Of a stretch of DNA of 64,000 nt, positions 1 to 64,000 are shown piece by piece. The notes below the pieces were generated by a model. That model made no database searches. It was given only the letters and a program-made list of their open reading frames with translations, and was not told where the DNA came from. Numbering within the stretch: the stretch's first letter is position 1; every line of letters starts with the position of its first letter. A program made the translations under genes and the position numbers. This DNA comes from Nitrospira sp. GTDB lineage: Bacteria; Nitrospirota; Nitrospiria; Nitrospirales; Nitrospiraceae. The DNA lies in assembly GCA_018242725.1 (NCBI GenBank), contig JAFEBI010000001.1:253008-317007 (forward strand). Reading direction: 5' to 3'.

Positions 1-2
1 TC

Positions 3-524
3 GCGCGCTATCAGCAGCATGTCGCGAAAATCGCAAACCGGCATGTGCCATCCGATCACGTAGAGGAGGTCGCGCATGACGTATTCGTCCGGGTCTATAC
101 CAGCCTGTCGAGCTTTTCAGGTCAGACTCCGTTTGAACATTGGTTGTCCGGCGTCGCCGTCCGGACTTGCTATGAGTTCTGGCGGGCAAGGCGGCGCGAA
201 GAACTGCCGGTGAGCGCATTGGCCACGGAGCATCAGGCCTGGATGGACCATGTGCTGGCGGCGGAATCGGACGACCAATTTCGTGAACAGGTCAGGCGGC
301 AAGAGGCGTCGGAACTGCTGCAATGGGCACTGAGTCATCTCTCACCTGAAAACCGTCTTGTCTTAACGCTGGTCCATCTTGACGGCTATTCGGTTCGCGA
401 GGCGGCAGGTCTGCTGGGGTGGACTGTGGTCAACGTGAGAGTGCGAGCACATCGAGCGCGACAGTTGCTCCGAGCATTACTACTCGAAAGGATGCGGCAG
501 GACGATGACACCACTCAACGATGA
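3..524 (+). CDS. ECF-type RNA polymerase sigma factor, 5' end cut off by window
   Basis: The frame is open from base 3, so the true start lies before the window and the GTG at 45 is probably internal. The first residues read like sigma region 2 (an acidic EEVAHDVFVRVY stretch, then F-x-x-W-L), and residues near the end (YSVREAAGLLGW followed by RVRAHRAR) form the helix-turn-helix of region 4. ECF sigma factors redirect RNA polymerase to a small regulon. Its 3' end overlaps the next gene by 20 bases and the same strand continues into a periplasmic sensor-like protein and an RND pump, so it most likely controls this operon. That regulatory link is inferred from position. No ECF subgroup can be assigned because the N-terminus is missing. 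Confidence 0.85.
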   Translation, partial: ARYQQHVAKIANRHVPSDHVEEVAHDVFVRVYTSLSSFSGQTPFEHWLSGVAVRTCYEFWRARRREELPVSALATEHQAWMDHVLAAESDDQFREQVRRQEASELLQWALSHLSPENRLVLTLVHLDGYSVREAAGLLGWTVVNVRVRAHRARQLLRALLLERMRQDDDTTQR

Positions 525-822
525 ACAGCTGAAGAAAGTCGAGCACGCACTGATGGAAGCCCATCGATCACGCCAAGCGTCTGTGCTTGGCGCCGATTGG
601 AGCTTCCGTGTGATGCGAGACGTCCGACGGGAGGCAGCAGGGCATGGGCCATCGACGATGGCGCTGGGTCTCGATCGGCTCGTATGGAGAACCGCCACAG
701 TCGCCGCAGTCTTGGCCCTCATCTTCACCGGTTCTGTGTGGCTTAATACCAACCAGGACATGGTCGAACTGACCGCATTGTTATCGAACGAGCTTGACGC
801 GACGATGCCTCTCGCCGAGTAG
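505..822 (+). CDS. Small single-pass membrane protein, putative anti-sigma factor
   Basis: This 105-aa protein has a hydrophilic N-terminal half (about 55 residues), one transmembrane segment (roughly residues 62-82, starting LVWRTATVAAVLALIF) and a short outer tail. Size, topology and a 20-base overlap with the upstream ECF sigma gene are those of an anti-sigma factor holding its partner at the inner membrane. I see no zinc-binding HxxxCxxC motif, so it would not be a classic ZAS-type anti-sigma factor. The function rests on gene order; the sequence itself is not recognised. A membrane accessory protein of the pump is the alternative. Confidence 0.6.
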   Translation: MTPLNDEQLKKVEHALMEAHRSRQASVLGADWSFRVMRDVRREAAGHGPSTMALGLDRLVWRTATVAAVLALIFTGSVWLNTNQDMVELTALLSNELDATMPLAE

Positions 823-844
823 GTGGACATATGGAGGGTCTGTG

Positions 845-1258
845 ATGACACCAGGGAAATTGAGGGGGGCACTCGCTGTCCTATTCTGTGCGGGAGCACT
901 GACGGGTATCGCCGGGACCATCCTCTATCATGAACACGAGCAGGAGCAGCGATGGGAGCGAGGCCCGGCTATGAAACATGAGCGAATCATGAAGCGTTTG
1001 ATACAGGAGTTGTCCTTGACACCGACTCAACAAGCGGACATCGAACCAATGGTCAGTCGGGCCCATGTGGAAATCTTGCGATTACGCTTTTCGCACCAGC
1101 CGGAAGTCGAACGGGTCATGACCAAGGGGGTGGCTGAGATCAAGACCAAGTTGTCTCCGGAGCAACAAGCAAAGTTGGATGAACTCTATGCCAAGCTCCA
1201 ACGACACTGGCAGGCTTCGCGCGACTACTTGCAAACCACCAGAGATCGGCTCAGATAG
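845..1258 (+). CDS. Spy/CpxP-like periplasmic protein with LTxxQ motifs
   Basis: I place the start at ATG 845 because it follows a GGAGG box (about 832-836); an in-frame ORF extending further upstream has no such box. The 137-aa product has an N-terminal hydrophobic export or anchor segment (residues 7-27), then a charged helical domain with two LTxxQ-type motifs, LTPTQQ at 58-63 and LSPEQQ at 103-108. Spy/CpxP/CnrX-type proteins with these motifs sit in the periplasm, bind metals or unfolded protein, and often report envelope stress to sigma or two-component systems. Here it lies between the sigma/anti-sigma pair and the RND pump, which suits a sensor for the ECF system. The metal or stress sensed cannot be read from sequence. 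Confidence 0.75.
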   Translation: MTPGKLRGALAVLFCAGALTGIAGTILYHEHEQEQRWERGPAMKHERIMKRLIQELSLTPTQQADIEPMVSRAHVEILRLRFSHQPEVERVMTKGVAEIKTKLSPEQQAKLDELYAKLQRHWQASRDYLQTTRDRLR

Positions 1259-1306
1259 ACGAAGTAGGGCGCAAGCCGGCCAGCCTACGATGCATTGTAA
1301 AGGTCC

Positions 1307-2584
1307 ATGATGACGCTCCCCGAGGAACCGAAAAAGAACGAGATGTCGGAACCTGTCAGGTTCGCTACCATGCTCAAGCGTTGGGTGCTGGGACTCTTCG
1401 TGGCCTGTGTATTAGCTGTCATCGGATACGCGCTGTTGACCAAGTCCGACGAGACACCATTGCGTGCCGCCAGCCAAGGACAGCCCCCCCAGACCACGCG
1501 AACGATGCCAGTGGTGATCGCAGCTGCGAAAACGGGCGATATCGGGGTCTATCTCAACGGCCTCGGGTCGGTCACTCCTCTCAATACCGTGACGGTGAGG
1601 AGCCGCGTAGACGGGCAACTGATGCAGATACGGTATCAAGAAGGCCAGACGGTCTATGCCGGGGATCTGCTGGCCGAAATCGATCCACGCCCATTTCAGG
1701 TCCAATTGACACAGGCCGAAGGTCAGATGGCGCGCGACCGATCGCAACTGAAAAATGCCCAACTCGATCTCGAGCGGTACCGCGGGCTCTTGCAGCAGGA
1801 GTTCATTTCCAAGCAGCAACTCGACACCCAGGAAGCATTGGTCCGGCAGCTGGAAGGAATGGTCCAGTCCGATCAGGGGCAGATCGACAATGCCAAGCTG
1901 CAGATCACGTACTCGCGCATCACCGCGCCTATTAATGGGCGCATCGGCTTGCGCCTCGTGGATCATGGCAACCTGGTCCGTGCGAACGACACCAATGGGC
2001 TGCTGGTCATCACACAACTGCAACCGATTGCCGTGGTTTTCACTATCGCCGAAGACAGTCTCCCCGCCGTGCTCGAGAAGCTCAAAACCGGAGAACCGTT
2101 GCCGGTCGAAACGTTTGATCGGGAGCAGAAACGAAAACTGGCTGCAGGAACCCTGCTGACGGTGGACAATCAGATTGATCCGAACACTGGAACGGTGCGG
2201 CTGAAAGCGGTCTTCCCGAACGACGACGGTGAATTGTTTCCCCATCAGTTCGTCAATGCGCGCCTGCTGCTGGATGTCAAACGTGGGGCCACGATCGTGC
2301 CGTCTGCCGCCGTGCAGCGCGGGCCAAAAGGGACATTCGTGTATGTGGTGAACGCCGACCGAACGGTGGGCGTGCGACCAGTCACGATCGGGGTTACCCA
2401 TCCTGATGAGGTATCCATCGATGCAGGTCTGGCTCCTGAAGAACTTGTCGTAGTTGACGGCACTGAAAAACTTCGGGAAGGCACCAAGGTGGAGGTCCGG
2501 AACCAAAACGGCCCACCCGCAAAAGGCGGAACCGATCAACCGCCCCCAGGAACTGAGAAGCCGCGAAGAGGAACGCGGTTGTGA
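1307..2584 (+). CDS. RND efflux membrane fusion (periplasmic adaptor) protein
   Basis: This 425-aa HlyD/MdtA-type adaptor links an inner-membrane RND pump to an outer-membrane channel. It has an N-terminal transmembrane anchor (about 25-45), a lipoyl-like half motif (near 98-130, with [12 protein letters not shown] and [13 protein letters not shown]), a coiled-coil hairpin rich in Q/L/A (about 130-195), the returning lipoyl half ([12 protein letters not shown]) and beta-barrel/membrane-proximal domains to about 390. The C-terminal 30 residues are Pro/Gly/Lys rich and probably disordered. Its stop overlaps the GTG start of the first pump gene by four bases, indicating translational coupling. 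No outer-membrane TolC-like partner is present downstream in this window. Confidence 0.93.
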
Positions 2585-5500
2585 ACCCGTCCCGTCTCTT
2601 CATCTTGCGTCCGGTGGCGACAGCCCTGTCTATGGCTGCCATTGTCCTTGCCGGATTCATCGCCTATCGACAGCTACCGGTTTCAGCCCTTCCCCAAGTC
2701 GATTACCCGACCATTCAAGTGCTTACCTTCTATCCCGGAGCAAGTCCCGACGTGATGGCCTCTTCTGTCACCGCGCCATTGGAGCGCCAGTTCGGACAGA
2801 TGCCGGGATTGAACCAGGTGACCTCCACCAGTTCCGGCGGCAGTTCGGTCATCACGCTGCAATTCAGCTTGGATCTCAACCTGGACGTCGCCGAGCAGGA
2901 AACGCAAGCTGCAATCAATGCCGCCTCCACATTCTTACCGCGCGATCTACCCAGCCCCCCTGTCTATAGCAAGGTCAACCCGGCGGATGCACCGATCCTG
3001 ACGTTGGCATTGACGTCGCACACCCTGCCTCTGTCACAGGTGGAAGACCTCGCCGAAACCCGGTTTGCCCAGAAGATTTCACAACTATCCGGCGTCGGGC
3101 TCGTGAGCATCGGTGGAGGGCAACGGCCGGCGGTGCGGATTCAGGTGAATCCGAGGGCCCTGTCTGCCTATGGGCTCACGATGGAGGATCTCCGCATCGT
3201 CGTCGCAGCCGCGAACGTCAATCAAGCAAAAGGCACCTTCGACGGCCCGAAGCGGGCCTCCATCATCAATGCGACGGATCAACTGCTCTCGAGCAAGGAA
3301 TATCAACCACTGATCGTCGCCTATCGCAACGGCGCACCGGTCCATCTGTCCGACGTCGCCGACGTGATCGACGACGTAGAGAACGCCAAGCAGGCGGCGT
3401 GGATGAACGAAGATCAGGCGGTGATCGTGAATATCCAGCGGCAGCCGGGCGCCAATGTCATCGACGTGGTGGACCGTATCAAGAAACTGTTGCCGCAGTT
3501 GCAAAGCGCACTGCCCTCGTCAGTCCAGGTCACCGTGCTGACCGACCGTACCATCTCCATTCGCGCATCGGTCCGGGACGTGCAGTTCGAGCTGATGCTC
3601 GCGGTTGCGCTGGTGATCATGGTGATTTTCCTGTTCCTGCGCACTCTGTCCGCCACTGTCATTCCCGCTGTGGCCGTGCCGTTGTCGCTGCTTGGAACCT
3701 TCGGTGTCATGTATCTGATGGGATTCAGCCTGAACAACCTGACGTTGATGGCGCTCACAATCTCGACAGGCTTCGTGGTGGACGATGCGATTGTGATGAT
3801 CGAAAACATCGCGCGGTATATCGAAAAAGGCGACTCCCCGTTGGAAGCCGCACTCAAGGGATCGAAGCAGATTGTGTTTACGATCCTCTCCCTGACCATC
3901 TCACTCATCGCCGTTCTGATTCCACTCCTGTTCATGGGCGACATAGTGGGCCGGTTGTTCCGTGAATTTGCCATTACCCTCGCCGTCACGATTCTCACCT
4001 CAGCCGTGGTCTCGTTGACGCTAACCCCTATGATGTGTGCCAGGTTACTTCGTCACACCAATAAGGCGAAACAAGGCCTGTTCTATCGCGCCTCCCAAGA
4101 CGCGTTCGACTGGACCATCGCGGCCTACGGCAGAACGTTGCGATGGGTGTTGAACCATCAACAGGCGACACTGGCCGTCGCGGTAGGCACATTGATCTTC
4201 ACCGTGTTGCTCTACATCGTTGTGCCCAAAGGATTCTTTCCGATTCAGGATACGGGTGTGATCCTAGGAATCTCCGAGGCTCCCCAATCGATTTCGTTTC
4301 CGGCGATGATCGAGCGGCAACAGGCGTTGGCAACGATGGTCCTGGCCGATCCGGCCGTCGCAAGTCTCTCCTCTTTCATCGGGGTGGACGGCACGAACAG
4401 CACGTTGAACAGCGGACGTTTTCAGATCAACTTGAAACCCCTCGCCGAGCGAAGAATCAATTCCGGCAACGTCATCCGCCGCCTGCAATCGCAACTGGCA
4501 ACGGTCGAAGGCATCACCCTGTTCTTGCAGCCGGTACAGGATCTCACGGTGGAGAATCGCGTGAGTCGGACGCAGTACCAATACACGCTCGAAGACGCAG
4601 ACCCCGAGGAACTGAACCGCTGGGCGCCGAAGTTCGTCGAGGTCTTGCAGGCACTTTCCCAACTACGCGACGTCAGCAGCGACCAACAGGATCAGGGGCT
4701 GGCATCCATGCTGGTCATCGACCGCAACACAGCGTCGCGCATGGGTATCACACCGCAAGTGATCGTCGATACCCTCTACGATGCGTTCGGCCAGCGGCAG
4801 GTCTCTACCATGTTTACCCAGTTGAACCAGTATCGAGTCGTGCTGGAAGTGAGACCCGAGTTTCGTCAGGGTCCACAGGCCTTGCAGTTTCTCGATGTCC
4901 GGTCCCTTAGCGGCGGCCAGGTCCCGTTGAATGTGTTCACACAAGTCACGGAAACGACCACGTCGCTGGTCGTGAGCCGTCAGGGACAGTTCCCTGCCGT
5001 CACCCTCTCGTTCAATCTCGCGCCGGGCGATTCCCTTGGCGACGCGGTAGAGGCAATCGAGAGGGCGGCACAGGAGATCGACTTGCCTCCCAGCATCCGC
5101 AGGAGTTTTCAGGGCACAGCCCGAGCCTTCCAGGCCTCGCTGGAGAACCAGCCGTGGCTGATTCTCGCCGCGCTCATCACCGTCTATATCGTGCTCGGGA
5201 TTCTGTACGAGAGCTACATCCATCCCATGACGATCCTTTCCACGCTGCCGTCCGCCGGCGTCGGCGCGCTGCTCGCGCTGCTTCTTTTCAAGGCGGAGCT
5301 GAGCATGATCGCATTGATCGGCATCATTCTGCTGATCGGCATCGTCAAGAAAAACGCCATTATGATGATCGACTTTGCGCTGGAAGCGGAACGGAAGGAT
5401 GAGAAGGCTCCGGAAGAAGCGATCTATGAAGCCTGCCTGTTGCGGTTCCGGCCGATCATGATGACGACGATGGCGGCGGTGTTCGGAGCGCTTCCGCTGG

Positions 5501-5697
5501 CGCTCAGTACCGGGGTAGGCTCTGAACTGCGCCGCCCACTGGGAATCGCCATTGTCGGCGGACTGATTGCCAGCCAGATCCTGACGCTCTATACGACACC
5601 GGTGGTCTATCTCGCATTCGACCGACTCGCACGACGGTTCGGGACACGCCGAGCTGTGGCAACCACTCGCGAGGCCATCGACACGGGTTCGGCATGA
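2581..5697 (+). CDS. RND multidrug-type efflux transporter, MdtB-like subunit
   Basis: The 1038-aa protein has full AcrB-family length and layout: TM1, a large periplasmic loop, TM2-6, TM7, a second loop, TM8-12. The proton-relay aspartate pair in TM4 is visible as GFVVDD (D401-D402). Translation starts with GTG overlapping the adaptor stop, and the stop overlaps the next pump gene as ATGA. Two consecutive, similar RND genes after one adaptor is the MdtABC arrangement, in which B and C form a heterotrimeric drug/bile-salt/metal-chelate exporter. Substrate cannot be predicted. A 178-bp segment is identical to the downstream paralogue. Confidence 0.95.
5294..5471 (+). repeat. 178-bp perfect direct repeat, copy 1 (inside first RND gene)
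   Basis: Bases here match 8407-8584 without a single difference, while the sequence just outside both ends diverges at normal paralogue level. The segment encodes residues about 905-964, the TM10-TM11 region, including the [17 protein letters not shown] stretch. Even synonymous positions are identical, pointing to recent gene conversion between the two pump genes. Confidence 0.95.
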
Positions 5698-8600
5698 ATA
5701 TCTCGGCCACGTTCATCCAGCGGCCGGTCGCCACCACGTTGTTGACGATCGGTATCACACTCGTCGGAGTCGTCGCCTTTCAGTTTCTCCCCGTCGCCGC
5801 ACTGCCGGAAGTAGAATTTCCCACAATCAACGTCACAGCGAATTTACCGGGCGCCAGCCCCGACATCATGGCCACATCGGTCGCCGCGCCGCTGGAACGC
5901 CAATTCACGCGTATCGCGGGTATCACCGAGATGACCTCCAACAGCACGCTCGGAGCCACGAGCGTTACCCTACAGTTTGAGCTGAGCCGCGACATCGACG
6001 GGGCGTCCCGTGACGTTCAAGCGGCGATCAACGCGGCGCGCGGCGACCTCCCGGCCATCCTTCCAAGCAGCCCTAAGTATCGCAAGGTCAATCCGGCCGA
6101 CGCGCCCATTCTGATTCTCGCGGTGACCTCGGACATCGTCGGCCGGGGCAGAATGTACGATGCGGCGTCGAGCATTTTGCAGCAGAAGCTCTCGCAGGTT
6201 GAGGGGGTGGGGCAGGTGAACGTCGGTGGCGGCTCACTTCCGGCGGTACGGGTCGAGCTCAATCCTTCCGCTTTGAACAAGTATGGAATCGGGTTGGGAG
6301 ACGTTCGCAGAATGTTGAGTAGCACCAATGTGACCCAACCGAAAGGTCAGTTGGCGAACGGAACCCGTACGTGGGAGATCAAGGCCAACGATCAACTCCA
6401 TACCGCTGAGGACTATCTGCCACTGGTGGTGATCTATAGGGAAGGTCGAGCGGTGAAGTTGTCGGACGTCGCAGTCGTCCAAAATTCAGTCGAGGATCTC
6501 AGGGCAACCGGGATGGCGAACGGCAAACCGGCGGTCCTCGTTCTCATCTTTCGGCAGCCCGGGGCGAACATTATCGAGACGGTGGATCGGGTCCGCGCGT
6601 TGCTCCCGCAATTGGAGGCGTCGATTCCAGGCACCATGACGCTGTCAGTGGTGATGGACCGGACACCGGTCATTCGTGCATCGCTGCACGACATCGAACT
6701 GACACTCGCCATTTCCGTGAGCCTAGTCATCCTGGTGGTATTCATCTTCCTCCGGAGCGCTCGCGCCACTCTCGTTCCAATTGTGGCGGTGCCGGTCTCG
6801 CTGATCTCGACGTTCGGCGTCATGTACCTCTGCGGATACAGCCTTGACAATCTTTCGCTCATGGCACTGACCATCGCAACTGGCTTCGTCGTAGACGACG
6901 CGATCGTCGTTCTTGAGAACATCAGCCGATACCGCGAACTGGGTGTTCCGCCGCTACAGGCGGCGTTGCGCGGGGCGAAGGAGATCACTTTCACCGTGCT
7001 CTCGATGAGCCTCTCGCTCGTGGCGGTGTTTCTCCCGATCTTATTGATGGGCGGCATGGTCGGGCGGTTGTTCCGCGAATTTGCGGTGACGCTCTCCGTG
7101 GCCATCATTGTTTCGCTCCTCGTGTCGCTGATCACGACACCCATGATGTGTGCGAGACTCTTGAAGCCGGAACAGGACACGCCCCATGGATGGTGGTATC
7201 GGGGCAATGAGCGATTCTTCAATGGCATACGTGGCGGCTATGCGACGAGTCTGACCTGGGTGCTGCGACATCCTCGCAGTATGCTGACCGCAACATTGGC
7301 GACTATGGGGTTCAGCATCTACCTCTATGTCGTGATCCCAAAAGGATTCTTTCCTCAACAAGATACAGGCCGCCTGAGCGGGAACATTCAGGCCTCGCAG
7401 GATATTTCGTTTCAGGCTATGAGCCAGAAGTTGACCGAAGTGGCGAAGATAATTCAGAGCGATCCCGCCGTGGACACAGTCATGGGATTCTCCGGGGGCG
7501 GCGGCATTGGAAGCACGACTAATACCGGCCGCATGTTCATCTCATTGAAACCGCTTGCGGAGCGGAAGCTCAGCGCGGACCAGGTGATTGCCAGATTGCG
7601 CCCCAAGCTCTCGACAGTTCCAGGTGCGCCGACATTTCTGCAGGCGGTTCAGGATTTGCGGATCGGTGGACGTGCCAGCAGCTCGCAATATCAGTACACG
7701 CTTCAAAGCCTCGATCTCGGGGAACTCAATGCTTGGGCACCCCGTGTCGAACGCCAATTGCGTACCCTGACGGACATTGTCGATGTGAACAGCGATCAGC
7801 AGAATAGGGGTCTGCAATCGTTGGTCGTATTCGACCGCAGCACAACCTCGCGGCTCGGCCTCAGCCCTCAGCTCATCGATGACACGCTCTATGATGCCTT
7901 TGGCCAGCGGCAGGTTTCGATCATGTATACCCCGTTGAACCAGTACCATGTCGTAATGGAAGTGGCACCGCAGTTTTGGCAAAGTGCCGCTGCGCTCAAC
8001 GACATCTATGTACGGTCACCGGCGGGTATGCAGGTACCGTTGAGTACAGTGGCACGCTACGAGCCCACCTCTACGCTGCTGTCCGTAAACCACCAGGGGC
8101 AATTTCCGGGCGTCACGCTGTCGTTCAATATGACGCCCGGCACCTCACTCAGCGAAGCTGTACAGGCGATTGAGAAATCCATGCGTGACATCGGCCTGCC
8201 GGACGATATCAAGGGCAGCTTCCAAGGTACGGCCAAAGCGTTCCAGGCTTCGTTGGAGAATCAGCCGCTGCTGATCCTCGCAGCGCTGGTGACGGTCTAT
8301 ATCGTGCTAGGGATCCTCTACGAGAGCTATATCCACCCGCTGACGATTCTGTCCACCATTCCGTCCGCGGGAGTCGGCGCCTTGCTCGCGCTACTTCTCT
8401 TCAACACGGAGCTGAGCATGATCGCATTGATCGGCATCATTCTGCTGATCGGCATCGTCAAGAAAAACGCCATTATGATGATCGACTTTGCGCTGGAAGC
8501 GGAACGGAAGGATGAGAAGGCTCCGGAAGAAGCGATCTATGAAGCCTGCCTGTTGCGGTTCCGGCCGATCATGATGACGACGATAACGGCGATGCTGGGA

Positions 8601-8792
8601 GCACTCCCTCTGGCAGTCGGAATGGGGGTTGGGTCGGAGTTGCGGCGTCCCCTCGGCATCGCAATCGTGGGAGGTCTACTGGTCAGCCAGCTCCTTACGC
8701 TGTACACGACACCGGTCGTTTATCTCTATTTGGACCGTGTACGATTACGGTTCCGCTCCACGCAGGCGATTCGATTCTCTCCCATTCGATGA
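5694..8792 (+). CDS. RND multidrug-type efflux transporter, MdtC-like subunit
   Basis: This 1032-aa second pump subunit is a paralogue of the gene before it, with the same AcrB-type topology and the TM4 proton-relay pair GFVVDD at D401-D402. It starts at an ATGA overlap, so production is probably coupled one-to-one, as expected for an MdtB/MdtC-type mixed trimer. It is the last gene of the operon; an IS30-type element begins about 45 bases later. No terminator with a T-run is evident in the short gap, so the insertion may have replaced the original downstream sequence. Both copies keep the relay residues, so neither looks like a purely structural subunit. Confidence 0.95.
8407..8584 (+). repeat. 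178-bp perfect direct repeat, copy 2 (inside second RND gene)
   Basis: This is the second copy of the identical segment at 5294-5471, at the equivalent residue positions (about 905-964) of the second RND protein. The offset between copies is 3113 bases. Homologous exchange between the copies could delete or duplicate one pump gene. Confidence 0.95.
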
Positions 8793-8838
8793 GGGCCCTT
8801 CACCTTAGTAACATTAGACTTCTTGCATAACCTCCTGT

Positions 8839-8865
8839 CGCGGATTCAAGTAGTCAGTGCATAAT
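8839..8865 (+). repeat. Left terminal inverted repeat of the IS30-type element
   Basis: Reads TCGCGGATTCAAG then TAGTCAGTGCATAA. It pairs with the reverse complement of 9845-9871 at 22 of 27 positions. Confidence 0.8.
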
Positions 8866-8915
8866 TTCAGCGAGGGCGTGCTGGAGTAACCTCTTGGCCC
8901 AACAAGAGGTTCTCC

Positions 8916-9842
8916 ATGAGGACGTATCGTCGGATCGCGTACGAAGATCGCTGTCAGCTCTATGCCTTGCGCAAGGCCGGCAAGACCCAGACCGAGATCA
9001 GTCAGGCGCTGGGGTTCAGCCAAGGGACGGTCAGTCGGGAACTGGCTCGAAACGCAGGACGGCGGGGCTATCGGTTTCAGCAAGCCCAGCGTTTGGCCCA
9101 GGCTCGCCAGCAGCAGGTCCAGTGTCAGCCACGCAAACTGACCGGCCGGGTTTGTCGCACACTGACCCGCAAGCTCCGGTCGGAACGGTGGCCTCTCGCT
9201 CAGTCCCGAATGGATCTATCAGATGATCTGGGCAGACAAGCGCAGGGGCGGTGATCTCTGGCGCTTCTTGCGCCGACGGGGCAAGCGGTACAATCGGCGT
9301 GGGGCGCAGCACGCCGGACGGGGCGTGATTCCTCATCGCGTGGACATCGCGGAGCGGCCTGCGATTGTGGCAGCCAAGTCACGACTGGGCGATTGGGAAG
9401 GGGACACCCTGGTGGGCACCCGCCATCACGGCAGGCTCCTGACGCATGTCGAACGCAAACGTCTGTTCACGATTATCTCGAAACTGTCTCAGCCCACAAC
9501 GCTGGCGACGCATCGTGCCACCGTCCATCGCCTGAAACCCTTACGCCAGCATACCCACACGATGACCTACGACAACGGAAAAGAGTTTGCCAAACACCGG
9601 CACACCGCGCAGTGCCTGCACGCCCACGTCTTCTTTGCCACGCCCTACCATGCGTGGGAACGCGGGGTGAATGAGAATACCAATGGGCTGATCCGGGACT
9701 TCTTCCCCAACGGCACAGACTTCTCTACAATCCACCCAGCAACCGTTGCCAAGGTGGAGCGTCTACTCAATCGACGCCACGCAAATCACTCGGCTTTCAC
9801 ACGCCCAACGAGGTCTTTCTCACGCTGGCCAAACGACGCTGA
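8916..9842 (+). pseudogene. IS30-family transposase, frameshifted with internal deletion
   Basis: The N-terminal part (8916 to about 9200) has the IS30 helix-turn-helix (RRIAYEDRCQLYALRKAG, then TEISQALGFSQGTVSREL). Near 9195-9205 the frame shifts, and the stretch usually found between the RSERW motif and SPEWIYQMIWADKR is missing, so a deletion of roughly 20 codons plus a frameshift is likely. The middle part (from about 9205) has the catalytic core: GDWEGDTLVG (first Asp), TYDNGKEF (second Asp) and the conserved N-E-N-T-N-G-L-I-R-D-F-F-P block with the catalytic Glu. A second single-base loss around 9778-9785 shifts the end. In the alternative frame the natural C-terminus (GFHTPNEVFLTLAKRR) runs to the stop at 9840-9842. 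With two lesions it is almost certainly inactive. Confidence 0.88.
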
Positions 9843-9844
9843 CG

Positions 9845-9871
9845 TTATGCACTGGGAAGTTGAATCTGCGA
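9845..9871 (-). repeat. Right terminal inverted repeat of the IS30-type element
   Basis: The reverse complement begins TCGCAGATTCAAC and ends CCCAGTGCATAA. It matches the left end at 22 of 27 positions. Confidence 0.8.
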
Positions 9872-9949
9872 CCCCAAACTAGAGATCCTCCTCAGATGAA
9901 CTAATCTCCACCTAGTGAGGTCGTTCAGAGATTTCGCAGATCTGACCCT

Positions 9950-10050
9950 AGGGAAGGTCTGATTTATTCTGAATTTCGACCACAGATAGGTCGAATCTCC
10001 AGTGTTTTAAAGGCTGGTTGGTTAAAAACCGGAATTAATCAGACCTCCCT
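9950..10050. mobile_element. MITE-like element flanked by TA
   Basis: Within the 331-base gene-free stretch 9883-10213, a 101-bp block has near-perfect ends: GGGAAGGTCTGATTTATTC on the left and, read in reverse complement on the right, GGGAGGTCTGATTAATTC. Each end abuts a TA dinucleotide. A short, non-coding, inverted-repeat-bounded unit at TA is the form of a MITE mobilised by an IS630/Tc1-type or IS5-type transposase. No transposase with such ends is in this window. The rest of 9883-10213 shows no gene to me. Confidence 0.55.
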
Positions 10051-10213
10051 AGCTGAAGTTTGAAAGGCGCCAAGAACGTTCCCTTCCACTCAAAGCCGCC
10101 AGAGCTTACCCCCCCTCCCCCTTGAAAAATCACGCCTTTGAGAAGATGCGACGAGTCAGAAGTAAACTATGGAGGAAAGCAGGAAGTTCATTTGGCTTGT
10201 AAAGAACGACCGC

Positions 10214-10969
10214 TTACCCGGCGTAGTCGTAAGTCAGATCGCGAGAGGGAACCAAGCGAATGTTGGTCAGGGTGCCTTGGGTGATGCCTGGGGCAAGTTC
10301 CTGCCAGATGTCCTCGGCCAACTCCTGGCCGGTCACGGACTGGCGCTGCAGGGCCACCGACAGGTCCTTGTGGTCGAGTTTCGCAATCACTCTGTCCCTG
10401 ACCAGCTGATCCAATGCCCCGATATCGGTCACCATGCCGGTCATCGGATCGATCGTGCCTCGAACCGTCACAAAACAATCCCACTCACGCCCTTCATGCC
10501 CAGGCTGGATCGCGTTAAACGAATACCGTTTCGTAATCGTCGCCCTGTTCGGACGATCTCCGACCGTCACTTCAGCATAGAGGTCTTCATCCTCACAGAG
10601 CCGAAGGGTATGGAGCGCCCCGATATCTCGTTGAACCGCAAACTTGTCCCATAGCACATGCGCGAAATTTTCCGAGGTGGGAATACGATCCTTGAAATAG
10701 GCCATGTCGAGATTGAGATTCTTGTGGTCGAATTCCTCAATCACATCCAACATCACCCGCTTGAGATCGAACAGATTGACCACCATGCCGTTCGTGGGGT
10801 CGATGTCACCAGAAACGGTCAGTTCAATCATGTAGTTATGGCCGTGCGCCGGCGGATTGTAGCAACGGCCGAAAGCCGCTCGGTTCTTCGCCTCGTCCCA
10901 TTCCGGACGGATGTAGCGGTGGGCCGCGGCGAACTCGATCCGTTTGGTCAGTAAAACAGGAGGCATCAT
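10214..10969 (-). CDS. Tandem 6-pyruvoyl-tetrahydropterin synthase/QueD-like protein
   Basis: The 251-aa protein is about twice a QueD domain. The first half (residues 1-130) has the PTPS hallmarks: F-x-A-A-H-R near 13-18, the zinc-ligand H-G-H-N-Y near 42-46, a D-H-K-N-L motif and P-T-S-E-N. The second half repeats the fold (T-x-R-G-T-I-D-P-M-T-G-M-V, L-D-H-K-D-L, V-T-G-Q-E-L-A) but lacks the zinc histidines, having FNAIQPG and REWDC in their places. PTPS-family enzymes act on dihydroneopterin triphosphate in queuosine, preQ0 or pterin synthesis. One active and one degenerate half suggests a fused pseudo-dimer. It is last in a minus-strand run with DUF3501, an Fe-S protein and rubrerythrin. 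Two consecutive ATGs (10969, 10966) have no Shine-Dalgarno box. Confidence 0.82.
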   Translation of the reverse strand: MMPPVLLTKRIEFAAAHRYIRPEWDEAKNRAAFGRCYNPPAHGHNYMIELTVSGDIDPTNGMVVNLFDLKRVMLDVIEEFDHKNLNLDMAYFKDRIPTSENFAHVLWDKFAVQRDIGALHTLRLCEDEDLYAEVTVGDRPNRATITKRYSFNAIQPGHEGREWDCFVTVRGTIDPMTGMVTDIGALDQLVRDRVIAKLDHKDLSVALQRQSVTGQELAEDIWQELAPGITQGTLTNIRLVPSRDLTYDYAG

Positions 10970-10974
10970 TTTTC

Positions 10975-10995
10975 AGTGCTGAGTGCTGAGTGCTG
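10975..10995. repeat. Tandem heptamer array in the leader of the QueD-like gene
   Basis: Three perfect copies of AGTGCTG (ACTCAGC-type on the coding strand) plus a partial fourth stand 5 bases before the ATG of the minus-strand gene, exactly where a ribosome-binding site would be expected. Changes in copy number would alter the leader. Confidence 0.85.
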
Positions 10996-11037
10996 AGTTG
11001 CAAAACGGAAGGATGGCCTATTCACAAATTCACCGTG

Positions 11038-11619
11038 TCACTTCAAGTCTGAAAGCCATTCTTCTCTCATGCTGCCTGACACCGGCACTTCATGGCAATA
11101 GACACCGTGGCTGACACGAATCGTCACAGACTTGGTGAGATTCGCGATGGCAGCTCGCATCAAGGCACTGGGGCGAAATCGTACGAAGTGCACCGCGCTG
11201 ATTTTTGTCTCGTGACTATGGCCGCCTTCGAACTCACCGAAGACTTCCTCCCCATCGGCCACGATGGACACCTTCTCGCCATGATCCAGCCCCATAAATT
11301 CATCGAGCCGTTCCTTGATATTCGCTTCGTCGGTAATCTCGATCAAGAGCGTCGCGCTCAATTCACCGGGTGCCGGGAGGATGGCATTGTACACGTCCAA
11401 CTCGTCCTGAATCTTCGCCGGATCAAAAATCCGTTCGACGCGGACCATTTCCTGAATCTGGAATTGCAACGTCCGCCGATTCTCAAAGACCAAGGTGATC
11501 CACGGGCCGACTGAAATACGCCGCCTCTGTTTGAGAGCGATGATGTTGGCCCGAAAGCCTTCACGTTGCTTTTCGTACTCTTCGTAAGGAATCAGGTCGG
11601 CTGAAGTCAGTGTCTGCAC
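11038..11619 (-). CDS. DUF3501 family protein
   Basis: The 193-aa soluble protein starts at GTG with only a weak ribosome-binding site. I recognise the family by its opening (LTSADLIPYEEYEKQREG), the R-R-R-I-x-V-G-P-W-I-T-L-V-F-E-N-R-x-T segment, and the H-x-H-E-T-K-I-S-A-V-H-F-V-R-F end region. Its biochemical function is unknown. DUF3501 genes repeatedly occur next to rubrerythrin and a GlpC-like Fe-S oxidoreductase, as here (54 bases downstream of the latter), so a role in peroxide or redox stress with those two proteins is inferred. There is no signal peptide or transmembrane segment. Confidence 0.85.
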   Translation of the reverse strand: MQTLTSADLIPYEEYEKQREGFRANIIALKQRRRISVGPWITLVFENRRTLQFQIQEMVRVERIFDPAKIQDELDVYNAILPAPGELSATLLIEITDEANIKERLDEFMGLDHGEKVSIVADGEEVFGEFEGGHSHETKISAVHFVRFRPSALMRAAIANLTKSVTIRVSHGVYCHEVPVSGSMREEWLSDLK

Positions 11620-11673
11620 GGATAGACTCTCGCTTCCTCAACTACTCGTAAGAACCGAACTCTCGCCGCTCGC

Positions 11674-12954
11674 TCACCCCTCGGAGGGAAGCCCATAGGC
11701 ATCCCGCACAATCTGGATCGGATGTCGCACGGTCTTCTCCGGCATCTGAGCGGTGGCCCCGGCCTGCTCCAATTGTAACCCCGCCAATGGACAGTCGGAG
11801 GCGACAAGATCCGCGCTCGTCTGTTCGATCGCCCGCACCGCTTTGCCGGCTATCTTCATCGAGAGAGGGAAAAACTCAACCTTGGCCGACCAGGACCCAT
11901 CATGCCCTGAACATTGTTCGACGACTTCAACCTTCGCCCCAGCACACTCCATCAGTTCTTTCGATTTGAATCCGATGTTCTGATCTCGCAAATGACAGGG
12001 AATCTGATAGGCGACCGTCCCCGGTTTCTTTGTGAAGTCGGTCGCGAGTTCTCCCGCTTTCTTCATCTTCATGAGGTACTCGCAGATATCAAACGTCTTC
12101 TCAGCCACCTGCCTCGTCTGTTCATCGGGAAGGAGTTCCGGATACTCCCGCTTCAGCATCAAGCTACAACTCGCCGTCGGCACCACCACATCGTACCCCT
12201 TGATGACCCATGGGTACAATGAGGCGACATTGCTTCTGGCCGCCTGTTGGATGGCCTGGGTGTCGCCGACGTCGAAGTTCGGCATTCCGCAACAGCGCTG
12301 CTCCGGGAACACCACCTGCACACCGTTCTTTTCCAATACTTGCACTGTGGCCTTCCCGACATCCGTAACCTGTGCATTCACCAGGCAACTGGCAAACAGC
12401 GCCACTTTTCGAGTGGGTGGGTCAGCCGACGCCGTCTTGGCTCGACGCCCAAACCAGCGTGAAAATGTCTCCGACGAGAAGTGCAGAACCTGGCGGTCTT
12501 GGTGAATTCCGACGGTCCGCTGCAACACACGACGGACTATCTTGTTGCGCAAGAAGCTATTCGTGATCGAAGCAGTCGCGCTGCCCAGCTTCCCGATGGC
12601 ATCCGTCATGATGAGCAGACGATCCCGCCATCGAACCCCTCGTTCCGCAGCCAGTCGCTTCTTCCAGGCGACCATCAAATGCGGAAAGTCGATTTCGTAG
12701 TGATGGGGAGGCGTATAGGGGCAATGGTTGAAACAGAGCTTGCAGTAGTAGCATTCATCGACCACCTGATGATGGTCGGTGGGACTAAGCTTTGAGACGT
12801 CACCTTCGTACACATCAATGCGGTCCAGCAGCGTGTTGAAGGACGGACAGAGGTTAAAGCAGCGCCGGCAGCCGTCACAGACCTCATAGATCCGCAACGT
12901 CTCTTTCTCCAGCTGCTTGGCGTCGATGGAGGAAATCAGGCTGATGCCCTTCAT
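11674..12954 (-). CDS. Two-[4Fe-4S] Fe-S oxidoreductase (GlpC/HdrD-like, CCG domains)
   Basis: I use ATG 12954 (426 aa), since the longer frame starts at TTG with no ribosome site. Two ferredoxin-type motifs bind [4Fe-4S] clusters: C26-x2-C29-x2-C32-x3-C36-P and C68-x2-C71-x2-C74-x3-C78-P. Two cysteine-rich CCG-type domains follow (RCCGMPNF, PCHLRDQN, CSGHDGSW, CPLAG), as in GlpC, heterodisulfide reductase HdrD and lactate-utilisation proteins. There is no flavin or substrate domain, so it should pass electrons between partners at or near the membrane. Upstream is rubrerythrin and downstream DUF3501; a plausible job is feeding electrons to peroxide reduction. Annotating it as a glycerol-3-phosphate dehydrogenase subunit would be unsupported because no GlpA or GlpB is nearby. 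Confidence 0.88.
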   Translation of the reverse strand: MKGISLISSIDAKQLEKETLRIYEVCDGCRRCFNLCPSFNTLLDRIDVYEGDVSKLSPTDHHQVVDECYYCKLCFNHCPYTPPHHYEIDFPHLMVAWKKRLAAERGVRWRDRLLIMTDAIGKLGSATASITNSFLRNKIVRRVLQRTVGIHQDRQVLHFSSETFSRWFGRRAKTASADPPTRKVALFASCLVNAQVTDVGKATVQVLEKNGVQVVFPEQRCCGMPNFDVGDTQAIQQAARSNVASLYPWVIKGYDVVVPTASCSLMLKREYPELLPDEQTRQVAEKTFDICEYLMKMKKAGELATDFTKKPGTVAYQIPCHLRDQNIGFKSKELMECAGAKVEVVEQCSGHDGSWSAKVEFFPLSMKIAGKAVRAIEQTSADLVASDCPLAGLQLEQAGATAQMPEKTVRHPIQIVRDAYGLPSEG

Positions 12955-13053
12955 GATTCGTCTCTCGGAAAACAATCAGCGGCCAGCTCTCGCCGACGGA
13001 CTCTCGCCACATCGCCGAGAACTGGCCGCTGAACATGGGCTGATGCGTGCGCG

Positions 13054-13479
13054 TTACCCCTTCAGAGTATCCAATCCTTTTTGAAACCGATTGGCGTGAG
13101 ACCGTTCAGCTTTCGCCAGAGTTTCAAACCATTCGGCCAATTCAGGGAATCCTTCATCCCGTGCGGTCTTGGCCATTCCCGGGTACATTTGCGTATATTC
13201 GTAGGTTTCGCCCTCGATGGCCGACTTGAGATTCGCGTCCGTGTTACCGATCGGCACACCCGTCGCCGGGTCTCCGACTTCCTTCAAGAAGTCCAGATGG
13301 CCGAAAGCATGACCGGTTTCCGCCTCTGAGGTGTCTCGAAAGAGACCACCGACATCAGGATACCCTTCGATATCCGCCCGCCGAGCGAAATAAAGATACC
13401 GGCGGTTGGCTTGTGACTCACCGGCAAACGCATGCTTCAGATTGTCGTGACTTTTTGTCCCTTTCAAGCTCTTTCCCAT
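13054..13479 (-). CDS. Rubrerythrin-like diiron protein without rubredoxin domain
   Basis: This 141-aa four-helix ferritin-like protein carries diiron ligands E21 ([10 protein letters not shown]), E-x-x-H in [10 protein letters not shown], and E-x-x-H in [10 protein letters not shown]. Classic rubrerythrin adds a C-terminal rubredoxin with CxxC pairs; that domain is absent. It would reduce hydrogen peroxide in the cytoplasm using an external electron donor, possibly the Fe-S protein encoded directly downstream. A strong GAGGAGGAT ribosome site precedes the ATG. It leads the four-gene minus-strand set. No clear Fur or PerR box is visible upstream. Confidence 0.9.
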
Positions 13480-13705
13480 ATCATCCTCCTCGTTGTTCGA
13501 AGGCCCACCCTTCCCCTGCGAATATTATCGTCGCTGGAAACTGCCCGGTAAGATAGCGCAGCCGTCATCAGAGGTTCAAGAGGCTTTCCACCCTTTGCCG
13601 GCCGGTACCGCGTGCTGGACAGATCGACTCGCCGGTCGATGAGTATTGACACGGCTGAGTGTTATAATGAATTGTTATTGTCCTGACGTATCAGAAATCT
13701 TCCAT

Positions 13706-14209
13706 ATGAGGCTCTTCGTGAAAACCCTTCTGCTTCATGGCTTCTACCACTCTGTCGGTGTGATGTCGCTGTTCGTCCTGTTGCTCTCCGGTTGCGCACA
13801 AGATTCGTATCAACGGAGAGCAGATGTGATGAAGAATCACGTCGGAAACTTCTACAGCCACTTGAAGGCCAATCGAGTGGGGTCGGCTGTTCATGAAAAC
13901 GAACAGATTGAACTCATGGCCGACCAGATGGCGGACAGGGTCAAGACGCGTGGTCAGATGGGAGGAGCCGGGCAAGTCGAACGCGAGTTCGCGCTGATGA
14001 AGACTGCTCGAGATACGGCCGCTCAAAACTGGATCGCATTGGGACAATATTTCGCGATCAAGCAGGAGCCGGACAGAGCCCGTGCCGCCTATCAACGCGT
14101 CATCGATACCTATACGGATCCGACGGAACGCGCCTACCGGGAGCAAGCCGTTCGTGCGTTGAAAGATCTGGATATCGTCTCGGCGCCTTCGAGCGATTCG
14201 ACTCGCTGA
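13706..14209 (+). CDS. Putative lipoprotein with TPR-like helical tail
   Basis: The likely start is ATG 13706 (167 aa) because it places the hydrophobic segment at the N-terminus; the frame is open further upstream from 13646. A lipobox LLSGC gives a lipidated cysteine at residue 30, so an envelope location is likely. ATG 13763 (MSLFVLLLSGC) would give a more typical signal length. The mature part is helical and charged, and its end (AAQNWIALGQYFAIKQEPDRARAAYQ) resembles one or two tetratricopeptide units. No specific function is recognised. A second lipoprotein gene follows 53 bases later on the same strand, so the two may be co-transcribed. Confidence 0.7.
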   Translation: MRLFVKTLLLHGFYHSVGVMSLFVLLLSGCAQDSYQRRADVMKNHVGNFYSHLKANRVGSAVHENEQIELMADQMADRVKTRGQMGGAGQVEREFALMKTARDTAAQNWIALGQYFAIKQEPDRARAAYQRVIDTYTDPTERAYREQAVRALKDLDIVSAPSSDSTR

Positions 14210-14262
14210 TCACGCAGATCCGAACGTTGTCCGGAGAGCGCCGCTTGCCTGATCCCTCAGCC

Positions 14263-14820
14263 ATGAGACCATCACCGCTCCGTCGCGTACTCCTGCTGAC
14301 GCTCTGCCTGGTATCAACCGGATGTGTCCATCGCATTCATGTGACGCCGGTGCCGACAAGCGCGCCGTCCAGCACCATCCCTCGAGACCTCCGGGTCACG
14401 CTGAGCCCGATTGCACTGGAAGGCGCGGACCATCGACCGGGCATCACGTTCCTGGACTGGCCTCATCGAGATTTGACGCAGGGAATCCTCGACTACCTGC
14501 GGCAACGAGGCACCTTTGCCTCCGTCTCGCCAGAATCAGGAGACCTTTCGCTTCACATCGTCACCAAACTAGCGCTGAGTTCTCGGCGAGGCCTCTATCA
14601 CTACCGGATTATCCTACAGGCGGATATGCGTGAAGCTTCAGGGCTGATCAAGTCCTATCTCACGGAACAGATCGCGGCAGGATCATCGGTCCGGTGGGTG
14701 ACGGCTTCTGATCGTCACCCGATTGAAACCGCATTGCAGTCGGCGTTGGAAGACTTACTGGGGAAGATTGAGGCGGACCGATCACTCTATCTTAACGACA
14801 CGACGCGATCACCGTCCTAA
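14263..14820 (+). CDS. Putative outer-membrane lipoprotein
   Basis: From ATG 14263 the 185-aa product has a basic N-terminus (RPSPLRR), a hydrophobic stretch and lipobox LVSTGC with C21 as the acylated residue. After a Ser/Thr/Pro linker comes a compact domain with I-A-L-E-G-A-D, a central strand pair and an amphipathic C-terminal helix, similar in outline to small outer-membrane lipoproteins that act in envelope assembly, but I cannot assign a family. It lies behind another lipoprotein gene and ends 33 bases from the convergent MarR gene. No clear Shine-Dalgarno box precedes this ATG, so the start is provisional. Confidence 0.65.
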   Translation: MRPSPLRRVLLLTLCLVSTGCVHRIHVTPVPTSAPSSTIPRDLRVTLSPIALEGADHRPGITFLDWPHRDLTQGILDYLRQRGTFASVSPESGDLSLHIVTKLALSSRRGLYHYRIILQADMREASGLIKSYLTEQIAAGSSVRWVTASDRHPIETALQSALEDLLGKIEADRSLYLNDTTRSPS

Positions 14821-14853
14821 TCGCACGAAAACAGACCACCCTCAGCCGAACCG

Positions 14854-15531
14854 TCACATCTGTGCTACTTGAGCCTGCGGCTCAATGTGGCCGGCATCTC
14901 CATGCTGATCGAGACCGTCCTTGGACGCTTCAACATACTCATGACAATCGAGACGGAACGCTTGGTCTCCGAATGCGACATTGAAAAAGTTGCAACGGTG
15001 GGGCAGACCAGCCTCTTTATTGATGTTCGGCCGAAAGTGTTCGCATGACACACACATACGCGCGACCGGGATCTCTCCTTGCAATTGAAGGGCGCGAATC
15101 AGTTTCACGAGCGTCCCAAGGAGTGCCACTTGTTCCTGGGCGGAGAGATTCTCGGTGGCCGAGGCCAGAATTTCCGGCCATCGGTTTTCCACATGACCCG
15201 CTTTGGCCCCAAGGGCCGTTAGGTGTACCGTCACAACGCGATTGTCGAGCTCGCGACGGCGCCGACGAACGAACCGTTTCTGTTCCAGTGTTCTGATCAC
15301 CTCGGACGCGGTGGGTAACTTGACCGAGAGCTCCCGAGCGATGGTCGAGACCGTAGCCGAATGGTTCGGTCGAGATCGCAGGAACGTCAGCACCTGAATT
15401 TGCAAGGGACCAATCCCCTGTCTCCCCTTCCGCCTCCAGGTTCGGCTCTTCATCGCCAGACCGATTTTTGAAAGTCCCGTCACCAAACGATCAGGGAGCG
15501 AGTCCTGGTCGATCGTTGTTACCGCTGTCAT
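14854..15531 (-). CDS. MarR-family regulator with C-terminal four-cysteine motif
   Basis: ATG 15531 follows a strong GAGAGGAGGGG box, giving 225 aa. Residues 15-150 form a MarR winged helix (IQVLTFLRSRPN, STIARELSV, PTASEVIRTLEQKRFVRR with the basic wing RRRELDNR). After it comes a tail with C160-x2-C163-x16-C180-x15-C196 (MCVSC, HRCNF, LDCHEY). The cysteine set could hold zinc or an iron-sulfur cluster, or act as a redox switch. Such tails occur in a subset of MarR proteins; their ligand is not something I can state. A pair of 14-base direct repeats 24 bases upstream probably forms its operator. The regulated genes are unknown; autoregulation is the simplest reading. Confidence 0.85.
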   Translation of the reverse strand: MTAVTTIDQDSLPDRLVTGLSKIGLAMKSRTWRRKGRQGIGPLQIQVLTFLRSRPNHSATVSTIARELSVKLPTASEVIRTLEQKRFVRRRRRELDNRVVTVHLTALGAKAGHVENRWPEILASATENLSAQEQVALLGTLVKLIRALQLQGEIPVARMCVSCEHFRPNINKEAGLPHRCNFFNVAFGDQAFRLDCHEYVEASKDGLDQHGDAGHIEPQAQVAQM

Positions 15532-15554
15532 AACTACCCCTCCTCTCCCTATTA

Positions 15555-15589
15555 GTTCGGCAATCGGCACTAGTTGTTCGGCAATCGGC
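15555..15589. promoter_or_regulatory. Direct-repeat operator candidate upstream of the MarR gene
   Basis: GTTCGGCAATCGGC occurs at 15555-15568 and again at 15576-15589, exactly 21 bases (two helical turns) apart. This spacing puts two bound dimers on one face of the DNA. It lies just upstream of the ribosome site of the MarR gene, so autoregulation is likely. Confidence 0.6.
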
Positions 15590-15668
15590 CGGAGGGTAGT
15601 CTATTGTCCCGTCTTCCTTCCCGTCAAGCCTGTTTCGCGCTCCAGAAGCCATCCCCTACTTTTGTTTT

Positions 15669-16526
15669 TCAGCGGACGACGAGCACGCCGCAGTGCGCAT
15701 GTTGAACCACACGAGTGGACACGCTGCCAAGTAGGACACGGCCGATCGCGCCCAGTCCTTTCGCGCCGGTCACGATCAGGTCTGCTTTGTTTTTCTTGGC
15801 CACGGTCAGAATCTCATCAGCCGGCTTCCCCAGCCTCACGGCTTCACGTATTTGAAAGCCTGATTTCGCGAGCTTATCCCCATAGCGCTGCACCAAACCC
15901 TTCCCGATCTCCCTCACCTCTGGATATTTCAAAAATGGCATGGCGTGCACGATGGTGACCAGCACCGGTTCGCGGTCCGGACCATCGGGAGCCGGATTGA
16001 TCGTACGAAGCAGAAACTTGACCGCCTTATCCGAAGCGGCCGACCCATCGATCGCCAGGATCAGATGTCGGACAGGCCGGGGAGGTTCTTTCACCACCAG
16101 GACAGAACAAGAAGCATGGTGAATGGCGTGGTTCGAGATGCTGCCCAGCATGAAGCGGTCCAAGGCATCCAACCCTCGGGATCCGATCGACAAGAGCCCG
16201 ATTCCACGCTGTGCATGCTTCATGATCGTGGCCGCCACCGCGCCGCGGTCGATTGTCACCGTCCCGCTCAAGCCGAGCGTCGACAACAAGCTCTCCGAGT
16301 CCTTTTTCACCGCCTGCGCTGCGGCCTCCAGCCTCTTCACTTCAGACTGAATATACCGTTCCGTCCCGACGATGACCGGTTGGATCATGAAGGGAGTCCG
16401 GAGGCTCGCCGCATCGACGACATGCAGGATCCGGACGACCGGCTGCACCGTAAACGGGATCTCCGCCAACCATTCCATCGCCCATCGTCCATGCTTCGAT
16501 CCGTCAGTTGCCGCAAGAATCTTCAT
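15669..16526 (-). CDS. Universal stress protein, tandem UspA domains
   Basis: The 285-aa protein has two UspA folds. Domain 1 (1-145) opens MKILAATDGS and has the nucleotide motif G-x2-G-x9-G-S in GSRGLDALDRFMLGS. Domain 2 (about 150-285) opens with ILAIDGS and ends with GAKGLGAIGRVLLGS. Both motifs are intact, so both halves may bind ATP. It is the last gene of a minus-strand series that also contains PPi-type phosphofructokinase (41 bases upstream), two more Usp genes and a cupredoxin. Tandem Usp proteins commonly rise under hypoxia, starvation or stationary phase; the exact role here is unknown. Confidence 0.92.
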   Translation of the reverse strand: MKILAATDGSKHGRWAMEWLAEIPFTVQPVVRILHVVDAASLRTPFMIQPVIVGTERYIQSEVKRLEAAAQAVKKDSESLLSTLGLSGTVTIDRGAVAATIMKHAQRGIGLLSIGSRGLDALDRFMLGSISNHAIHHASCSVLVVKEPPRPVRHLILAIDGSAASDKAVKFLLRTINPAPDGPDREPVLVTIVHAMPFLKYPEVREIGKGLVQRYGDKLAKSGFQIREAVRLGKPADEILTVAKKNKADLIVTGAKGLGAIGRVLLGSVSTRVVQHAHCGVLVVR

Positions 16527-16567
16527 GGCAGGATATCCTTTTCTGTCATCAACACACGTGCTGTTGC

Positions 16568-17815
16568 CTAGAGGACTGCTTTGAACCGATCTCGAAACGC
16601 ATCGACCGGCAAGTTCGCCAGCGTGGCATAGCGGCCCACAACATCCTGGCTCCTCAAGTCATCTTCACTGAGTCGAATCATATATTGCCGAGCGATGTGG
16701 TAGGACTGGGACTCAATCTCTACCATCCTGACCCTGGTCCGTCCAGTGGACGGATCCACCATTTGCTTGAATGGGATCGGAATAAACCGCCCGTTTTGAA
16801 TCGAGACCATGGCCGCTGTCCCACCGTCCAACAGATACTGAGCCGCGCAATATCCCAAGTCTCGGGTGTATTCGATATCGTAGGGGATCGGATCGGCGCA
16901 ACGGAGTTCATACCCGACATTCTTCGACACCACGGTGATCGACAATCCAAGCGCGCGAAGTTGCTTGGTCAGCTCCCGTCGTAAGACATCGCCGATATCG
17001 ACCTCCGTCATCCGTAAATGGCCATGCTCGTCATGTTCCACATGTTCGAGACCACCGAGTTCATGCGGATCAAGAATTTCGATCAGCCCTTCCGCCACCA
17101 CCGCAACGCCATCAGTCCGACCCTGTTCAAAACGCTTGATCATGGCCCCGAGCAACAGATCGACCACTCGTTGTAGTTTCACAGGCCGTTCACGAAACTC
17201 TTCCGGAATAATCGTCAGGGTGGCGCCTGCGGCCTTTCCAATCCCCAATGCCAGATGACCTGCCTTGCGTCCCATGGTCACGACCACATACCAACGAGTC
17301 GTCGTACGGGCGTCCACCATGAGATTCTTGACGATCTCGACCCCAACATGGCGCGCCGTTTGAAACCCGAACGTCGGGACACCATGGGGGAGATCCAAAT
17401 CATTGTCGATCGTCTTCGGAACGTGGACGATTTGAAGTCGCCCACCGGCTCGTTCCTCCAACTTCATAGCGGAAAACGCGGTGTCGTCTCCGCCGATCGT
17501 GACCAGCCTCGTGACGCCGAGCCGAGACAGAGAGAACAACACGTTATCAATCAGCTCCGAACTTTTTGTCGGGTTCGCGCGGGATGTGCCTAGATAAGAC
17601 CCACCTCGAAAATGAATCCGACTGACATCCTCGATCGAAAGCGGTCGTACCTGTCCTGTGCCGCCTTCCATGAGCCATTTGAATCCATCAATGATCCCCA
17701 GCACGTCCGCTCCCCCAAGAATGCTGCGGATCGTCGCTGCATTGATCACACTATTGATTCCGGGGGCAGGCCCGCCCCCGACCAGAATCCCGACTGTTGG
17801 GTGGTGCATCGTCAT
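16568..17815 (-). CDS. 6-phosphofructokinase, pyrophosphate-dependent type
   Basis: ATG 17815 follows an AGGAGG box (415 aa). Visible PFK motifs are GGGPAPGIN (13-21), GGDD (108-111), and PKTIDND (133-139), with D137 as catalytic base. Asp rather than Gly at the second position of the GGDD motif blocks ATP binding in the family and marks pyrophosphate as phosphoryl donor. PPi-PFK interconverts fructose 6-phosphate and fructose 1,6-bisphosphate reversibly, saving ATP in glycolysis. Its placement among universal stress proteins fits an energy-saving response. No other glycolytic gene is adjacent, although a glycogen-debranching-type glucosidase lies 28 kb away. Confidence 0.9.
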   Translation of the reverse strand: MTMHHPTVGILVGGGPAPGINSVINAATIRSILGGADVLGIIDGFKWLMEGGTGQVRPLSIEDVSRIHFRGGSYLGTSRANPTKSSELIDNVLFSLSRLGVTRLVTIGGDDTAFSAMKLEERAGGRLQIVHVPKTIDNDLDLPHGVPTFGFQTARHVGVEIVKNLMVDARTTTRWYVVVTMGRKAGHLALGIGKAAGATLTIIPEEFRERPVKLQRVVDLLLGAMIKRFEQGRTDGVAVVAEGLIEILDPHELGGLEHVEHDEHGHLRMTEVDIGDVLRRELTKQLRALGLSITVVSKNVGYELRCADPIPYDIEYTRDLGYCAAQYLLDGGTAAMVSIQNGRFIPIPFKQMVDPSTGRTRVRMVEIESQSYHIARQYMIRLSEDDLRSQDVVGRYATLANLPVDAFRDRFKAVL

Positions 17816-17990
17816 CTGTTCCTCCTGCCTGCTGTTTCTATGTCGCCTTAAGGTGTGCGGCATGGTTGTATACTCCACCATCTCGAGATGGCAAGCGCTG
17901 AGACGTCGGTCTCCACAGAACCATTCCAGTGAATGAGTGGTTGGTTACGACGGAACAGGACAGACAGGCCTCGTTGGGTAGCAAGGCAGA

Positions 17991-19370
17991 TCAGTCCGGC
18001 CTTTCCTCCAACCCAACGTGGGCGCGCAGACGGTTGTAATCGAAGACAGTCTTACCGAGACGCTGGCGGCCCGGATCATGCCGCTCCATGTCGTCGATCA
18101 ACACTCCGACCTTCTCCCTCATCGTTGGAGTCAAGGCGGCATGCCGTGGCGTCTGTCCACTCAGCGCGACATGAGGCTGATCCGACCATTCAAGGTAGGT
18201 TTTTTCAAGGAACTGATTGAGCAACGTTCTCTCTTCCTCAGGGATCACGACCAGCCTCGGTGAGGTCTCCGACATGAGGTCGGCCACCGAGAGTTGCCGA
18301 ACTGGCGGCACCACGATTTCCCCTCGGAAATGTAATGAGAATCCCAACGCAGCCGCAAGTCGATGTTTCACAAGATCCAGCCGCTGTGGACTGTCGCATT
18401 CCACGAGAAGTTGATACGCCGTCAGGGTCAGCTTGGCTGCAAGCACGCCACCGTCACGCTGAACCCATTGCTGAAAGGAAGGGAGGCTCACCGTCATTCC
18501 TTGCCTGTCGGCTGGATCAGACTTCTCCGGAGACAAGTCGGTCATTCCAGACAACGCATCGATGAACATTCGATGGTCGTGATGATCATAGAGCGCAATC
18601 GCGTACAGATAGGGTTGACCATCGGCTGTGCGATATTCGACATGAGCGGCGGCATCCATCAGGACCGCAAGGCGTTGTTCTGCCAATGCCCAGAGCACCA
18701 TGTAGCCGAACCGCTTGGTGAATTCTTTCCATTCCCCCAGCGCAAAAGACCCGGTGCTTATTTCCATTTCGCGTCGCCGGTCGGACACCATGTCGAGCAA
18801 AGCTTTCGCATCACCTTCTGACATCGTGACTCCGCAACCTGCCCATACAGCTCGATCCGACTCCGGAGGAACATTCGGATCATGGATGACCCTGGTGAGC
18901 AACGGACGGTCCACAGTGAGATCTTTGACGAATTCACCACCAGGTAGGACCACTCTTGTCCCATCAGCAAGCGATTGCAACACGAGATCTTGGCCGAATT
19001 GCGGTAATGAGAGCGGCTTCAGAATATCGAGATAGGAATGCTTCAACGGATCGAGCCACTGCCGTTCCTCTTCGGGGATATGTTCAGTGATCACGTCTCG
19101 CAGTTGTTCGATGAGGGTCAGCTGCCCGTCTTCGGGGTAGTAGTCGCAGAACAGATAGAGACTCGCCAGCTCTATTTCCTGCTCCAGCGGCGCGACAAGT
19201 CGTCCTGCGTCTCCCTCAATATACGGTTTTATGGCACGCGCCAGCGCGCGCTCTCGCTGTCCACGAAACTCCGGTCTGAGAGAGAATCGATCCAGCCGCG
19301 CGAGAATCGCGTCCAACGTTTGCGGGCGCGGCACCCACACCCCCTTCCCCTTGTCACTCCCGCGATTCAT
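17991..19370 (-). CDS. Uncharacterised 459-aa protein
   Basis: ATG 19370 has a GGAGGAAATTC ribosome site and overlaps the end of the DUF2934 gene by 17 bases, so the two are coupled. I do not recognise the family. The protein is soluble, with no signal or membrane segment, and is mixed alpha/beta. The C-terminal 60 residues contain a W-x2-P-H-x-A-L-S-G-x-T-P-R-H-A-A-L-T-P pattern followed by MREKVGVLIDDMERHD. Similar L-x-G-x-T-P-R-x-A patterns end several families of bacterial proteins with SEC-C or antitoxin-like tails, a weak hint only. It sits between PPi-PFK and a DUF2934/Usp/cupredoxin series, so it probably belongs to the same stress response. Confidence 0.75.
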   Translation of the reverse strand: MNRGSDKGKGVWVPRPQTLDAILARLDRFSLRPEFRGQRERALARAIKPYIEGDAGRLVAPLEQEIELASLYLFCDYYPEDGQLTLIEQLRDVITEHIPEEERQWLDPLKHSYLDILKPLSLPQFGQDLVLQSLADGTRVVLPGGEFVKDLTVDRPLLTRVIHDPNVPPESDRAVWAGCGVTMSEGDAKALLDMVSDRRREMEISTGSFALGEWKEFTKRFGYMVLWALAEQRLAVLMDAAAHVEYRTADGQPYLYAIALYDHHDHRMFIDALSGMTDLSPEKSDPADRQGMTVSLPSFQQWVQRDGGVLAAKLTLTAYQLLVECDSPQRLDLVKHRLAAALGFSLHFRGEIVVPPVRQLSVADLMSETSPRLVVIPEEERTLLNQFLEKTYLEWSDQPHVALSGQTPRHAALTPTMREKVGVLIDDMERHDPGRQRLGKTVFDYNRLRAHVGLEERPD

Positions 19371-19602
19371 GAATTTCCTCCATGACGATTTCTTCTGCAT
19401 CGAGCCAGTCTCGGAGCGCATTCCCATCTTGACGACCGCGCTGTTCCCAGAGCTCGTAGGCTTTCCGTGAAATCCGTTCCCACAATCCTTCCGGTCGTTC
19501 GATGGGCTTCTCAACCCGCCTCGCAGCAGGGACGGGTCGGCCCTTTCCTTTGGTGCTTGTGGTCTTGGGTTTGGTCTTCGTTGTCGTCTTGCGCGTCGGC
19601 AT
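19354..19602 (-). CDS. DUF2934 small protein with basic N-terminus
   Basis: ATG 19602 (82 aa) has a GAGGAG ribosome site; the longer frame upstream would overlap the Usp gene and lacks one. Residues 1-35 are Lys/Thr/Pro rich (MPTRKTTTKTKPKTTSTKGK) and probably disordered, possibly nucleic-acid binding. Residues 48-75 carry the DUF2934 signature: E-R-I-S-R-K-A-Y-E-L-W-E-x-R-G, then D-G-N-A-L-R-D-W-L-x-A-E. DUF2934 proteins are small helical proteins of unknown function, common near stress genes. The gene begins 14 bases after the upstream Usp stop and overlaps the 459-aa gene. Confidence 0.8.
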   Translation of the reverse strand: MPTRKTTTKTKPKTTSTKGKGRPVPAARRVEKPIERPEGLWERISRKAYELWEQRGRQDGNALRDWLDAEEIVMEEIHESRE

Positions 19603-19616
19603 GACTCGCTCCTCGG

Positions 19617-20582
19617 TTACACGTTGCTTGGCCTGGATGGTCTCACAAGGACAGGACGATGTCCTGGATGAAATTTTGGGCTCCGGACCGTGAGGACTGG
19701 ACACGAGGCTTTTCGAAGAACGAACTCCGCGACGCTGCCGAATAAGGCGCGGGACAGGCCACGTCGACCATGAGTCCCCATCACGATCAACCCGACATCG
19801 GGGGCCATGGCCGCATTAAGGATCGAATCAGCCGGCAATCCCCCGGAAACGACAAAATCAGACACCAGCCCGGACGAGGTCAGTGCTGCTGCGAGTTCAG
19901 ACAGCTTCTTGGTGATCGCTGTCCGATCATGATCACGCTTCGCCACATGAGGCAAGGTGAAATCCAATCCGTACGAAACCGGCTCCAAGACATGAAGAAT
20001 TCTGATGGAGGCCTTAGCTCGTTGAGCAACGAGCGCCCCATATTCCAGCGCGTCGAGTGAGCAGTCCGAAAAGTCGATCGGTACCAGAATCCGCTCAATA
20101 CCCGATGGCCCCTGCCGAAGTCCACCTTTTCGCTCCTTATCGTGCGGATCAGCGCGCACAGCCAGAACCGGACAGGGTGCCGACCGAATGATTCGTTCCG
20201 CCGTGCTTCCCAAGAGGACGTGCGCCAATCCGGTCCTGCCTCTCGTGCCCACGACAATCAAATCCGGCCCTTCGCCCGTTGCGGCGACGAGAACTTCTTC
20301 GCTTGGTATGCCTGTCGCGATCTTCGTCTCAACCGCAATCCCTTGACCGGCTGCCCGTGCTTTCAACTCGACTAACTCCTGCGTGGCCTGCTTCATCAAC
20401 TCAGCCAAATACAGCTGGTTGACAGGATTATCCGGATTGAGTCCTGATGGGAACTCCAGCACACGCATCACGGTCAGTGAGGCATCCCATGATCGGGCGA
20501 GCGCACAGACATAAGCCTCCGCAGTTGCCGACCCTTGTGATCCGTCGGTCGCGAAAAGAATGCACGGTCTTCCCCCGGACAT
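19617..20582 (-). CDS. Universal stress protein, tandem UspA domains
   Basis: The start at ATG 20582 has a GGAGG box and comes 2 bases after the stop of the cupredoxin gene, giving 321 aa. Domain 1 (8-145) has ILFATDGSQGS and the nucleotide motif GTRGRTGLAHVLLGS; domain 2 (about 165-310) has ILVPIDFSDCS and GTHGRRGLSRALFGS. Both ATP-binding loops are intact. It is embedded in a coupled minus-strand operon (Usp, cupredoxin, this gene, DUF2934, 459-aa protein). It is clearly a different paralogue from the neighbouring Usp proteins. Confidence 0.92.
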   Translation of the reverse strand: MSGGRPCILFATDGSQGSATAEAYVCALARSWDASLTVMRVLEFPSGLNPDNPVNQLYLAELMKQATQELVELKARAAGQGIAVETKIATGIPSEEVLVAATGEGPDLIVVGTRGRTGLAHVLLGSTAERIIRSAPCPVLAVRADPHDKERKGGLRQGPSGIERILVPIDFSDCSLDALEYGALVAQRAKASIRILHVLEPVSYGLDFTLPHVAKRDHDRTAITKKLSELAAALTSSGLVSDFVVSGGLPADSILNAAMAPDVGLIVMGTHGRRGLSRALFGSVAEFVLRKASCPVLTVRSPKFHPGHRPVLVRPSRPSNV

Positions 20583-20584
20583 GC

Positions 20585-21016
20585 TCACACAGCCTCCGCA
20601 CTCAATAGGAGCAACTCCCCGCTCATCGTCGGGTGAATAGAGCATCGGAAGACGTGTCGACCTGGCCGCGTCATGTCGAATCGAATCGTGGCGCTCTGTT
20701 TCGGATCGAGATACACCCCTCCCACGCCACGGCCATACACAATCACCCCGTCCTTCTCGATTTGCGTGGGAATACCCTCAAACATGGTCGAGCTGAAATC
20801 GTGTCGCTCTGCGTCTTCATTCCGTACGTTGATTGCGGTTGGAAATCCCAAACGCAAGGGACCCTGCTTCGTCACAAACCGGGAATCCTTGATCGTCACG
20901 TCCACTACCTGTTCAGATTGCGCCACCAGGGCTGTACCATACATCCAGGCCAGACACGCCATGGTGAAAACCATGCCCGACCTTCGCCACTGCATCCCGG
21001 TCTTTCCAAGCATCAT
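20585..21016 (-). CDS. Exported cupredoxin (type 1 copper protein)
   Basis: The 143-aa protein starts with a strong GGAGGAGGG box and has a Sec signal peptide (cleavage near residue 32, ALVAQSEQ). The mature part is a cupredoxin fold with the full type-1 copper ligand set: H72 (ERHDFSS), C125, H128 and M131 in CSIHPTM. Such proteins shuttle electrons in the periplasm or bind copper. Lying between two Usp genes, with ATG 2 bases after this gene's stop, it belongs to the stress operon. A donor to a copper or haem oxidase is plausible, but no such enzyme is adjacent; a c-type cytochrome gene lies 2 kb away. Confidence 0.88.
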   Translation of the reverse strand: MMLGKTGMQWRRSGMVFTMACLAWMYGTALVAQSEQVVDVTIKDSRFVTKQGPLRLGFPTAINVRNEDAERHDFSSTMFEGIPTQIEKDGVIVYGRGVGGVYLDPKQSATIRFDMTRPGRHVFRCSIHPTMSGELLLLSAEAV

Positions 21017-21037
21017 ACTCCCTCCTCCATATGGTCG

Positions 21038-21541
21038 CTATCGTGATGCCCCCCGTCGTGGAACAGAAACTGGAAGCGGCACCGTCAACACAGGACAGCC
21101 CGCCGTCCGAACCACCTTTTCCGCCGTACTGCCGAAGAAAATCTTATCTACACTCCCGACCCGTCCGCCATAGCCGCCGATCACGACCAGATCAATATTC
21201 CCAATCCGCGCAACTTTAGCGATTTCCGAGAACGGCACACCTTCCACGATCCGACGCTCAATCTTCACATTTGCGGCTGCATTCGACTCCAACAACTCTC
21301 TGACATTTAAGCGCGCATGATGCCGCAGCCGACGGCGTTGTGGGGCGGCATCCGACGGAACCGCCAGTAGCCCCAAGCGATGAAATGCGGCAAGTGTGTT
21401 CGTATCGATCACGTGCAGAACGAGTACCGCCGCACCACACATCCGCGCCAGCTGACAAGCAACCCGGAAGGCTTCCTCTGAACAGGGAGAGAAATCCACC
21501 GGGACCAGGATGGTCTTAAAAAGATCCGTATCCTGCCGCAT
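21038..21541 (-). CDS. Universal stress protein, single UspA domain
   Basis: This 167-aa single-domain Usp starts at ATG 21541 with a CAGGAGG box. It opens ILVPVDFSPCS and carries the nucleotide loop GGYGGRVGSVDKIFFGS, close to the G-x2-G-x9-G-S consensus, followed by AEKVVRTAGCPVLTV. An Arg/His-rich insert (RRRLRHHAR) in the middle is unusual. It is the first gene of the minus-strand operon and lies 21 bases ahead of the cupredoxin gene. The operon promoter should therefore lie upstream of 21541, but I cannot point to a definite sigma motif there. Confidence 0.9.
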   Translation of the reverse strand: MRQDTDLFKTILVPVDFSPCSEEAFRVACQLARMCGAAVLVLHVIDTNTLAAFHRLGLLAVPSDAAPQRRRLRHHARLNVRELLESNAAANVKIERRIVEGVPFSEIAKVARIGNIDLVVIGGYGGRVGSVDKIFFGSTAEKVVRTAGCPVLTVPLPVSVPRRGASR

Positions 21542-22054
21542 GAACGATCCTCCTGTGGTGGAAAGTTGAGCAAAGGCGATGCCACTGGTGCCATCCGATG
21601 GCTGATAGTTGATGTCTTGAAGACACTACGAATTTGTTGTTTTCGTCCATCCCATCGGCCATCGGTTGGTCGCTTCGTCTCCGCAAGCAGTGGCTCTCTG
21701 CCACAGTAATCATTCACTCCCTGTAGCAGAAGGCACCAGGAGTGAACACGATGGGAAACGTGAGCCATGACCAGCATGGAGTTACAGCAATGCTTTTCAC
21801 CTGTAACAGTTCACTTCTCACTGCGCTCGATGGCATTGGACTTGCTGAAGACTTCAGTACGTGAGGGCTACCGGACACGACACGTACACAGTGGCTCCTG
21901 CTTGGAGCGGCGGCTGAGGTCTCGCAATCGTGATCTATTTCGTTTTCTTCTGCCCGGCGGATGTCCGTCACGAGTGATCTAGAGGCAATGGGATGGCGAC
22001 GGCTGCAAACCTGATGACCCCGGACATTCCTCGGGGCGACAGACACCGCTCACC
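21542..22054. other. Gene-poor stretch between divergent Usp genes
   Basis: I see no convincing gene. A 37-codon frame starting at ATG 21751 has a CAGGAG box, but its product has no recognisable feature. The region should carry promoters for the minus-strand operon and for genes to the right; none can be defined with confidence. Confidence 0.4.
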
Positions 22055-22243
22055 AGAGAGGCTTTAATCGGGGCATCCATCGGAATAGTCGTACCAGTAG
22101 TGACTGCCGCCGGATTGTGGATCTGGAACAAAGATCCGGCTTTGGCAATAGTTGTGGGTGCCTCACTGGGTGTGACGGCCGTGCAAGATATTCTGAGCAT
22201 GGGGATTTATCTCTTGATCGCGATGGCCTTACTGCCACGGTGA
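22055..22243 (+). pseudogene. Remnant of an MgtE-like magnesium transporter (3' end)
   Basis: The frame ending at TGA 22241-22243 encodes about 60 residues of hydrophobic sequence with two membrane helices: ALIGASIGIVVPVVTAAG, then ALAIVVGASLGVTAVQD and ILSMGIYLLIAMALL. The last helix pattern (D-x-L-x-x-x-I-Y-x-x-I-A) matches the C-terminus of MgtE magnesium channels. The frame has no start codon or ribosome site and nothing MgtE-like precedes it, so most of the gene has been lost. A small uncharacterised membrane protein is less likely. Confidence 0.5.
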
Positions 22244-22288
22244 GGCATCTGAAACGGAGCAGTCCATCCACAGCTGGAAGGTGGTGCT

Positions 22289-23152
22289 ATGAAGTTACTA
22301 CTCGCAGTCGACGGGTCCGACCATTCGTATGAGGCAGTCCGCTCCCTCACATACCTGACTCGTGCTGATGAGCTGCATCTTGCACACGTGCTTGACGTCC
22401 CAAGTCCGGCCTATCCCATGATGATGCCGGAAGTGGCACAAGAACTGTACGAGACAGTCGAGCGAAACATGCGCGACGACGGGACCCGTCTGTTGGATCG
22501 CATCGTGTCCTTACTCCCGTTGGATGTTGGACCAGTCACGAAGCATCTGGTCGTCGGATCTCCAGCGGAACAACTCGTGGCCTTGGCGGAACGACTCAAG
22601 GTGGGACTGATTATCTTGGGTACGCGGGGCCTTGGACCGATCAAGGAACGCCTCATTGGAAGCGTCTCTCATCGAGTCCTAACGTTCGCGCCGGGAGCAA
22701 AGTTGATTCTTCCCGGTCCCTTGAAAAAGCTACATCATATTTTACTGCCCCTACAAGGAACCTATGATGCAGACCATGCCCTCTCCCTGCTTCAACAGAA
22801 ACCCTTCCGTGAATTGCCCACGGTGACCCTCTTCACCGTCCTGCCCCATACCAGGCCCCCCTGGCCGGTGGATGCGATTTCGGCGGAGCACATGGAAACC
22901 CATTCTCTCCGCAAGGCGAAAGACTTTCTCGACGAGACGGCGGCCACACTCCGCCTCTCGGGCTACCAAACCCGCGTGATGACGATATTGGGCATCCCAG
23001 TGGATGGAATTCTTCAGGAGGCCAAGGCCTTGAATCCTGACCTGATTCTCATGGGATCTCGAGGGCGCCGCGGCGCGATTCGCATGGTGCTCGGCAGTGT
23101 GTCCCATGCCCTGTTACACCAGGGCACCTATCCACTGATGATTTTTGGCTGA
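22289..23152 (+). CDS. Universal stress protein, tandem UspA domains
   Basis: The 287-aa protein starts at ATG 22289 (MKLLLAVDGSDHSYEA). Domain 1 carries GTRGLGPIKERLIGS and domain 2 GSRGRRGAIRMVLGS, both matching the G-x2-G-x9-G-S nucleotide loop. It is transcribed away from the minus-strand stress operon and is followed 16 bases later by an FmdB-like zinc-ribbon gene and a small cytochrome c, so the three probably share a transcript. The domain 2 opening (HHILLPLQGTYDADHAL) departs from the usual V-D-x-S, so only its C-terminal loop is canonical. Confidence 0.92.
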   Translation: MKLLLAVDGSDHSYEAVRSLTYLTRADELHLAHVLDVPSPAYPMMMPEVAQELYETVERNMRDDGTRLLDRIVSLLPLDVGPVTKHLVVGSPAEQLVALAERLKVGLIILGTRGLGPIKERLIGSVSHRVLTFAPGAKLILPGPLKKLHHILLPLQGTYDADHALSLLQQKPFRELPTVTLFTVLPHTRPPWPVDAISAEHMETHSLRKAKDFLDETAATLRLSGYQTRVMTILGIPVDGILQEAKALNPDLILMGSRGRRGAIRMVLGSVSHALLHQGTYPLMIFG

Positions 23153-23168
23153 AGATCGATAGAGGTGT

Positions 23169-23336
23169 ATGATGCCGATGTATGATTACACGTGTCTCGA
23201 TTGCGGGAAGGAATCGTTGATCGTGGTAACATTGAAAGAACATGCAGCAGGGGGGATTGTCTGTCCGGTCTGCGGGAGTAAGAAGTTACAGCAGCTCTTT
23301 AGTCCGTTCATCGCTCACACGACAAAGAAAAGTTAA
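23169..23336 (+). CDS. FmdB-like zinc-ribbon protein (55 aa)
   Basis: The short frame reads MMPMYDYTCLDCGKE and continues to GGIVCPVCGSKKLQQLFSPF. Paired CxxC motifs at C9/C12 and C32/C35 form a zinc ribbon of the FmdB family, whose regulatory role is poorly defined. The usual start P-x-Y-x-Y-x-C is clear; any of the ATGs at 23169, 23172 and 23178 could be used. The stop at 23334-23336 is four bases before the GTG start of the cytochrome gene, so they are probably coupled. Confidence 0.8.
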   Translation: MMPMYDYTCLDCGKESLIVVTLKEHAAGGIVCPVCGSKKLQQLFSPFIAHTTKKS

Positions 23337-23340
23337 GACT

Positions 23341-23724
23341 GTGCTCACGATTCGGCGGCAGATTACATGGTATCGATTCTTTTCTGCAGGGCTCGTGAGT
23401 CTCTGCATGCTTAACGGTCTGGCTATACCCTCGCTGTATGCTCAAGACTATCCTCCGGATCGTGGGCGTGGGAAAGCCGTGTACGAACACCACTGTCAGA
23501 ACTGTCACGGCCCAACCGGTCGAGGCGATGGGCCAGGCGCGGTTGCGCTGAAAGTCTCACCGGCCAATTTTCAGCGGTTCCGATCATTTTTGAAGTCTGA
23601 TGAAGAGTTACTGCGGACCATCGAGCACGGCGTCGTCTACAGCCCGATGCATTCGTGGCGCGGCCAGCTCACCGATGGGGAAATGCAAGACGTCGTGGCA
23701 TACATCCGTCTGTTGTCGCAATAG
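23341..23724 (+). CDS. Small periplasmic cytochrome c (class I, one haem)
   Basis: GTG 23341, right behind the FmdB-like stop, gives 127 aa with a signal peptide (about 1-35, ending SLYAQ). The mature domain has one haem site, C52-Q-N-C55-H56, and a likely sixth ligand M103 in YSPMHSW. The GRGDGPGAVALKVSPANF and LTDGEMQDVVAYIR stretches are typical of small c-type electron carriers. It should accept or donate electrons in the periplasm. The frame is also open upstream through the FmdB-like gene, but that part looks out of frame rather than protein-like. The cupredoxin at 20585-21016 is a potential partner by proximity only. Confidence 0.88.
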   Translation: MLTIRRQITWYRFFSAGLVSLCMLNGLAIPSLYAQDYPPDRGRGKAVYEHHCQNCHGPTGRGDGPGAVALKVSPANFQRFRSFLKSDEELLRTIEHGVVYSPMHSWRGQLTDGEMQDVVAYIRLLSQ

Positions 23725-24089
23725 AGGCCATGATCATCCTCGCTACGAGTAGCGGAACCGTTTCGAGTTGAAAGTTGCCGGTTTCGTATTTCACGTCTTG
23801 CGTCTAGGGAAACTGAAACCTGAAACACGGAACGCGAAACTCCTGACGGACAGACGAGATGACAAACCTTGACTTCATAAAATCGCACCGCAGCAATTGA
23901 GGAGCCGACCCTCCATGACGTTCTCCTTGTAGACATCCAGAATGACTTCTTAACCATGGCGCATTCCGGCCACCGGGTGGGCCATGGCCGGTCCATTGTT
24001 TGGCGACCAGCTATCGTGTGCTGACTCGGCAAAGACACCCGGATGCGAAGGGCAGTAGATCGTAGACCAAAAACATGAAGGAGACACGA
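23725..24089. other. Intergenic stretch with a cluster of GAAAC/GTTTC repeats
   Basis: No gene is seen. At 23760-23840 there are short GTTTC words on the left and four GAAAC words on the right (for instance GAAACTGAAACCTGAAAC), which together form an imperfect inverted cluster of about 80 bases. This could be a REP-like intergenic repeat or a folded transcript end for the cytochrome gene. Confidence 0.4.
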
Positions 24090-25517
24090 ATGAAGAGATC
24101 CTCCGTGCCAATCACGATCGTGGGAATGATCCTCCTCATCGGAGTCGACACCACATGGGTCCGGGCTGCTGCGCCTTCAGCTTTCGATACGATATCACCG
24201 GCAATTCCTCTCTGCAAAAGCCCGTACACGAAGAAGCCTGTCACGGCCAGAACGTTACAAGAGCTTGTGCGTGCTCATGAACGGTGGGTGGAATATCGGG
24301 GCAACCAGAACGCCAAGCGGATGGAACTCTGTCAAGCGGATCTGAGTCGCGCCTCACTCACGGGAGCGAATCTTGAACGGGCCGATCTGGAAGGCACCGT
24401 CTTGCGGCAAGCAAATCTGACTCAGGCCACCCTGGCCCAAGCCAGCTTGGCTGGGGCCGACCTCACCAAAGCCATTCTCAAAGACAGTAACCTCTCCGGA
24501 GCCGATCTGCGTCGTGCCCGACTCACGGGCGCCAATCTTTCTCGCGCAGTGGGTGATGAGGCCGCCCTGTTCGACGCCGTTCTCATCGGCGCCAAATTGA
24601 ATGAGGCTGCCTTTGAACGAGCCCAATTTGAGGGTGCCGACCTCAGCTCTGCCGACTTGACCGACGGGACCTTCACCGAAGCGTATTTTTATGGGGCAAC
24701 ACTGAAAGGTGCGGTTCTCGTGAATGCTGATCTGACGGGCGCCGACCTGCGCCGCACCATCCTGACCAGCGTGAATCTCTCTCGTGCCAACCTTCAGGGT
24801 ACGTTGCTCGATCGGGCACAACTGGGACAGGCCAAACTGGTCGAAACGGACCTGGAGAGTGCCTACCTGGACGAAGCAAATTTGCGCGGTGCGAATCTGA
24901 AAGCCGCGATCCTTCGTGGTGCAGACTTACGGTACGCGAATCTATTGGGTGCCGGCCTGCAGGAAACCGACTTGGAAGGAGCCAATCTCGAACAAGCCGC
25001 TCTCGTCAAGGCGAATTTGAACTTGGCGAAGCTCAGGATGGCGATTCTCGATCACGTCACTCTCGATGAGGCCAATTTCCTGGATGCCACCCTCACCCGT
25101 GCGGTCCTGATCGGGGCCAAAGGCTGGCACACCAACTTTATGAACGGCGATCTCAGCGAAATCTATGCGCCGAAATCCTCGTTCCGGCAGGGTCAGTTCA
25201 ACCGGGCCAACCTGGAAGGGGCTAATTTCGTCGGTGCGGATCTTCGGGAGTCGAACTTCAGCCACTCCAATTTGACCCAAGCCAATCTCCAGGACGCGAA
25301 TCTGCAAGATGCCACATTTGTTTCAACCAATTTGAGTGGTGCTCGGCTGGATTCAGCCGATGTGCGTCGCGCGAACTTCAAAGGCGCCACGCTCTCGTCG
25401 GTCATCGGTCTCACTCAAGCACAACTCAACGGGGCCTGCGTCGACGACCAGACCAAATTGCCCCCTGGTCTCAATCGTCCCGCTCCCTGCAGCGCTATCA
25501 AGAAAGAGGGGCGATGA
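24090..25517 (+). CDS. Exported pentapeptide-repeat protein
   Basis: I choose ATG 24090 because AAGGAG stands 7 bases upstream; an ATG at 24075 is also in frame. The 475-aa product has a signal peptide (about 1-25, ending VRAAAP). From about residue 80 to 465 it is almost wholly pentapeptide repeats of the A(D/N)LxX type (LSRASLTGANLERADLEGTV and so on), which fold into a square right-handed beta-helix. An insertion around residues 335-375 (AKGWHTNFMNGDLSEIYAPK) breaks the helix. Export to the periplasm is unusual compared with cytoplasmic gyrase-protecting members such as Qnr/MfpA, so a scaffold or surface role is more likely. The stop overlaps the start of a decayed hydrolase gene as ATGA. 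Confidence 0.88.
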   Translation: MKRSSVPITIVGMILLIGVDTTWVRAAAPSAFDTISPAIPLCKSPYTKKPVTARTLQELVRAHERWVEYRGNQNAKRMELCQADLSRASLTGANLERADLEGTVLRQANLTQATLAQASLAGADLTKAILKDSNLSGADLRRARLTGANLSRAVGDEAALFDAVLIGAKLNEAAFERAQFEGADLSSADLTDGTFTEAYFYGATLKGAVLVNADLTGADLRRTILTSVNLSRANLQGTLLDRAQLGQAKLVETDLESAYLDEANLRGANLKAAILRGADLRYANLLGAGLQETDLEGANLEQAALVKANLNLAKLRMAILDHVTLDEANFLDATLTRAVLIGAKGWHTNFMNGDLSEIYAPKSSFRQGQFNRANLEGANFVGADLRESNFSHSNLTQANLQDANLQDATFVSTNLSGARLDSADVRRANFKGATLSSVIGLTQAQLNGACVDDQTKLPPGLNRPAPCSAIKKEGR

Positions 25518-25956
25518 CCGCACAACATGAGCACGGCATTAGGATCAAAGAAGGGAGAATCACACTCGAAGGGATCCTTGGACTCCCGGCTGATCCTCGC
25601 GGCGTAGTTATCTTTGCGCATGGAAGCGGCAGCGGTCGATTGAGCCCTCGCAACAATTTCGCCGCCCGCCATCTCCAGTAAGTAGACCTTGCCACAGTAT
25701 TGCTGGATCTCTTGACCGAAGAAGAGGAAGATCACCGGCACAAGATGTTCGATATTGATCTATTGGCAGACCGACTGTTACTGACGAAGAGTTAAGTGGA
25801 GACGAAGCAGCGAACAGATGAATCCGTCAGCCTACGATTTGCTCACTTGTGAAAAAATCGATCCTCGTTCCCGGTGCAACCCACCTCTTTGAAGAACCAG
25901 GCACGTTGGAACAGGTGGGGAGGTGGTTCCAGCAATACCTCCGCCAACTCCAGTAA
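25514..25956 (+). pseudogene. Alpha/beta-hydrolase (dienelactone-hydrolase-like), nonsense and deletion
   Basis: The first 55 codons (from ATG 25514) encode the start of a family I recognise by V-V-I-F-A-H-G-S-G-S-G-R-x-S-P-R-N. An in-frame TAA at 25679-25681 interrupts it; the same frame then continues VDLATVLLDLLTEEEEDHRHK to a stop near 25790. A further piece of the C-terminus, GATHLFEEPGTLEQVGRWFQ, ends at 25954-25956 in another frame. The central region with the nucleophile serine and catalytic aspartate is missing, so the gene is dead. A second copy of the same C-terminal motif lies beyond the Fic gene. Confidence 0.85.
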
Positions 25957-26076
25957 CCGACTGCTATCCCAAACAATCATTTCGACCCCGCAGCTGGTTG
26001 GTCAGAATCGTCAATTCTTCTAAGGCCTTCCGATGTATTTGACATAGGAAAATTTGTATATCAATTTGGCGCCATG

Positions 26077-26108
26077 AATTTGACATAACGATCGACTTAG
26101 GTCAAATT
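26077..26108. promoter_or_regulatory. Inverted repeat upstream of the Fic gene (operator candidate)
   Basis: AATTTGAC at 26077-26084 and its exact complement GTCAAATT at 26101-26108 form a palindrome with 16 bases between the arms. A related pair of words (TTTGACATA and TCAATTTGGCG) occurs 40 bases earlier. The site ends 24 bases before the Fic ATG, fitting autoregulation by the winged-helix tail of that protein. Confidence 0.55.
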
Positions 26109-26132
26109 GGCGGGACAGCGTCAGAGGAATTC

Positions 26133-27269
26133 ATGAATATCAATGAGTTCAAAGCCGGAAAGTACGAGGAACGGTATGAGTACCAGAGCTTCTTGCCTAC
26201 GACAATCAACCAGGAATGGATAGTTTCTGACTCCAAGGTCCTTACTCTCCTGGAAGAAACGAATCGTCTGCTTGGAGAGTTGAATGCATTCTCTCAGCTC
26301 ATTCCGGACGTCGATTTCTTTATCCGCATGCACATCACCAAGGAGGCTACAACTTCTAGCCGTATCGAAGGCACACAAACCAATATTGAAGAAGCATTAG
26401 TAGGCAAACTCGATGTTGATCCGGAAAAACGCGATGACTGGCAAGAAGTACACAATTACATCGAGGCGATCAATTTCGCCATCAAACAATTGGGGCAGAT
26501 CCCCTTATCCAATCGGCTCTTGCGCGAGACACACGCGGTGTTGTTACGCGGAGTACGGGGTAAACACAAACAGCCAGGAGAATTTCGCACGAGTCAAAAC
26601 TGGATCGGTGTCAGTCTCAAACACGCTACGTTTATCCCGCCACATCACCAGCATGTGCCGGACCTGATGAGCGATCTGGAACAGTTCATGTACAATGAAA
26701 AAATCTACATTCCACACCTGCTCAAGATCGCGCTCATACATTACCAATTTGAGACAATCCACCCATTCCTAGACGGGAACGGACGTTTAGGTCGCTTGCT
26801 GATCGTACTTTACTTGGTAAGCTTCGGCCTGCTGCATAAGCCAGCTCTGTATTTCTCCGATTTCTTCGAGCGACACAAGGGAGAGTATTATGATCAGCTG
26901 ATGGCAGTCCGTACGACTAACAAGCTAGAACCATGGCTGCGGTTCTTCTTGCTCGGCCTGCGCGAAACTACCGGGATGTCCATTCAAGTATTCAAAGACA
27001 TTCTGGCACTTAAGGAACGCATTGAGCGCAAGCATCTCCCAACATTCCATGTCCGCCGACAAGCCAACGCGCAAGCCCTCATGCGATCACTCTATAGAAA
27101 GCCTGTGACCAACATTAAAATGGTGACCGACCTCATTCAAGCCCAAACCAACACCGCCGCAGCGCTCATCGACGATTTTGTCAGGCTTGAGATCCTGAAA
27201 GAATTTACTGGTCAGAGGCGTAATCGGCTCTTTATCTTTGAAGAATACGTACGATTGTTCAAACGATAG
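26133..27269 (+). CDS. Fic-domain protein with C-terminal winged helix
   Basis: This 378-aa protein has an intact Fic active-site loop, HPFLDGNGRLGR at 210-221, with H210 as catalytic base. The N-terminal alpha motif S-x3-E-G (S75 to G80, SSRIEG) is the auto-inhibitory type built into the same chain (class II Fic). The C-terminal 90 residues look like a winged-helix DNA-binding domain. Fic enzymes transfer AMP, or sometimes other groups, to a target protein. ATG 26133 follows AGAGGAA. It sits in a strip of decayed genes, has its own palindrome upstream and no partner antitoxin gene is needed. Target unknown: stress regulation or self-limiting toxicity are both possible. Confidence 0.9.
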   Translation: MNINEFKAGKYEERYEYQSFLPTTINQEWIVSDSKVLTLLEETNRLLGELNAFSQLIPDVDFFIRMHITKEATTSSRIEGTQTNIEEALVGKLDVDPEKRDDWQEVHNYIEAINFAIKQLGQIPLSNRLLRETHAVLLRGVRGKHKQPGEFRTSQNWIGVSLKHATFIPPHHQHVPDLMSDLEQFMYNEKIYIPHLLKIALIHYQFETIHPFLDGNGRLGRLLIVLYLVSFGLLHKPALYFSDFFERHKGEYYDQLMAVRTTNKLEPWLRFFLLGLRETTGMSIQVFKDILALKERIERKHLPTFHVRRQANAQALMRSLYRKPVTNIKMVTDLIQAQTNTAAALIDDFVRLEILKEFTGQRRNRLFIFEEYVRLFKR

Positions 27270-27280
27270 CTGGCACTACC

Positions 27281-27372
27281 GTTCCCGATACAACCCACCT
27301 CTTTGCACGTTGGAACAAGTGACGGAGCTTACAAGTAAGTGGTTTGAGCGAAAGCTGAAGCTCCCCGGATAG
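27281..27372 (+). pseudogene. Second fragment of an alpha/beta-hydrolase C-terminus
   Basis: V-P-D-T-T-H-L-F, then after a small deletion and frame change, TLEQVTELTSKWFERKL ends at TAG 27370-27372. It is the same motif as the fragment at 25859-25956 (GATHLFEEPGTLEQVGRWF) but about 60-70% similar, so it comes from a related hydrolase gene rather than from a recent copy. Confidence 0.7.
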
Positions 27373-27414
27373 CTGGAAGGCTAAGAAGCTTTTGGTCAAG
27401 AAAAGGATCATTCT

Positions 27415-27672
27415 TCAGGCAGACACACGCTTCCATTCTCTGGCACGGGCGGCGAAGGGGTTCTTGTATTTAGGCCAATCGTGCAGCGTCGCTGGGTCAA
27501 AAGCGGCCCCGTTCGGTCACACCAGTGTTTTCACCTCGGGATCTACGGCCACTTGGTTAAACAGATCGAGATTGAGTAGCGGACCATAGAGCTCGCCAGC
27601 CAAGACTGGTTTCGGGTCAATAATTTGCTCCGTGTCGTTGGTAAATTACACTCGAAGCGTGTAAGACTCGAC
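27415..27672 (-). pseudogene. DUF2442 family gene remnant
   Basis: Read on the minus strand the sequence gives ESYTLRV-stop-FTNDTEQIIDPKPVL, LYGPLLNLDLFNQVAVDPE and KTLV-stop-PNGAAFDPATLHDW. This matches DUF2442 (L-x-V-x-F-x-D-G-T, F-x-P-L-x-D-x-x-x-F-x-x-V-x-x-D, T-L-x-W-P-N-G-A), where the second stop replaces the conserved Trp of WPNG by a TGG-to-TGA change. DUF2442 proteins often pair with DUF4160 in toxin-antitoxin-like operons; no intact DUF4160 gene is seen upstream. Two nonsense codons mean it is dead. The 157 bases above it (27673-27829) hold only a short hairpin. Confidence 0.8.
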
Positions 27673-27829
27673 AACTCCGACGCTCCTCATTTGATGGTTC
27701 ATGAGGGCTCTAGCCAAACATGGCTAGAAGAAACGATGTAAGTTCCCGTAATACGCTTGAGGCCAGAAACCTACGTTATGCTGATGCCGAACATAGTCCA
27801 AAATGAGCATATAATCTTCGAACTACGAC

Positions 27830-29041
27830 TCATCCGCCAGACATCTTCCAGAGGCACATTCGAATGATTCCAATCTGGTCCTTTGCAGGATCGATATCAA
27901 AGTTTTCGTGATACTCTAAATACTCCGAACAGGATTCAACATTGCTTGATTCACCATGAAGGAGTTGATTTCTTATATCCAACAGAAGTTTGGTACGAAT
28001 GTGGACTCGATCAATCTCTCCGGCATGCTTTTTCACACCTGCTAAAATGCTCTTTCTCACTGACCTATCCTCTCCAAAAAGAGCATCGAGAGCAATGGCA
28101 TTGTGCAGAAAGCCCATTCTACCAATAGGTAGCCATCCGGCAGCAATGTACTCCAGTGCGACTTGAATCTTTTGGTTAGCTGCTTGATTTACAAGAAGGC
28201 CACCAATCATCTTCAGCATCGGAGGGTTTACAGCGATTGCACCCAATCCTCCCGGCAGTTGAGGCGGGCGGTACCAGATTGTGCATTTCCCATCCTGCCG
28301 AATTGCCACATGCCCTTTGGGCAATCCGGACCGCGCGTAGGTGAAGGAACGTGACTTTGGGAAGTCCATTGCCATAGAGAGCGCGCCCAGAAAAGCCTGC
28401 ATCACGCTTTCAGCTCGAGTATGGCTCCCCTCAAAGACTCCTAGCCAGGCATCAGTAGACCGTACAGGCCATGAAGAATGTTTCCCAACAAACGGAGGAT
28501 ATTGGTTGCCCAGCAGCCGTATCCGGAACCTATCGAATCGACCAATGACAGTATCCAATTCCGAGGCTCCTGGAACAAGAAATAGTCGGTCTGTAACGAT
28601 CTCGCCAGAAAGCTGTACTTCTGGGAGAGGCAGGAGATAGGCCATTTTTTGGCCGGAATTATTCAAGTAGTTCTGAAGTTGGAACGACATTATTTCTATG
28701 GTGTCATCATTTGCAAGATCGAGCAGTGATTGATCATTCCCAAGGGCAGAAAATACTGTTCCTGGCCCTAATACGGAAATGCTGCTCGTAGCAAAGTCAG
28801 TTAGAAGACGTGACACTGTTTCTACGGATTGTTCCCCAAAGAGGTGCGGATGTTGTCGAATCACATCGATGGTCGTCTGTTGAAGTAACCTACGATGGAT
28901 AAACAGAGTGAAGACGGCGCTTCCGGATAAACCGCGGTTGTCTGATTCATGCCAATGGAACTGAAGGTTGTCTTCTTTCTGAGAGCCGGCCAATCGAAAA
29001 GATGCTAGAAGGCTTTTGGTGATCAGGATTGTTGGGCCCAT
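27830..29041 (-). CDS. Uncharacterised protein with C-terminal ApeA-like HEPN domain
   Basis: This 403-aa soluble protein has an unrecognised N-terminal region (about 1-270) rich in aromatic and polar residues and a C-terminal helical domain. In that domain IALDALFGED is followed by KLLLDIRNQLLHGES, giving the HEPN R-N-x3-H motif (R357 and H362). In HEPN ribonucleases, including ApeA and many toxins, this Arg/His pair cuts RNA. By eye its base composition is poorer in G+C than its neighbours and it lies beside Fic and broken toxin-antitoxin-type genes, pointing to acquisition. The likely role is phage defence or a growth-arrest ribonuclease; this is inference. No ribosome site precedes ATG 29041. 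Confidence 0.7.
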   Translation of the reverse strand: MGPTILITKSLLASFRLAGSQKEDNLQFHWHESDNRGLSGSAVFTLFIHRRLLQQTTIDVIRQHPHLFGEQSVETVSRLLTDFATSSISVLGPGTVFSALGNDQSLLDLANDDTIEIMSFQLQNYLNNSGQKMAYLLPLPEVQLSGEIVTDRLFLVPGASELDTVIGRFDRFRIRLLGNQYPPFVGKHSSWPVRSTDAWLGVFEGSHTRAESVMQAFLGALSMAMDFPKSRSFTYARSGLPKGHVAIRQDGKCTIWYRPPQLPGGLGAIAVNPPMLKMIGGLLVNQAANQKIQVALEYIAAGWLPIGRMGFLHNAIALDALFGEDRSVRKSILAGVKKHAGEIDRVHIRTKLLLDIRNQLLHGESSNVESCSEYLEYHENFDIDPAKDQIGIIRMCLWKMSGG

Positions 29042-29192
29042 GGTCTTATAGCTAATTATTGACCGACGGTTCGTAGCTATCTGGTGTGCCTAGCACCGAT
29101 GTCGAGCCTCTATAAACGCGGGCCACTGTCCCGCAGATTGGAACAGAGGCAGCCGCCAGCTCTCTGAACCAGAAGCGCGACAATCCACGGGG

Positions 29193-32100
29193 TCAGGCAC
29201 TCGGCGAGAGCAGGAAGTTGATGTCGTCCTTCGTCAGCACGCCCTGCCCTGAGCCTCGCACCGCGCCGGCCAGGACTGCGTCGTACAGCTCAAGCTTTCG
29301 TTGCTTCAGGGCCATCATCTTCTCCTCAATACTGTGCCGCATGAGAATCCGCTCGATCGTGACGGTCCGTTGTTGTCCGATACGATGCGCGCGATCCGAT
29401 GCCTGGCGCTCTACCGCCGGATTCCACCAAGGATCCAGATGAAAGACATAACTCGCGCGGGTCAGATTCAACCCTTGCCCCCCCGCTTTCAGGCTCAGGA
29501 GAAAGACATCGGACTGATCACCGGCCTGAAAGGCCTTCACGCGCGCTTTGCGCGCAGCCAGTGCCGTGGAACCGTCCAATCGATGATACGGCAATCCATG
29601 CTGTATGCACGCTTCCTGCACCAGATCCAGAAAGCTGGTGAACTGTGAGAATACCAGCGCGCTATGCCCTTCCTCTCGCAATACGCTTAATCGTTCCATG
29701 AGAAAACCAAGCTTGGGGGAGCGCTCCTCCGGTTGTTTTGTAAGGAGCCGTGGCGAAAGACAGATTTGCCGAAGCTTGAGGATGGCCGCGAGGGCGATGA
29801 GCTGCGCCTGCCCGGAGGTCTTGCTGCGATAGGCCTCATCGATCGTTGAGCGAACTTGTTCGACCGTCTGTTGATAGAGCGCCTTTTGGCGATCGGTCAA
29901 CTCCAAGAACACCTCGTGCTCGATTTTCGGGGGTAAGTCCTGAAGAATCTCCGCCTTGGTCCGGCGCAGAATAAAGGGCCTCGTTCGACGTAACACCCGG
30001 TCAAGCGCAGGACCCGAGAGACGTTTTACGTCCGTCCTGAATCGATCACTCTCGCCTAAGAGCCCGGGCACGCAGAGATCGATTATGGAGAAATACTCGC
30101 CAAGATGGTTTTCGAGTGGTGTCCCGGTCAACGCGATTTTGAAGCGCCCCTGGAGTCGCCGGACTGCCCCCGTCGTGTCCGCCTGAATGTTCTTCACCGC
30201 CTGAGCCTCATCGAATACGATCATGTGGAACATGGTCTGCCCCAAGACATCGATATCCCGACGAACCAGTCCATAGGTCGTGAGCACGATCTCACCGTCC
30301 CCGGCCTCCAATGTCCGTTCACTCCCGCTATACACATGAACCGTAAGCTCGGGCGCGAACCGAGCCAGTTCCTGCTCCCAATTGAAGAGCAGACTCGTCG
30401 GCACGACGACCAGATGAGGGCCTTTCACCCCACACGCTGCCTTGAGGCGTCCCTCTCTGATGGCAGCCAGAAGGCAGATGGTCTGGATGGTCTTGCCCAA
30501 CCCCATGTCGTCCGCCAAACAGGCTCCGAAGCGATGGGCATAGAGAAACGCCAACCAGGCATAGCCGTCCTGCTGGTAGGGGCGCAGCGTCGCGTGAAGA
30601 CCCTTCGGTAACGGCGGCTTCTCAATCTGCACAAATCCCAGCAAGCCCGCCAACACAGCCTCATCTTCGGCCGGCAACGACACGCTGATTCCCTGCTCGC
30701 GCAGCGCGAGCCAATCGAGGATCTGTAGCCGAGGCACCCGTACCACCTGCGTCGATTCCCGATTCGCCTGGGCGCCCACGGTCAGGTCGAGGATGGCGCG
30801 TAGCCGTTCCATGCTTGGGCCGTCCAGAACCCGTAGACCCCCCTCACTCTCGATGAGTCCGCCTCGCTGCAGAACTGTCCTCCACTCCTGCTCATTAATA
30901 ACCATCCCATCACAACGAATCTCCGGCTTGATCTCGAACCAGTCGATTCCTGTTGCTTGTCGATCCTGATGGTCGACATGGACGGAACAGTCCCACCGAA
31001 CGGACTTGAGTGGTGTGTCTTCGTACAAGAGCGTGATTCCCGCCGTCGTCAGCTTTTCCAAAAGAACCGGCAAGCGTGGAAACAGCAGCCGCAAGTCGAT
31101 CACCATGGCAGCATACGAGGACATGCCGCGAAATGCCTCCGGGCCGAAGACTTCAAAGGGAACCTGGTACAGCGCCCCCTCACGAACCTTGTCAATCCTC
31201 TGCAAACTCCACTGCCCTGCCTCGATCTGCAACCGTACATCCGATCTGGCATAGACGGCCAAGTGCTGTTTCAGCCACCGTGCGGCCTCTAGCCGAATGC
31301 TTCGGACCCAATCAGTCTGATCCAACGCCTCCTTGATGCGGTGGTCTCGTTCTTTCGCCTCACCGACAGCCAGTAGGCTGAAAAACAACTCGTAGAGTAC
31401 CGCCTTACGTTTCTGTGTTCGCAACGGCCCTGACACAGCACGACCCTGCTCCAACGCTTGGATGCAGGAAAAGGTCGACGCACTTGGGGAACACCACATC
31501 TCACCGTGCCGGCATTGTGCTTGGAGCATCCATGCGGTTGTCGGCGCACCGGCCTCATCGGGAAGCGGCCTGAGCGTCAATGTGTATGCTCGTTCCTCGC
31601 TCGCTGATCCAACCAGAGACGAGCGAACCGGCGTCTCGTCCCCATCTACACGTAACAGCATATCGTGAAGCATGTTGTCGACCTGCTTGTGGATCAGATC
31701 GATCTGAGCGGATTGAACTTCTTGTCGTGAAACGGTGAATTCCAGCGCATGGGGTAGTCCCTGCCATCGCCGATGGTCCTCACTGGCCGGTAAGGTCACG
31801 GCACAGGGTGCTTCGTCCAAACCAGCGCGATCATACGGGAAGTCGAATCGCTGAAAGCCCTTTTGCAGCGCGACAAAAGTGGCCCAACCACGCTCATCTT
31901 CCAACAAGAGCAAGCGTCGGCCATTCACATCAACCACGAAATGACGAAAACGAACAATCCAATCGAGCACCGTGCCGTCCGCGACGCAGACCGCGCGAAT
32001 CCTCACGCCATTACTGGAAAGAGCCATCTCCGTCTTGCTGCGGCACGCGACCGTCGGAGCCCATTGAAGGACAAGCGAGTCCCGGCCGACTTTGAGCACA

Positions 32101-32807
32101 ATAGGGAACCGGCGCTTGGCCACGCCAAGGTAGCGCAACAGGGGATCATCCCCATAGGTCGACGAAAACCAGGACGGATGAAGCAGCGGTCGCAGTTCGG
32201 GCGGGAGGGCAGGAGCCCACCCGGCAAGCAGTCTCATACCATTGCGGTAGACGGAGAGCTGCGGAGAGGGCTGGTCCGCATCGATTACGATTTCATAGCC
32301 CGATTCCACCGTGTGGCCCTTACTCGGGGAACCCATCTGAATGGGTTCCCCGAGTAAGTCGATTCTAAGTGCGGCAAGGTGGGCTTGTTCTCGATCGGAC
32401 AATTGGAACGTCTCGGGCACAAGGAGATGTTTCGTGGTGAAACAGACACACAGGACATGTTTGCACGGACAATCGAACTCCCATGCCGGACAGTCACAGA
32501 AGGCAGACAGAAACCCGTCATCCAGAGAAAACACGACTTCGTACAAGATGGTACCCTGTACATGGGCCGTGAGTGTCGCGCTATCCCTGCTCCAGACGTA
32601 GTGCTGAAGTCGCTGCTGCCGGTAGTAGTCATAGCCTCGAACCACCGACACTTTCGGGGCCATCGTATACACATCATTAACGGCAAGGTTACGAAATGCG
32701 GCAAGGAGAGCGACCGCCGCAGGGGCTTGGGCGATAGGGCTTCCCGTGGTTGTTTCAGCAGGAGTGCTATTTGTTTTCCTAAAACGAGACGCAGGCTTCT
32801 TTCGCAT
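29193..32807 (-). CDS. SNF2-family helicase with SWIM zinc finger
   Basis: The 1204-aa protein has an N-terminal SWIM zinc finger (C104-x-C106 ... C115-x-H117), a long SNF2-associated middle region, and a complete SNF2 ATPase engine at about 740-1195. Visible motifs are DDMGLGKT at 766-773 (Walker A), V-F-D-E-A-Q (motif II), L-T-G-T-P-L-E-N (motif III), the VFSQFTSF and GLNL region (motifs IV and V) and RAHRIGQQR (motif VI). It should translocate on double-stranded DNA and remodel protein-DNA complexes. Such stand-alone SWIM-SNF2 proteins are widespread, so I do not assign it to defence merely from its position 151 bases downstream of the HEPN gene. Confidence 0.92.
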   Translation of the reverse strand: MRKKPASRFRKTNSTPAETTTGSPIAQAPAAVALLAAFRNLAVNDVYTMAPKVSVVRGYDYYRQQRLQHYVWSRDSATLTAHVQGTILYEVVFSLDDGFLSAFCDCPAWEFDCPCKHVLCVCFTTKHLLVPETFQLSDREQAHLAALRIDLLGEPIQMGSPSKGHTVESGYEIVIDADQPSPQLSVYRNGMRLLAGWAPALPPELRPLLHPSWFSSTYGDDPLLRYLGVAKRRFPIVLKVGRDSLVLQWAPTVACRSKTEMALSSNGVRIRAVCVADGTVLDWIVRFRHFVVDVNGRRLLLLEDERGWATFVALQKGFQRFDFPYDRAGLDEAPCAVTLPASEDHRRWQGLPHALEFTVSRQEVQSAQIDLIHKQVDNMLHDMLLRVDGDETPVRSSLVGSASEERAYTLTLRPLPDEAGAPTTAWMLQAQCRHGEMWCSPSASTFSCIQALEQGRAVSGPLRTQKRKAVLYELFFSLLAVGEAKERDHRIKEALDQTDWVRSIRLEAARWLKQHLAVYARSDVRLQIEAGQWSLQRIDKVREGALYQVPFEVFGPEAFRGMSSYAAMVIDLRLLFPRLPVLLEKLTTAGITLLYEDTPLKSVRWDCSVHVDHQDRQATGIDWFEIKPEIRCDGMVINEQEWRTVLQRGGLIESEGGLRVLDGPSMERLRAILDLTVGAQANRESTQVVRVPRLQILDWLALREQGISVSLPAEDEAVLAGLLGFVQIEKPPLPKGLHATLRPYQQDGYAWLAFLYAHRFGACLADDMGLGKTIQTICLLAAIREGRLKAACGVKGPHLVVVPTSLLFNWEQELARFAPELTVHVYSGSERTLEAGDGEIVLTTYGLVRRDIDVLGQTMFHMIVFDEAQAVKNIQADTTGAVRRLQGRFKIALTGTPLENHLGEYFSIIDLCVPGLLGESDRFRTDVKRLSGPALDRVLRRTRPFILRRTKAEILQDLPPKIEHEVFLELTDRQKALYQQTVEQVRSTIDEAYRSKTSGQAQLIALAAILKLRQICLSPRLLTKQPEERSPKLGFLMERLSVLREEGHSALVFSQFTSFLDLVQEACIQHGLPYHRLDGSTALAARKARVKAFQAGDQSDVFLLSLKAGGQGLNLTRASYVFHLDPWWNPAVERQASDRAHRIGQQRTVTIERILMRHSIEEKMMALKQRKLELYDAVLAGAVRGSGQGVLTKDDINFLLSPSA

Positions 32808-32904
32808 GGGGCGCCACTATAACGGGCGGGAAAGATCCCCATCAAGTCACTATGGAGACCGGCGCTCCCGGCTTATGTTCACGCTATAATCTGGAGGGCG
32901 GAGA

Positions 32905-33462
32905 CTATGGGAGCTGTGGTCGATGGGTCGACTCTTCTTTGAATTTCTCTTTTACGACTTCTACCACCGTTCTTGCTGCGTCTGTCGCTGAAAATTGCGT
33001 CGTATCGATTCTCACCTCTGGGATCAACGGTGCCTCATAGGGGTCTTGGAGCCCAGGAACGGTTGACGATTCGCCACGCTGACCCCGCTGATAAGTCCCC
33101 TTATAATCACGCCGCATCGCGAGTCCTAACGGGCATTCTACTGCCACCTCGATAAATTGAGGGATGAGGCTTCGAGCGAAATCGCGGTATGCGCGCTTGC
33201 TCGCCGTGGCATCGAAGATGACGGTGACGCCATGCGAAACCAATCTCGCACCCATGAAGGCCAGTGCCCGGTAGAAGAGATCCCGCTCCGCCGACGAATA
33301 GGTCGGTGTCGGAGTAAGGATTGTTCTGACTGCATCGGACTCGAGGACCTCGACAGACAACTTCAATTGCTCAAGCTGAGGTCGAAGCGCTGCGGCAATG
33401 GTGCTCTTGCCCGAGGCGGGCAGACCGGTAAGCCAAATCGCAAAACTTTTCGGTTGAGTCAT
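32905..33462 (-). CDS. Adenylylsulfate kinase-like protein (CysC family)
   Basis: From ATG 33462 the protein is 185 aa and starts right at the CysC core (FAIWLTGLPASGKST, P-loop G13-x4-G-K19-S). A CysC-like ESDAVR and PEVRIDT segment are present, as are GVTVIFDATASKRAYRDFAR and VECPLGLAMRRD. ATG 33591 would add 43 residues and overlap the upstream kinase gene by 20 bases. The family phosphorylates adenosine 5'-phosphosulfate to PAPS. No CysN/CysD or sulfite-reduction gene is adjacent; the companion is an APH-fold kinase, suggesting a modification pathway (sugar or small molecule) rather than assimilation. Confidence 0.85.
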   Translation of the reverse strand: MTQPKSFAIWLTGLPASGKSTIAAALRPQLEQLKLSVEVLESDAVRTILTPTPTYSSAERDLFYRALAFMGARLVSHGVTVIFDATASKRAYRDFARSLIPQFIEVAVECPLGLAMRRDYKGTYQRGQRGESSTVPGLQDPYEAPLIPEVRIDTTQFSATDAARTVVEVVKEKFKEESTHRPQLP

Positions 33463-33571
33463 GAACCCCGCCAACCTATTCGCCTTCAGCAATCTGTCTT
33501 CAGCATGGGGAGCCACCTTCGCGCTAACTCGTACATTGGCTGATGACTGAATACTGTAGGCTGCCAGCACG

Positions 33572-34660
33572 TCACACACCACAGTACTCATTCACCCGTT
33601 CCGGCTCAAAGCGCGGTATGTCGAGCACGTTCTCAATGAAACAAAAGAGACTCCGCCGGGTCTTAATCGACAGCTTGGGGTACCAGAGCGGACTGGCCAC
33701 GACGAGGCCACGAAAAGCGAAGAACGGGGCGGCTGTTTCTGTCACTTCCTTATCGCCGCTCGCCTCCAGATAGGTCTCCCAAAACAATCGAAACAGAACC
33801 TCGAACGGCCCCTGCAGTTTTCCACGGCTGATCAACGAGTCGAGCAGGTAGTTGATCGTCATGGCCGTAATGTCGTCGGCCGGCTCGCCCCATTCTCCTC
33901 GCGACCGATCCAACACGGCAAAATCCGTCCCGCTGCGGAACAGCACATTGTACGGATGGAAATCTCCGTGCACCTGTGCAAGCCGATTCGCCTTGTCGCG
34001 GAGACGCCACCGCCACCGGTTGCAGGCTTCCTCCACCGTTCGTAACAGATCGGCGGTGATAAAGCCGAATCGTGCAGGATAGCTATCGGTCAATCCCATG
34101 ATGCATTCACCGTGGCCGATCAATTCACGCAGCCGCCGCTTGTAGAGATCCGCATCCCGTCGCTTCTTGGCGTGGATCTGTACCAGGTAACGCGCCAGCA
34201 TGACCGTACGTTGTCGATCACGCTTACGGAGCGCCCCACCTTTCATCAATCGTTCAAGATCCGCATGATAGCTTGCGCCCTCGGTCCATTCGTTCAGCAC
34301 GAAGAATTCCTGTGCTTCGGCAAGAGAAAAAAGCGCCTGCTCAGTATCAAACGCACCCACATCGAGTGTCTTCACATGGCGTGGAAGCCGCCCATAGGAG
34401 TCATAGTCCCACAGCATCGCCTGGGCACGATCGGCCATATGTTCATGCCCGAAGGGCCCGGGTTTCATCGTTTCAAGCACGGCAGATTGAACAAGACGTC
34501 CGATTTGGAACGTCAATTTGACCGGTGTGCCGTATCCATACCGCTTCTGGGCTCCCCTGGAACTCTCTCTGCCGATAATCTCATAGGATAAGAGTCGTGT
34601 CTCTGAGCCAAAGCGGGTCTGTAAGTAGCGCTCCATGGCTGTCTTGCGCAACGTGGGCAT
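33572..34660 (-). CDS. APH-fold phosphotransferase family protein
   Basis: The 362-aa protein has the protein-kinase-like fold of aminoglycoside/choline phosphotransferases. The catalytic loop is H-G-D-F-H-P-Y-N near 231-238 and the metal-binding Asp lies in VLDRSRGEWGEPADD near 247-260. The N-terminal nucleotide lobe is visible but without a clear Gly-rich loop. Substrate cannot be assigned. Its end overlaps the longest possible CysC frame by 20 bases, so the two are coupled or adjacent. A sugar, nucleoside or phosphonate substrate modified by both enzymes is a possibility. There is no membrane segment. Confidence 0.82.
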   Translation of the reverse strand: MPTLRKTAMERYLQTRFGSETRLLSYEIIGRESSRGAQKRYGYGTPVKLTFQIGRLVQSAVLETMKPGPFGHEHMADRAQAMLWDYDSYGRLPRHVKTLDVGAFDTEQALFSLAEAQEFFVLNEWTEGASYHADLERLMKGGALRKRDRQRTVMLARYLVQIHAKKRRDADLYKRRLRELIGHGECIMGLTDSYPARFGFITADLLRTVEEACNRWRWRLRDKANRLAQVHGDFHPYNVLFRSGTDFAVLDRSRGEWGEPADDITAMTINYLLDSLISRGKLQGPFEVLFRLFWETYLEASGDKEVTETAAPFFAFRGLVVASPLWYPKLSIKTRRSLFCFIENVLDIPRFEPERVNEYCGV

Positions 34661-35108
34661 GCCCTACGCTCTCGCAAATCACGTTCCAGGGATGCCTCTT
34701 CCGTTGTCGCTTTACACCTAGCCCCTTGCCCTTCATCCATTCGAAACCTGTAGCATTGAGCGTCATAGATCCGTGTAGCGCTGTGGACAAATACCCCAAA
34801 CCTGAATCAATTGGTATGACTCAGACGATGAAACACCCATCGTTGCCGACTTACCAATACTCCTTATCTCTTGTCTGGTCGGCATCTTGGTTGCGATTCA
34901 CGGCTGAGAAAAGACCGGGTCCTAACGCTGCGGAAGATCAATGGAACTGGAAATTGAAAGCCGCAATGTCGCCATGACTCCCCGCTGAAAGACGGAGATT
35001 GAAAATCGAATGGAGGACCTTCATCGGTATACTCCCATGCAAATGCACTGCGGGGATTCAGCTTCGAGCAACCGGGAGCCTGCTCGGTGTTCGAGATGTT
35101 CGTGGGTG
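34661..35108. other. Intergenic stretch, nothing recognised
   Basis: No convincing gene, RNA or repeat is seen in these 448 bases between the start of the APH-type gene and the end of the haloperoxidase-like gene. Confidence 0.4.
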
Positions 35109-36353
35109 CTATTTTTGTGTGAGTAAATATTTTTCAATCGCTAGGCGAGCGATCTGCTTTCCCATCTCTGTTCCAATCCTGCCAGAGTTTCGATAATGAA
35201 CACCATCATAGATGCGCGCGTCCGCAACTTCCTGCATAAAATCATCCACACGCGTCCAGCTGCGCGTGATGTCACCCGCTGCATGACTGCTCGTGGTGAG
35301 GACCGGCATTGGATTATTGCCGATCTCAGCCTTTAACACCGTCCCCACGGCACCGGCCGTGATGCAGTGCGCACAGGGATATTCCGGATGCATGGGTGTC
35401 TCAATGAACGGCACCCAGGACTCAGCCCGTTCAGTCGCATCATTCCCATCGATGTCACCGTTACGAATGGCGGTGAGTGGTCGCCAGAATCCGTAGTGAT
35501 ATTTCGCATCAAACACCGCAATCAAGCCATCATCCGACGCTTGTGTGACCGCGGCAAACAGACGCGCATTCCGAGTTATGTCTCGCCCTGGGGCATTCGC
35601 GACCGATCTCACGATGCCATGATAGATCGGCGGCATGACTTCCTCCCAGAACCGGGCAATTTCCGTCTGTTCCGCGGTTCGCCGTTGGCTCTGCTTTCCA
35701 CCCAGCGCTTTCACTTCATTGTAGTCACGCACCCAAACTTCGCTGCCCAAGTCCGGAGGTGGCCCAGGACGAAATTGTGACGGGCTTGTCATCAACCAGG
35801 GTGTGCGATACCTCCACTGTGGGGCCTCCGGTATTACCGTGGGCACATAGGTCCCTGCTCTCGTATGTGGACGATAGGATTCCCCTGCATCCGCTCCGTC
35901 ATTCGCACGCCGCGCGAGAACGCTCGCGACCGCTTTTTCAGCAACGGCGATGCCCTTGGATTTAGCCGGCCCATCGGCAATTGCTGTTAGGGCGGTCTGA
36001 TAGGCGTGATCGATGATTGTTTGTTGAGATGGAACAAGCTTCACCAACATGGCACGATTCACCGCCGCGACCGCCGCTTCCACTGAAGCCCCAGGAGTCG
36101 CCTCTAGTTTCACATCGCCAGCCAGATACCGTTGTGTGATGGCATTCACGGCTTCATAGACCGAGGCTTGAACCATCGCGAACACCCGCTCCGCAGGCAA
36201 CGGCCCTATTCCCGCTTTCACCACGATTCCACCAGCCTTTTCGTTCCATTCAGTGACGGCATCCGCTCTGGCATCAGACGGTGCCGATGCCGTGAGGAGG
36301 AATGCGATCAGGCTGATTCGCAACATCTGGGAACAGGCGATCGTCATTTGCAT
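35109..36353 (-). CDS. Exported vanadium-haloperoxidase/PAP2-like protein
   Basis: ATG 36353 (414 aa) has a GGGGGAAGG ribosome site; the frame continues upstream but without one. A signal peptide covers residues 1-30 (cleavage near DARADA). The C-terminal half carries the PAP2/haloperoxidase signatures: K-Y-H-Y-G-F-W-R-P (motif I), HPEYPCAHC at 322-330 (motif II) and YDGVHYRNSG (382 onward, motif III with H386 and R388). In vanadium haloperoxidases motif II reads P-S-A-H-S; here cysteines C327 and C330 stand in place of both serines. It probably sits in the periplasm as a phosphatase or haloperoxidase, but which is not clear from sequence. Confidence 0.85.
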   Translation of the reverse strand: MQMTIACSQMLRISLIAFLLTASAPSDARADAVTEWNEKAGGIVVKAGIGPLPAERVFAMVQASVYEAVNAITQRYLAGDVKLEATPGASVEAAVAAVNRAMLVKLVPSQQTIIDHAYQTALTAIADGPAKSKGIAVAEKAVASVLARRANDGADAGESYRPHTRAGTYVPTVIPEAPQWRYRTPWLMTSPSQFRPGPPPDLGSEVWVRDYNEVKALGGKQSQRRTAEQTEIARFWEEVMPPIYHGIVRSVANAPGRDITRNARLFAAVTQASDDGLIAVFDAKYHYGFWRPLTAIRNGDIDGNDATERAESWVPFIETPMHPEYPCAHCITAGAVGTVLKAEIGNNPMPVLTTSSHAAGDITRSWTRVDDFMQEVADARIYDGVHYRNSGRIGTEMGKQIARLAIEKYLLTQK

Positions 36354-37145
36354 GGTCCTTCCCCCTGAATGATGGCTTGTTCTCTCATCGAGCCTGTGCG
36401 TGATCACTCCGCACCGCAGCAATCGAGCAACTATCGTGCTTAGGCCTCCGAAAGTAACCGATTACCGAATTCAATACATCCTCCGTTCTTGGTAATGCCC
36501 GGGTTCACTGATTGAAAACGTGGGGGAGAATATCCTCACAGTCGTCTATCTCGCTGGACAATAGAGACAAGCGCCAAGGAGCCCACAGCGGCAAGACAGC
36601 AGCCCGGCCATTGCACCACCCACTCACACGACACAGTCGTTGCATCTCGCACGTTAAGACGCTGGCTTCACGTTATCTTGAGGTTATGGCACTCTTCGCC
36701 GGCATCGCAATACGCGAACCAGGGCTTGATGGAAGTCACCCGGCTGAACGCCTCCCTGCTGTTACAGTACTTAACGACGAGAAACAAGCGTAAGAATTGT
36801 CGCGAATGAATCTAGAAGGGGAGCGAGCCTGAGCGGGTATCACACGACAGCAGCATGCGAATTCTCGGATCAACTTATTCGTTTACTTGCACCACCTCGT
36901 CTGAGAAGGGATAGAACACCCTTCTCAGACTATTGCCTCTCCCTGACATTACTCGCGGAGGTGACGCTGCCCGATCCACGGTCAGAAAGACAGCCTCGTG
37001 TGAGGGCACAGAAGGAGGTGCCATAGGACGACCATAACAGCTCCGCGTCACCTCCGCAGAATGAAGAGAGGCACATTGGTTTTCATCAGCGGCTTGTCGA
37101 TGCATACAGTGCACATATGATTCTGCAGGCTGATGCTGCGCCTGT
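36354..37145. other. Long intergenic stretch with one strong hairpin
   Basis: No gene is supported in these nearly 800 bases; the open frames there lack ribosome sites and protein-like composition. The only clear structure is the inverted repeat at 36899-36930. Confidence 0.4.
36899..36930 (-). terminator. Perfect 12-bp stem hairpin (terminator-like)
   Basis: GTCTGAGAAGGG pairs perfectly with CCCTTCTCAGAC around an 8-base loop. It lies about 215 bases downstream of the minus-strand gene ending at 37146, but lacks a following T-run, so it could also be a processing or stability element. Confidence 0.5.
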
Positions 37146-37775
37146 CTATTGAGACACCTTCAATCCAGCTTGTTTCATCGCATAGGATAACGCGCCGGTG
37201 GCTGGGGAATCGGAATCACCCTTCCCGTACGCTCCGACCAGCAACGCTGTGGCATACGCGGCATGTTCGTGTGTCTGTTTGATACCGGCTCCATGAACCG
37301 ACTCACGAGCGTGTCCCTCCACCATAGAGGCATGCAGAATCGCATAGTCCACGGCTTCCTGGGCCGTTGCCGGCGCATTGCTGGCTTTCAAAGCCTCCTG
37401 GGCTTCTTTCATGTAGAGCAGTGCACCGTGCCCATCCCCAGGGTTGCCGATCTTTTCGCTGAAATGCGGTCGGAGCTTTTCAGAATACTCGGATGAGTCA
37501 ATATACTCGGGCGAATTTTTCCCTCCGAGAATATTGAGCACCCGTTGCATATGAACCCGAACCGCTCCGCTGCTTCTTCGAGGCGATTCAAAGGCTTTTT
37601 CGGCTTGGTCTATGGCCAGTTTCAGTTGGTCATGTGCTTTTTGTAAACTCGCCTTTGCCTTTTCGTTGACACCTTCCGCCGACGCCACAGCAGGACTCAT
37701 AACCCACCCAAGCGCCAGTATCCCTAACGTCCCCACCATCATTCTCAGCTTTCCTTGTCCAGCCAATTTGATCAT
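37146..37775 (-). CDS. Exported helical protein of unknown function
   Basis: The 209-aa product begins at ATG 37775 with a GAAGGAGG box. A signal peptide spans about 1-32 (cleavage near VASAEG). The mature chain is mostly amphipathic helix, with several histidines (HFSEKIGNPGDGHGALLY, MVEGHARESVHGAGIKQTHEHAAY) that could bind metal. I recognise no family. The first part (AKASLQKAHDQLKLAIDQAEKA) has the periodicity of small periplasmic helical bundles. It is monocistronic as far as the sequence shows. Confidence 0.75.
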   Translation of the reverse strand: MIKLAGQGKLRMMVGTLGILALGWVMSPAVASAEGVNEKAKASLQKAHDQLKLAIDQAEKAFESPRRSSGAVRVHMQRVLNILGGKNSPEYIDSSEYSEKLRPHFSEKIGNPGDGHGALLYMKEAQEALKASNAPATAQEAVDYAILHASMVEGHARESVHGAGIKQTHEHAAYATALLVGAYGKGDSDSPATGALSYAMKQAGLKVSQ

Positions 37776-38052
37776 CGCACTGCCTCCTTCTACCTGCCTT
37801 TAGGCCATCAGATACGTTAGGCTTGCAGGATTTTTCCGGACTATATATGCCCCATATGCCTCAAACTACTCCTCACCATCTGTGTCACTCCATAGCATGA
37901 CTGCTTTCAGAACCGACACCTCTGAGCCGTCACGCTAAGTAGATCATTTCACCTAGGTGATCAGACGAGAGTCGCTAACTACCTACCCATTGAGCTGTGC
38001 ACAATTTGCCGCCAGCGATTTCGCAGCCCGGTGAAGACTCCCGGCATCTGAG

Positions 38053-38130
38053 TTACTCCGCACCAAATGTTCTGTACATGACCCCGAACAAGAAGCTGAC
38101 TGTGAGCACTGCCAAAATGATCAATGTCAT
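38053..38130 (-). CDS. 25-aa single-pass membrane microprotein
   Basis: ATG 38130 is preceded by an almost perfect AAAAGGAGGTC ribosome site. The product is MTLIILAVLTVSFLFGVMY and five more residues (RTFGA...E, ending TAA at 38053-38055), essentially one transmembrane helix with a short polar tail. Proteins of this type serve as subunits of oxidase or transport complexes (such as CydX, KdpF) or as regulators. It has no such partner here; another small membrane protein is encoded 118 bases downstream on the same strand. Confidence 0.65.
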   Translation of the reverse strand: MTLIILAVLTVSFLFGVMYRTFGAE

Positions 38131-38248
38131 GACCGACCTCCTTTTCTTTCTTCTGTTCACACAGACAACATACTGCTGAAGCATGAAGACCCGATGAAAG
38201 ATATCTGAAGAGTTCTTCATCTCACACATATCAAGGTTAACGGCACTG

Positions 38249-38476
38249 TCATACTTTTCCCCAATGCGGTGACAATACGGGAGGACCCGATAGTATTCTG
38301 CCTTTTGCGCTTGACGCAGCTGTATCGAATGTCAGGCGGGTAATTCTCCGCCCTTGCAGTTCGTTAACCTTCTTGGTTTTTCGTCTCGTCATAGCTGTAC
38401 CTGCTATGACTGCCTGGCCCACTCCCATGACGACGTACGGAAAGCAGACCATCGAAATATCCAGCATGTTGTGCAC
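38249..38476 (-). CDS. Small membrane protein (75 aa)
   Basis: GTG 38476 stands 8 bases after AAGGAGGG (an ATG three codons later is the alternative). Residues 4-30 include one hydrophobic helix (SMVCFPYVVMGVGQAVIAGT), followed by a basic segment TRRKTKKVNELQGRRITRL and a Ser/Pro/Gly-rich end. It is not recognised. The upstream microprotein has the same design (strong ribosome site, one helix), so the two could be co-expressed. Confidence 0.55.
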   Translation of the reverse strand: MHNMLDISMVCFPYVVMGVGQAVIAGTAMTRRKTKKVNELQGRRITRLTFDTAASSAKGRILSGPPVLSPHWGKV

Positions 38477-39025
38477 GTGTGATACCCTCCTTTGTTTGTT
38501 AGTGTTGCACAATAAACTATAACTCCCCTTGATGAAGTGACCGTGAACGACGCGTGAAAATCTCTTCATCTCCGCGTTGGAATACACGGATACCCGACCT
38601 TGCAGCTTTAAGGCTTGAAATCGCACGCAATATCGCACAGACAATTTGACGGGTAGCTTCGAGGTCAGAAGCGGGGACCAGGGGCGACCATAAGAAATGT
38701 CCACTTGGGAAACTTCGGACCGGCAATACCCGGCCCAGGTTTAAGAACCGACAGATTGCCCTCCTCAGACCGCGCCCACCGGATGCTCCTCGCATCGGAT
38801 GCGAAGACATGCATCAGGTGCGACAAAATCATGGTGAACTCGCCGACCAATGTGAGAGAGCCGGCCGGCCCGAGCACAAAACGCACCTGTGGAATCGACG
38901 GGCAGCGAAACGAGGAGCACACAACGGAGGTTCAGCAACGGTATAACAGCATGTGTCCACGACTATGGAGATGATGATGCCGGGTTGAATATGTAAACTT
39001 GCTCCCGGATGCCATTACTCTTTAT
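38477..39025. other. Intergenic stretch without supported gene
   Basis: Several frames are open on both strands (for example 38665-38922 minus) but none has a ribosome site, start context or recognisable domain. I list nothing here. Confidence 0.4.
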
Positions 39026-39448
39026 TCAGTAATGCGTGAGCTGATCACGCTTACAACTCTCTTCCGCCAACAATCGCTGACCTACCGTTGCGTCGGCAGG
39101 GATCCTCGCCATACAGACGTCAAGCGAATCACCTTGCGTGCCGGCGGATGCACGGTTGGCGCTTTTGGCCACAGCAATTCCGACCACACCCTGGTGAAGC
39201 TTTTCGTTGTCCTGACAGCTTTGCTCGGCAATCATCCGTGCCCCTTCACTGGAATCACTTGCGATTCGAGCCAGACACGCTTTCAAGAATTCCGACGGCC
39301 CAACCGGTGCCGCCTCCGGAGGAGCCGATGATATCAACGCCCCTGTTGCTGTTGGTTCCACGACGGCCTGCTGCGACGCACAACCTCCCATGATTAACAG
39401 GCAAACAATCCCGCGAAGCAACGTTTCAACCGGCATCTTGCTCTTCAT
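39026..39448 (-). CDS. Lipoprotein with two paired-cysteine modules
   Basis: ATG 39448 follows an AAAGGAGG box (140 aa). A basic start and a lipobox IMGGC (acylated C23) predict a lipoprotein. After a Pro/Ala/Glu linker there are two copies of one motif: F-L-K-A-C58-L-A-R-I-A-x-D ... A-E-Q-S-C78, and S-L-D-V-C112-M-A-R-I-P-x-D ... A-E-E-S-C132. Each copy has cysteines exactly 20 residues apart, so each probably forms a small disulfide-closed helical hairpin. The family is not known to me. No neighbouring gene explains it. Confidence 0.78.
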   Translation of the reverse strand: MKSKMPVETLLRGIVCLLIMGGCASQQAVVEPTATGALISSAPPEAAPVGPSEFLKACLARIASDSSEGARMIAEQSCQDNEKLHQGVVGIAVAKSANRASAGTQGDSLDVCMARIPADATVGQRLLAEESCKRDQLTHY

Positions 39449-39733
39449 TAGCATTCCTCCTTTCATAAGCTACGGCTCTCGATAAGCCCTGTATACCGGA
39501 GTCTCATTCTTGGAGCAAGCGATAATCTGGCCCTATGGTAACACTTATTGTCCTGGGTCCCATTCAAGAGACTTCCTTGCTCCTATGCACAAACCCGAAA
39601 GACCGCATAGGTTGAGAGAGCAGGAAGTCGTCCAGTATGATGAGAGACATCTCTCCCGCAATGAATCTGTCAGAGTAGTAGCGGCACATCACTTGAGACA
39701 CTCAACACGAGGGCGGGTGGAACGGAGCAATCA

Positions 39734-40999
39734 ATGCGGTGGTTGAAGAGAAGCCTGATCGGACTCGCCGTCCTCGGCGGGCTCACGTACCTGTACTATA
39801 CCGAAGTGAAGCCGGTCGTCATCTTCGGTTTGCGGGAGGATTATGCTCACGCGATCCCCCATCAAAAGGTTCCTGAAGGTCTCGTGAGCTTGAAGGCGGA
39901 GGCCTGCGGAAACTGCCATCGCGACATCTACAACGAATGGAAAACCAGCATCCATGCACAGGCCTATATCGATCCCTTCTTCCAGGCCTATTGGACGAAG
40001 GATAAACATATCTGGGTCTGCCTGAACTGTCATACCCCGCTGGAGAACCAACAACCGGCCTTGATCAAGGACATTCCACGCGACCGAGTGGAACGTGCCG
40101 TCCAAGAGCCCAATCCGCATTACGACCAGGAGTATCAACAGGAAGGTGTGACCTGTGCGAGTTGCCACGTGCGAGATGGCGTAATCATGGGGCCGTACGA
40201 AGACGCCAAGGCCCCTCATCCGACAAAATACGATCCGATGTTTCGCACCGCACAACTGTGTGAGCGCTGTCACAGCGTCGTAGGGGGACCGGCACAGTTC
40301 TACAACGGCGGACCTTGCGGTACTTATCCCGAATACGAGGATGGATACTGGAAAAAAGAACGAGGCTTCATCTGTCAAAATTGCCATATGCCGGAAATCG
40401 AGCGACCGGTCGCACTCGGTGGCCCCATTCGCCAAGGCCGTCAACATCTTTGGCGAGGAGGACATGACCCCGCGATGGTCAAACGGGCCATCGACATAAA
40501 GGTTGTGGCTGAGCCGGCCGAACCGAAGCCCGGCGACAAAGTCCGAGTGACGCTAACCCTGATCAATGCGGGAGCGGGGCACAAACTCCCGACGGGGGAT
40601 CCTGATCGTCATTTCACCGTCGAATTTTCAGTGGAAGATCGGAATGGCAAAGTACTGGAACAGCAGTCCGATACGATGGGGCGTTGGATCCTGTGGCAAC
40701 CCGCCATTGTTGAGTTGCATGACAATCGGCTCATGCCGCTGGCCAGCCGAGACTATACGTTTGAGTATCGAATACCGAAGGAAAGCGACGGGCTCAAGTT
40801 ACTCACAAAGGTTCGTTATCACATCCAAACAGACGGGCAGCATCAGATGCTGATCGATAAATACGGCCTTACGGCGAATGACCCGTACAACTTTACCGTC
40901 TATGAACGAACCGCACCGTTGGCCGGCAATCTCGCCGCAACTTTTGCGCAGAGCATGGCTGAAGCGCAGCTTGCCTGTGCAGCCCCAAGTCGCAGCTAA
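39734..40999 (+). CDS. Membrane-anchored pentaheme cytochrome c
   Basis: The 421-aa protein has an uncleaved-looking N-terminal anchor (about 5-22) and five CxxCH haem sites at C58, C96, C141, C176 and C214. All lie in the first 220 residues, in a pattern like the cytochrome c554/c552 multiheme group (CGNCH, CLNCH, CASCH, CERCH, CQNCH). The C-terminal 200 residues form a beta-rich domain (KVRVTLTLINAGAGHKLPTG) found fused to such cytochromes. It likely moves electrons in the periplasm, for example between the quinone pool and a terminal acceptor. A small exported protein follows 41 bases later. The acceptor or donor is unknown. Confidence 0.9.
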   Translation: MRWLKRSLIGLAVLGGLTYLYYTEVKPVVIFGLREDYAHAIPHQKVPEGLVSLKAEACGNCHRDIYNEWKTSIHAQAYIDPFFQAYWTKDKHIWVCLNCHTPLENQQPALIKDIPRDRVERAVQEPNPHYDQEYQQEGVTCASCHVRDGVIMGPYEDAKAPHPTKYDPMFRTAQLCERCHSVVGGPAQFYNGGPCGTYPEYEDGYWKKERGFICQNCHMPEIERPVALGGPIRQGRQHLWRGGHDPAMVKRAIDIKVVAEPAEPKPGDKVRVTLTLINAGAGHKLPTGDPDRHFTVEFSVEDRNGKVLEQQSDTMGRWILWQPAIVELHDNRLMPLASRDYTFEYRIPKESDGLKLLTKVRYHIQTDGQHQMLIDKYGLTANDPYNFTVYERTAPLAGNLAATFAQSMAEAQLACAAPSRS

Positions 41000-41040
41000 C
41001 CGTACACCATCCGGAAACGTCGTTGAGGAGAGGAGGGATT

Positions 41041-41358
41041 ATGAAACGACGCGGTCAATTTCTCACAATTGCCTGTACTGTGACCATGGTCCCCTCGATG
41101 ACACGCGCCTATGTCGACCCTGAAATTACCGGTATTCAAAGAAGATCAGAGGACAAAGTGAATACGGAACAGGCGAGGCTATCAACACAACTCCGTGGCC
41201 CAAGATGGATGCTGTCGGATGACCGTGAGCATACCCCAGCGAGTTTCTTGCGCGTCTCCGTCAAACCTAACATCCAACACCCGCTGGGTACGCAATTGCG
41301 TGAAACAGATTGCTCAATTGGCTACATCCTAAAGCCGAACGAGCAAGCATGTGCATAG
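41041..41358 (+). CDS. Small exported protein, unknown
   Basis: ATG 41041 has a GGAGAGGAGGG box and lies 41 bases after the pentaheme cytochrome, so the two are probably one operon. The 105-aa product has a signal peptide (about 1-22, ending MTRAYV). The mature part is polar, with two cysteines near the end (ETDCSIGYIL and NEQACA) that could form a disulfide. The family is not recognised. An accessory of the cytochrome is the most economical guess. Confidence 0.7.
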   Translation: MKRRGQFLTIACTVTMVPSMTRAYVDPEITGIQRRSEDKVNTEQARLSTQLRGPRWMLSDDREHTPASFLRVSVKPNIQHPLGTQLRETDCSIGYILKPNEQACA

Positions 41359-41473
41359 GCCTACCAACCGTTGATGGGCTTCCCCTGAAATTTAACCGCT
41401 CAATTATCAAGGCATCCGACTCTTTACCTAAAACCGGTTATACTCATGAGGCTACCGAGCCAAATCTTGGAGG

Positions 41474-42196
41474 ATGGAGCAACTGACTATCTCCGGACTG
41501 GTTGCGATGCCGCACCTTGAAACGCACACCATACGTCGCATTGGATGGCTCCGTGCCGCTGTGCTAGGAGCAAATGACGGTATTGTGTCAGCGGCCAGCC
41601 TTGTCTTAGGCGTTGCCGCAGCAGGCGCAAGCTCAACAAGTATTATGACTGCGGGCGTAGCCGGTCTTGTGGCCGGATCCATGGCAATGGCTGCCGGCGA
41701 GTATGTTTCGGTAAGCTCACAGGCCGATACCGAGCGCGCGGATCTAGATCGAGAACGTCAGGAGTTATCGGTAGATCCCGAACAGGAACATAAGGAAATG
41801 ATTGCTATTTACATTGCACGTGGGCTCGATGCAGAACTCGCCTCCAAAGTCGCAACTCAGCTGATGATACATGATGCGCTCGGTGCCCATAGTCGTGATG
41901 AGCTCGGAATATCCGACACCATGACCGCACGACCAGTTCACGCCGCCCTGACATCAGCTGTCACGTTTTCCGTCGGTGCTGCCTTACCTCTCCTGGTCGT
42001 CCTGTTGGTACCCGCCTCTACACTTTTGTGGACTGTTTCCGGGAGTTCACTTCTATTTCTTGCGCTTTTAGGCTCCTTAGCTGCTCGAGTCGGCGGCGCG
42101 TCTGCGATGATTGCCGCCACGCGGGTTGTCGTTTGGGGCGCCTTGGCGATGGTCGTAACCGCTGGGGTTGGAGCTTTGTTTGGGATTCCCGCCTGA
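41474..42196 (+). CDS. VIT1/CCC1-family metal transporter
   Basis: The 240-aa protein has the family core: the opening helix R-R-I-G-W-L-R-A-A-V-L-G-A-N-D-G-I-V-S, a second helix ending in A-G-E-Y-V-S-V-S-S-Q-x-D-T-E, the cytoplasmic helical metal-binding arm rich in Glu (ERADLDRERQELSVDPEQEHKE) and three C-terminal membrane helices. Family members export Fe(II) or Mn(II) from the cytoplasm. ATG 41474 has its GGAGG almost touching it; ATG 41510 lacks one, so the start is uncertain. It is monocistronic, with no iron regulator box visible. Confidence 0.85.
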   Translation: MEQLTISGLVAMPHLETHTIRRIGWLRAAVLGANDGIVSAASLVLGVAAAGASSTSIMTAGVAGLVAGSMAMAAGEYVSVSSQADTERADLDRERQELSVDPEQEHKEMIAIYIARGLDAELASKVATQLMIHDALGAHSRDELGISDTMTARPVHAALTSAVTFSVGAALPLLVVLLVPASTLLWTVSGSSLLFLALLGSLAARVGGASAMIAATRVVVWGALAMVVTAGVGALFGIPA

Positions 42197-42343
42197 TTCT
42201 TGCCATTCCCGATCGCCGAAACATTGGGCTCTATCAATGCCGACCGATGACGACGATATGGTCGATGATCGGGACCATGATATGAGGATAGTCCTTGTTC
42301 TGAAGGAGTTCTCACATCGCTTGTCATCAAGAACAGGAAGCCC

Positions 42344-43360
42344 TCACTCCATGGTCAGCACCACTCGACAGCGGGCCTTTCCGCTCAGCATCCGGTCGTA
42401 GGCGGCCGCTGCCTGTTCCAGCGGGAATGTCTCCACAAGCGGACGGATACCGGTGAGTGCACAAAAATTCAGCGCATCCTCAGAATCCCGAGCCGTGCCT
42501 GAGGGCCACCCCTGAATCGTTCGGCGGGCACCGATCAGTTGAAGCGGGGTCACCGTCATGGGATCAGTCGATGCCCCAAGCACAATGAGCTTGCCGCCGA
42601 CTCCCAAGCCATCGATCATATCCGACATAGCTTTACCGCTCGGTGCCGTTGCCAAAATTACGGCGGCTCCGCCGAGACTCGCCAGTTCCTTCGCCGGATC
42701 AGTCGTTGCGGCATCCACGTAGCGCTCGGCTCCCAACTTCAACGCAAGTGCGGCTTTGTCCTGGCCACGCCCGATAGCCACCGTGTGAAAGCCCATCCTG
42801 CTGGAAAATTGCACTCCCAAATGGCCGAGCCCACCCAACCCCTGAACGGCCACCAGATCGCCCGCCCTGGCTCCGCTGTGACGCAAGCTGTTGAACGTGG
42901 TAATGCCGGCACAGAGAATCGGCGCCGCTTCCGCTGGTGTCAACACATCAGGAATGGCCGCCAGCGCTTCCGTACGCGCAATGAGGTACTCCGCATACCC
43001 ACCATCTTCATGGAAGCCGGTCACGAGAAACTTCTGACATCCAAAAAAATCACCGTGATGACAAGAGGTACAGTGGCCACAATGCCCGCCGTGCCACCCT
43101 ACCCCGACACGCTGGCCTTTTTCCCAGGCAATCACTCCCGCGCCGACTGCATCGATCACCCCCGCCACTTCATGGCCCGTCACGCGTGGATAGTGGAGTC
43201 CAGGCCAATGGCCTTCCTTGACGAACATGTCGCTATGGCAAATCCCACAGGCCTGGACTTTCACACGGACAGTGTTTGCCTTGGGTTCCGGCACTGAACC
43301 ACGGACGATTTTGAACGGACCTCCCGGAGCGGTGATCTGCACGGATGTCATGATTGTCAT
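42344..43360 (-). CDS. Zinc-dependent alcohol dehydrogenase
   Basis: ATG 43360 with AAGGAGG gives 338 aa, the usual length of medium-chain zinc dehydrogenases. Catalytic zinc ligands are C38 and H62/E63 (GHE), with the third ligand cysteine likely in the APILCAG motif. The structural zinc site is C94-x2-C97-x2-C100-x7-C108 (HCGHCTSCHHGDFFGC). The cofactor-binding turn GLGGLGHLG follows. It oxidises primary alcohols or reduces aldehydes with NAD(P)H. The nearest related gene is the aldehyde dehydrogenase at 61.4 kb; a CBS-pair protein and a Usp follow at 43.9-45.5 kb. Confidence 0.92.
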   Translation of the reverse strand: MTIMTSVQITAPGGPFKIVRGSVPEPKANTVRVKVQACGICHSDMFVKEGHWPGLHYPRVTGHEVAGVIDAVGAGVIAWEKGQRVGVGWHGGHCGHCTSCHHGDFFGCQKFLVTGFHEDGGYAEYLIARTEALAAIPDVLTPAEAAPILCAGITTFNSLRHSGARAGDLVAVQGLGGLGHLGVQFSSRMGFHTVAIGRGQDKAALALKLGAERYVDAATTDPAKELASLGGAAVILATAPSGKAMSDMIDGLGVGGKLIVLGASTDPMTVTPLQLIGARRTIQGWPSGTARDSEDALNFCALTGIRPLVETFPLEQAAAAYDRMLSGKARCRVVLTME

Positions 43361-43420
43361 CAAGGCCTCCTTCACTGACTGAATATAAAAGGTCTTGCCA
43401 ACGGCACCAGAGGATGCCCA

Positions 43421-43786
43421 TCACCTCTGACTTTGCGCTGACTCGGTATATTGCCAAAAATATGAGCTCTTGGTCCATTTGGCAATGGCGATCACTCGGT
43501 CATCCTCGACTTCACCTCCAAGTACCCATGCGAAGAATCGCTTCGCATCATTCAGCTCCGGATCTCTTGGAATCCCGTACTACTCCCTCTGCGTCAGAGC
43601 GTCATAGAGACCGATGCAACCGTGGGACGTGGGATAGTTCGGCAAGTCCCGTCCGTGAATCCAACATGACACCTCTTGGCAATTGAGATGAAACCTGAGC
43701 GTGTAGCTCATTGGATAGGGACGGCCTGTTCCTTCAACAGTAGGGCGACACGATTGATGGGCGCGGTGAGGGGCGATGTGCGACAT
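43421..43786 (-). pseudogene. L,D-transpeptidase (YkuD-type) remnant
   Basis: Minus-strand reading gives YPMSYTLRFHLNCQEVSCWIHG, then NYPTSHGCIGLYDALTQRE, a TAG stop (43580-43582), then in the same frame YGIPRDPELNDAKRFFAWVL to the stop at 43421. The S-H-G-C active-site cysteine is present, but the usual Arg after it is Gly and the nonsense codon splits the gene. The N-terminal signal and binding domain are gone. The enzyme family cross-links peptidoglycan. Confidence 0.8.
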
Positions 43787-43882
43787 GCATCGTGTGACCG
43801 TATCCTACATCAACTGTCCAACCGTCACGGTCTCTTTGGATGAGTCACTTTCATGAAGAACTTGCTTTGTCTTGTAAGATCC

Positions 43883-44323
43883 TCACAGTTGTCGTTTGCC
43901 TCCTGTGGCCAGATAGGCTCGTAAGAGATCGCGTCGCGCGATGATGCCGACCAATTTTCCTTTGGCATTGACGACGGGGACACGAACTAAATCACTCGCG
44001 CGCAGCACGTGTACCATCGTTCCAAGCGCCGTCTCAGGTCTGACGGAGTAGGGGTTGGCAGTCATGATATCCCTCGCTGTCACGGTACTGAGCTGATGAC
44101 GGTCGTCGATGGCCACGAGCAAGTCATGTTCGCTGACAATGCCGGCCAGCTTGCGTCCCTTCTCTACTACAGGAACAGCCCCAAACCCTTCAGTGAGGAG
44201 GGCCGCAATCAATTCCCCCTTCATTTTCAGCGGGACGAACTGCACGTCCTTTTCCATAACCTGGCTCACGGTCATAGAGTCGAAGTCTTTGACCTTCACC
44301 TTGGCTTTCTTCTTCTTTTTCAT
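43883..44323 (-). CDS. CBS-domain pair protein
   Basis: ATG 44323 (146 aa) has a CAGGAGG box. After a Lys-rich head (MKKKKKAKVKVK) two CBS motifs fill the protein: MTVSQVMEKDVQFV ... LAGIVSEHDLLVAID and TARDIMTANPYSVR ... LVGIIARRDLLRAYL. CBS pairs bind adenine nucleotides and report energy charge. It is a stand-alone pair without enzymatic domain. Its neighbours, alcohol dehydrogenase on one side and Usp on the other, are the companions seen in hypoxia or dormancy gene sets of other bacteria. Confidence 0.9.
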   Translation of the reverse strand: MKKKKKAKVKVKDFDSMTVSQVMEKDVQFVPLKMKGELIAALLTEGFGAVPVVEKGRKLAGIVSEHDLLVAIDDRHQLSTVTARDIMTANPYSVRPETALGTMVHVLRASDLVRVPVVNAKGKLVGIIARRDLLRAYLATGGKRQL

Positions 44324-44587
44324 TGCCCCTCCTGTATCGAAACACCCGGTACTCTCATCTTTGCAGAGATACTTGCTTACTGGCGCCAATCACCACAGTA
44401 GCGTAACGGGCGCTGCAGCGAAATGCCCCAACAGACTTCCCTGTCGACGAGACGGTTCTCTCCATAACTCTTTGGTAATTGGCTAATTCTTCCTCCGTTT
44501 TTTCCCATGCTACAGGCACATCCGATGCAGAACTGATACCCGAAACGGCTTCTCCAGAATCACCGCCTGCACGGAAAGGAACTAGTT

Positions 44588-45493
44588 ATGCGGATCTTAT
44601 GCGCGGTCGATGGGTCGGAACATTCGCAATGGGGGGTCCAAGCGCTTGAAGCGCTTGCCGGTCAAGAACCTGAGCACGTGACGCTCTTGCACGTCGTCGA
44701 CCAACCGGCGCTCCAGGCCGCCACAAATAAGAATCCCGTCGCAGCAAAACGTGCCCTTGCTGCGATGGAGAAGGCCGGTACCGCCGTGTTGCGCGATGCC
44801 ACACGAGCGGCTCGACTTGCCCTGGGCCAGGCAGCAACCGGGCCACGAACAAAACTCCAGACGATCCTTGCGCGTGGTCCGATCGCCCATGTCATTTCGC
44901 GAACGGCCCGACGAGTGAAGACTGATCTTATTCTCATGGGATCGCGCAGCCTGCGCGACATTCAAGGATTCTTGCTCGGGAGTGTCTCTCGCCAGGTGGC
45001 TGCGACGGCTCCGTGTCCCCTGTTGGTCGTGAAACAGCCGTTGACCACTCTGCTTTGCGTCGCCCTCGCCGTGGACGATACCAGACCATCACGCGCCGCC
45101 GCCCGATTTCTTCGATCCCGCATCTTACCAAGATCCGCCACCGTTACGATCCTGACCTCGGTGGACAGTCCGGTAACGGACTTTGCAGCACGCTATCTCT
45201 CCGAGTCGCAACTGACCGAATTAAAAGGACCCGTCATGGAACGGGCCACCAGGTTGATCGATGCCCTACGGGATGAGTTCATCAAAGATGGCTTTTCGGT
45301 TGTCGCTCAAACCCACATGGACCATGTGATCGAGACCATCGTGAAGCATGTCGAGGCTAGCCATGATCAGCTACTGGTGATCGGCTCTCGTGATTTGACG
45401 AAGAGCGAGCGACTCTATCTTGGAAGTGTGTCCGAGAGTCTGTTGAGGCATGCTCCCTGCTCCGTGCTCATCGTACGAGGTGCACGTACCTGA
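44588..45493 (+). CDS. Universal stress protein, tandem UspA domains
   Basis: The 301-aa protein begins MRILCAVDGSEHSQWG after AAAGGAA. Domain 1 has GSRSLRDIQGFLLGS (ends PCPLLVVKQ), domain 2 GSRDLTKSERLYLGS. In both loops the second Gly of the G-x2-G pattern is replaced (S-L, D-L), so nucleotide binding may be weaker than in its paralogues. It stands alone on the plus strand, divergent from the CBS gene. The shared upstream region (44324-44587) should carry both promoters, though I cannot define them. Confidence 0.9.
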   Translation: MRILCAVDGSEHSQWGVQALEALAGQEPEHVTLLHVVDQPALQAATNKNPVAAKRALAAMEKAGTAVLRDATRAARLALGQAATGPRTKLQTILARGPIAHVISRTARRVKTDLILMGSRSLRDIQGFLLGSVSRQVAATAPCPLLVVKQPLTTLLCVALAVDDTRPSRAAARFLRSRILPRSATVTILTSVDSPVTDFAARYLSESQLTELKGPVMERATRLIDALRDEFIKDGFSVVAQTHMDHVIETIVKHVEASHDQLLVIGSRDLTKSERLYLGSVSESLLRHAPCSVLIVRGART

Positions 45494-45613
45494 TTTCAGC
45501 AACCAAGGCATTCAACAACTCTCGGCCGAAGATGTGCCGACGCGGCTGGGAACTCACCCTGATGGTTTGTCTTTCATGAAAGCTCATCAGAATGCGCCCC
45601 CGACATGGCCTCG

Positions 45614-47782
45614 CTAGACGATGAGTAAGACCTCGACCTCGCCGGTTCGTCGGGCGACCGTCAGTGCGACTTTGTCCTGATGACGGTCGAGGACGAGATC
45701 CAGACGGGCGGTACCGATGGAGAGGTTCCGCAGTTCGACTCGTTCGAGAAACGGTGGAAGAGTGGGGCGTACAAACTGCACAAGTCCTCGAGTCCCATCG
45801 ATCTGTAAACCCAGGCAGGCTTGCAAGGCCTGAAACCCGGCACCGGCCGCCCAAGCTTGGGGAGCACATGCCACCGGATACCGAGTAGGACTTTCACCCT
45901 GGCGACGAGGGAAGCCACAAAAAAGTTCCGGCATCCGATGAAGATCAAGAAAGAGGCTGGCATCGAAAAGTCCGGTGAGGATCTTCATCGCCCCTTCTTT
46001 GTATCCGTAATCCGCCATCCCTGCTGCGATCAGCGCGTTATCGTGCGGCCACACAGACCCGTTATGATAAGACATCGGGTTATACCGTGTTTCTGATGTC
46101 GCCAGTGTTCGGACCCCCCACCCGCTGAACATCTCGTCCGTCAGAAGCGTATGTGCCGTGCGCAACCCACGTTTTCTCCCTGCAATCCCACCATACAAAC
46201 AATGGCCGGCGTTGGATGACCGCACAAGGCATGGTCGTTCACGTCCATCTATGGCCAGAGCATAGGAACCAAGTTTCTCAGACCAGAATGCCCGCTCAAA
46301 GCGCTCTTGAAGAGAGGAGGCTTCCTTCAGTAAACGCTCGGCCTGATCGACCTCCCCCAAGACCCGAGCCAGGCTTGCCGCTGTTTGCTTGGCTCGATAG
46401 ACATAGGCTTGTACCTCACACAATGCGATCGGGCCCTCTGCAGCCGTTCCATCGGCGTGGAAGACCGCATCATTGGAATCCTTCCAACCTTGATGCACAA
46501 GGCCATTCGCCGATTGCCTTGCATAGGTGGTGAACCCCATACCACTAGGATCACCGTCGCGATCTATCCATCGAAGCGCGAGCTGAATATGAGGCCACAG
46601 CTTCTCCAGAAACGGGCGATCTCCTGTCCGCTCGTAGTAGGCACCAACCAGGACGACAAACAACGGTGTCGCGTCCACGCTTCCATAGTACTTTCCGAAC
46701 GGAATCTCCCCCAGTGTTGCCATCTCACCTTGGCGAGTCTCATGCAGAATCTTCCCGACCTCCGCATCCCGTTCCGGTTGAACCGCTGTCGCTTGGGTAG
46801 AAGCCAGAAAACCCAGCACCCCACGGGCGAGCGATGGATTCATCCACAACATCTGAAGCGCCGTGATGATCCCGTCCCTCCCGAATGGGGCGCTGAACCA
46901 AGGGACTCCTGCATAGGGATAGAGTCCTTCCGGGGTCTCCGAGATCAGCATGTGGAGGTCCGCAAGAGACCGGTTCAGCCAGTGATTGAACTGTTCATTC
47001 GCCGTATAGACATGGGCATTGCGGGATATGACATCCGTGAGGGCACGATTGGCGTGATGGTACGCACGCTCGTAGGTGAGTCCTTTTCGGTTCTGTGGTC
47101 TCCCAATTTCACAGGAGATAGCTATCTCCCAGGTCAGGTCTGCATGTGGACGGAGAGACGATTCGATGATGAAGCCGTTGGACGTCACTCGTTTCGGGGT
47201 TGGAGTGCACTGAATGGAGGTTCGACGGACGATCCCATCAAGCCCCTTGTACCCAAACACAAGTCCGTTTCTTGAACGAACTGTCTTGAGCCGTACCCCA
47301 CGCCGCTCCCGTTTCTGGCCTCTCGCTTCAAAAAGATCGGCGAAGTCCGCGTCCAGCGCGATCGTCAACGTAAGCGGAATGCTCTTACTCCCGTAATTCT
47401 GAACACGGAAACGCTCGTACCACGTCCCTTGCCAGAGAAACCGTGTGCGACACAGATGGACGGTGCCACGTTGGACGACTTTCTTCCCATCACGCATCAG
47501 GTCCGGATTGGTAAGATCAACCGTGAACAGTGCATTGTCCTCCTTCACCGTGGCGCTGAGAAGCATCGGCCGCTGACCTTGCACCAACAGTTCGGACTGC
47601 GAGAGGAACCGTGTTCCTTCATGATACAGACCCTGTGGGCCAGGAAGCACCTGGTGCATATCGCCGTATCGATCAAATACAGCAAAGGTCTCTCCATGTT
47701 TCAGGACCTCGGTTCGGCCATCAGCCAGAGACGATGACGCAAGGATATAGTATTGTTCGTTCCATCGGATGATATCGTTCAT
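45614..47782 (-). CDS. Amylo-alpha-1,6-glucosidase-type (glycogen debranching) enzyme
   Basis: The 722-aa protein has a bacterial GDE N-terminal beta domain (about 30-230, beginning DGRTEVLKHGETFAVFDRYGD) and an (alpha/alpha)6 glycosidase domain with the signatures P-W-F-S-A-P-F-G-R-D, K-Y-Y-G-S-V-D-A-T-P-L-F and Y-H-N-G-S-V-W-P-H-D. The latter two carry likely catalytic acids (D in SVDATP, and D in PHDN). The family releases glucose at alpha-1,6 branches of glycogen or related glucans. Its start overlaps the stop of the MFS gene (ATGA), so both are translated together. The cluster suggests sugar storage or export, with a glycosyltransferase upstream. Confidence 0.9.
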   Translation of the reverse strand: MNDIIRWNEQYYILASSSLADGRTEVLKHGETFAVFDRYGDMHQVLPGPQGLYHEGTRFLSQSELLVQGQRPMLLSATVKEDNALFTVDLTNPDLMRDGKKVVQRGTVHLCRTRFLWQGTWYERFRVQNYGSKSIPLTLTIALDADFADLFEARGQKRERRGVRLKTVRSRNGLVFGYKGLDGIVRRTSIQCTPTPKRVTSNGFIIESSLRPHADLTWEIAISCEIGRPQNRKGLTYERAYHHANRALTDVISRNAHVYTANEQFNHWLNRSLADLHMLISETPEGLYPYAGVPWFSAPFGRDGIITALQMLWMNPSLARGVLGFLASTQATAVQPERDAEVGKILHETRQGEMATLGEIPFGKYYGSVDATPLFVVLVGAYYERTGDRPFLEKLWPHIQLALRWIDRDGDPSGMGFTTYARQSANGLVHQGWKDSNDAVFHADGTAAEGPIALCEVQAYVYRAKQTAASLARVLGEVDQAERLLKEASSLQERFERAFWSEKLGSYALAIDGRERPCLVRSSNAGHCLYGGIAGRKRGLRTAHTLLTDEMFSGWGVRTLATSETRYNPMSYHNGSVWPHDNALIAAGMADYGYKEGAMKILTGLFDASLFLDLHRMPELFCGFPRRQGESPTRYPVACAPQAWAAGAGFQALQACLGLQIDGTRGLVQFVRPTLPPFLERVELRNLSIGTARLDLVLDRHQDKVALTVARRTGEVEVLLIV

Positions 47783-49083
47783 GAACGGTTTCCTTCATAC
47801 TCGGCAATTGCTCGGCTCATCCGCGTGGAGACCAACGCCGTGACCAGTAAGACAAGTCCGATCCCGAGGAGTCCCGTTTCGGGACCATGTTGTTCTGTGA
47901 TCCACCCAAACGCCGAGATTCCGCCGATGGCGGCGGTCATGGCACCCGTCCCGTAGAGTCCTAAGACCCGTCCGATCATATGGCTCGGTGCCAGTTCCTG
48001 AATGATCCCCCAGGCAATCGGGGTAAATACTCCCATCCCACACCCAATCAGTCCCATAAGTACGCCGGCGACATACGGATCAAGCGTCCAGGTCAATCCG
48101 CTTAGAGCAAGACCGCTTAACACACTCGCAGCCATGATCAGGCGCATACGATCCTTGACCATCCAATCGGTCACCCATAAGAGCGCGATCGACGTCACAA
48201 GCAACCCCATGCCCAGCGCGGACCATAAGTATCCGACCTCGACCGGCCCCAGCCCAAGCATCTTTCTGGCAAAGACCGGGAACAGCGCGGTCAGCGCGCT
48301 GGTGCCGAACGTATACAGAGCAGCGGTTCCGGTCAAGAGCAACAATGCCGGTTTGGTGACTACGCCATAACGAAATCCTTCAACTAGATCTTGCAACAGA
48401 GTTGATCTCGCTCCAGGTGAGGGACTCGTTGCCGCTACAGGCTTAAAACGGACCAGTGCGAGACATGCGGCGGAAACCAAGTAGGTGACGGCGTTGATAC
48501 AGAGCACCTCTTGCGATCCATACGCAGCGATACCGATGCCGCTGATTGCGGGGCCGAAGATAATCCCCAGGCTCGTGGTACCCTGCAAAAGCGCATTGGC
48601 AGCGGTGAACTGTGTCTTGGGGACAAATGCCGGTATTGCAGCCGTCAAGGCAGGGCCAAAGACCGCCGTGGACACCGCATGGAGAAATACCAGCACATAT
48701 AATACCGAGACCGTAAATGATTCCACGGGAATGAGGCAGGGGATCAACCCGATTAACAGCGCACGGAGAATATCACTCGTGATCAGCAGGACTTTCTTGG
48801 GGAGCCGGTCGACATACACGCCGATGATCGGTCCGAGAATGATCGGAGGGATCGTCTGTAACAGCCCAATGATGGACGTCTTGAGCGGTGACCCAGTGAC
48901 CGCGTAGACGAACCACAAGAGCGCCAGGCGACAGACGCCGTCACCGATCTGTGAAATGAGCTGTCCCCACCAAACCAACCCGAAGTCCCACGTCAGAAGG
49001 AGGGGTCGACTGCCGACTGAGAGCTGACGGGCATGCTCCATTCCAGAAGAAGCGTCTGCCACGGGGCTTGAGGAACCTTGCAT
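47779..49083 (-). CDS. MFS transporter (EntS-like), paralogue 1
   Basis: This 434-aa protein has 12 predicted helices and the MFS_3 pattern: helix 1 G-x-L-I-S-Q-I-G-D-G, helix 2 to loop G-P-I-I-G-V-Y-V-D-R, then F-G-P-A-L-T-A-A-I-P. Its nearest relative in the window is the second MFS gene at 50192-51511, with the same motifs, so it arose by duplication. The ATG overlaps the BON gene stop by one base (TGATG) and its stop overlaps the glucosidase start by four. Substrates of this group include siderophores and small lipophilic compounds. Confidence 0.92.
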   Translation of the reverse strand: MQGSSSPVADASSGMEHARQLSVGSRPLLLTWDFGLVWWGQLISQIGDGVCRLALLWFVYAVTGSPLKTSIIGLLQTIPPIILGPIIGVYVDRLPKKVLLITSDILRALLIGLIPCLIPVESFTVSVLYVLVFLHAVSTAVFGPALTAAIPAFVPKTQFTAANALLQGTTSLGIIFGPAISGIGIAAYGSQEVLCINAVTYLVSAACLALVRFKPVAATSPSPGARSTLLQDLVEGFRYGVVTKPALLLLTGTAALYTFGTSALTALFPVFARKMLGLGPVEVGYLWSALGMGLLVTSIALLWVTDWMVKDRMRLIMAASVLSGLALSGLTWTLDPYVAGVLMGLIGCGMGVFTPIAWGIIQELAPSHMIGRVLGLYGTGAMTAAIGGISAFGWITEQHGPETGLLGIGLVLLVTALVSTRMSRAIAEYEGNRS

Positions 49084-49997
49084 CAGCTCTCACCCTCTAG
49101 GCGGATTTTTTCGGTATTGACGGCTCGAACGCCCGGCACCTGCCGAGCGGCTTCAGCAGCTTCGAGGGCAATGACCTGGAAACGAACCGTTCCATTGAGT
49201 TGAACGATGCCCTCCTCTGTCTTCACATCGAAGTTTGCCGCTTTCAAGGTCGCGCTTTTTGCGAAGCGTTCCTTAATGAGAAGCGTGAGGATTTCATCCT
49301 GTTTCTTCAGTAAAATTTTCGCCAGATCTTTTTCCACGATGAGTTTGTTAGTGACCGTTTTCACCCCACCGACCGTCTGTGCAACTTCCATTGCAGCAAC
49401 CTTTTCGTCGTCATTCGAGACCCGCCCGGTCAGTGTCACAGCCTGTTTATCTTCCTCAACCTCGATCTCATACCGGAACAGCCGCAAATTTCCCATGAGC
49501 GCAAGCTTCACGGATAAAATCAGCGACCCCATCGGCTTCTTCGCAGCTGTCTCCTTTTCTTTGAGGTCGATCTCAGCAAAAGGTGGGAGGTCGGCCTTGA
49601 GTGCCGGAGCAGGTTGTCCCGATGGCTTAGCCTCTCCTAAAGGTTTGAGAGCAGTCCCATGACCGTCTGTTCCAGCCGAAGAAGAGGAAGGACGCGTAGG
49701 AACCTTTTCCAACGTACCTTCCTTGCGATCCGTTGCGGATTCAGCTTTGGTCGGCTTGGACTCTGCCGGTGACGGCTGCTGCCGTACTGCCGGTTTTTCC
49801 GGCACAACCTCTTTGTGCTCGGTCGCCGCTTCACTCTTTACGGCAGGGACAGCTGATGGTTGTAATACGCTTGAGGCCGGTTTTTCTTTTTCCGGCATGC
49901 CCTCCTTGTCATGCCCGTCGGACGCTTGCGAGCTGGTCCCTATCGGCCAGAATATGAGCAGACTGAGAACAATCAACCATTGAATTCTCATGGCCAT
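49083..49997 (-). CDS. Exported protein with two BON domains
   Basis: The 304-aa product has a signal peptide (1-26, ending SSQASDG) and a Glu/Lys/Pro/Ser-rich low-complexity linker to about residue 140. It has two BON-type domains: about 150-215 (AVTLTGRVSNDDEKVAAMEVA and VKTVTNKLIV) and about 235-300 (VQLNGTVRFQVIALEAAEAA and VRAVNTEKIRL). BON domains attach to phospholipid membranes and occur in periplasmic stability proteins such as OsmY. It is sandwiched between two paralogous MFS genes and overlaps one by one base, so it probably supports their periplasmic side. Confidence 0.85.
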   Translation of the reverse strand: MAMRIQWLIVLSLLIFWPIGTSSQASDGHDKEGMPEKEKPASSVLQPSAVPAVKSEAATEHKEVVPEKPAVRQQPSPAESKPTKAESATDRKEGTLEKVPTRPSSSSAGTDGHGTALKPLGEAKPSGQPAPALKADLPPFAEIDLKEKETAAKKPMGSLILSVKLALMGNLRLFRYEIEVEEDKQAVTLTGRVSNDDEKVAAMEVAQTVGGVKTVTNKLIVEKDLAKILLKKQDEILTLLIKERFAKSATLKAANFDVKTEEGIVQLNGTVRFQVIALEAAEAARQVPGVRAVNTEKIRLEGES

Positions 49998-50097
49998 AAC
50001 GCAAGCCCTCCCCCTGGACCCATCCTCGTAAATATATCTGTTGAGTGTAGCGAGATATTGTAACCCCTGCTCAGCCTTCTGTCATCTGCGCGGGGCT

Positions 50098-50130
50098 CAG
50101 AGCCTCCCCTGAATGTCAGGGGAGGCTCTG
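50098..50130 (-). terminator. 15-bp stem hairpin between the second MFS gene and the BON gene
   Basis: CAGAGCCTCCCCTGA pairs perfectly with TCAGGGGAGGCTCTG around ATG. It sits in the only wide gap (194 bases) of the cluster, 62 bases after the MFS stop. With no T-run it may attenuate or stabilise transcripts rather than end them fully. Confidence 0.6.
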
Positions 50131-50191
50131 GAACGTCAGATCTCGATCTAGGCGAGAGTTGGCAGTGGTATGACTATGGTGCTGCAGTCTG

Positions 50192-51511
50192 CTACGCAGC
50201 AAAGGAGCCGCTCGAGGGAACAACCAGGCTCTGCGCGTGCGACTTATAGAAGCTAAACAACCACGCGCTCGCAGCAGTCATGAGTAGAATAAGGCTAATA
50301 CCTCCAAGGCACGTCGTCGGACCGATCGCATCAGCCGCCCATCCAAACCCAGCCATTCCTGCCATCGAAGCAGCCATACCTCCCGTGGCAAAACTCGTAA
50401 AGACTCGGCCGAGGAGATGCGTCGGCGTCAACTCCTGGAGCATAGTCCAGACTAGCGGGGTAAACATGGCCGTGCTGCCTCCGATCACTGCAATCAGCGC
50501 CCCCGCAGCGACTGGAGCATCAAGGAACCCAAGCGCCGCGACAGCAATTCCACCGATCGCTAGCGCGCCCGACATAAACCGCAGGCGCCACGAGACATCT
50601 CCCTGCGTCACCGACGTCAGGCCAAGAGACGCCAGGAGCATCCCCACGCCGAGAGCCGACCACAACCAACCGAGTTGGACCGGCCCCACACCTAAGACCT
50701 CCTTCGCAAACACCGGCAGTAGAAAAATGAAGGCACTGATCCCGACGCTATACAGCGTCGCCGTCAGCATCAACATCAAGACCGTTTTTTGCTCAACGAA
50801 TACGAACCGGAAACCTGCCAACAAGTCACTGGTAATCCCGCTCGTCAATCCATTGCCGACTAAGTGGCTACGATTCAGCGTTTCATGCACCTGAATGGGG
50901 AACAAGCACAGCGCCGAGAAGAAAAACGTCGCGGCATCGACATACAGCACGTTTTGCGCCCCGATGAGAGCGATGCCCAGTCCGCTCACAGCCGGACCAA
51001 CGAGCAGTCCCACGTTTGTCGTGGTTTGCATGAGCGCGTTGGCCGCCACCAATCGATCCTTCGCCACGATGAGCGGAACGGCGGAGGTCAAGGCAGGCCC
51101 GAAGACTGTTGAAAAAATTGCTGTGGCAAATACCAACACATAGAGCCGATCGAGCGTCAACGCTCCCATCGCGTAGAGCACCGGAATCATGAGGACCATC
51201 AAGGTCCGAAGAAGATCCACGCCGATCATGACCGGTTTTTTTCGGACGCGATCCAAATATACGCCGATCAGTGGTCCGAACAGCAAGGGAGGAAGCGTCT
51301 GCAACAATCCCACCACCGTCATCTTGAGCGCCGACCCCGTCATCTCATAGACGAACCAGAGCAACGCCACCTTATTGAGACTGTCGCCAATTTGAGAGAT
51401 CGTCTGGCCGGCAAACAGAAATCCAAAATTTCTCGTTTTGATCAACTCCCACCCATGGCCACGACGAGCCGTAGAGGGAACCTCTTGTGAATCAATAGTA
51501 GCATCAGACAT
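50192..51511 (-). CDS. MFS transporter (EntS-like), paralogue 2
   Basis: The 439-aa transporter has 12 helices and the same signature as the other MFS gene (G-Q-T-I-S-Q-I-G-D, G-P-L-I-G-V-Y-L-D-R, F-G-P-A-L-T-S-A-V-P). It overlaps the glycosyltransferase upstream by 8 bases, so both are coupled. A strong hairpin follows its stop. By position it may export a product built by the glycosyltransferase and processed by the glucosidase, but the group also exports siderophores, so this remains open. Confidence 0.92.
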   Translation of the reverse strand: MSDATIDSQEVPSTARRGHGWELIKTRNFGFLFAGQTISQIGDSLNKVALLWFVYEMTGSALKMTVVGLLQTLPPLLFGPLIGVYLDRVRKKPVMIGVDLLRTLMVLMIPVLYAMGALTLDRLYVLVFATAIFSTVFGPALTSAVPLIVAKDRLVAANALMQTTTNVGLLVGPAVSGLGIALIGAQNVLYVDAATFFFSALCLFPIQVHETLNRSHLVGNGLTSGITSDLLAGFRFVFVEQKTVLMLMLTATLYSVGISAFIFLLPVFAKEVLGVGPVQLGWLWSALGVGMLLASLGLTSVTQGDVSWRLRFMSGALAIGGIAVAALGFLDAPVAAGALIAVIGGSTAMFTPLVWTMLQELTPTHLLGRVFTSFATGGMAASMAGMAGFGWAADAIGPTTCLGGISLILLMTAASAWLFSFYKSHAQSLVVPSSGSFAA

Positions 51512-52580
51512 GTCGGCTCCCTCCGTTCACTTTATGCGCCGCAGTTTGCACAGTGACGCCTTCAAGAATTCGTTCGTACAATGCGACATAGTCACGCGCC
51601 ATCCGATCGGCAGTAAACCGTTCGTCGAACGCCGCCCGGCAGCGTTGGCGATCTAGGATAGATACCTGTCCCACCGCCTCGGCCATCTCATCCAGAGTTT
51701 CACACACGAAACCGGTCGACCCATGATCTATGATTTCCGGAATGGATCCCCGTCGATAGGCCAACACCGGCGTTCCACATGCGAGCGCTTCAATCAAAAC
51801 CAGGCCGAATGGTTCCGGCCAATCATAGGGGCAAACCAACGCCATGGCGTTTCCAACAAAATCGTTCTTTTCAGCATCGGATATCTCCCCGACAAATTCG
51901 ATCAACGGGTGATTGAGCAATGGTTCGACTGCAGCCTCAAAGTACACCCGATCTGCCGGATCGACTTTTGCCGCCATTTTCAATGGGATACCGGACCGCT
52001 TCGCGATTTCAATCGCCTGATCCGGGCGCTTTTCTGGGGAAATACGACCAAGAAACGCCAGATACCCCTCGCTCTTCGGATGGAAACTGTAAAGATGGCG
52101 TGGCAGTCCATGATGGATGGTCCCAGCCCAGTTGGCCCAAGGAAGCGGTTGGCGCTGGGAGGCCGAAATGGAAACCAGAGGCATTTCGATGAACTCGCGA
52201 AAGATCGGCTCCAGCTCGGGGAGATCCAGACGCCCGTGTAAGGTGGTCACCATGGGAACTGCATTTCGACGCGCAACCGGAAACCCAAGAAAATCGAGAT
52301 GGGAATGCACGATGTCGAAGTTGCCGCTTACGCCAAGCGCCCGCTCTTGCTGCATGATCAGCGGGGCATCTCGATTGAAAATCCCGGTGTTTAATCGGAG
52401 CGCCTGCGGGCAAATCGCCTCAAGCTTGGCAGTTGTTTCCGAATCGCCGCTGGCAAACAGTGTCACATCATGTCCCATCGCGACTAACTCTTCCGTAATG
52501 TACGACACAATTCGCTCGGTCCCCCCGTACAGCTTGGGCGGAACGCTTTCCCACAGTGGCGCCACCTGTGCGATTCTCAT
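51504..52580 (-). CDS. Glycosyltransferase family 4 (GT-B fold)
   Basis: The 358-aa protein is a GT-B enzyme of family 4. The N-terminal acceptor domain opens MRIAQVAPLWESVPPKLYGG. The C-terminal nucleotide-sugar domain has YLAFLGRISPEKRPDQAIEIA and the E-x7-E motif in EPFGLVLIEALACGTPV. The enzyme retains anomeric configuration, transferring a sugar from NDP-sugar to an unknown acceptor in the cytoplasm. It is first in the minus-strand cluster and overlaps the MFS gene by 8 bases. No lipid or protein acceptor pathway is adjacent. Confidence 0.9.
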   Translation of the reverse strand: MRIAQVAPLWESVPPKLYGGTERIVSYITEELVAMGHDVTLFASGDSETTAKLEAICPQALRLNTGIFNRDAPLIMQQERALGVSGNFDIVHSHLDFLGFPVARRNAVPMVTTLHGRLDLPELEPIFREFIEMPLVSISASQRQPLPWANWAGTIHHGLPRHLYSFHPKSEGYLAFLGRISPEKRPDQAIEIAKRSGIPLKMAAKVDPADRVYFEAAVEPLLNHPLIEFVGEISDAEKNDFVGNAMALVCPYDWPEPFGLVLIEALACGTPVLAYRRGSIPEIIDHGSTGFVCETLDEMAEAVGQVSILDRQRCRAAFDERFTADRMARDYVALYERILEGVTVQTAAHKVNGGSRHV

Positions 52581-52898
52581 GTCTTGTCCTTTCTTCTTAC
52601 CCTGAGCATCGACCGGATGACTGAGCCATCCGTCGGTTTATGAAGTGATGATGCAGACCAAGTTGATGATGCAAAAAACCTTAACAAGTCGTTTGTGTGT
52701 TCCCGAACCACGAATCCTCATGCTGATTCCCGCGACTCATGAACGTCATGTTACTCAGCACATCTCCCCGGACTCAACGGACAAAAGTTCATGAGCTCAG
52801 CGCCAATATGTCCACTCTCGTATCACTTGACTCTCCGGTGGTCTCATGGTTGACCACCAACAGGTCACTGCGGGAATCAGTGAGTTGCGGATATTGGC
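52581..52898. other. Intergenic stretch ahead of the glycosyltransferase cluster
   Basis: I see no gene in these 318 bases. They lie upstream of the cluster's first gene and should contain its promoter, but no clear motif can be pointed out. Confidence 0.4.
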
Positions 52899-54176
52899 CT
52901 AGTGATTGAGTCGAGCCTCTTTGATGATTTTCTCCCCTTTGATTTGCTCCAAGAAGAGATCGGGCGGGACCGGAGGGGGAAGGATCTGTACCTCTTGCCA
53001 GCCTTCGTTTATGGCTCCTTTATGGCCCTTCATCTCATTCACCCACTGATCGATGCTCTCCTGAGTCGTGCCCTCGCTGAAAGTAACCCAGAAGAGAAAC
53101 GGCTGTGCCTGCGTGCCCTGACGGTTATCGGCGACCGGCGAGCGTTGGTGTTTTCTGGCCATATCAATCTCACGCGCCACCACACGTTCCGGACTCTGTT
53201 CAACGGCTTTCGCAACATGCGCAATCGCCATTTGCAACTTGGCGGTCACGGTTCGATTGTGCTCCTCCAAACCAGCTATTTGCTTGGACAAACGATCGTT
53301 GTCTGCGGCGAGGCCATGAATCGCTGTTTCAAACTGCTCTTGATCCACTCCCCCCCTACCGACAGGGATCTGGACTGAGCGATCGATTTCAGACTCCGAA
53401 CCTTCCTGTCTCTTTTCCATCTCTTCCTTTACCATCACGACGCTGGAGGCCACGGATTCTTGCGTAGACGAAAGTCTGGCCATGGTTTGGTGGAGCAACG
53501 TCATTCCCTTCTCTTGAGACTGGAGCGCCTCTCCAACCTTCGTTTGCATCGCTCTCAGTTCACCGAGTTGTTTGCTCAGCTGTCCTATTTCGGCAACGGA
53601 GGCCGTACGAAGGGCCTCTGTCCGCACCGTCGACGTCACGGTGTGTTCCGGAGCGATCCAGATCATGACACGATCAGCCGCCAACCCGACGACGGCAACC
53701 GCCAAGAGTGCCTGCGTGAAAACCACCGCTCGAACTCCATACGCCATCGTGGACTCCGGACGCCTGACCATCCATCTGTCCGCAACGTTGGCGAGGATGG
53801 TCCAAGCTCGATTCCAGAAACTTGGGGCTGGGATGAAGACTGCACTGAGCGACCCACCCTGCACCGTATTCTGAACGCAGAGTTCGACCGTATCAGCTGA
53901 GAGCTGAACCCGAGTCGTTCGAAACCCAGATTCGGGAGCGACCAGCCCCCCCAACAATTGTCCGTCTTCGGTGCGAAGCTGTACCGTCTCAACATGATCG
54001 ACACCGTGCACATGCAGTGTCGCCTCAATCTCCGCTCCTTTCAATTCACCCACCCGCCGCTCATTGACATAGACCTGTATAGGATCCGACGGGCCACGAA
54101 CTGAGCGGCTCGGTCGTTCACTCATCGAGTCAAGCAGTTGCGATCGATAGAGTTCCAGATCCTCTTCCTGAACCAT
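52899..54176 (-). CDS. Membrane coiled-coil protein, putative regulator
   Basis: The 425-aa protein begins with a GGAGGAGG site. It has a soluble N-terminal domain (1-130; QVYVNERRVGELKGAEIEA and LSADTVELCVQNTVQGGS), one transmembrane helix (about 148-170, YGVRAVVFTQALLAVAVVGL), then a long coiled coil (about 190-335 with heptads through LHQTMARLSS and DNDRLSKQIAGLEEHNRTV) and a short C-terminal domain (QPFLFWVTFSEGTTQESIDQW). It is not recognised. It begins 78 bases after the sigma-like gene, so the pair looks like regulator plus membrane partner. The coiled coil would project into the periplasm. Confidence 0.75.
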   Translation of the reverse strand: MVQEEDLELYRSQLLDSMSERPSRSVRGPSDPIQVYVNERRVGELKGAEIEATLHVHGVDHVETVQLRTEDGQLLGGLVAPESGFRTTRVQLSADTVELCVQNTVQGGSLSAVFIPAPSFWNRAWTILANVADRWMVRRPESTMAYGVRAVVFTQALLAVAVVGLAADRVMIWIAPEHTVTSTVRTEALRTASVAEIGQLSKQLGELRAMQTKVGEALQSQEKGMTLLHQTMARLSSTQESVASSVVMVKEEMEKRQEGSESEIDRSVQIPVGRGGVDQEQFETAIHGLAADNDRLSKQIAGLEEHNRTVTAKLQMAIAHVAKAVEQSPERVVAREIDMARKHQRSPVADNRQGTQAQPFLFWVTFSEGTTQESIDQWVNEMKGHKGAINEGWQEVQILPPPVPPDLFLEQIKGEKIIKEARLNH

Positions 54177-54254
54177 ATATCCTCCTCCGCTCCTATTATC
54201 TATTTGCCTTACTCACAAGCACACGACAACCGCGGGACAGCAGGTGCTCATCAT

Positions 54255-55118
54255 TCACGGCCTCACCTGCAACTCCAAACGCGGCTTTTCAACAGATGAC
54301 TCGCTGGATCCCAATCCCCAGGCCGCCTGCATACAATCCAAACAGAGCGCCAAATGCCAAATCCGATAATCGCACCCGTATCCTTGAGAAAACATCTCGC
54401 CCCATTGAGATCGTGATAAGCAGGGATAGTGATCCGGTTCGCTTTTTCGATAATGCCCCTGTGCCACGCGGATCAGCCGTTCGGCCTCGGTATTGAACCG
54501 TTGCCGATGGCGCTGCCGCTGGTTCTCCAGCTCCGCCAGCTCTGTCTTCGTCAAGCCCATCTCGTCTATCGTGCGCTGCCAGCCGCTCTCACGCCATCGA
54601 CGAAAATTCTTATAGATGCGTTGGCTCTCCAGTCCATTGAGCCCGGTCACGGCGATCACATCCCCTGCACCCCACCCATAGGAGTGATGATACAACGCAA
54701 TCAAGGCGTCTCGGCTCACCACCGCCCGCGCGACTAACCCATCGAGAAACCGTCCAAGCGGCTTCAGCAGATCCGGGTGATAGCAAAACGGTTCCGGTTT
54801 ACTATGCTGCTTCGCGACCAACGAATCGAACAGGAATAACGGCCGGCAAGGGACTTCCGTTCGTCCACAGACGAGAAAACGTTCCAAATATTCAGCTCCC
54901 CAACGGAGCGCAAATTTTTCATGTTCGATGTCATCGTTCCACTGACCGGTTTCTCGCAAGAATCGCTTTGTATAACCAGCCGCCCGATCCAACAGAAGCG
55001 GCAACGCCTGCGCCACAACCTGATCGAACTCATCCGATGTCGAAACCACCTCTTCCAGTCGGCTTACCGTTGAAGTCCGATCAGCAATGATGTGGCTCGT
55101 CCTGAGCGTATTTTGCAT
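54255..55118 (-). CDS. Uncharacterised protein with sigma-factor-like segment
   Basis: The 287-aa soluble protein contains, at about 155-205, a segment D-A-L-I-A-L-Y-H-H-S-Y-G-W-G-A-G-D-V-I-A-V-T-G-L followed by S-Q-R-I-Y-K-N-F-R-R-W-R. This has the layout of sigma region 4 (helix, helix-turn-helix, basic recognition helix). The N-terminal half (LLLDRAAGYTKRFLRETG and DIEHEKFALRWG) could play a region-2-like role but lacks a clear RNA-polymerase motif. Near the end C-L-D-C is a possible metal or disulfide site. It could be a divergent sigma factor or a helix-turn-helix regulator; the gene downstream is a membrane coiled-coil protein. Confidence 0.65.
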   Translation of the reverse strand: MQNTLRTSHIIADRTSTVSRLEEVVSTSDEFDQVVAQALPLLLDRAAGYTKRFLRETGQWNDDIEHEKFALRWGAEYLERFLVCGRTEVPCRPLFLFDSLVAKQHSKPEPFCYHPDLLKPLGRFLDGLVARAVVSRDALIALYHHSYGWGAGDVIAVTGLNGLESQRIYKNFRRWRESGWQRTIDEMGLTKTELAELENQRQRHRQRFNTEAERLIRVAQGHYRKSEPDHYPCLSRSQWGEMFSQGYGCDYRIWHLALCLDCMQAAWGLGSSESSVEKPRLELQVRP

Positions 55119-55712
55119 CGTCGCTATGCCTATTTTGCCTGCATTGATACACGGAGAGCATTGGACAAATTATGTGCTCTGAGCGTTGGTTTTGTCCGTT
55201 GTCCCAACATCCTCATTCTGGTACAAAGCCATCGTTTGCTATTCTTCTGGTCGAGTGTTTCCAACCATACGGTAATTCATCCGTTCAGTTTTCTGCAATC
55301 CCTCCCCTCTTTCGAATCAGAAGAAGTGCTTCGGAATCCGACTGACCAATCATTCCACTACTCCCACGCTTGAACCGGAGACACTGGTCCCTGACGTGGT
55401 TTGTTTAAAAAGTAGCTGGGAGTGAGTACCGGTACTCACCCGAATTAATCTTGAACCAGTACCGTCAACGAAGACGGAGATGAGGAGCCTGAGCGACTGT
55501 GAAAAGGAGTTCCCCTTAAGGGACGGCATGAGGCTCATCGCGTACGCCGAATAACTGTCTCGGCAACTCAAATCGCTGCCTGTCGAGAGCAAAAGCGAAG
55601 AGTTCCTTCGATCGCAGGTCCTGAAGTACGCACTTTTCCTTCAACCACACCTACGAAATGAATCTCATGATCCTGGAATCGTCGCTATCGTGGTTTCGTC
55701 ATGCTGTTGGCA
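55119..55712. other. Intergenic stretch with a perfect palindrome
   Basis: No gene is supported. The block is AT-richer at its left end. The only marked structure is the 18-bp palindrome listed separately. The region should contain the promoter of the sigma-like gene. Confidence 0.4.
55422..55439. promoter_or_regulatory. Perfect 18-bp palindrome
   Basis: GTGAGTACCGGTACTCAC is its own reverse complement over 18 bases with no spacer, in an otherwise gene-free region about 300 bases upstream of the sigma-like gene start. Such sites often bind a dimeric regulator; which one is unknown. Confidence 0.5.
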
Positions 55713-57203
55713 TCAAAATTGACCCAATGCCTCACGGACCGGACCGACCAGACATTTCGCGACTGCTGCATTGCTCTGTGGAGAGTAGTGTGTCACCAAG
55801 TACCGATCAGCGGGGTCGAGCTGAGCTACGCAGGGGCTGGGATCGAGGTACGGAAGACCGGCCGCTTGCAATACTTGCTTGGCAAGAGGCGTGGTCTCGC
55901 TCTTGTCTCCCCATTCTCCACGACTCGGGAGATAGACCATGAGCGGGATCGATCCGGCCTGGGTGGCAGACCGAACAAACTCCGTGAGAATCCTGGCATT
56001 GACCAACAGCCGCATCTCTTCTGAAGAATCGGAATGCTCGGCTGTCCACTGGGGAAACATGGAGACGACCAGACGAACCAGATAGGAACGATCAAAGAAC
56101 CGATGCTGCCACTCACTTGAACTGTAGCTTTCATCATACATCATGAAGGGAAGCCGAGACATCGCTTTCCGGTTGAAGATCTCGTCTGGCGAAAGAGGGG
56201 GGAAATTCTTGAGAACAAGCTGATCGTCTCGGAGAACAAAGCGTGGTTTCGAAAACGGCATTTTCCAGTCCGGTACGGCTAAAAACGGATAGACCCACGT
56301 CGTACGCCAGACATCATGGGAGATAAAACTGAATATCACGACCTTCGGGTTCCACGGGCGGACGTCCTCCTCATACCGCAGATAGGTCTGACCTACGCTA
56401 TAGCCCCCTACCCCAAAGTTCAAGACTTGAAACTCCGGACCTAACATTTTTTCTAGAAGATATCCCCATGAATCCTCATAACGCACCTCCTCTCCGAAGG
56501 TAAAGCTATCGCCGACCAGGGCAATCCTCGTCTTCTCAGTTTCTCCGGCGAACGACACGCCTTGATGTGGGGCTCGGATTCCCTCGGCGCTGGAATAGTT
56601 CAGCCCGTTGAGGCTCCGCTTATTCCGACCGACTGTCCACCCCATCACGTCATCATACTCAAGATACGTGAGGTCACCGGAAAGTTGTCTGAGCATCGTC
56701 CGATAATCAGCTGAAACCGCCTCCCAGCTTTTCGGTCTCAGGACCGTTTTCCCAAATACCTCCCCCTCACTGGAGCTGTGTACACCGAGCCGCACAGCGA
56801 CCTCTCCCACAAATAGGCCTACGATGACCGTCGTAAGATTGAGTCCCACGACTAACCAGAAGTGGCGCGTGGAGGACCGGCGGGCGACCACATATTGAAG
56901 CACGATGAGAACCCCGGTGACGACACACAAAGGAATCGCGACGACCAACACCTTACCCGCGATGCTGGAGAGAAATACGGCAAACGGTCTTGCACCCTTC
57001 ATATAGATCGCGATCGTTAAGACAGTGAGAGACAACTCCAAGATAAACAGCGAGGCAAGAAGACGCATCTCCTGCTTCTGCGAAGGCACGCGAGGAGAGA
57101 TTGTCGCGTCAGATTGAGTATCCGTACATACGACGCTGAGGTCGCCCTCACGAGATGCTATGGTCTTCTCGGTGCCTAACCTATCGTCTGCTGGCTTACT
57201 CAT
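55713..57203 (-). CDS. Membrane-anchored SGNH-hydrolase-like protein
   Basis: I prefer ATG 57203 (496 aa), although its ribosome site is weak. After a polar N-terminus there are three transmembrane segments (about 48-68, 84-106, 115-137). A periplasmic domain starts with the SGNH block I motif G231-D-S-F-T-F-G, whose Ser233 would be the nucleophile. Block II (G-V-G-G-Y-S-V-G near 269) and a terminal D-x-x-H-like element (VTHYSPQSN near the end) are also visible. The family removes or transfers acyl groups on polysaccharides. There is no companion acyltransferase in view, so its substrate is unknown. Confidence 0.8.
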   Translation of the reverse strand: MSKPADDRLGTEKTIASREGDLSVVCTDTQSDATISPRVPSQKQEMRLLASLFILELSLTVLTIAIYMKGARPFAVFLSSIAGKVLVVAIPLCVVTGVLIVLQYVVARRSSTRHFWLVVGLNLTTVIVGLFVGEVAVRLGVHSSSEGEVFGKTVLRPKSWEAVSADYRTMLRQLSGDLTYLEYDDVMGWTVGRNKRSLNGLNYSSAEGIRAPHQGVSFAGETEKTRIALVGDSFTFGEEVRYEDSWGYLLEKMLGPEFQVLNFGVGGYSVGQTYLRYEEDVRPWNPKVVIFSFISHDVWRTTWVYPFLAVPDWKMPFSKPRFVLRDDQLVLKNFPPLSPDEIFNRKAMSRLPFMMYDESYSSSEWQHRFFDRSYLVRLVVSMFPQWTAEHSDSSEEMRLLVNARILTEFVRSATQAGSIPLMVYLPSRGEWGDKSETTPLAKQVLQAAGLPYLDPSPCVAQLDPADRYLVTHYSPQSNAAVAKCLVGPVREALGQF

Positions 57204-57326
57204 GTGTTCTTTCCGTCCTGTCATGAAATAAAAGATCGTCCCACGTTGCAGTGGCTGATTCTCACCGGCGCCTTCACAGACGTGGGACTCCACTTATTAC
57301 AACGCGTGATGAGCTGCGAATAATGA

Positions 57327-57608
57327 CTACGCTTGGGGAGGAGGATGAAAGACGGAGTTGGGCAAGACCGGAAGATGAGTGACCGGCACGAATTCCTCGT
57401 GGAGATAAAGAAGGCTTAATGCCTTTAGCTCGGGTACTATTACAGAAATCGAGAAGCCTTCAGAGAGAGAGGCCTTTAACACATCGGTTGTTACGTCCTG
57501 CCCGACAATCGTGAACGGTGATCCGAGCACCTGGACGACCACACAGACACAGAATACCAGCACCAAGAAAACCAAACTCCTGTTTTGGGACGTGAGCGGA
57601 AGAGCCAT
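57327..57608 (-). CDS. Small exported or membrane protein, unknown
   Basis: The likely start is ATG 57608 (93 aa, weak GGAA box). The frame extends upstream but would overlap the ATPase gene. An N-terminal hydrophobic stretch (about 14-33, SLVFLVLVFCVCVVVQVL) acts as signal or anchor, followed by a polar domain (TIVGQDVTTDVLKASLSEGF) and a Pro-rich end. The family is not recognised. It starts 93 bases after the stop of the P-type ATPase gene on the same strand. Confidence 0.55.
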   Translation of the reverse strand: MALPLTSQNRSLVFLVLVFCVCVVVQVLGSPFTIVGQDVTTDVLKASLSEGFSISVIVPELKALSLLYLHEEFVPVTHLPVLPNSVFHPPPQA

Positions 57609-57700
57609 GACGTTTTTCCGAATCACATATGTAGTGTACCCTCCTCTATAATTTTCTGACAACTGGATCTCGATCAATCTTGATCCCCATTCTTTAATCT

Positions 57701-60502
57701 TCATCCTTTTCGTCGTCTCAGCCACTTGACCCCTTCAACGACGACCAATGGGAGCAGCCCCATGGCCACCATCAGCTCCCAATCTTCAATCGGCAGAGGC
57801 GCGACTTTGAAGATAGGCTCCAGGATCGGAATAGTCAGAATGCCGACTTGCAGAGCCAAGGATGCCGCCAACGCCCAGATGAGTGCACGGTTGGTTGTCA
57901 CCCCTACATGGAATAACGACCAACGATCGCTCCGGCAATTGAAGGCATGCACTAATTGAGCAACGACCATCACGGTAAACGTGACCGTTCGAGCCTGGTC
58001 AATCGGCTGTTGCCAGATAAACAAACTCAATGAAAACGTGCTCAGAGCGATGACCGCCAGCAATAAGCCTTCTCCGGCGATAGCCCACAGCCTGCCACCG
58101 TCGAGTAGCCGAGCCTCGGTCTGTCGCGGCGGCTGCTGCATCAGATCCGGGGCTTTCGGATCGACGGCCAAGGCAAGGGCCGGGAAACCGTCCGTCACGA
58201 GATTCATCCACAAAATGTGAATCGGCAGGAGCGGAAGCGGCAGGCCGAACAGAGTCGCAAACAGCATGACGAGCACCTCGCTCATGTTGCACGACAAAAG
58301 AAAATGCACCGTCTTCCTGATATTGTCGAAAATACCCCGCCCCTCCTCGACTGCGGCCGCGATCGAGGCAAAATTGTCGTCCGTCACGACCATGTCCGAG
58401 GCTTCTTTGGTCACATCGGTGCCGGCAAGACCCATCGCCACACCGATATCCGAGGCCTTAATCGCCGGCGCGTCGTTGACCCCATCACCGGTCATAGCGA
58501 CAATCGCCCCGGTCCGCTTCCAGGCCTGGACAACCCGAAGCTTGTGCTCGGCAGACACCCGGGCATACACCGTCACGCGTTCGACCTGCTGCGTCAGTTG
58601 TTCGTCGGTGAGCGCATCAAGCTCAGCACCGGATAAGGCCATATCGCCATTGCGCTGCAAGCCCAGCTCGCAAGCGATCGCGACCGCAGTCTCCTTGTGA
58701 TCACCAGTGATCATGGCGGTTTTGATGCCGGCTTGACGGCAGAGCCGCACCGCTTCTGCCGCTTCAGGCCGCAAGGGATCTTTCATCGCGAGGAGGCCGA
58801 GAAAAATCAGATCGCGCTCAACTTCGTCATCCGAAGTCACCTGTTGGCCGAGCGGCCTATAGGCGACGCCCAAGACCCGGAGAGCTTGCTGAGCCAACGA
58901 AGCATTGGCGTCACTGATCTGTCGACGACGTTCTTCGTCAAGTGCATCAGTCCGTCCTTCTGTCGTGATCTGTGCGGCACAGCGCGTTAGTAAAACATCG
59001 GGTGCTCCTTTACTGTACGCCTTGCACCCTTGCTCCGTTCGGCGGACGATCGTCATCATCTTCCGCTCGGCATCAAACGGAATTTCCCTTTCCAGTGGCG
59101 CGTGGCCCTCCAATTCCGCCTTCGTGAGACCGGCCTTCGCGGCCGCCACGAGTAACGCCCCTTCGGTCGGGTCGCCGATGATCCGCCAGGTCCCGTCCTC
59201 TTGTTGCAATGTCGCGCCGTTGCACAGCACGGCGGCGCTCAGAAGATCGCGCAGGCCGGGAGCAAGCGCAACGTGCCGAAGACGAAGCGTTGAGTGTTCT
59301 GGAGATGGGCGTCCTGGTCGGTCCGACAACCCGGCACTCAGCATATTCGCCTCGGTATTGCCTCCTCCGATTTCACCTACCGGCTCGTACCCCTCACCGG
59401 TGACCTCGAAGGTTTCGTTGCCGACAACCAACTTCGTCACCGTCATTTCATTTTTCGTCAACGTACCGGTCTTGTCGGTGCAGATCACGGTGGCAGACCC
59501 GAGTGTCTCGACGGCGGGAAGTTTACGAATCAGCGCATGTCGCTTGGCCATCCGCGTGACACCCAACGCCAAGGTGATCGTCACGACCGCAGGAAGGCCC
59601 TCAGGCACAGCCGCGACCGCCAGGCTGACCGAAATAAGAAACATCTCTTCCAACGGTTCCCCCCGGAGAAAGCCGAGCACAAATACGATTGCGACAACGC
59701 CGAGCGCAAGCCACAGGAGTGTCGAACCGAATTGTTCCAATCGGCGCTGCAGCGGAGTTTCGCCATGCTCCGCCTCGGTAGCCTTCTGAATCAGATCGGC
59801 GATCCGACCAAGTTCCGTGCCCACGCCGGTTGCCACCACCAGCCCATGGGCCTTACCGGAGACAGCCACGGTTCCCATGAAAACCATATTTCGCTGATCG
59901 GCCAACGGGACTTCGGTTGCCTCAAGCCGCTCTGCCTGTTTCTGCACCGGTGTCGATTCGCCGGTGAGGGAAGCTTCTTGGGCTTGAAAATTCGTCGTGT
60001 AGATCAAACGCACATCGGCTGGAATCCGGTCTCCGGCTTCAAGGGCAACCAGGTCTCCCCTGACCAGCTCGCGCGCCGGAATGGACTGCAGCACCCCGTC
60101 ACGGATGACACGGGCCATGGACACCGACATCTTGCGCAGGGCTGCCAGCGATCGCTCAGCTCGGAATTCCTGCACAAACCCGAGCACCCCATTGAAAAAC
60201 ACGATGGCGAGAATCGCCGCTGCATCGATCCAGTCTTCTAATAACCCAGAGACAATGGCTGCCCCGATCAGCACCCAGACGATGAGACTCGTGAATTGCG
60301 AGAGAAAAAGTTTCAGCAATGAAGAAGGCGGAGCTTCGGGCAATTCGTTGGGACCTTCCTGCGCCCGCCGGCGCGCCACGTCATCGACAGGCAGGCCGCT
60401 ATTGAGGTCCGTCTGGAGTTCATTCGCCAGGGCTTCTGTGGACTCGGTATACCAAGCTTCCGTTCTCGTTTTCTCACTTGGTGTCTGCGATGCCTTTTCC
60501 AT
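57701..60502 (-). CDS. P-type cation ATPase, Ca2+-pump (type II) class
   Basis: From ATG 60502 the protein has 933 aa, the length of type II P-ATPases. Visible motifs are T-G-E-S (actuator), P-E-G-L-P-A-V in helix M4 (cation site), D343-K-T-G-T-L-T (phosphorylated aspartate), a nucleotide domain with K-G-A-P-D, and G-D-G-V-N-D-A-P-A (hinge). The M4 PEGLP and M6 N-x-x-x-D ([18 protein letters not shown]) patterns are those of Ca2+ or Mn2+ pumps rather than of KdpB or heavy-metal types. It would move cations out of the cytoplasm at ATP cost. A GTG in frame nine bases earlier lies too close to the AAAGGA box. Confidence 0.93.
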
Positions 60503-60900
60503 ACGTCTCACATTCCTTTCGTAGGACAGTCCTCAGCAGGGTGCATGCCAAGTGGAGCGCTAACCATGGCGCATTTTTAGGCTGGTCATTGTGGCGTAAT
60601 GCCACGAGAGCAGAGAAACATGGTGGCTAACCGCAACAGGAAGAAAGTAAGGGGGAAAAACGGCCCGTGGACTTTTGTTACCCATTGAAGAGTAGCGATA
60701 GCCCTGCGCCATTGTCGATACTCATCGACAAACTATCCGGCTCGATGAGGGCTGTCGCGGTGACAGTAAAGACGAACCCTGGAATGATCATGATTATTGC
60801 TTCGGGTAGAGCCTGCGCAGAAGGACACACCTCACAGTCGGGAACAGACTACCCGGCAAGGCGTGAAGCTCCGATCACAATGAGGCGTGCGGCTGGGTGC
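60503..60900. other. Intergenic stretch, nothing recognised
   Basis: The open frame on the plus strand from 60667 runs antisense through the next gene and has no ribosome site. No other feature is seen in these 398 bases. Confidence 0.4.
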
Positions 60901-61194
60901 CTACCATTGATCTCGAAAAAAGAGGAAGTATCCGATTGCGACCGCAATCGCTTGGAGCAGGATAAACCAGCGCAGGAGCCCCCAATGGGTTCCTGCTCTG
61001 CTCTCCACCTGTCTCATACTCGCCATCATCGACGGCTGAGAGAGGATGAACGACGCCACCACTTCCCGAGCATCTTCTCGGTTGAGGTTTCGCTCAAGCT
61101 GAACTTGTTCGATCGCTTTATTGCGGTCGCCCTGCAACAGCGCTTCCAGAGCCTTCTTGGGAAGATCGACTTCCCATTGAATTTCGTTCGCCAT
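60901..61194 (-). CDS. Small membrane protein with L7/L12-like helical domain
   Basis: I take ATG 61194 (97 aa, MANEIQWEVDL), although neither it nor the upstream starts (61236, 61245) has a good ribosome box. Residues 10-50 read like a ribosomal L7/L12-type helical motif: K-K-A-L-E-A-L-L-Q-G-D-R-N-K-A-I-E-Q-V, then L-N-R-E-D-A-R-E-V-V. A C-terminal membrane helix follows (about 72-92, LLRWFILLQAIAVAIGYFLFF). The motif occurs in several small bacterial proteins where its role is undefined. It is transcribed divergently from the aldehyde dehydrogenase gene. Confidence 0.65.
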   Translation of the reverse strand: MANEIQWEVDLPKKALEALLQGDRNKAIEQVQLERNLNREDAREVVASFILSQPSMMASMRQVESRAGTHWGLLRWFILLQAIAVAIGYFLFFRDQW

Positions 61195-61374
61195 AGTGGA
61201 GGGAGTGTACCAGAAAAGACTTCTTCCCGTCTCCATGATTTCCACCCGATATTCGGTGAGTCTTCTGACTAACCTGCCTCTCGATTATCTCTTGGAGACA
61301 TCCTATATAATATGGTTGTGAACGACCCACCCCCCCCCGCACCCTCAAGGAGGGGATCGAAAAGGAGGACAATC

Positions 61375-62880
61375 ATGACTACCGTCACGGCACAGATCCC
61401 TTTACACGAACACGTTCAATCCTTTGTCCGCACACCTCGCAAGATGCTGATCGGCGGTCGATGGCGCGACGCTGCATCTGGAAAAACATTTGCCACCTAT
61501 AACCCCGCCACCGGCGACAGGCTTGCCCAAGTGGCCGAAGGCGATCGTGCCGATGTGGATCACGCCGTCACGGCAGCGAGAAAGGCTTTCGAGAGCGGTC
61601 CCTGGCGAAAGCTCACCGCCTCTGAACGTGGGCGGCTGATATGGAAACTGGCGGACTTACTTGAATCCCATGCCGAGGAATTCGCCCAACTCGAGTCGCT
61701 GGACAACGGAAAACCCGTCGGCGTGGCCCGAGTCGCGGATATCCCGCTGGCTATAGACCTGTTCCGATACATGGCCGGTTGGGCGACCAAGATCGAAGGG
61801 AACACGATTCCCATCTCAGTACCTTACACTCCCGGCGCTCAGTATCTGGCCTACACCCTCCGCGAACCAGTGGGAGTGGTGGCGCAGGTCATCCCCTGGA
61901 ATTTCCCGCTGCTTATGGCGGCTTGGAAACTAGGGCCGGCCCTGGCTGCTGGCTGCACCGTGGTCTTGAAACCGGCTGAACAGACGCCGCTGTCGGCTTT
62001 GCGATTGGGTGAACTGATCTATGAAGCAGGCTTCCCAGACGGCGTCGTCAACATCGTGCCGGGATTCGGCGAGACCGCCGGCGCAGCACTCGCGGCACAT
62101 CGGGATGTCGACAAAGTGGCCTTCACCGGCTCCACGGAGGTGGGGAAGCTCATTCTTGGCGCTGCGGCAGGAAATCTCAAGAAAGTGTCATTGGAGTTAG
62201 GAGGGAAATCACCGAACATCGTGTGCAAGGATGCCGACGTGGAATCCTGCATCCCGGGAGTGGCAAGCGCGATTTTTTTCAACCACGGCCAATGTTGCTG
62301 CGCGGGCTCCCGTTTGTTCATCGAAAAGGGCATCTTCGACGCAGTCGTCGAAGGAGTAGCGGCAGACGCAAAGAAGATCAAAGTCGGGCCGGGGATGGAT
62401 CCTACGACTCAAATGGGCCCTCTCGTTTCGGATGAACAACAGCGGCGCGTGCTCAGCTATCTGGAGTCTGGTTTTTCACAAGGAGCAAAGGCCGTGGTGG
62501 GCGGACGCAAACTCGGAGACAAGGGCTACTTTGTCGAGCCGACCGTTCTCGTCGATACCAAACAAGACATGAAGGTCATGCAGGAGGAGATCTTTGGGCC
62601 GGTCGTCTGCGCGATGCCATTCACGGATATTGAGGAGGTATTGCCCGCCGCGAACAACTCTATTTATGGATTAGCTGCAGCGGTGTGGACCCGCGACATC
62701 AGCAAGGCCCACCGTATCGCGGCGGAGCTACGGGCCGGCACGGTCTGGATCAACTGTTACAACATCCTCGACGCGGCCCTACCGTTCGGTGGCTACAAGC
62801 AATCGGGCTGGGGGCGGGAAATGGGCCATGACGCGCTGGAACTTTATACGGAGGTCAAGGCCGTCACCGTACGGCTGTGA
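61375..62880 (+). CDS. NAD(P)+-dependent aldehyde dehydrogenase
   Basis: ATG 61375 follows an AAGGAGG box; the frame is open earlier through a C-rich run. The 501-aa protein is a full class 1/2-type ALDH. The catalytic cysteine lies in G-Q-C-C-C-A-G-S-R (C307-C309, middle one C308), the general base E274 in L-E-L-G-G-K-S-P, and the cofactor turn in F-T-G-S-T-E-V-G. It oxidises aldehydes to acids with NAD+ or NADP+. It could act after the alcohol dehydrogenase at 42.3 kb, but they are not in one operon. It has no gene companions on its strand. Confidence 0.95.
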   Translation: MTTVTAQIPLHEHVQSFVRTPRKMLIGGRWRDAASGKTFATYNPATGDRLAQVAEGDRADVDHAVTAARKAFESGPWRKLTASERGRLIWKLADLLESHAEEFAQLESLDNGKPVGVARVADIPLAIDLFRYMAGWATKIEGNTIPISVPYTPGAQYLAYTLREPVGVVAQVIPWNFPLLMAAWKLGPALAAGCTVVLKPAEQTPLSALRLGELIYEAGFPDGVVNIVPGFGETAGAALAAHRDVDKVAFTGSTEVGKLILGAAAGNLKKVSLELGGKSPNIVCKDADVESCIPGVASAIFFNHGQCCCAGSRLFIEKGIFDAVVEGVAADAKKIKVGPGMDPTTQMGPLVSDEQQRRVLSYLESGFSQGAKAVVGGRKLGDKGYFVEPTVLVDTKQDMKVMQEEIFGPVVCAMPFTDIEEVLPAANNSIYGLAAAVWTRDISKAHRIAAELRAGTVWINCYNILDAALPFGGYKQSGWGREMGHDALELYTEVKAVTVRL

Positions 62881-63008
62881 AGAACGGTGGCCTTAGCAAT
62901 GAACGTTTCTGGAGCGTACGATCATCGAACTGCAGACTTGTACGCATCAGTTCTCCTGATTCGTGACGGATGATGAGACTCGCGCAAAGACATCCTGAGT
63001 CGCTGTAG

Positions 63009-63275
63009 TCACCGCGTCTTGGCAGTTGTGCGGAATATTCCGTCTGGTGAAATGGAGCGGCAAACCAGGTATTTCTCTGCCATATCGAGCAGACGCACTC
63101 GGTCTTGCTCAGACAGTGCCCCCTGAAACCCGACCTTGCAGTTGAAAACAGTCGCTTCTTAGCTGCTTCGGTAGAAATTCACCATCGTCGCCAGGACGGA
63201 CAGAGCAATTCCTTGCTTGTCTGCGTACATACGCACCGAGAAATTGAGACCCCGTTCCAGTATTGCCTCGAGCAG
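63009..63275 (-). pseudogene. OsmC-like protein remnant
   Basis: In one minus-strand frame the sequence reads N-F-S-V-R-M-Y-A-D-K-Q-G-I-A-L, a TAA at 63159-63161, and then KVGFQGALSEQDRVRLLDMAEKYLVC ... TAKTR to the stop at 63009. This follows the OsmC pattern (T-x-R-M-Y-A-D-x-K-G, then G-x-L-x-x-E-Q-x-x-x-L-x-x-x-A-x-K-C-P-V). Both redox cysteines of active OsmC proteins are missing (EKYLVC stands where EKCPV would be) and the start is gone, so it is dead. The other flank (63276-63490) holds nothing I recognise. Confidence 0.55.
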
Positions 63276-63490
63276 GTAGCAGATGCAAAACCCTGACTTA
63301 CCACCTCTCCTGTCGCATGTTGTGCCTGAAAGGGTGGAGTGCGTTCCGGCAGTGCGCTGTGGTTGATATCAAACCAATCCGGCCATCGCCTTGACCATCA
63401 CATAACCTCCGTGACAGTACAGTGGGCGATCTGCTGCTGGAGTGAAAATACCGGTGGCTATATTCCCAACGTGACGTGCGTACTCAGCTC

Positions 63491-63841
63491 TTAAAACACC
63501 ATCGCATGATCACAGAGGTATCGTCCGTTCTGGTGCACCAATACCATCTCCGCCACAAACTCGCCCTTGGCTTTGGTAAAGCGTTGTTTCCAAATGATCG
63601 CTGCAGACTCAGGTCGCTTGAACACGGCGACCGGTAGGCGCTCGGCGAAGAATCCCTTCTCTGCCTGATAGTGCTGACACACTTTCCGGAGATGCTCTTT
63701 GGTCACGACGTTCTTCATCCGATCACTGAAATCTCGGACATGCGCCTCGTAATCGATCCGGGTAGAAGCCTCCATCAGATGGTCCATGATTGGAGTTGCG
63801 ATCTCGAGAATGTCCTGATCCGACATATCCTCAAAATTCAT
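63491..63841 (-). CDS. Uncharacterised 116-aa protein
   Basis: ATG 63841 has an AAGGAGA box. The protein is soluble and acidic at its start (MNFEDMSDQDILEIATPIMD), with several aromatic residues in the second half (AAIIWKQRFTKAKGEFVAEM). Length and the beta-rich end (EMVLVHQNGRYLCDHAMVF) suggest a single small alpha+beta domain, possibly NTF2-like, but I recognise no family. It stands alone at the right edge, with no gene seen between 63842 and 64000. Confidence 0.7.
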   Translation of the reverse strand: MNFEDMSDQDILEIATPIMDHLMEASTRIDYEAHVRDFSDRMKNVVTKEHLRKVCQHYQAEKGFFAERLPVAVFKRPESAAIIWKQRFTKAKGEFVAEMVLVHQNGRYLCDHAMVF

Positions 63842-64000
63842 ACTGTCTCCTTGACGAGTGAACGATTCGGCTCAGCGGGGAAACGCTATCTAGGAAACCC
63901 GCGCTCACACGCCATAGAGGCTTCGCCTCACCACACCGCGCTACCGATCTTTTCGGTTTCATAGTAATTATTTTCACCTTCATCGATATGCGTGCGGATC

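Follow-up and report, generated by a model that had tools for sequence, protein, structure and literature searches.

A stand-alone HEPN-family protein of 403 aa, P0001, encoded in a window of 64,000 nucleotides of Nitrospira sp. DNA, is probably a toxin that serves, as a single gene, in phage defence or growth arrest. The account that we favour, with somewhat better than an even chance of being right, is that of a single-gene latent ribonuclease toxin under the control of its own N-terminal part, with phage as the probable trigger and abortive infection as the outcome, where ribonuclease activity, dimerisation, N-terminal control and trigger are all things that we infer. The C-terminal HEPN domain, through R357 and H362, would dimerise and cut RNA, and the N-terminal ~270 residues would hold the RNase off, sense the trigger, or both. 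The trigger would most likely be a phage component, and activation would lead to growth arrest or death of the infected cell; abortive infection is the likely mode of action. The initial annotation had already proposed a stand-alone HEPN defence or toxin protein, and this reading is supported by the conservation of the motif, by the accessory hotspot in which the gene lies and by the surroundings of one homologue, P0005.

The gene and its C-terminal domain

The open reading frame, which begins with an ATG at 29041 and has its stop codon ending at 27830 on the minus strand, was confirmed from the sequence to be intact over its full length, as initially annotated (Table 1). The impression by eye that the gene was AT-richer was borne out by its GC content, 47.9% versus 56-58% in the flanking genes, and by that of its third codon positions, 45.5% versus 58-66%. 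The N-terminal part had been described as lacking a recognised domain, and no Pfam domain scored above the cut-off in residues 1-261. For the protein as a whole, no model in Pfam, NCBIfam or PADLOC matched, the only Pfam scores being sub-threshold ones (HEPN_MAE_28990, E=0.023; Crp, E=0.019), and sequence searches of the PDB gave nothing meaningful. In PHROGs v4, P0001 matched phrog_23812, annotated as "unknown function", with E=2.3e-12 over residues 287-402, so that the C-terminal third alone is covered. Membership of a PHROG implies phage or prophage carriers, given how that database was built.

Table 1. Features of the P0001 locus, in positions of the window.
Feature	Position	Strand	Basis
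Decayed alpha/beta-hydrolase-like gene, left border	25518..25918	+	In-frame stops; congeners have longer open copies
Fic protein, 378 aa, SoFic type	26133..27269	+	Pfam Fic_N E=1.4e-23, Fic E=3.8e-19; PADLOC SoFic E=6.7e-116
DUF2442 pseudogene relic	27417..27674	-	In-frame stops; DNA likeness to intact congener copies
Stand-alone HEPN-family protein P0001, 403 aa	27830..29041	-	Intact ORF, phrog_23812 match, full-length homologue
C-terminal HEPN-like domain, residues 262-403	27833..28258	-	AF2 model and structure matches; well modelled from ~residue 290
R357-N-Q-L-L-H362, predicted RNase active-site motif	27956..27973	-	R357, H362 and G363 invariant in five members
N-terminal part, residues 1-261, presumed regulatory/sensor	28259..29041	-	Conserved in homologues P0003 and P0004
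SNF2-type helicase gene, right border	29193..32807	-	Type named from sequence

Near the C-terminus P0001 carries R357-N-Q-L-L-H362-G. A bare R-x4-H is present in 55.9% of shuffles of the P0001 sequence, and taken alone is thus within what chance would give; the fuller RNxxxHG is present in 0.24%. A second R-x4-H, at R308, is not conserved in the homologues. In the alignment of the five members, P0001-P0005, the invariant positions are L352, R357, H362, G363, Y374, D384 and P385. Thus the arginine and histidine of the R-N-x3-H motif initially annotated are present and invariant, but its asparagine is not conserved, since position 358 is A or S in the other members. Because R357 and H362 are kept in all the homologues found, a chance occurrence of R-x4-H was dropped as an explanation, and the motif is taken as real given its conservation, together with G363, in five members and the HEPN-like model of the C-terminal region. 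As a rule, a HEPN domain that bears Rx4-6H is an RNase independent of metal, in which the histidine (and the arginine) proved essential where tested, and the superfamily is recognised by a family-conserved Rx4-6H (PMC3710099), which R357 and H362 supply in the aligned sequences.

The full-length AlphaFold2 (AF2) model of P0001 was too poor (pLDDT 45) to enter the fold search, and we therefore assign no fold to the N-terminal part. The C-terminal 142 residues, modelled from five sequences, gave a pLDDT of 80.2 and a pTM of 0.75. The model has seven helices; a long one carries R357 close to its end, and H362 follows directly after this helix. With this model Foldseek returned no significant E-values and a viral structure library no match. 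When the Foldseek candidates were re-aligned, five HEPN-type chains led with Z values of 6.2-7.4, middling for a helical bundle, and the next chain stood at 4.5. The five are 2hsb, YutE, HepT in 6m6u and 5yep (Z 6.5-6.6) and the sacsin HEPN domain; the HEPN status of 2hsb, HepT and sacsin was taken from their names or publications, and the YutE structure is one that we presume to be HEPN-type. What leads us to accept the fold is that the motif is conserved and HEPN chains rank first as well, and the C-terminal domain, as modelled, would accordingly be an all-helical HEPN domain.

A small and rare family

Homologues were sought by scanning genomes with the phrog_23812 profile and then with growing alignments. 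The other members are 19-49% identical to P0001, come from Nitrospirota and another phylum, and match phrog_23812 in the same region as P0001 (E=2e-7 to 5e-5). The nearest, P0002, is a C-terminal fragment from a Nitrospirota MAG with 49% identity. The alignment of P0003 (437 aa) to P0001 spans 372 aa and takes in the N-terminal part (24% identity, E=9e-12). P0003 came up among genomes sampled from the phylum to which a Rhodoferax genome belongs, and is on that ground taken as pseudomonadotal; P0004 (438 aa) and P0005 (476 aa) are from the same order as P0003. The family is rare, being found in 2 of 395 genomes of P0001's own phylum, and no relatives were seen in the congeners searched. The existence of full-length homologues of the same layout, none with a conserved partner gene, speaks for the favoured account, and the conservation of the N-terminal part across the family suggests a control built into the protein. 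Against that account stand the size of the family, five members in all, the contexts of P0003 and P0004, which are not clearly those of defence, the middling Z values and non-significant Foldseek E-values, and the lack of relatives in the phage, plasmid and IMG/VR collections searched, despite the match to a PHROG.

P0003 and P0004 carry a C-terminal extension of ~35 aa that P0001 lacks, and the genes beside P0001 are dead, as would be expected if the site were a gene graveyard and P0001 itself a relic in decay, without function. We give this idea very little credence, for the open reading frame is intact and alignable with homologues from near its start, the predicted active-site residues are retained, and P0002, the homologue from Nitrospirota, stops at roughly the same place as P0001, so that the short tail is lineage-typical.

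Searches elsewhere added no member. Tblastn of P0001, P0002 and P0003 against phage and plasmid records gave nothing credible; a match in an Apilactobacillus plasmid (E 0.8), to an ORF of 132 aa that lies within a cluster of phage genes, was judged to be chance. Scans of IMG/VR with P0001, the alignments A1 and A2, P0005 and a motif pattern found no relatives, the lone pattern match (L008) spanning low-complexity sequence and being put down to chance. GTDB contigs scanned with P0001 patterns yielded nothing, and of the 15 matches there to the fixed-spacing pattern RNxxxHG...DPxxDQ only the known Nitrospirota MAG was real. Profile searches of Planctomycetota-side and Rhodoferax-class samples were empty, a result of little weight. 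A distant HEPN-like protein with the motif R-S-A-L-I-H-G was noticed at L034:7663-9315 (+) (E=8.9e-5; no Pfam match), among recombinase-like genes and adjoining a truncated comM-like gene, these neighbours being named from sequence; it probably represents a HEPN family of its own, located in an island.

We would put forward tentatively, as a possibility that we doubt more than we believe, a wider claim: that these proteins are an undescribed single-gene anti-phage family, that the N-terminal ~270 aa are a new phage sensor, and that phages and integrative elements have spread the family at low frequency across phyla.

Surroundings of the homologues

P0005 adjoins an AAA_21 ATPase matching the PtuA and AriA models, and its 20-kb stretch also holds an AAA_25 protein and a tyrosine integrase, the latter ~7 kb from P0005. 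The ATPase (L031:11755-13557, +; 601 aa), beside which a separate PtuB-like partner was not noticed, is possibly a stand-alone OLD-like defence ATPase. P0004 has a SoFic-type Fic gene ~7 kb away, and P0003 adjoins a SEC-C protein in surroundings of mostly ordinary genes. This 584-aa SEC-C motif protein (L026:6613-8367, -) is divergent to P0003 and is absent from the other loci. We regard the contexts of P0003 and P0004 as neutral. No neighbouring gene is common to the homologous loci, which points to a HEPN family without a fixed partner.

Of the homologues, whose setting the initial annotation proposed to check, P0005 has surroundings suggestive of defence, and those of P0003 and P0004 tell less. 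The mostly ordinary genes around the last two would suit a HEPN protein unrelated to conflict, engaged in RNA processing or other housekeeping and at its site by chance. This seems improbable to us: P0001 is absent from the congeners searched, is rare in its phylum, is low in GC and lies in a variable hotspot, all of which one would not expect of a housekeeping gene. Nor are housekeeping contexts the only ones found, given that hotspot and the PtuA-like ATPase and integrase by P0005.

A variable site in the genus

The interval between the tail of the hydrolase gene (25816-25918) and the SNF2 helicase gene was compared in ten congeneric genomes, one copy of each kind of interval gene being checked with Pfam and the rest assigned by likeness. 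The hydrolase-gene tail is kept in nine of the ten. The helicase gene, found in most congeners tested at 64-89% identity and aligned in 10/10 fetched genomes, is a border gene outside the HEPN system. Between these borders the interval is short or near-empty in four congeners (L037, L040, L042, L044), and elsewhere holds Phd-YefM/ParE pairs (L035, L038, L041), Fic (L039, L041), an Mrr endonuclease (L036, L039, L043), DUF2442 with DUF4160 (L036), or DUF2442 with DUF4258/MqsA-like genes (L043). At P0001 the content is the SoFic-type Fic gene, the broken DUF2442 gene and the HEPN gene. The site is a small hotspot for conflict genes (toxin, restriction, SoFic), and SoFic is reported to protect through abortive infection (PMC12249575).

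The neighbours named in the initial annotation are as it described them. The Fic gene matches both Pfam Fic models, the DUF2442 remnant has internal stops and 80% DNA identity to the intact copies in L036 and L043, and the hydrolase gene is broken, in keeping with the "dead genes" of that account. The intact L036 copy is DUF2442 by Pfam; the broken copy near P0001 has no Pfam match. No Rfam family, tRNA or small ORF adjoining P0001 was found at the site.

Several further features of the hotspot were noticed. A partial repeat of the hydrolase-gene tail flanks the Fic gene (25866-25917 and 27280-27321; 26 nt at 92% and 17 nt at 94%), and in L041 a second copy of the tail directly follows the Fic gene (12974-13010); such repeats hint at how modules enter the site. 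A 380-aa protein at L039:11624-12766 (+), with remnants at L043:5683-6636 (-), matches nothing in Pfam or NCBIfam and nothing clearly in PHROGs, and its C-terminal ...RARHGDRKPYT... is faintly HEPN-like by eye.

That congeners hold ordinary type II toxin-antitoxin pairs at this same site, and that HEPN domains act as toxins in toxin-antitoxin systems (PMC7641770), would accord with a growth-regulating HEPN toxin of toxin-antitoxin or stress type, not triggered by phage and restrained either by its own N-terminus or by an antitoxin that is unlinked or made of RNA. We think this rather unlikely, as P0001 has no adjoining small ORF and the homologous loci no conserved partner, 403-476 aa is large for a toxin of this type, and the conserved N-terminal part suggests control within the protein. 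The latent, probably phage-triggered ribonuclease remains our preferred reading.

Significance

These results add a HEPN family missed by the current Pfam, NCBIfam and PADLOC models, give phrog_23812 a testable predicted function, that of a HEPN RNase, and point to a small defence and toxin hotspot in a genus of Nitrospirota. Should the sensing of phage prove to be the task of the N-terminal part, a known effector would here be joined to a new sensing module. The use of the findings lies in annotation and experiment, and they hold no surprise in principle.

Comparison with known systems

The profile of phrog_23812 fits the C-terminal domain of P0001 and the lengths are alike (440 versus 403 aa), but with HMMER the likeness does not extend to the N-terminal parts. 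Among HEPN/MNT pairs, HepT-MntA shares the domain fold and the Rx4H motif, but P0001 has a large extra N-terminal part and no MNT partner; with Fic, the DUF2442 relic and the SNF2 helicase as neighbours and no MNT nucleotidyltransferase gene among them, such a pair was dropped. The MAE_28990/MAE_18760-like HEPN family (PF18737) weakly matches residues 337-380, at 15.3 bits, well under the cut-off of 26.8 bits.

The initial annotation had likened P0001 to ApeA, which is likewise one protein with an N-terminal part and a C-terminal HEPN domain (PMC3710099); the N-terminal domain of ApeA, ApeA-NTD1, is mostly beta-strand and ~300 aa long. When this likeness was checked by HMM, the HEPN_Apea profile (PF18739) matched neither P0001 nor its homologues in hmmscan, and a direct search of their genomes, with E allowed to rise to 10, left these loci unmatched. 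As the HEPN profile was negative, membership of ApeA was dropped. Tha, from Staphylococcus prophages, has 301 aa, an undefined N-terminal part and a C-terminal HEPN domain with R265NSIMH270, and is a non-specific RNase triggered by phage tail proteins (PMC11087260), which makes it a precedent for the account favoured here. It resembles P0001 in layout, one protein with an undefined N-terminus and a C-terminal HEPN R-N-x3-H, and by layout alone the two are likened; Tha differs in being shorter and prophage-borne. P0001 is thus best filed under a new HEPN family, as yet unnamed, whose general type of system is known, distinct from ApeA by its HEPN profile and comparable in layout to Tha.
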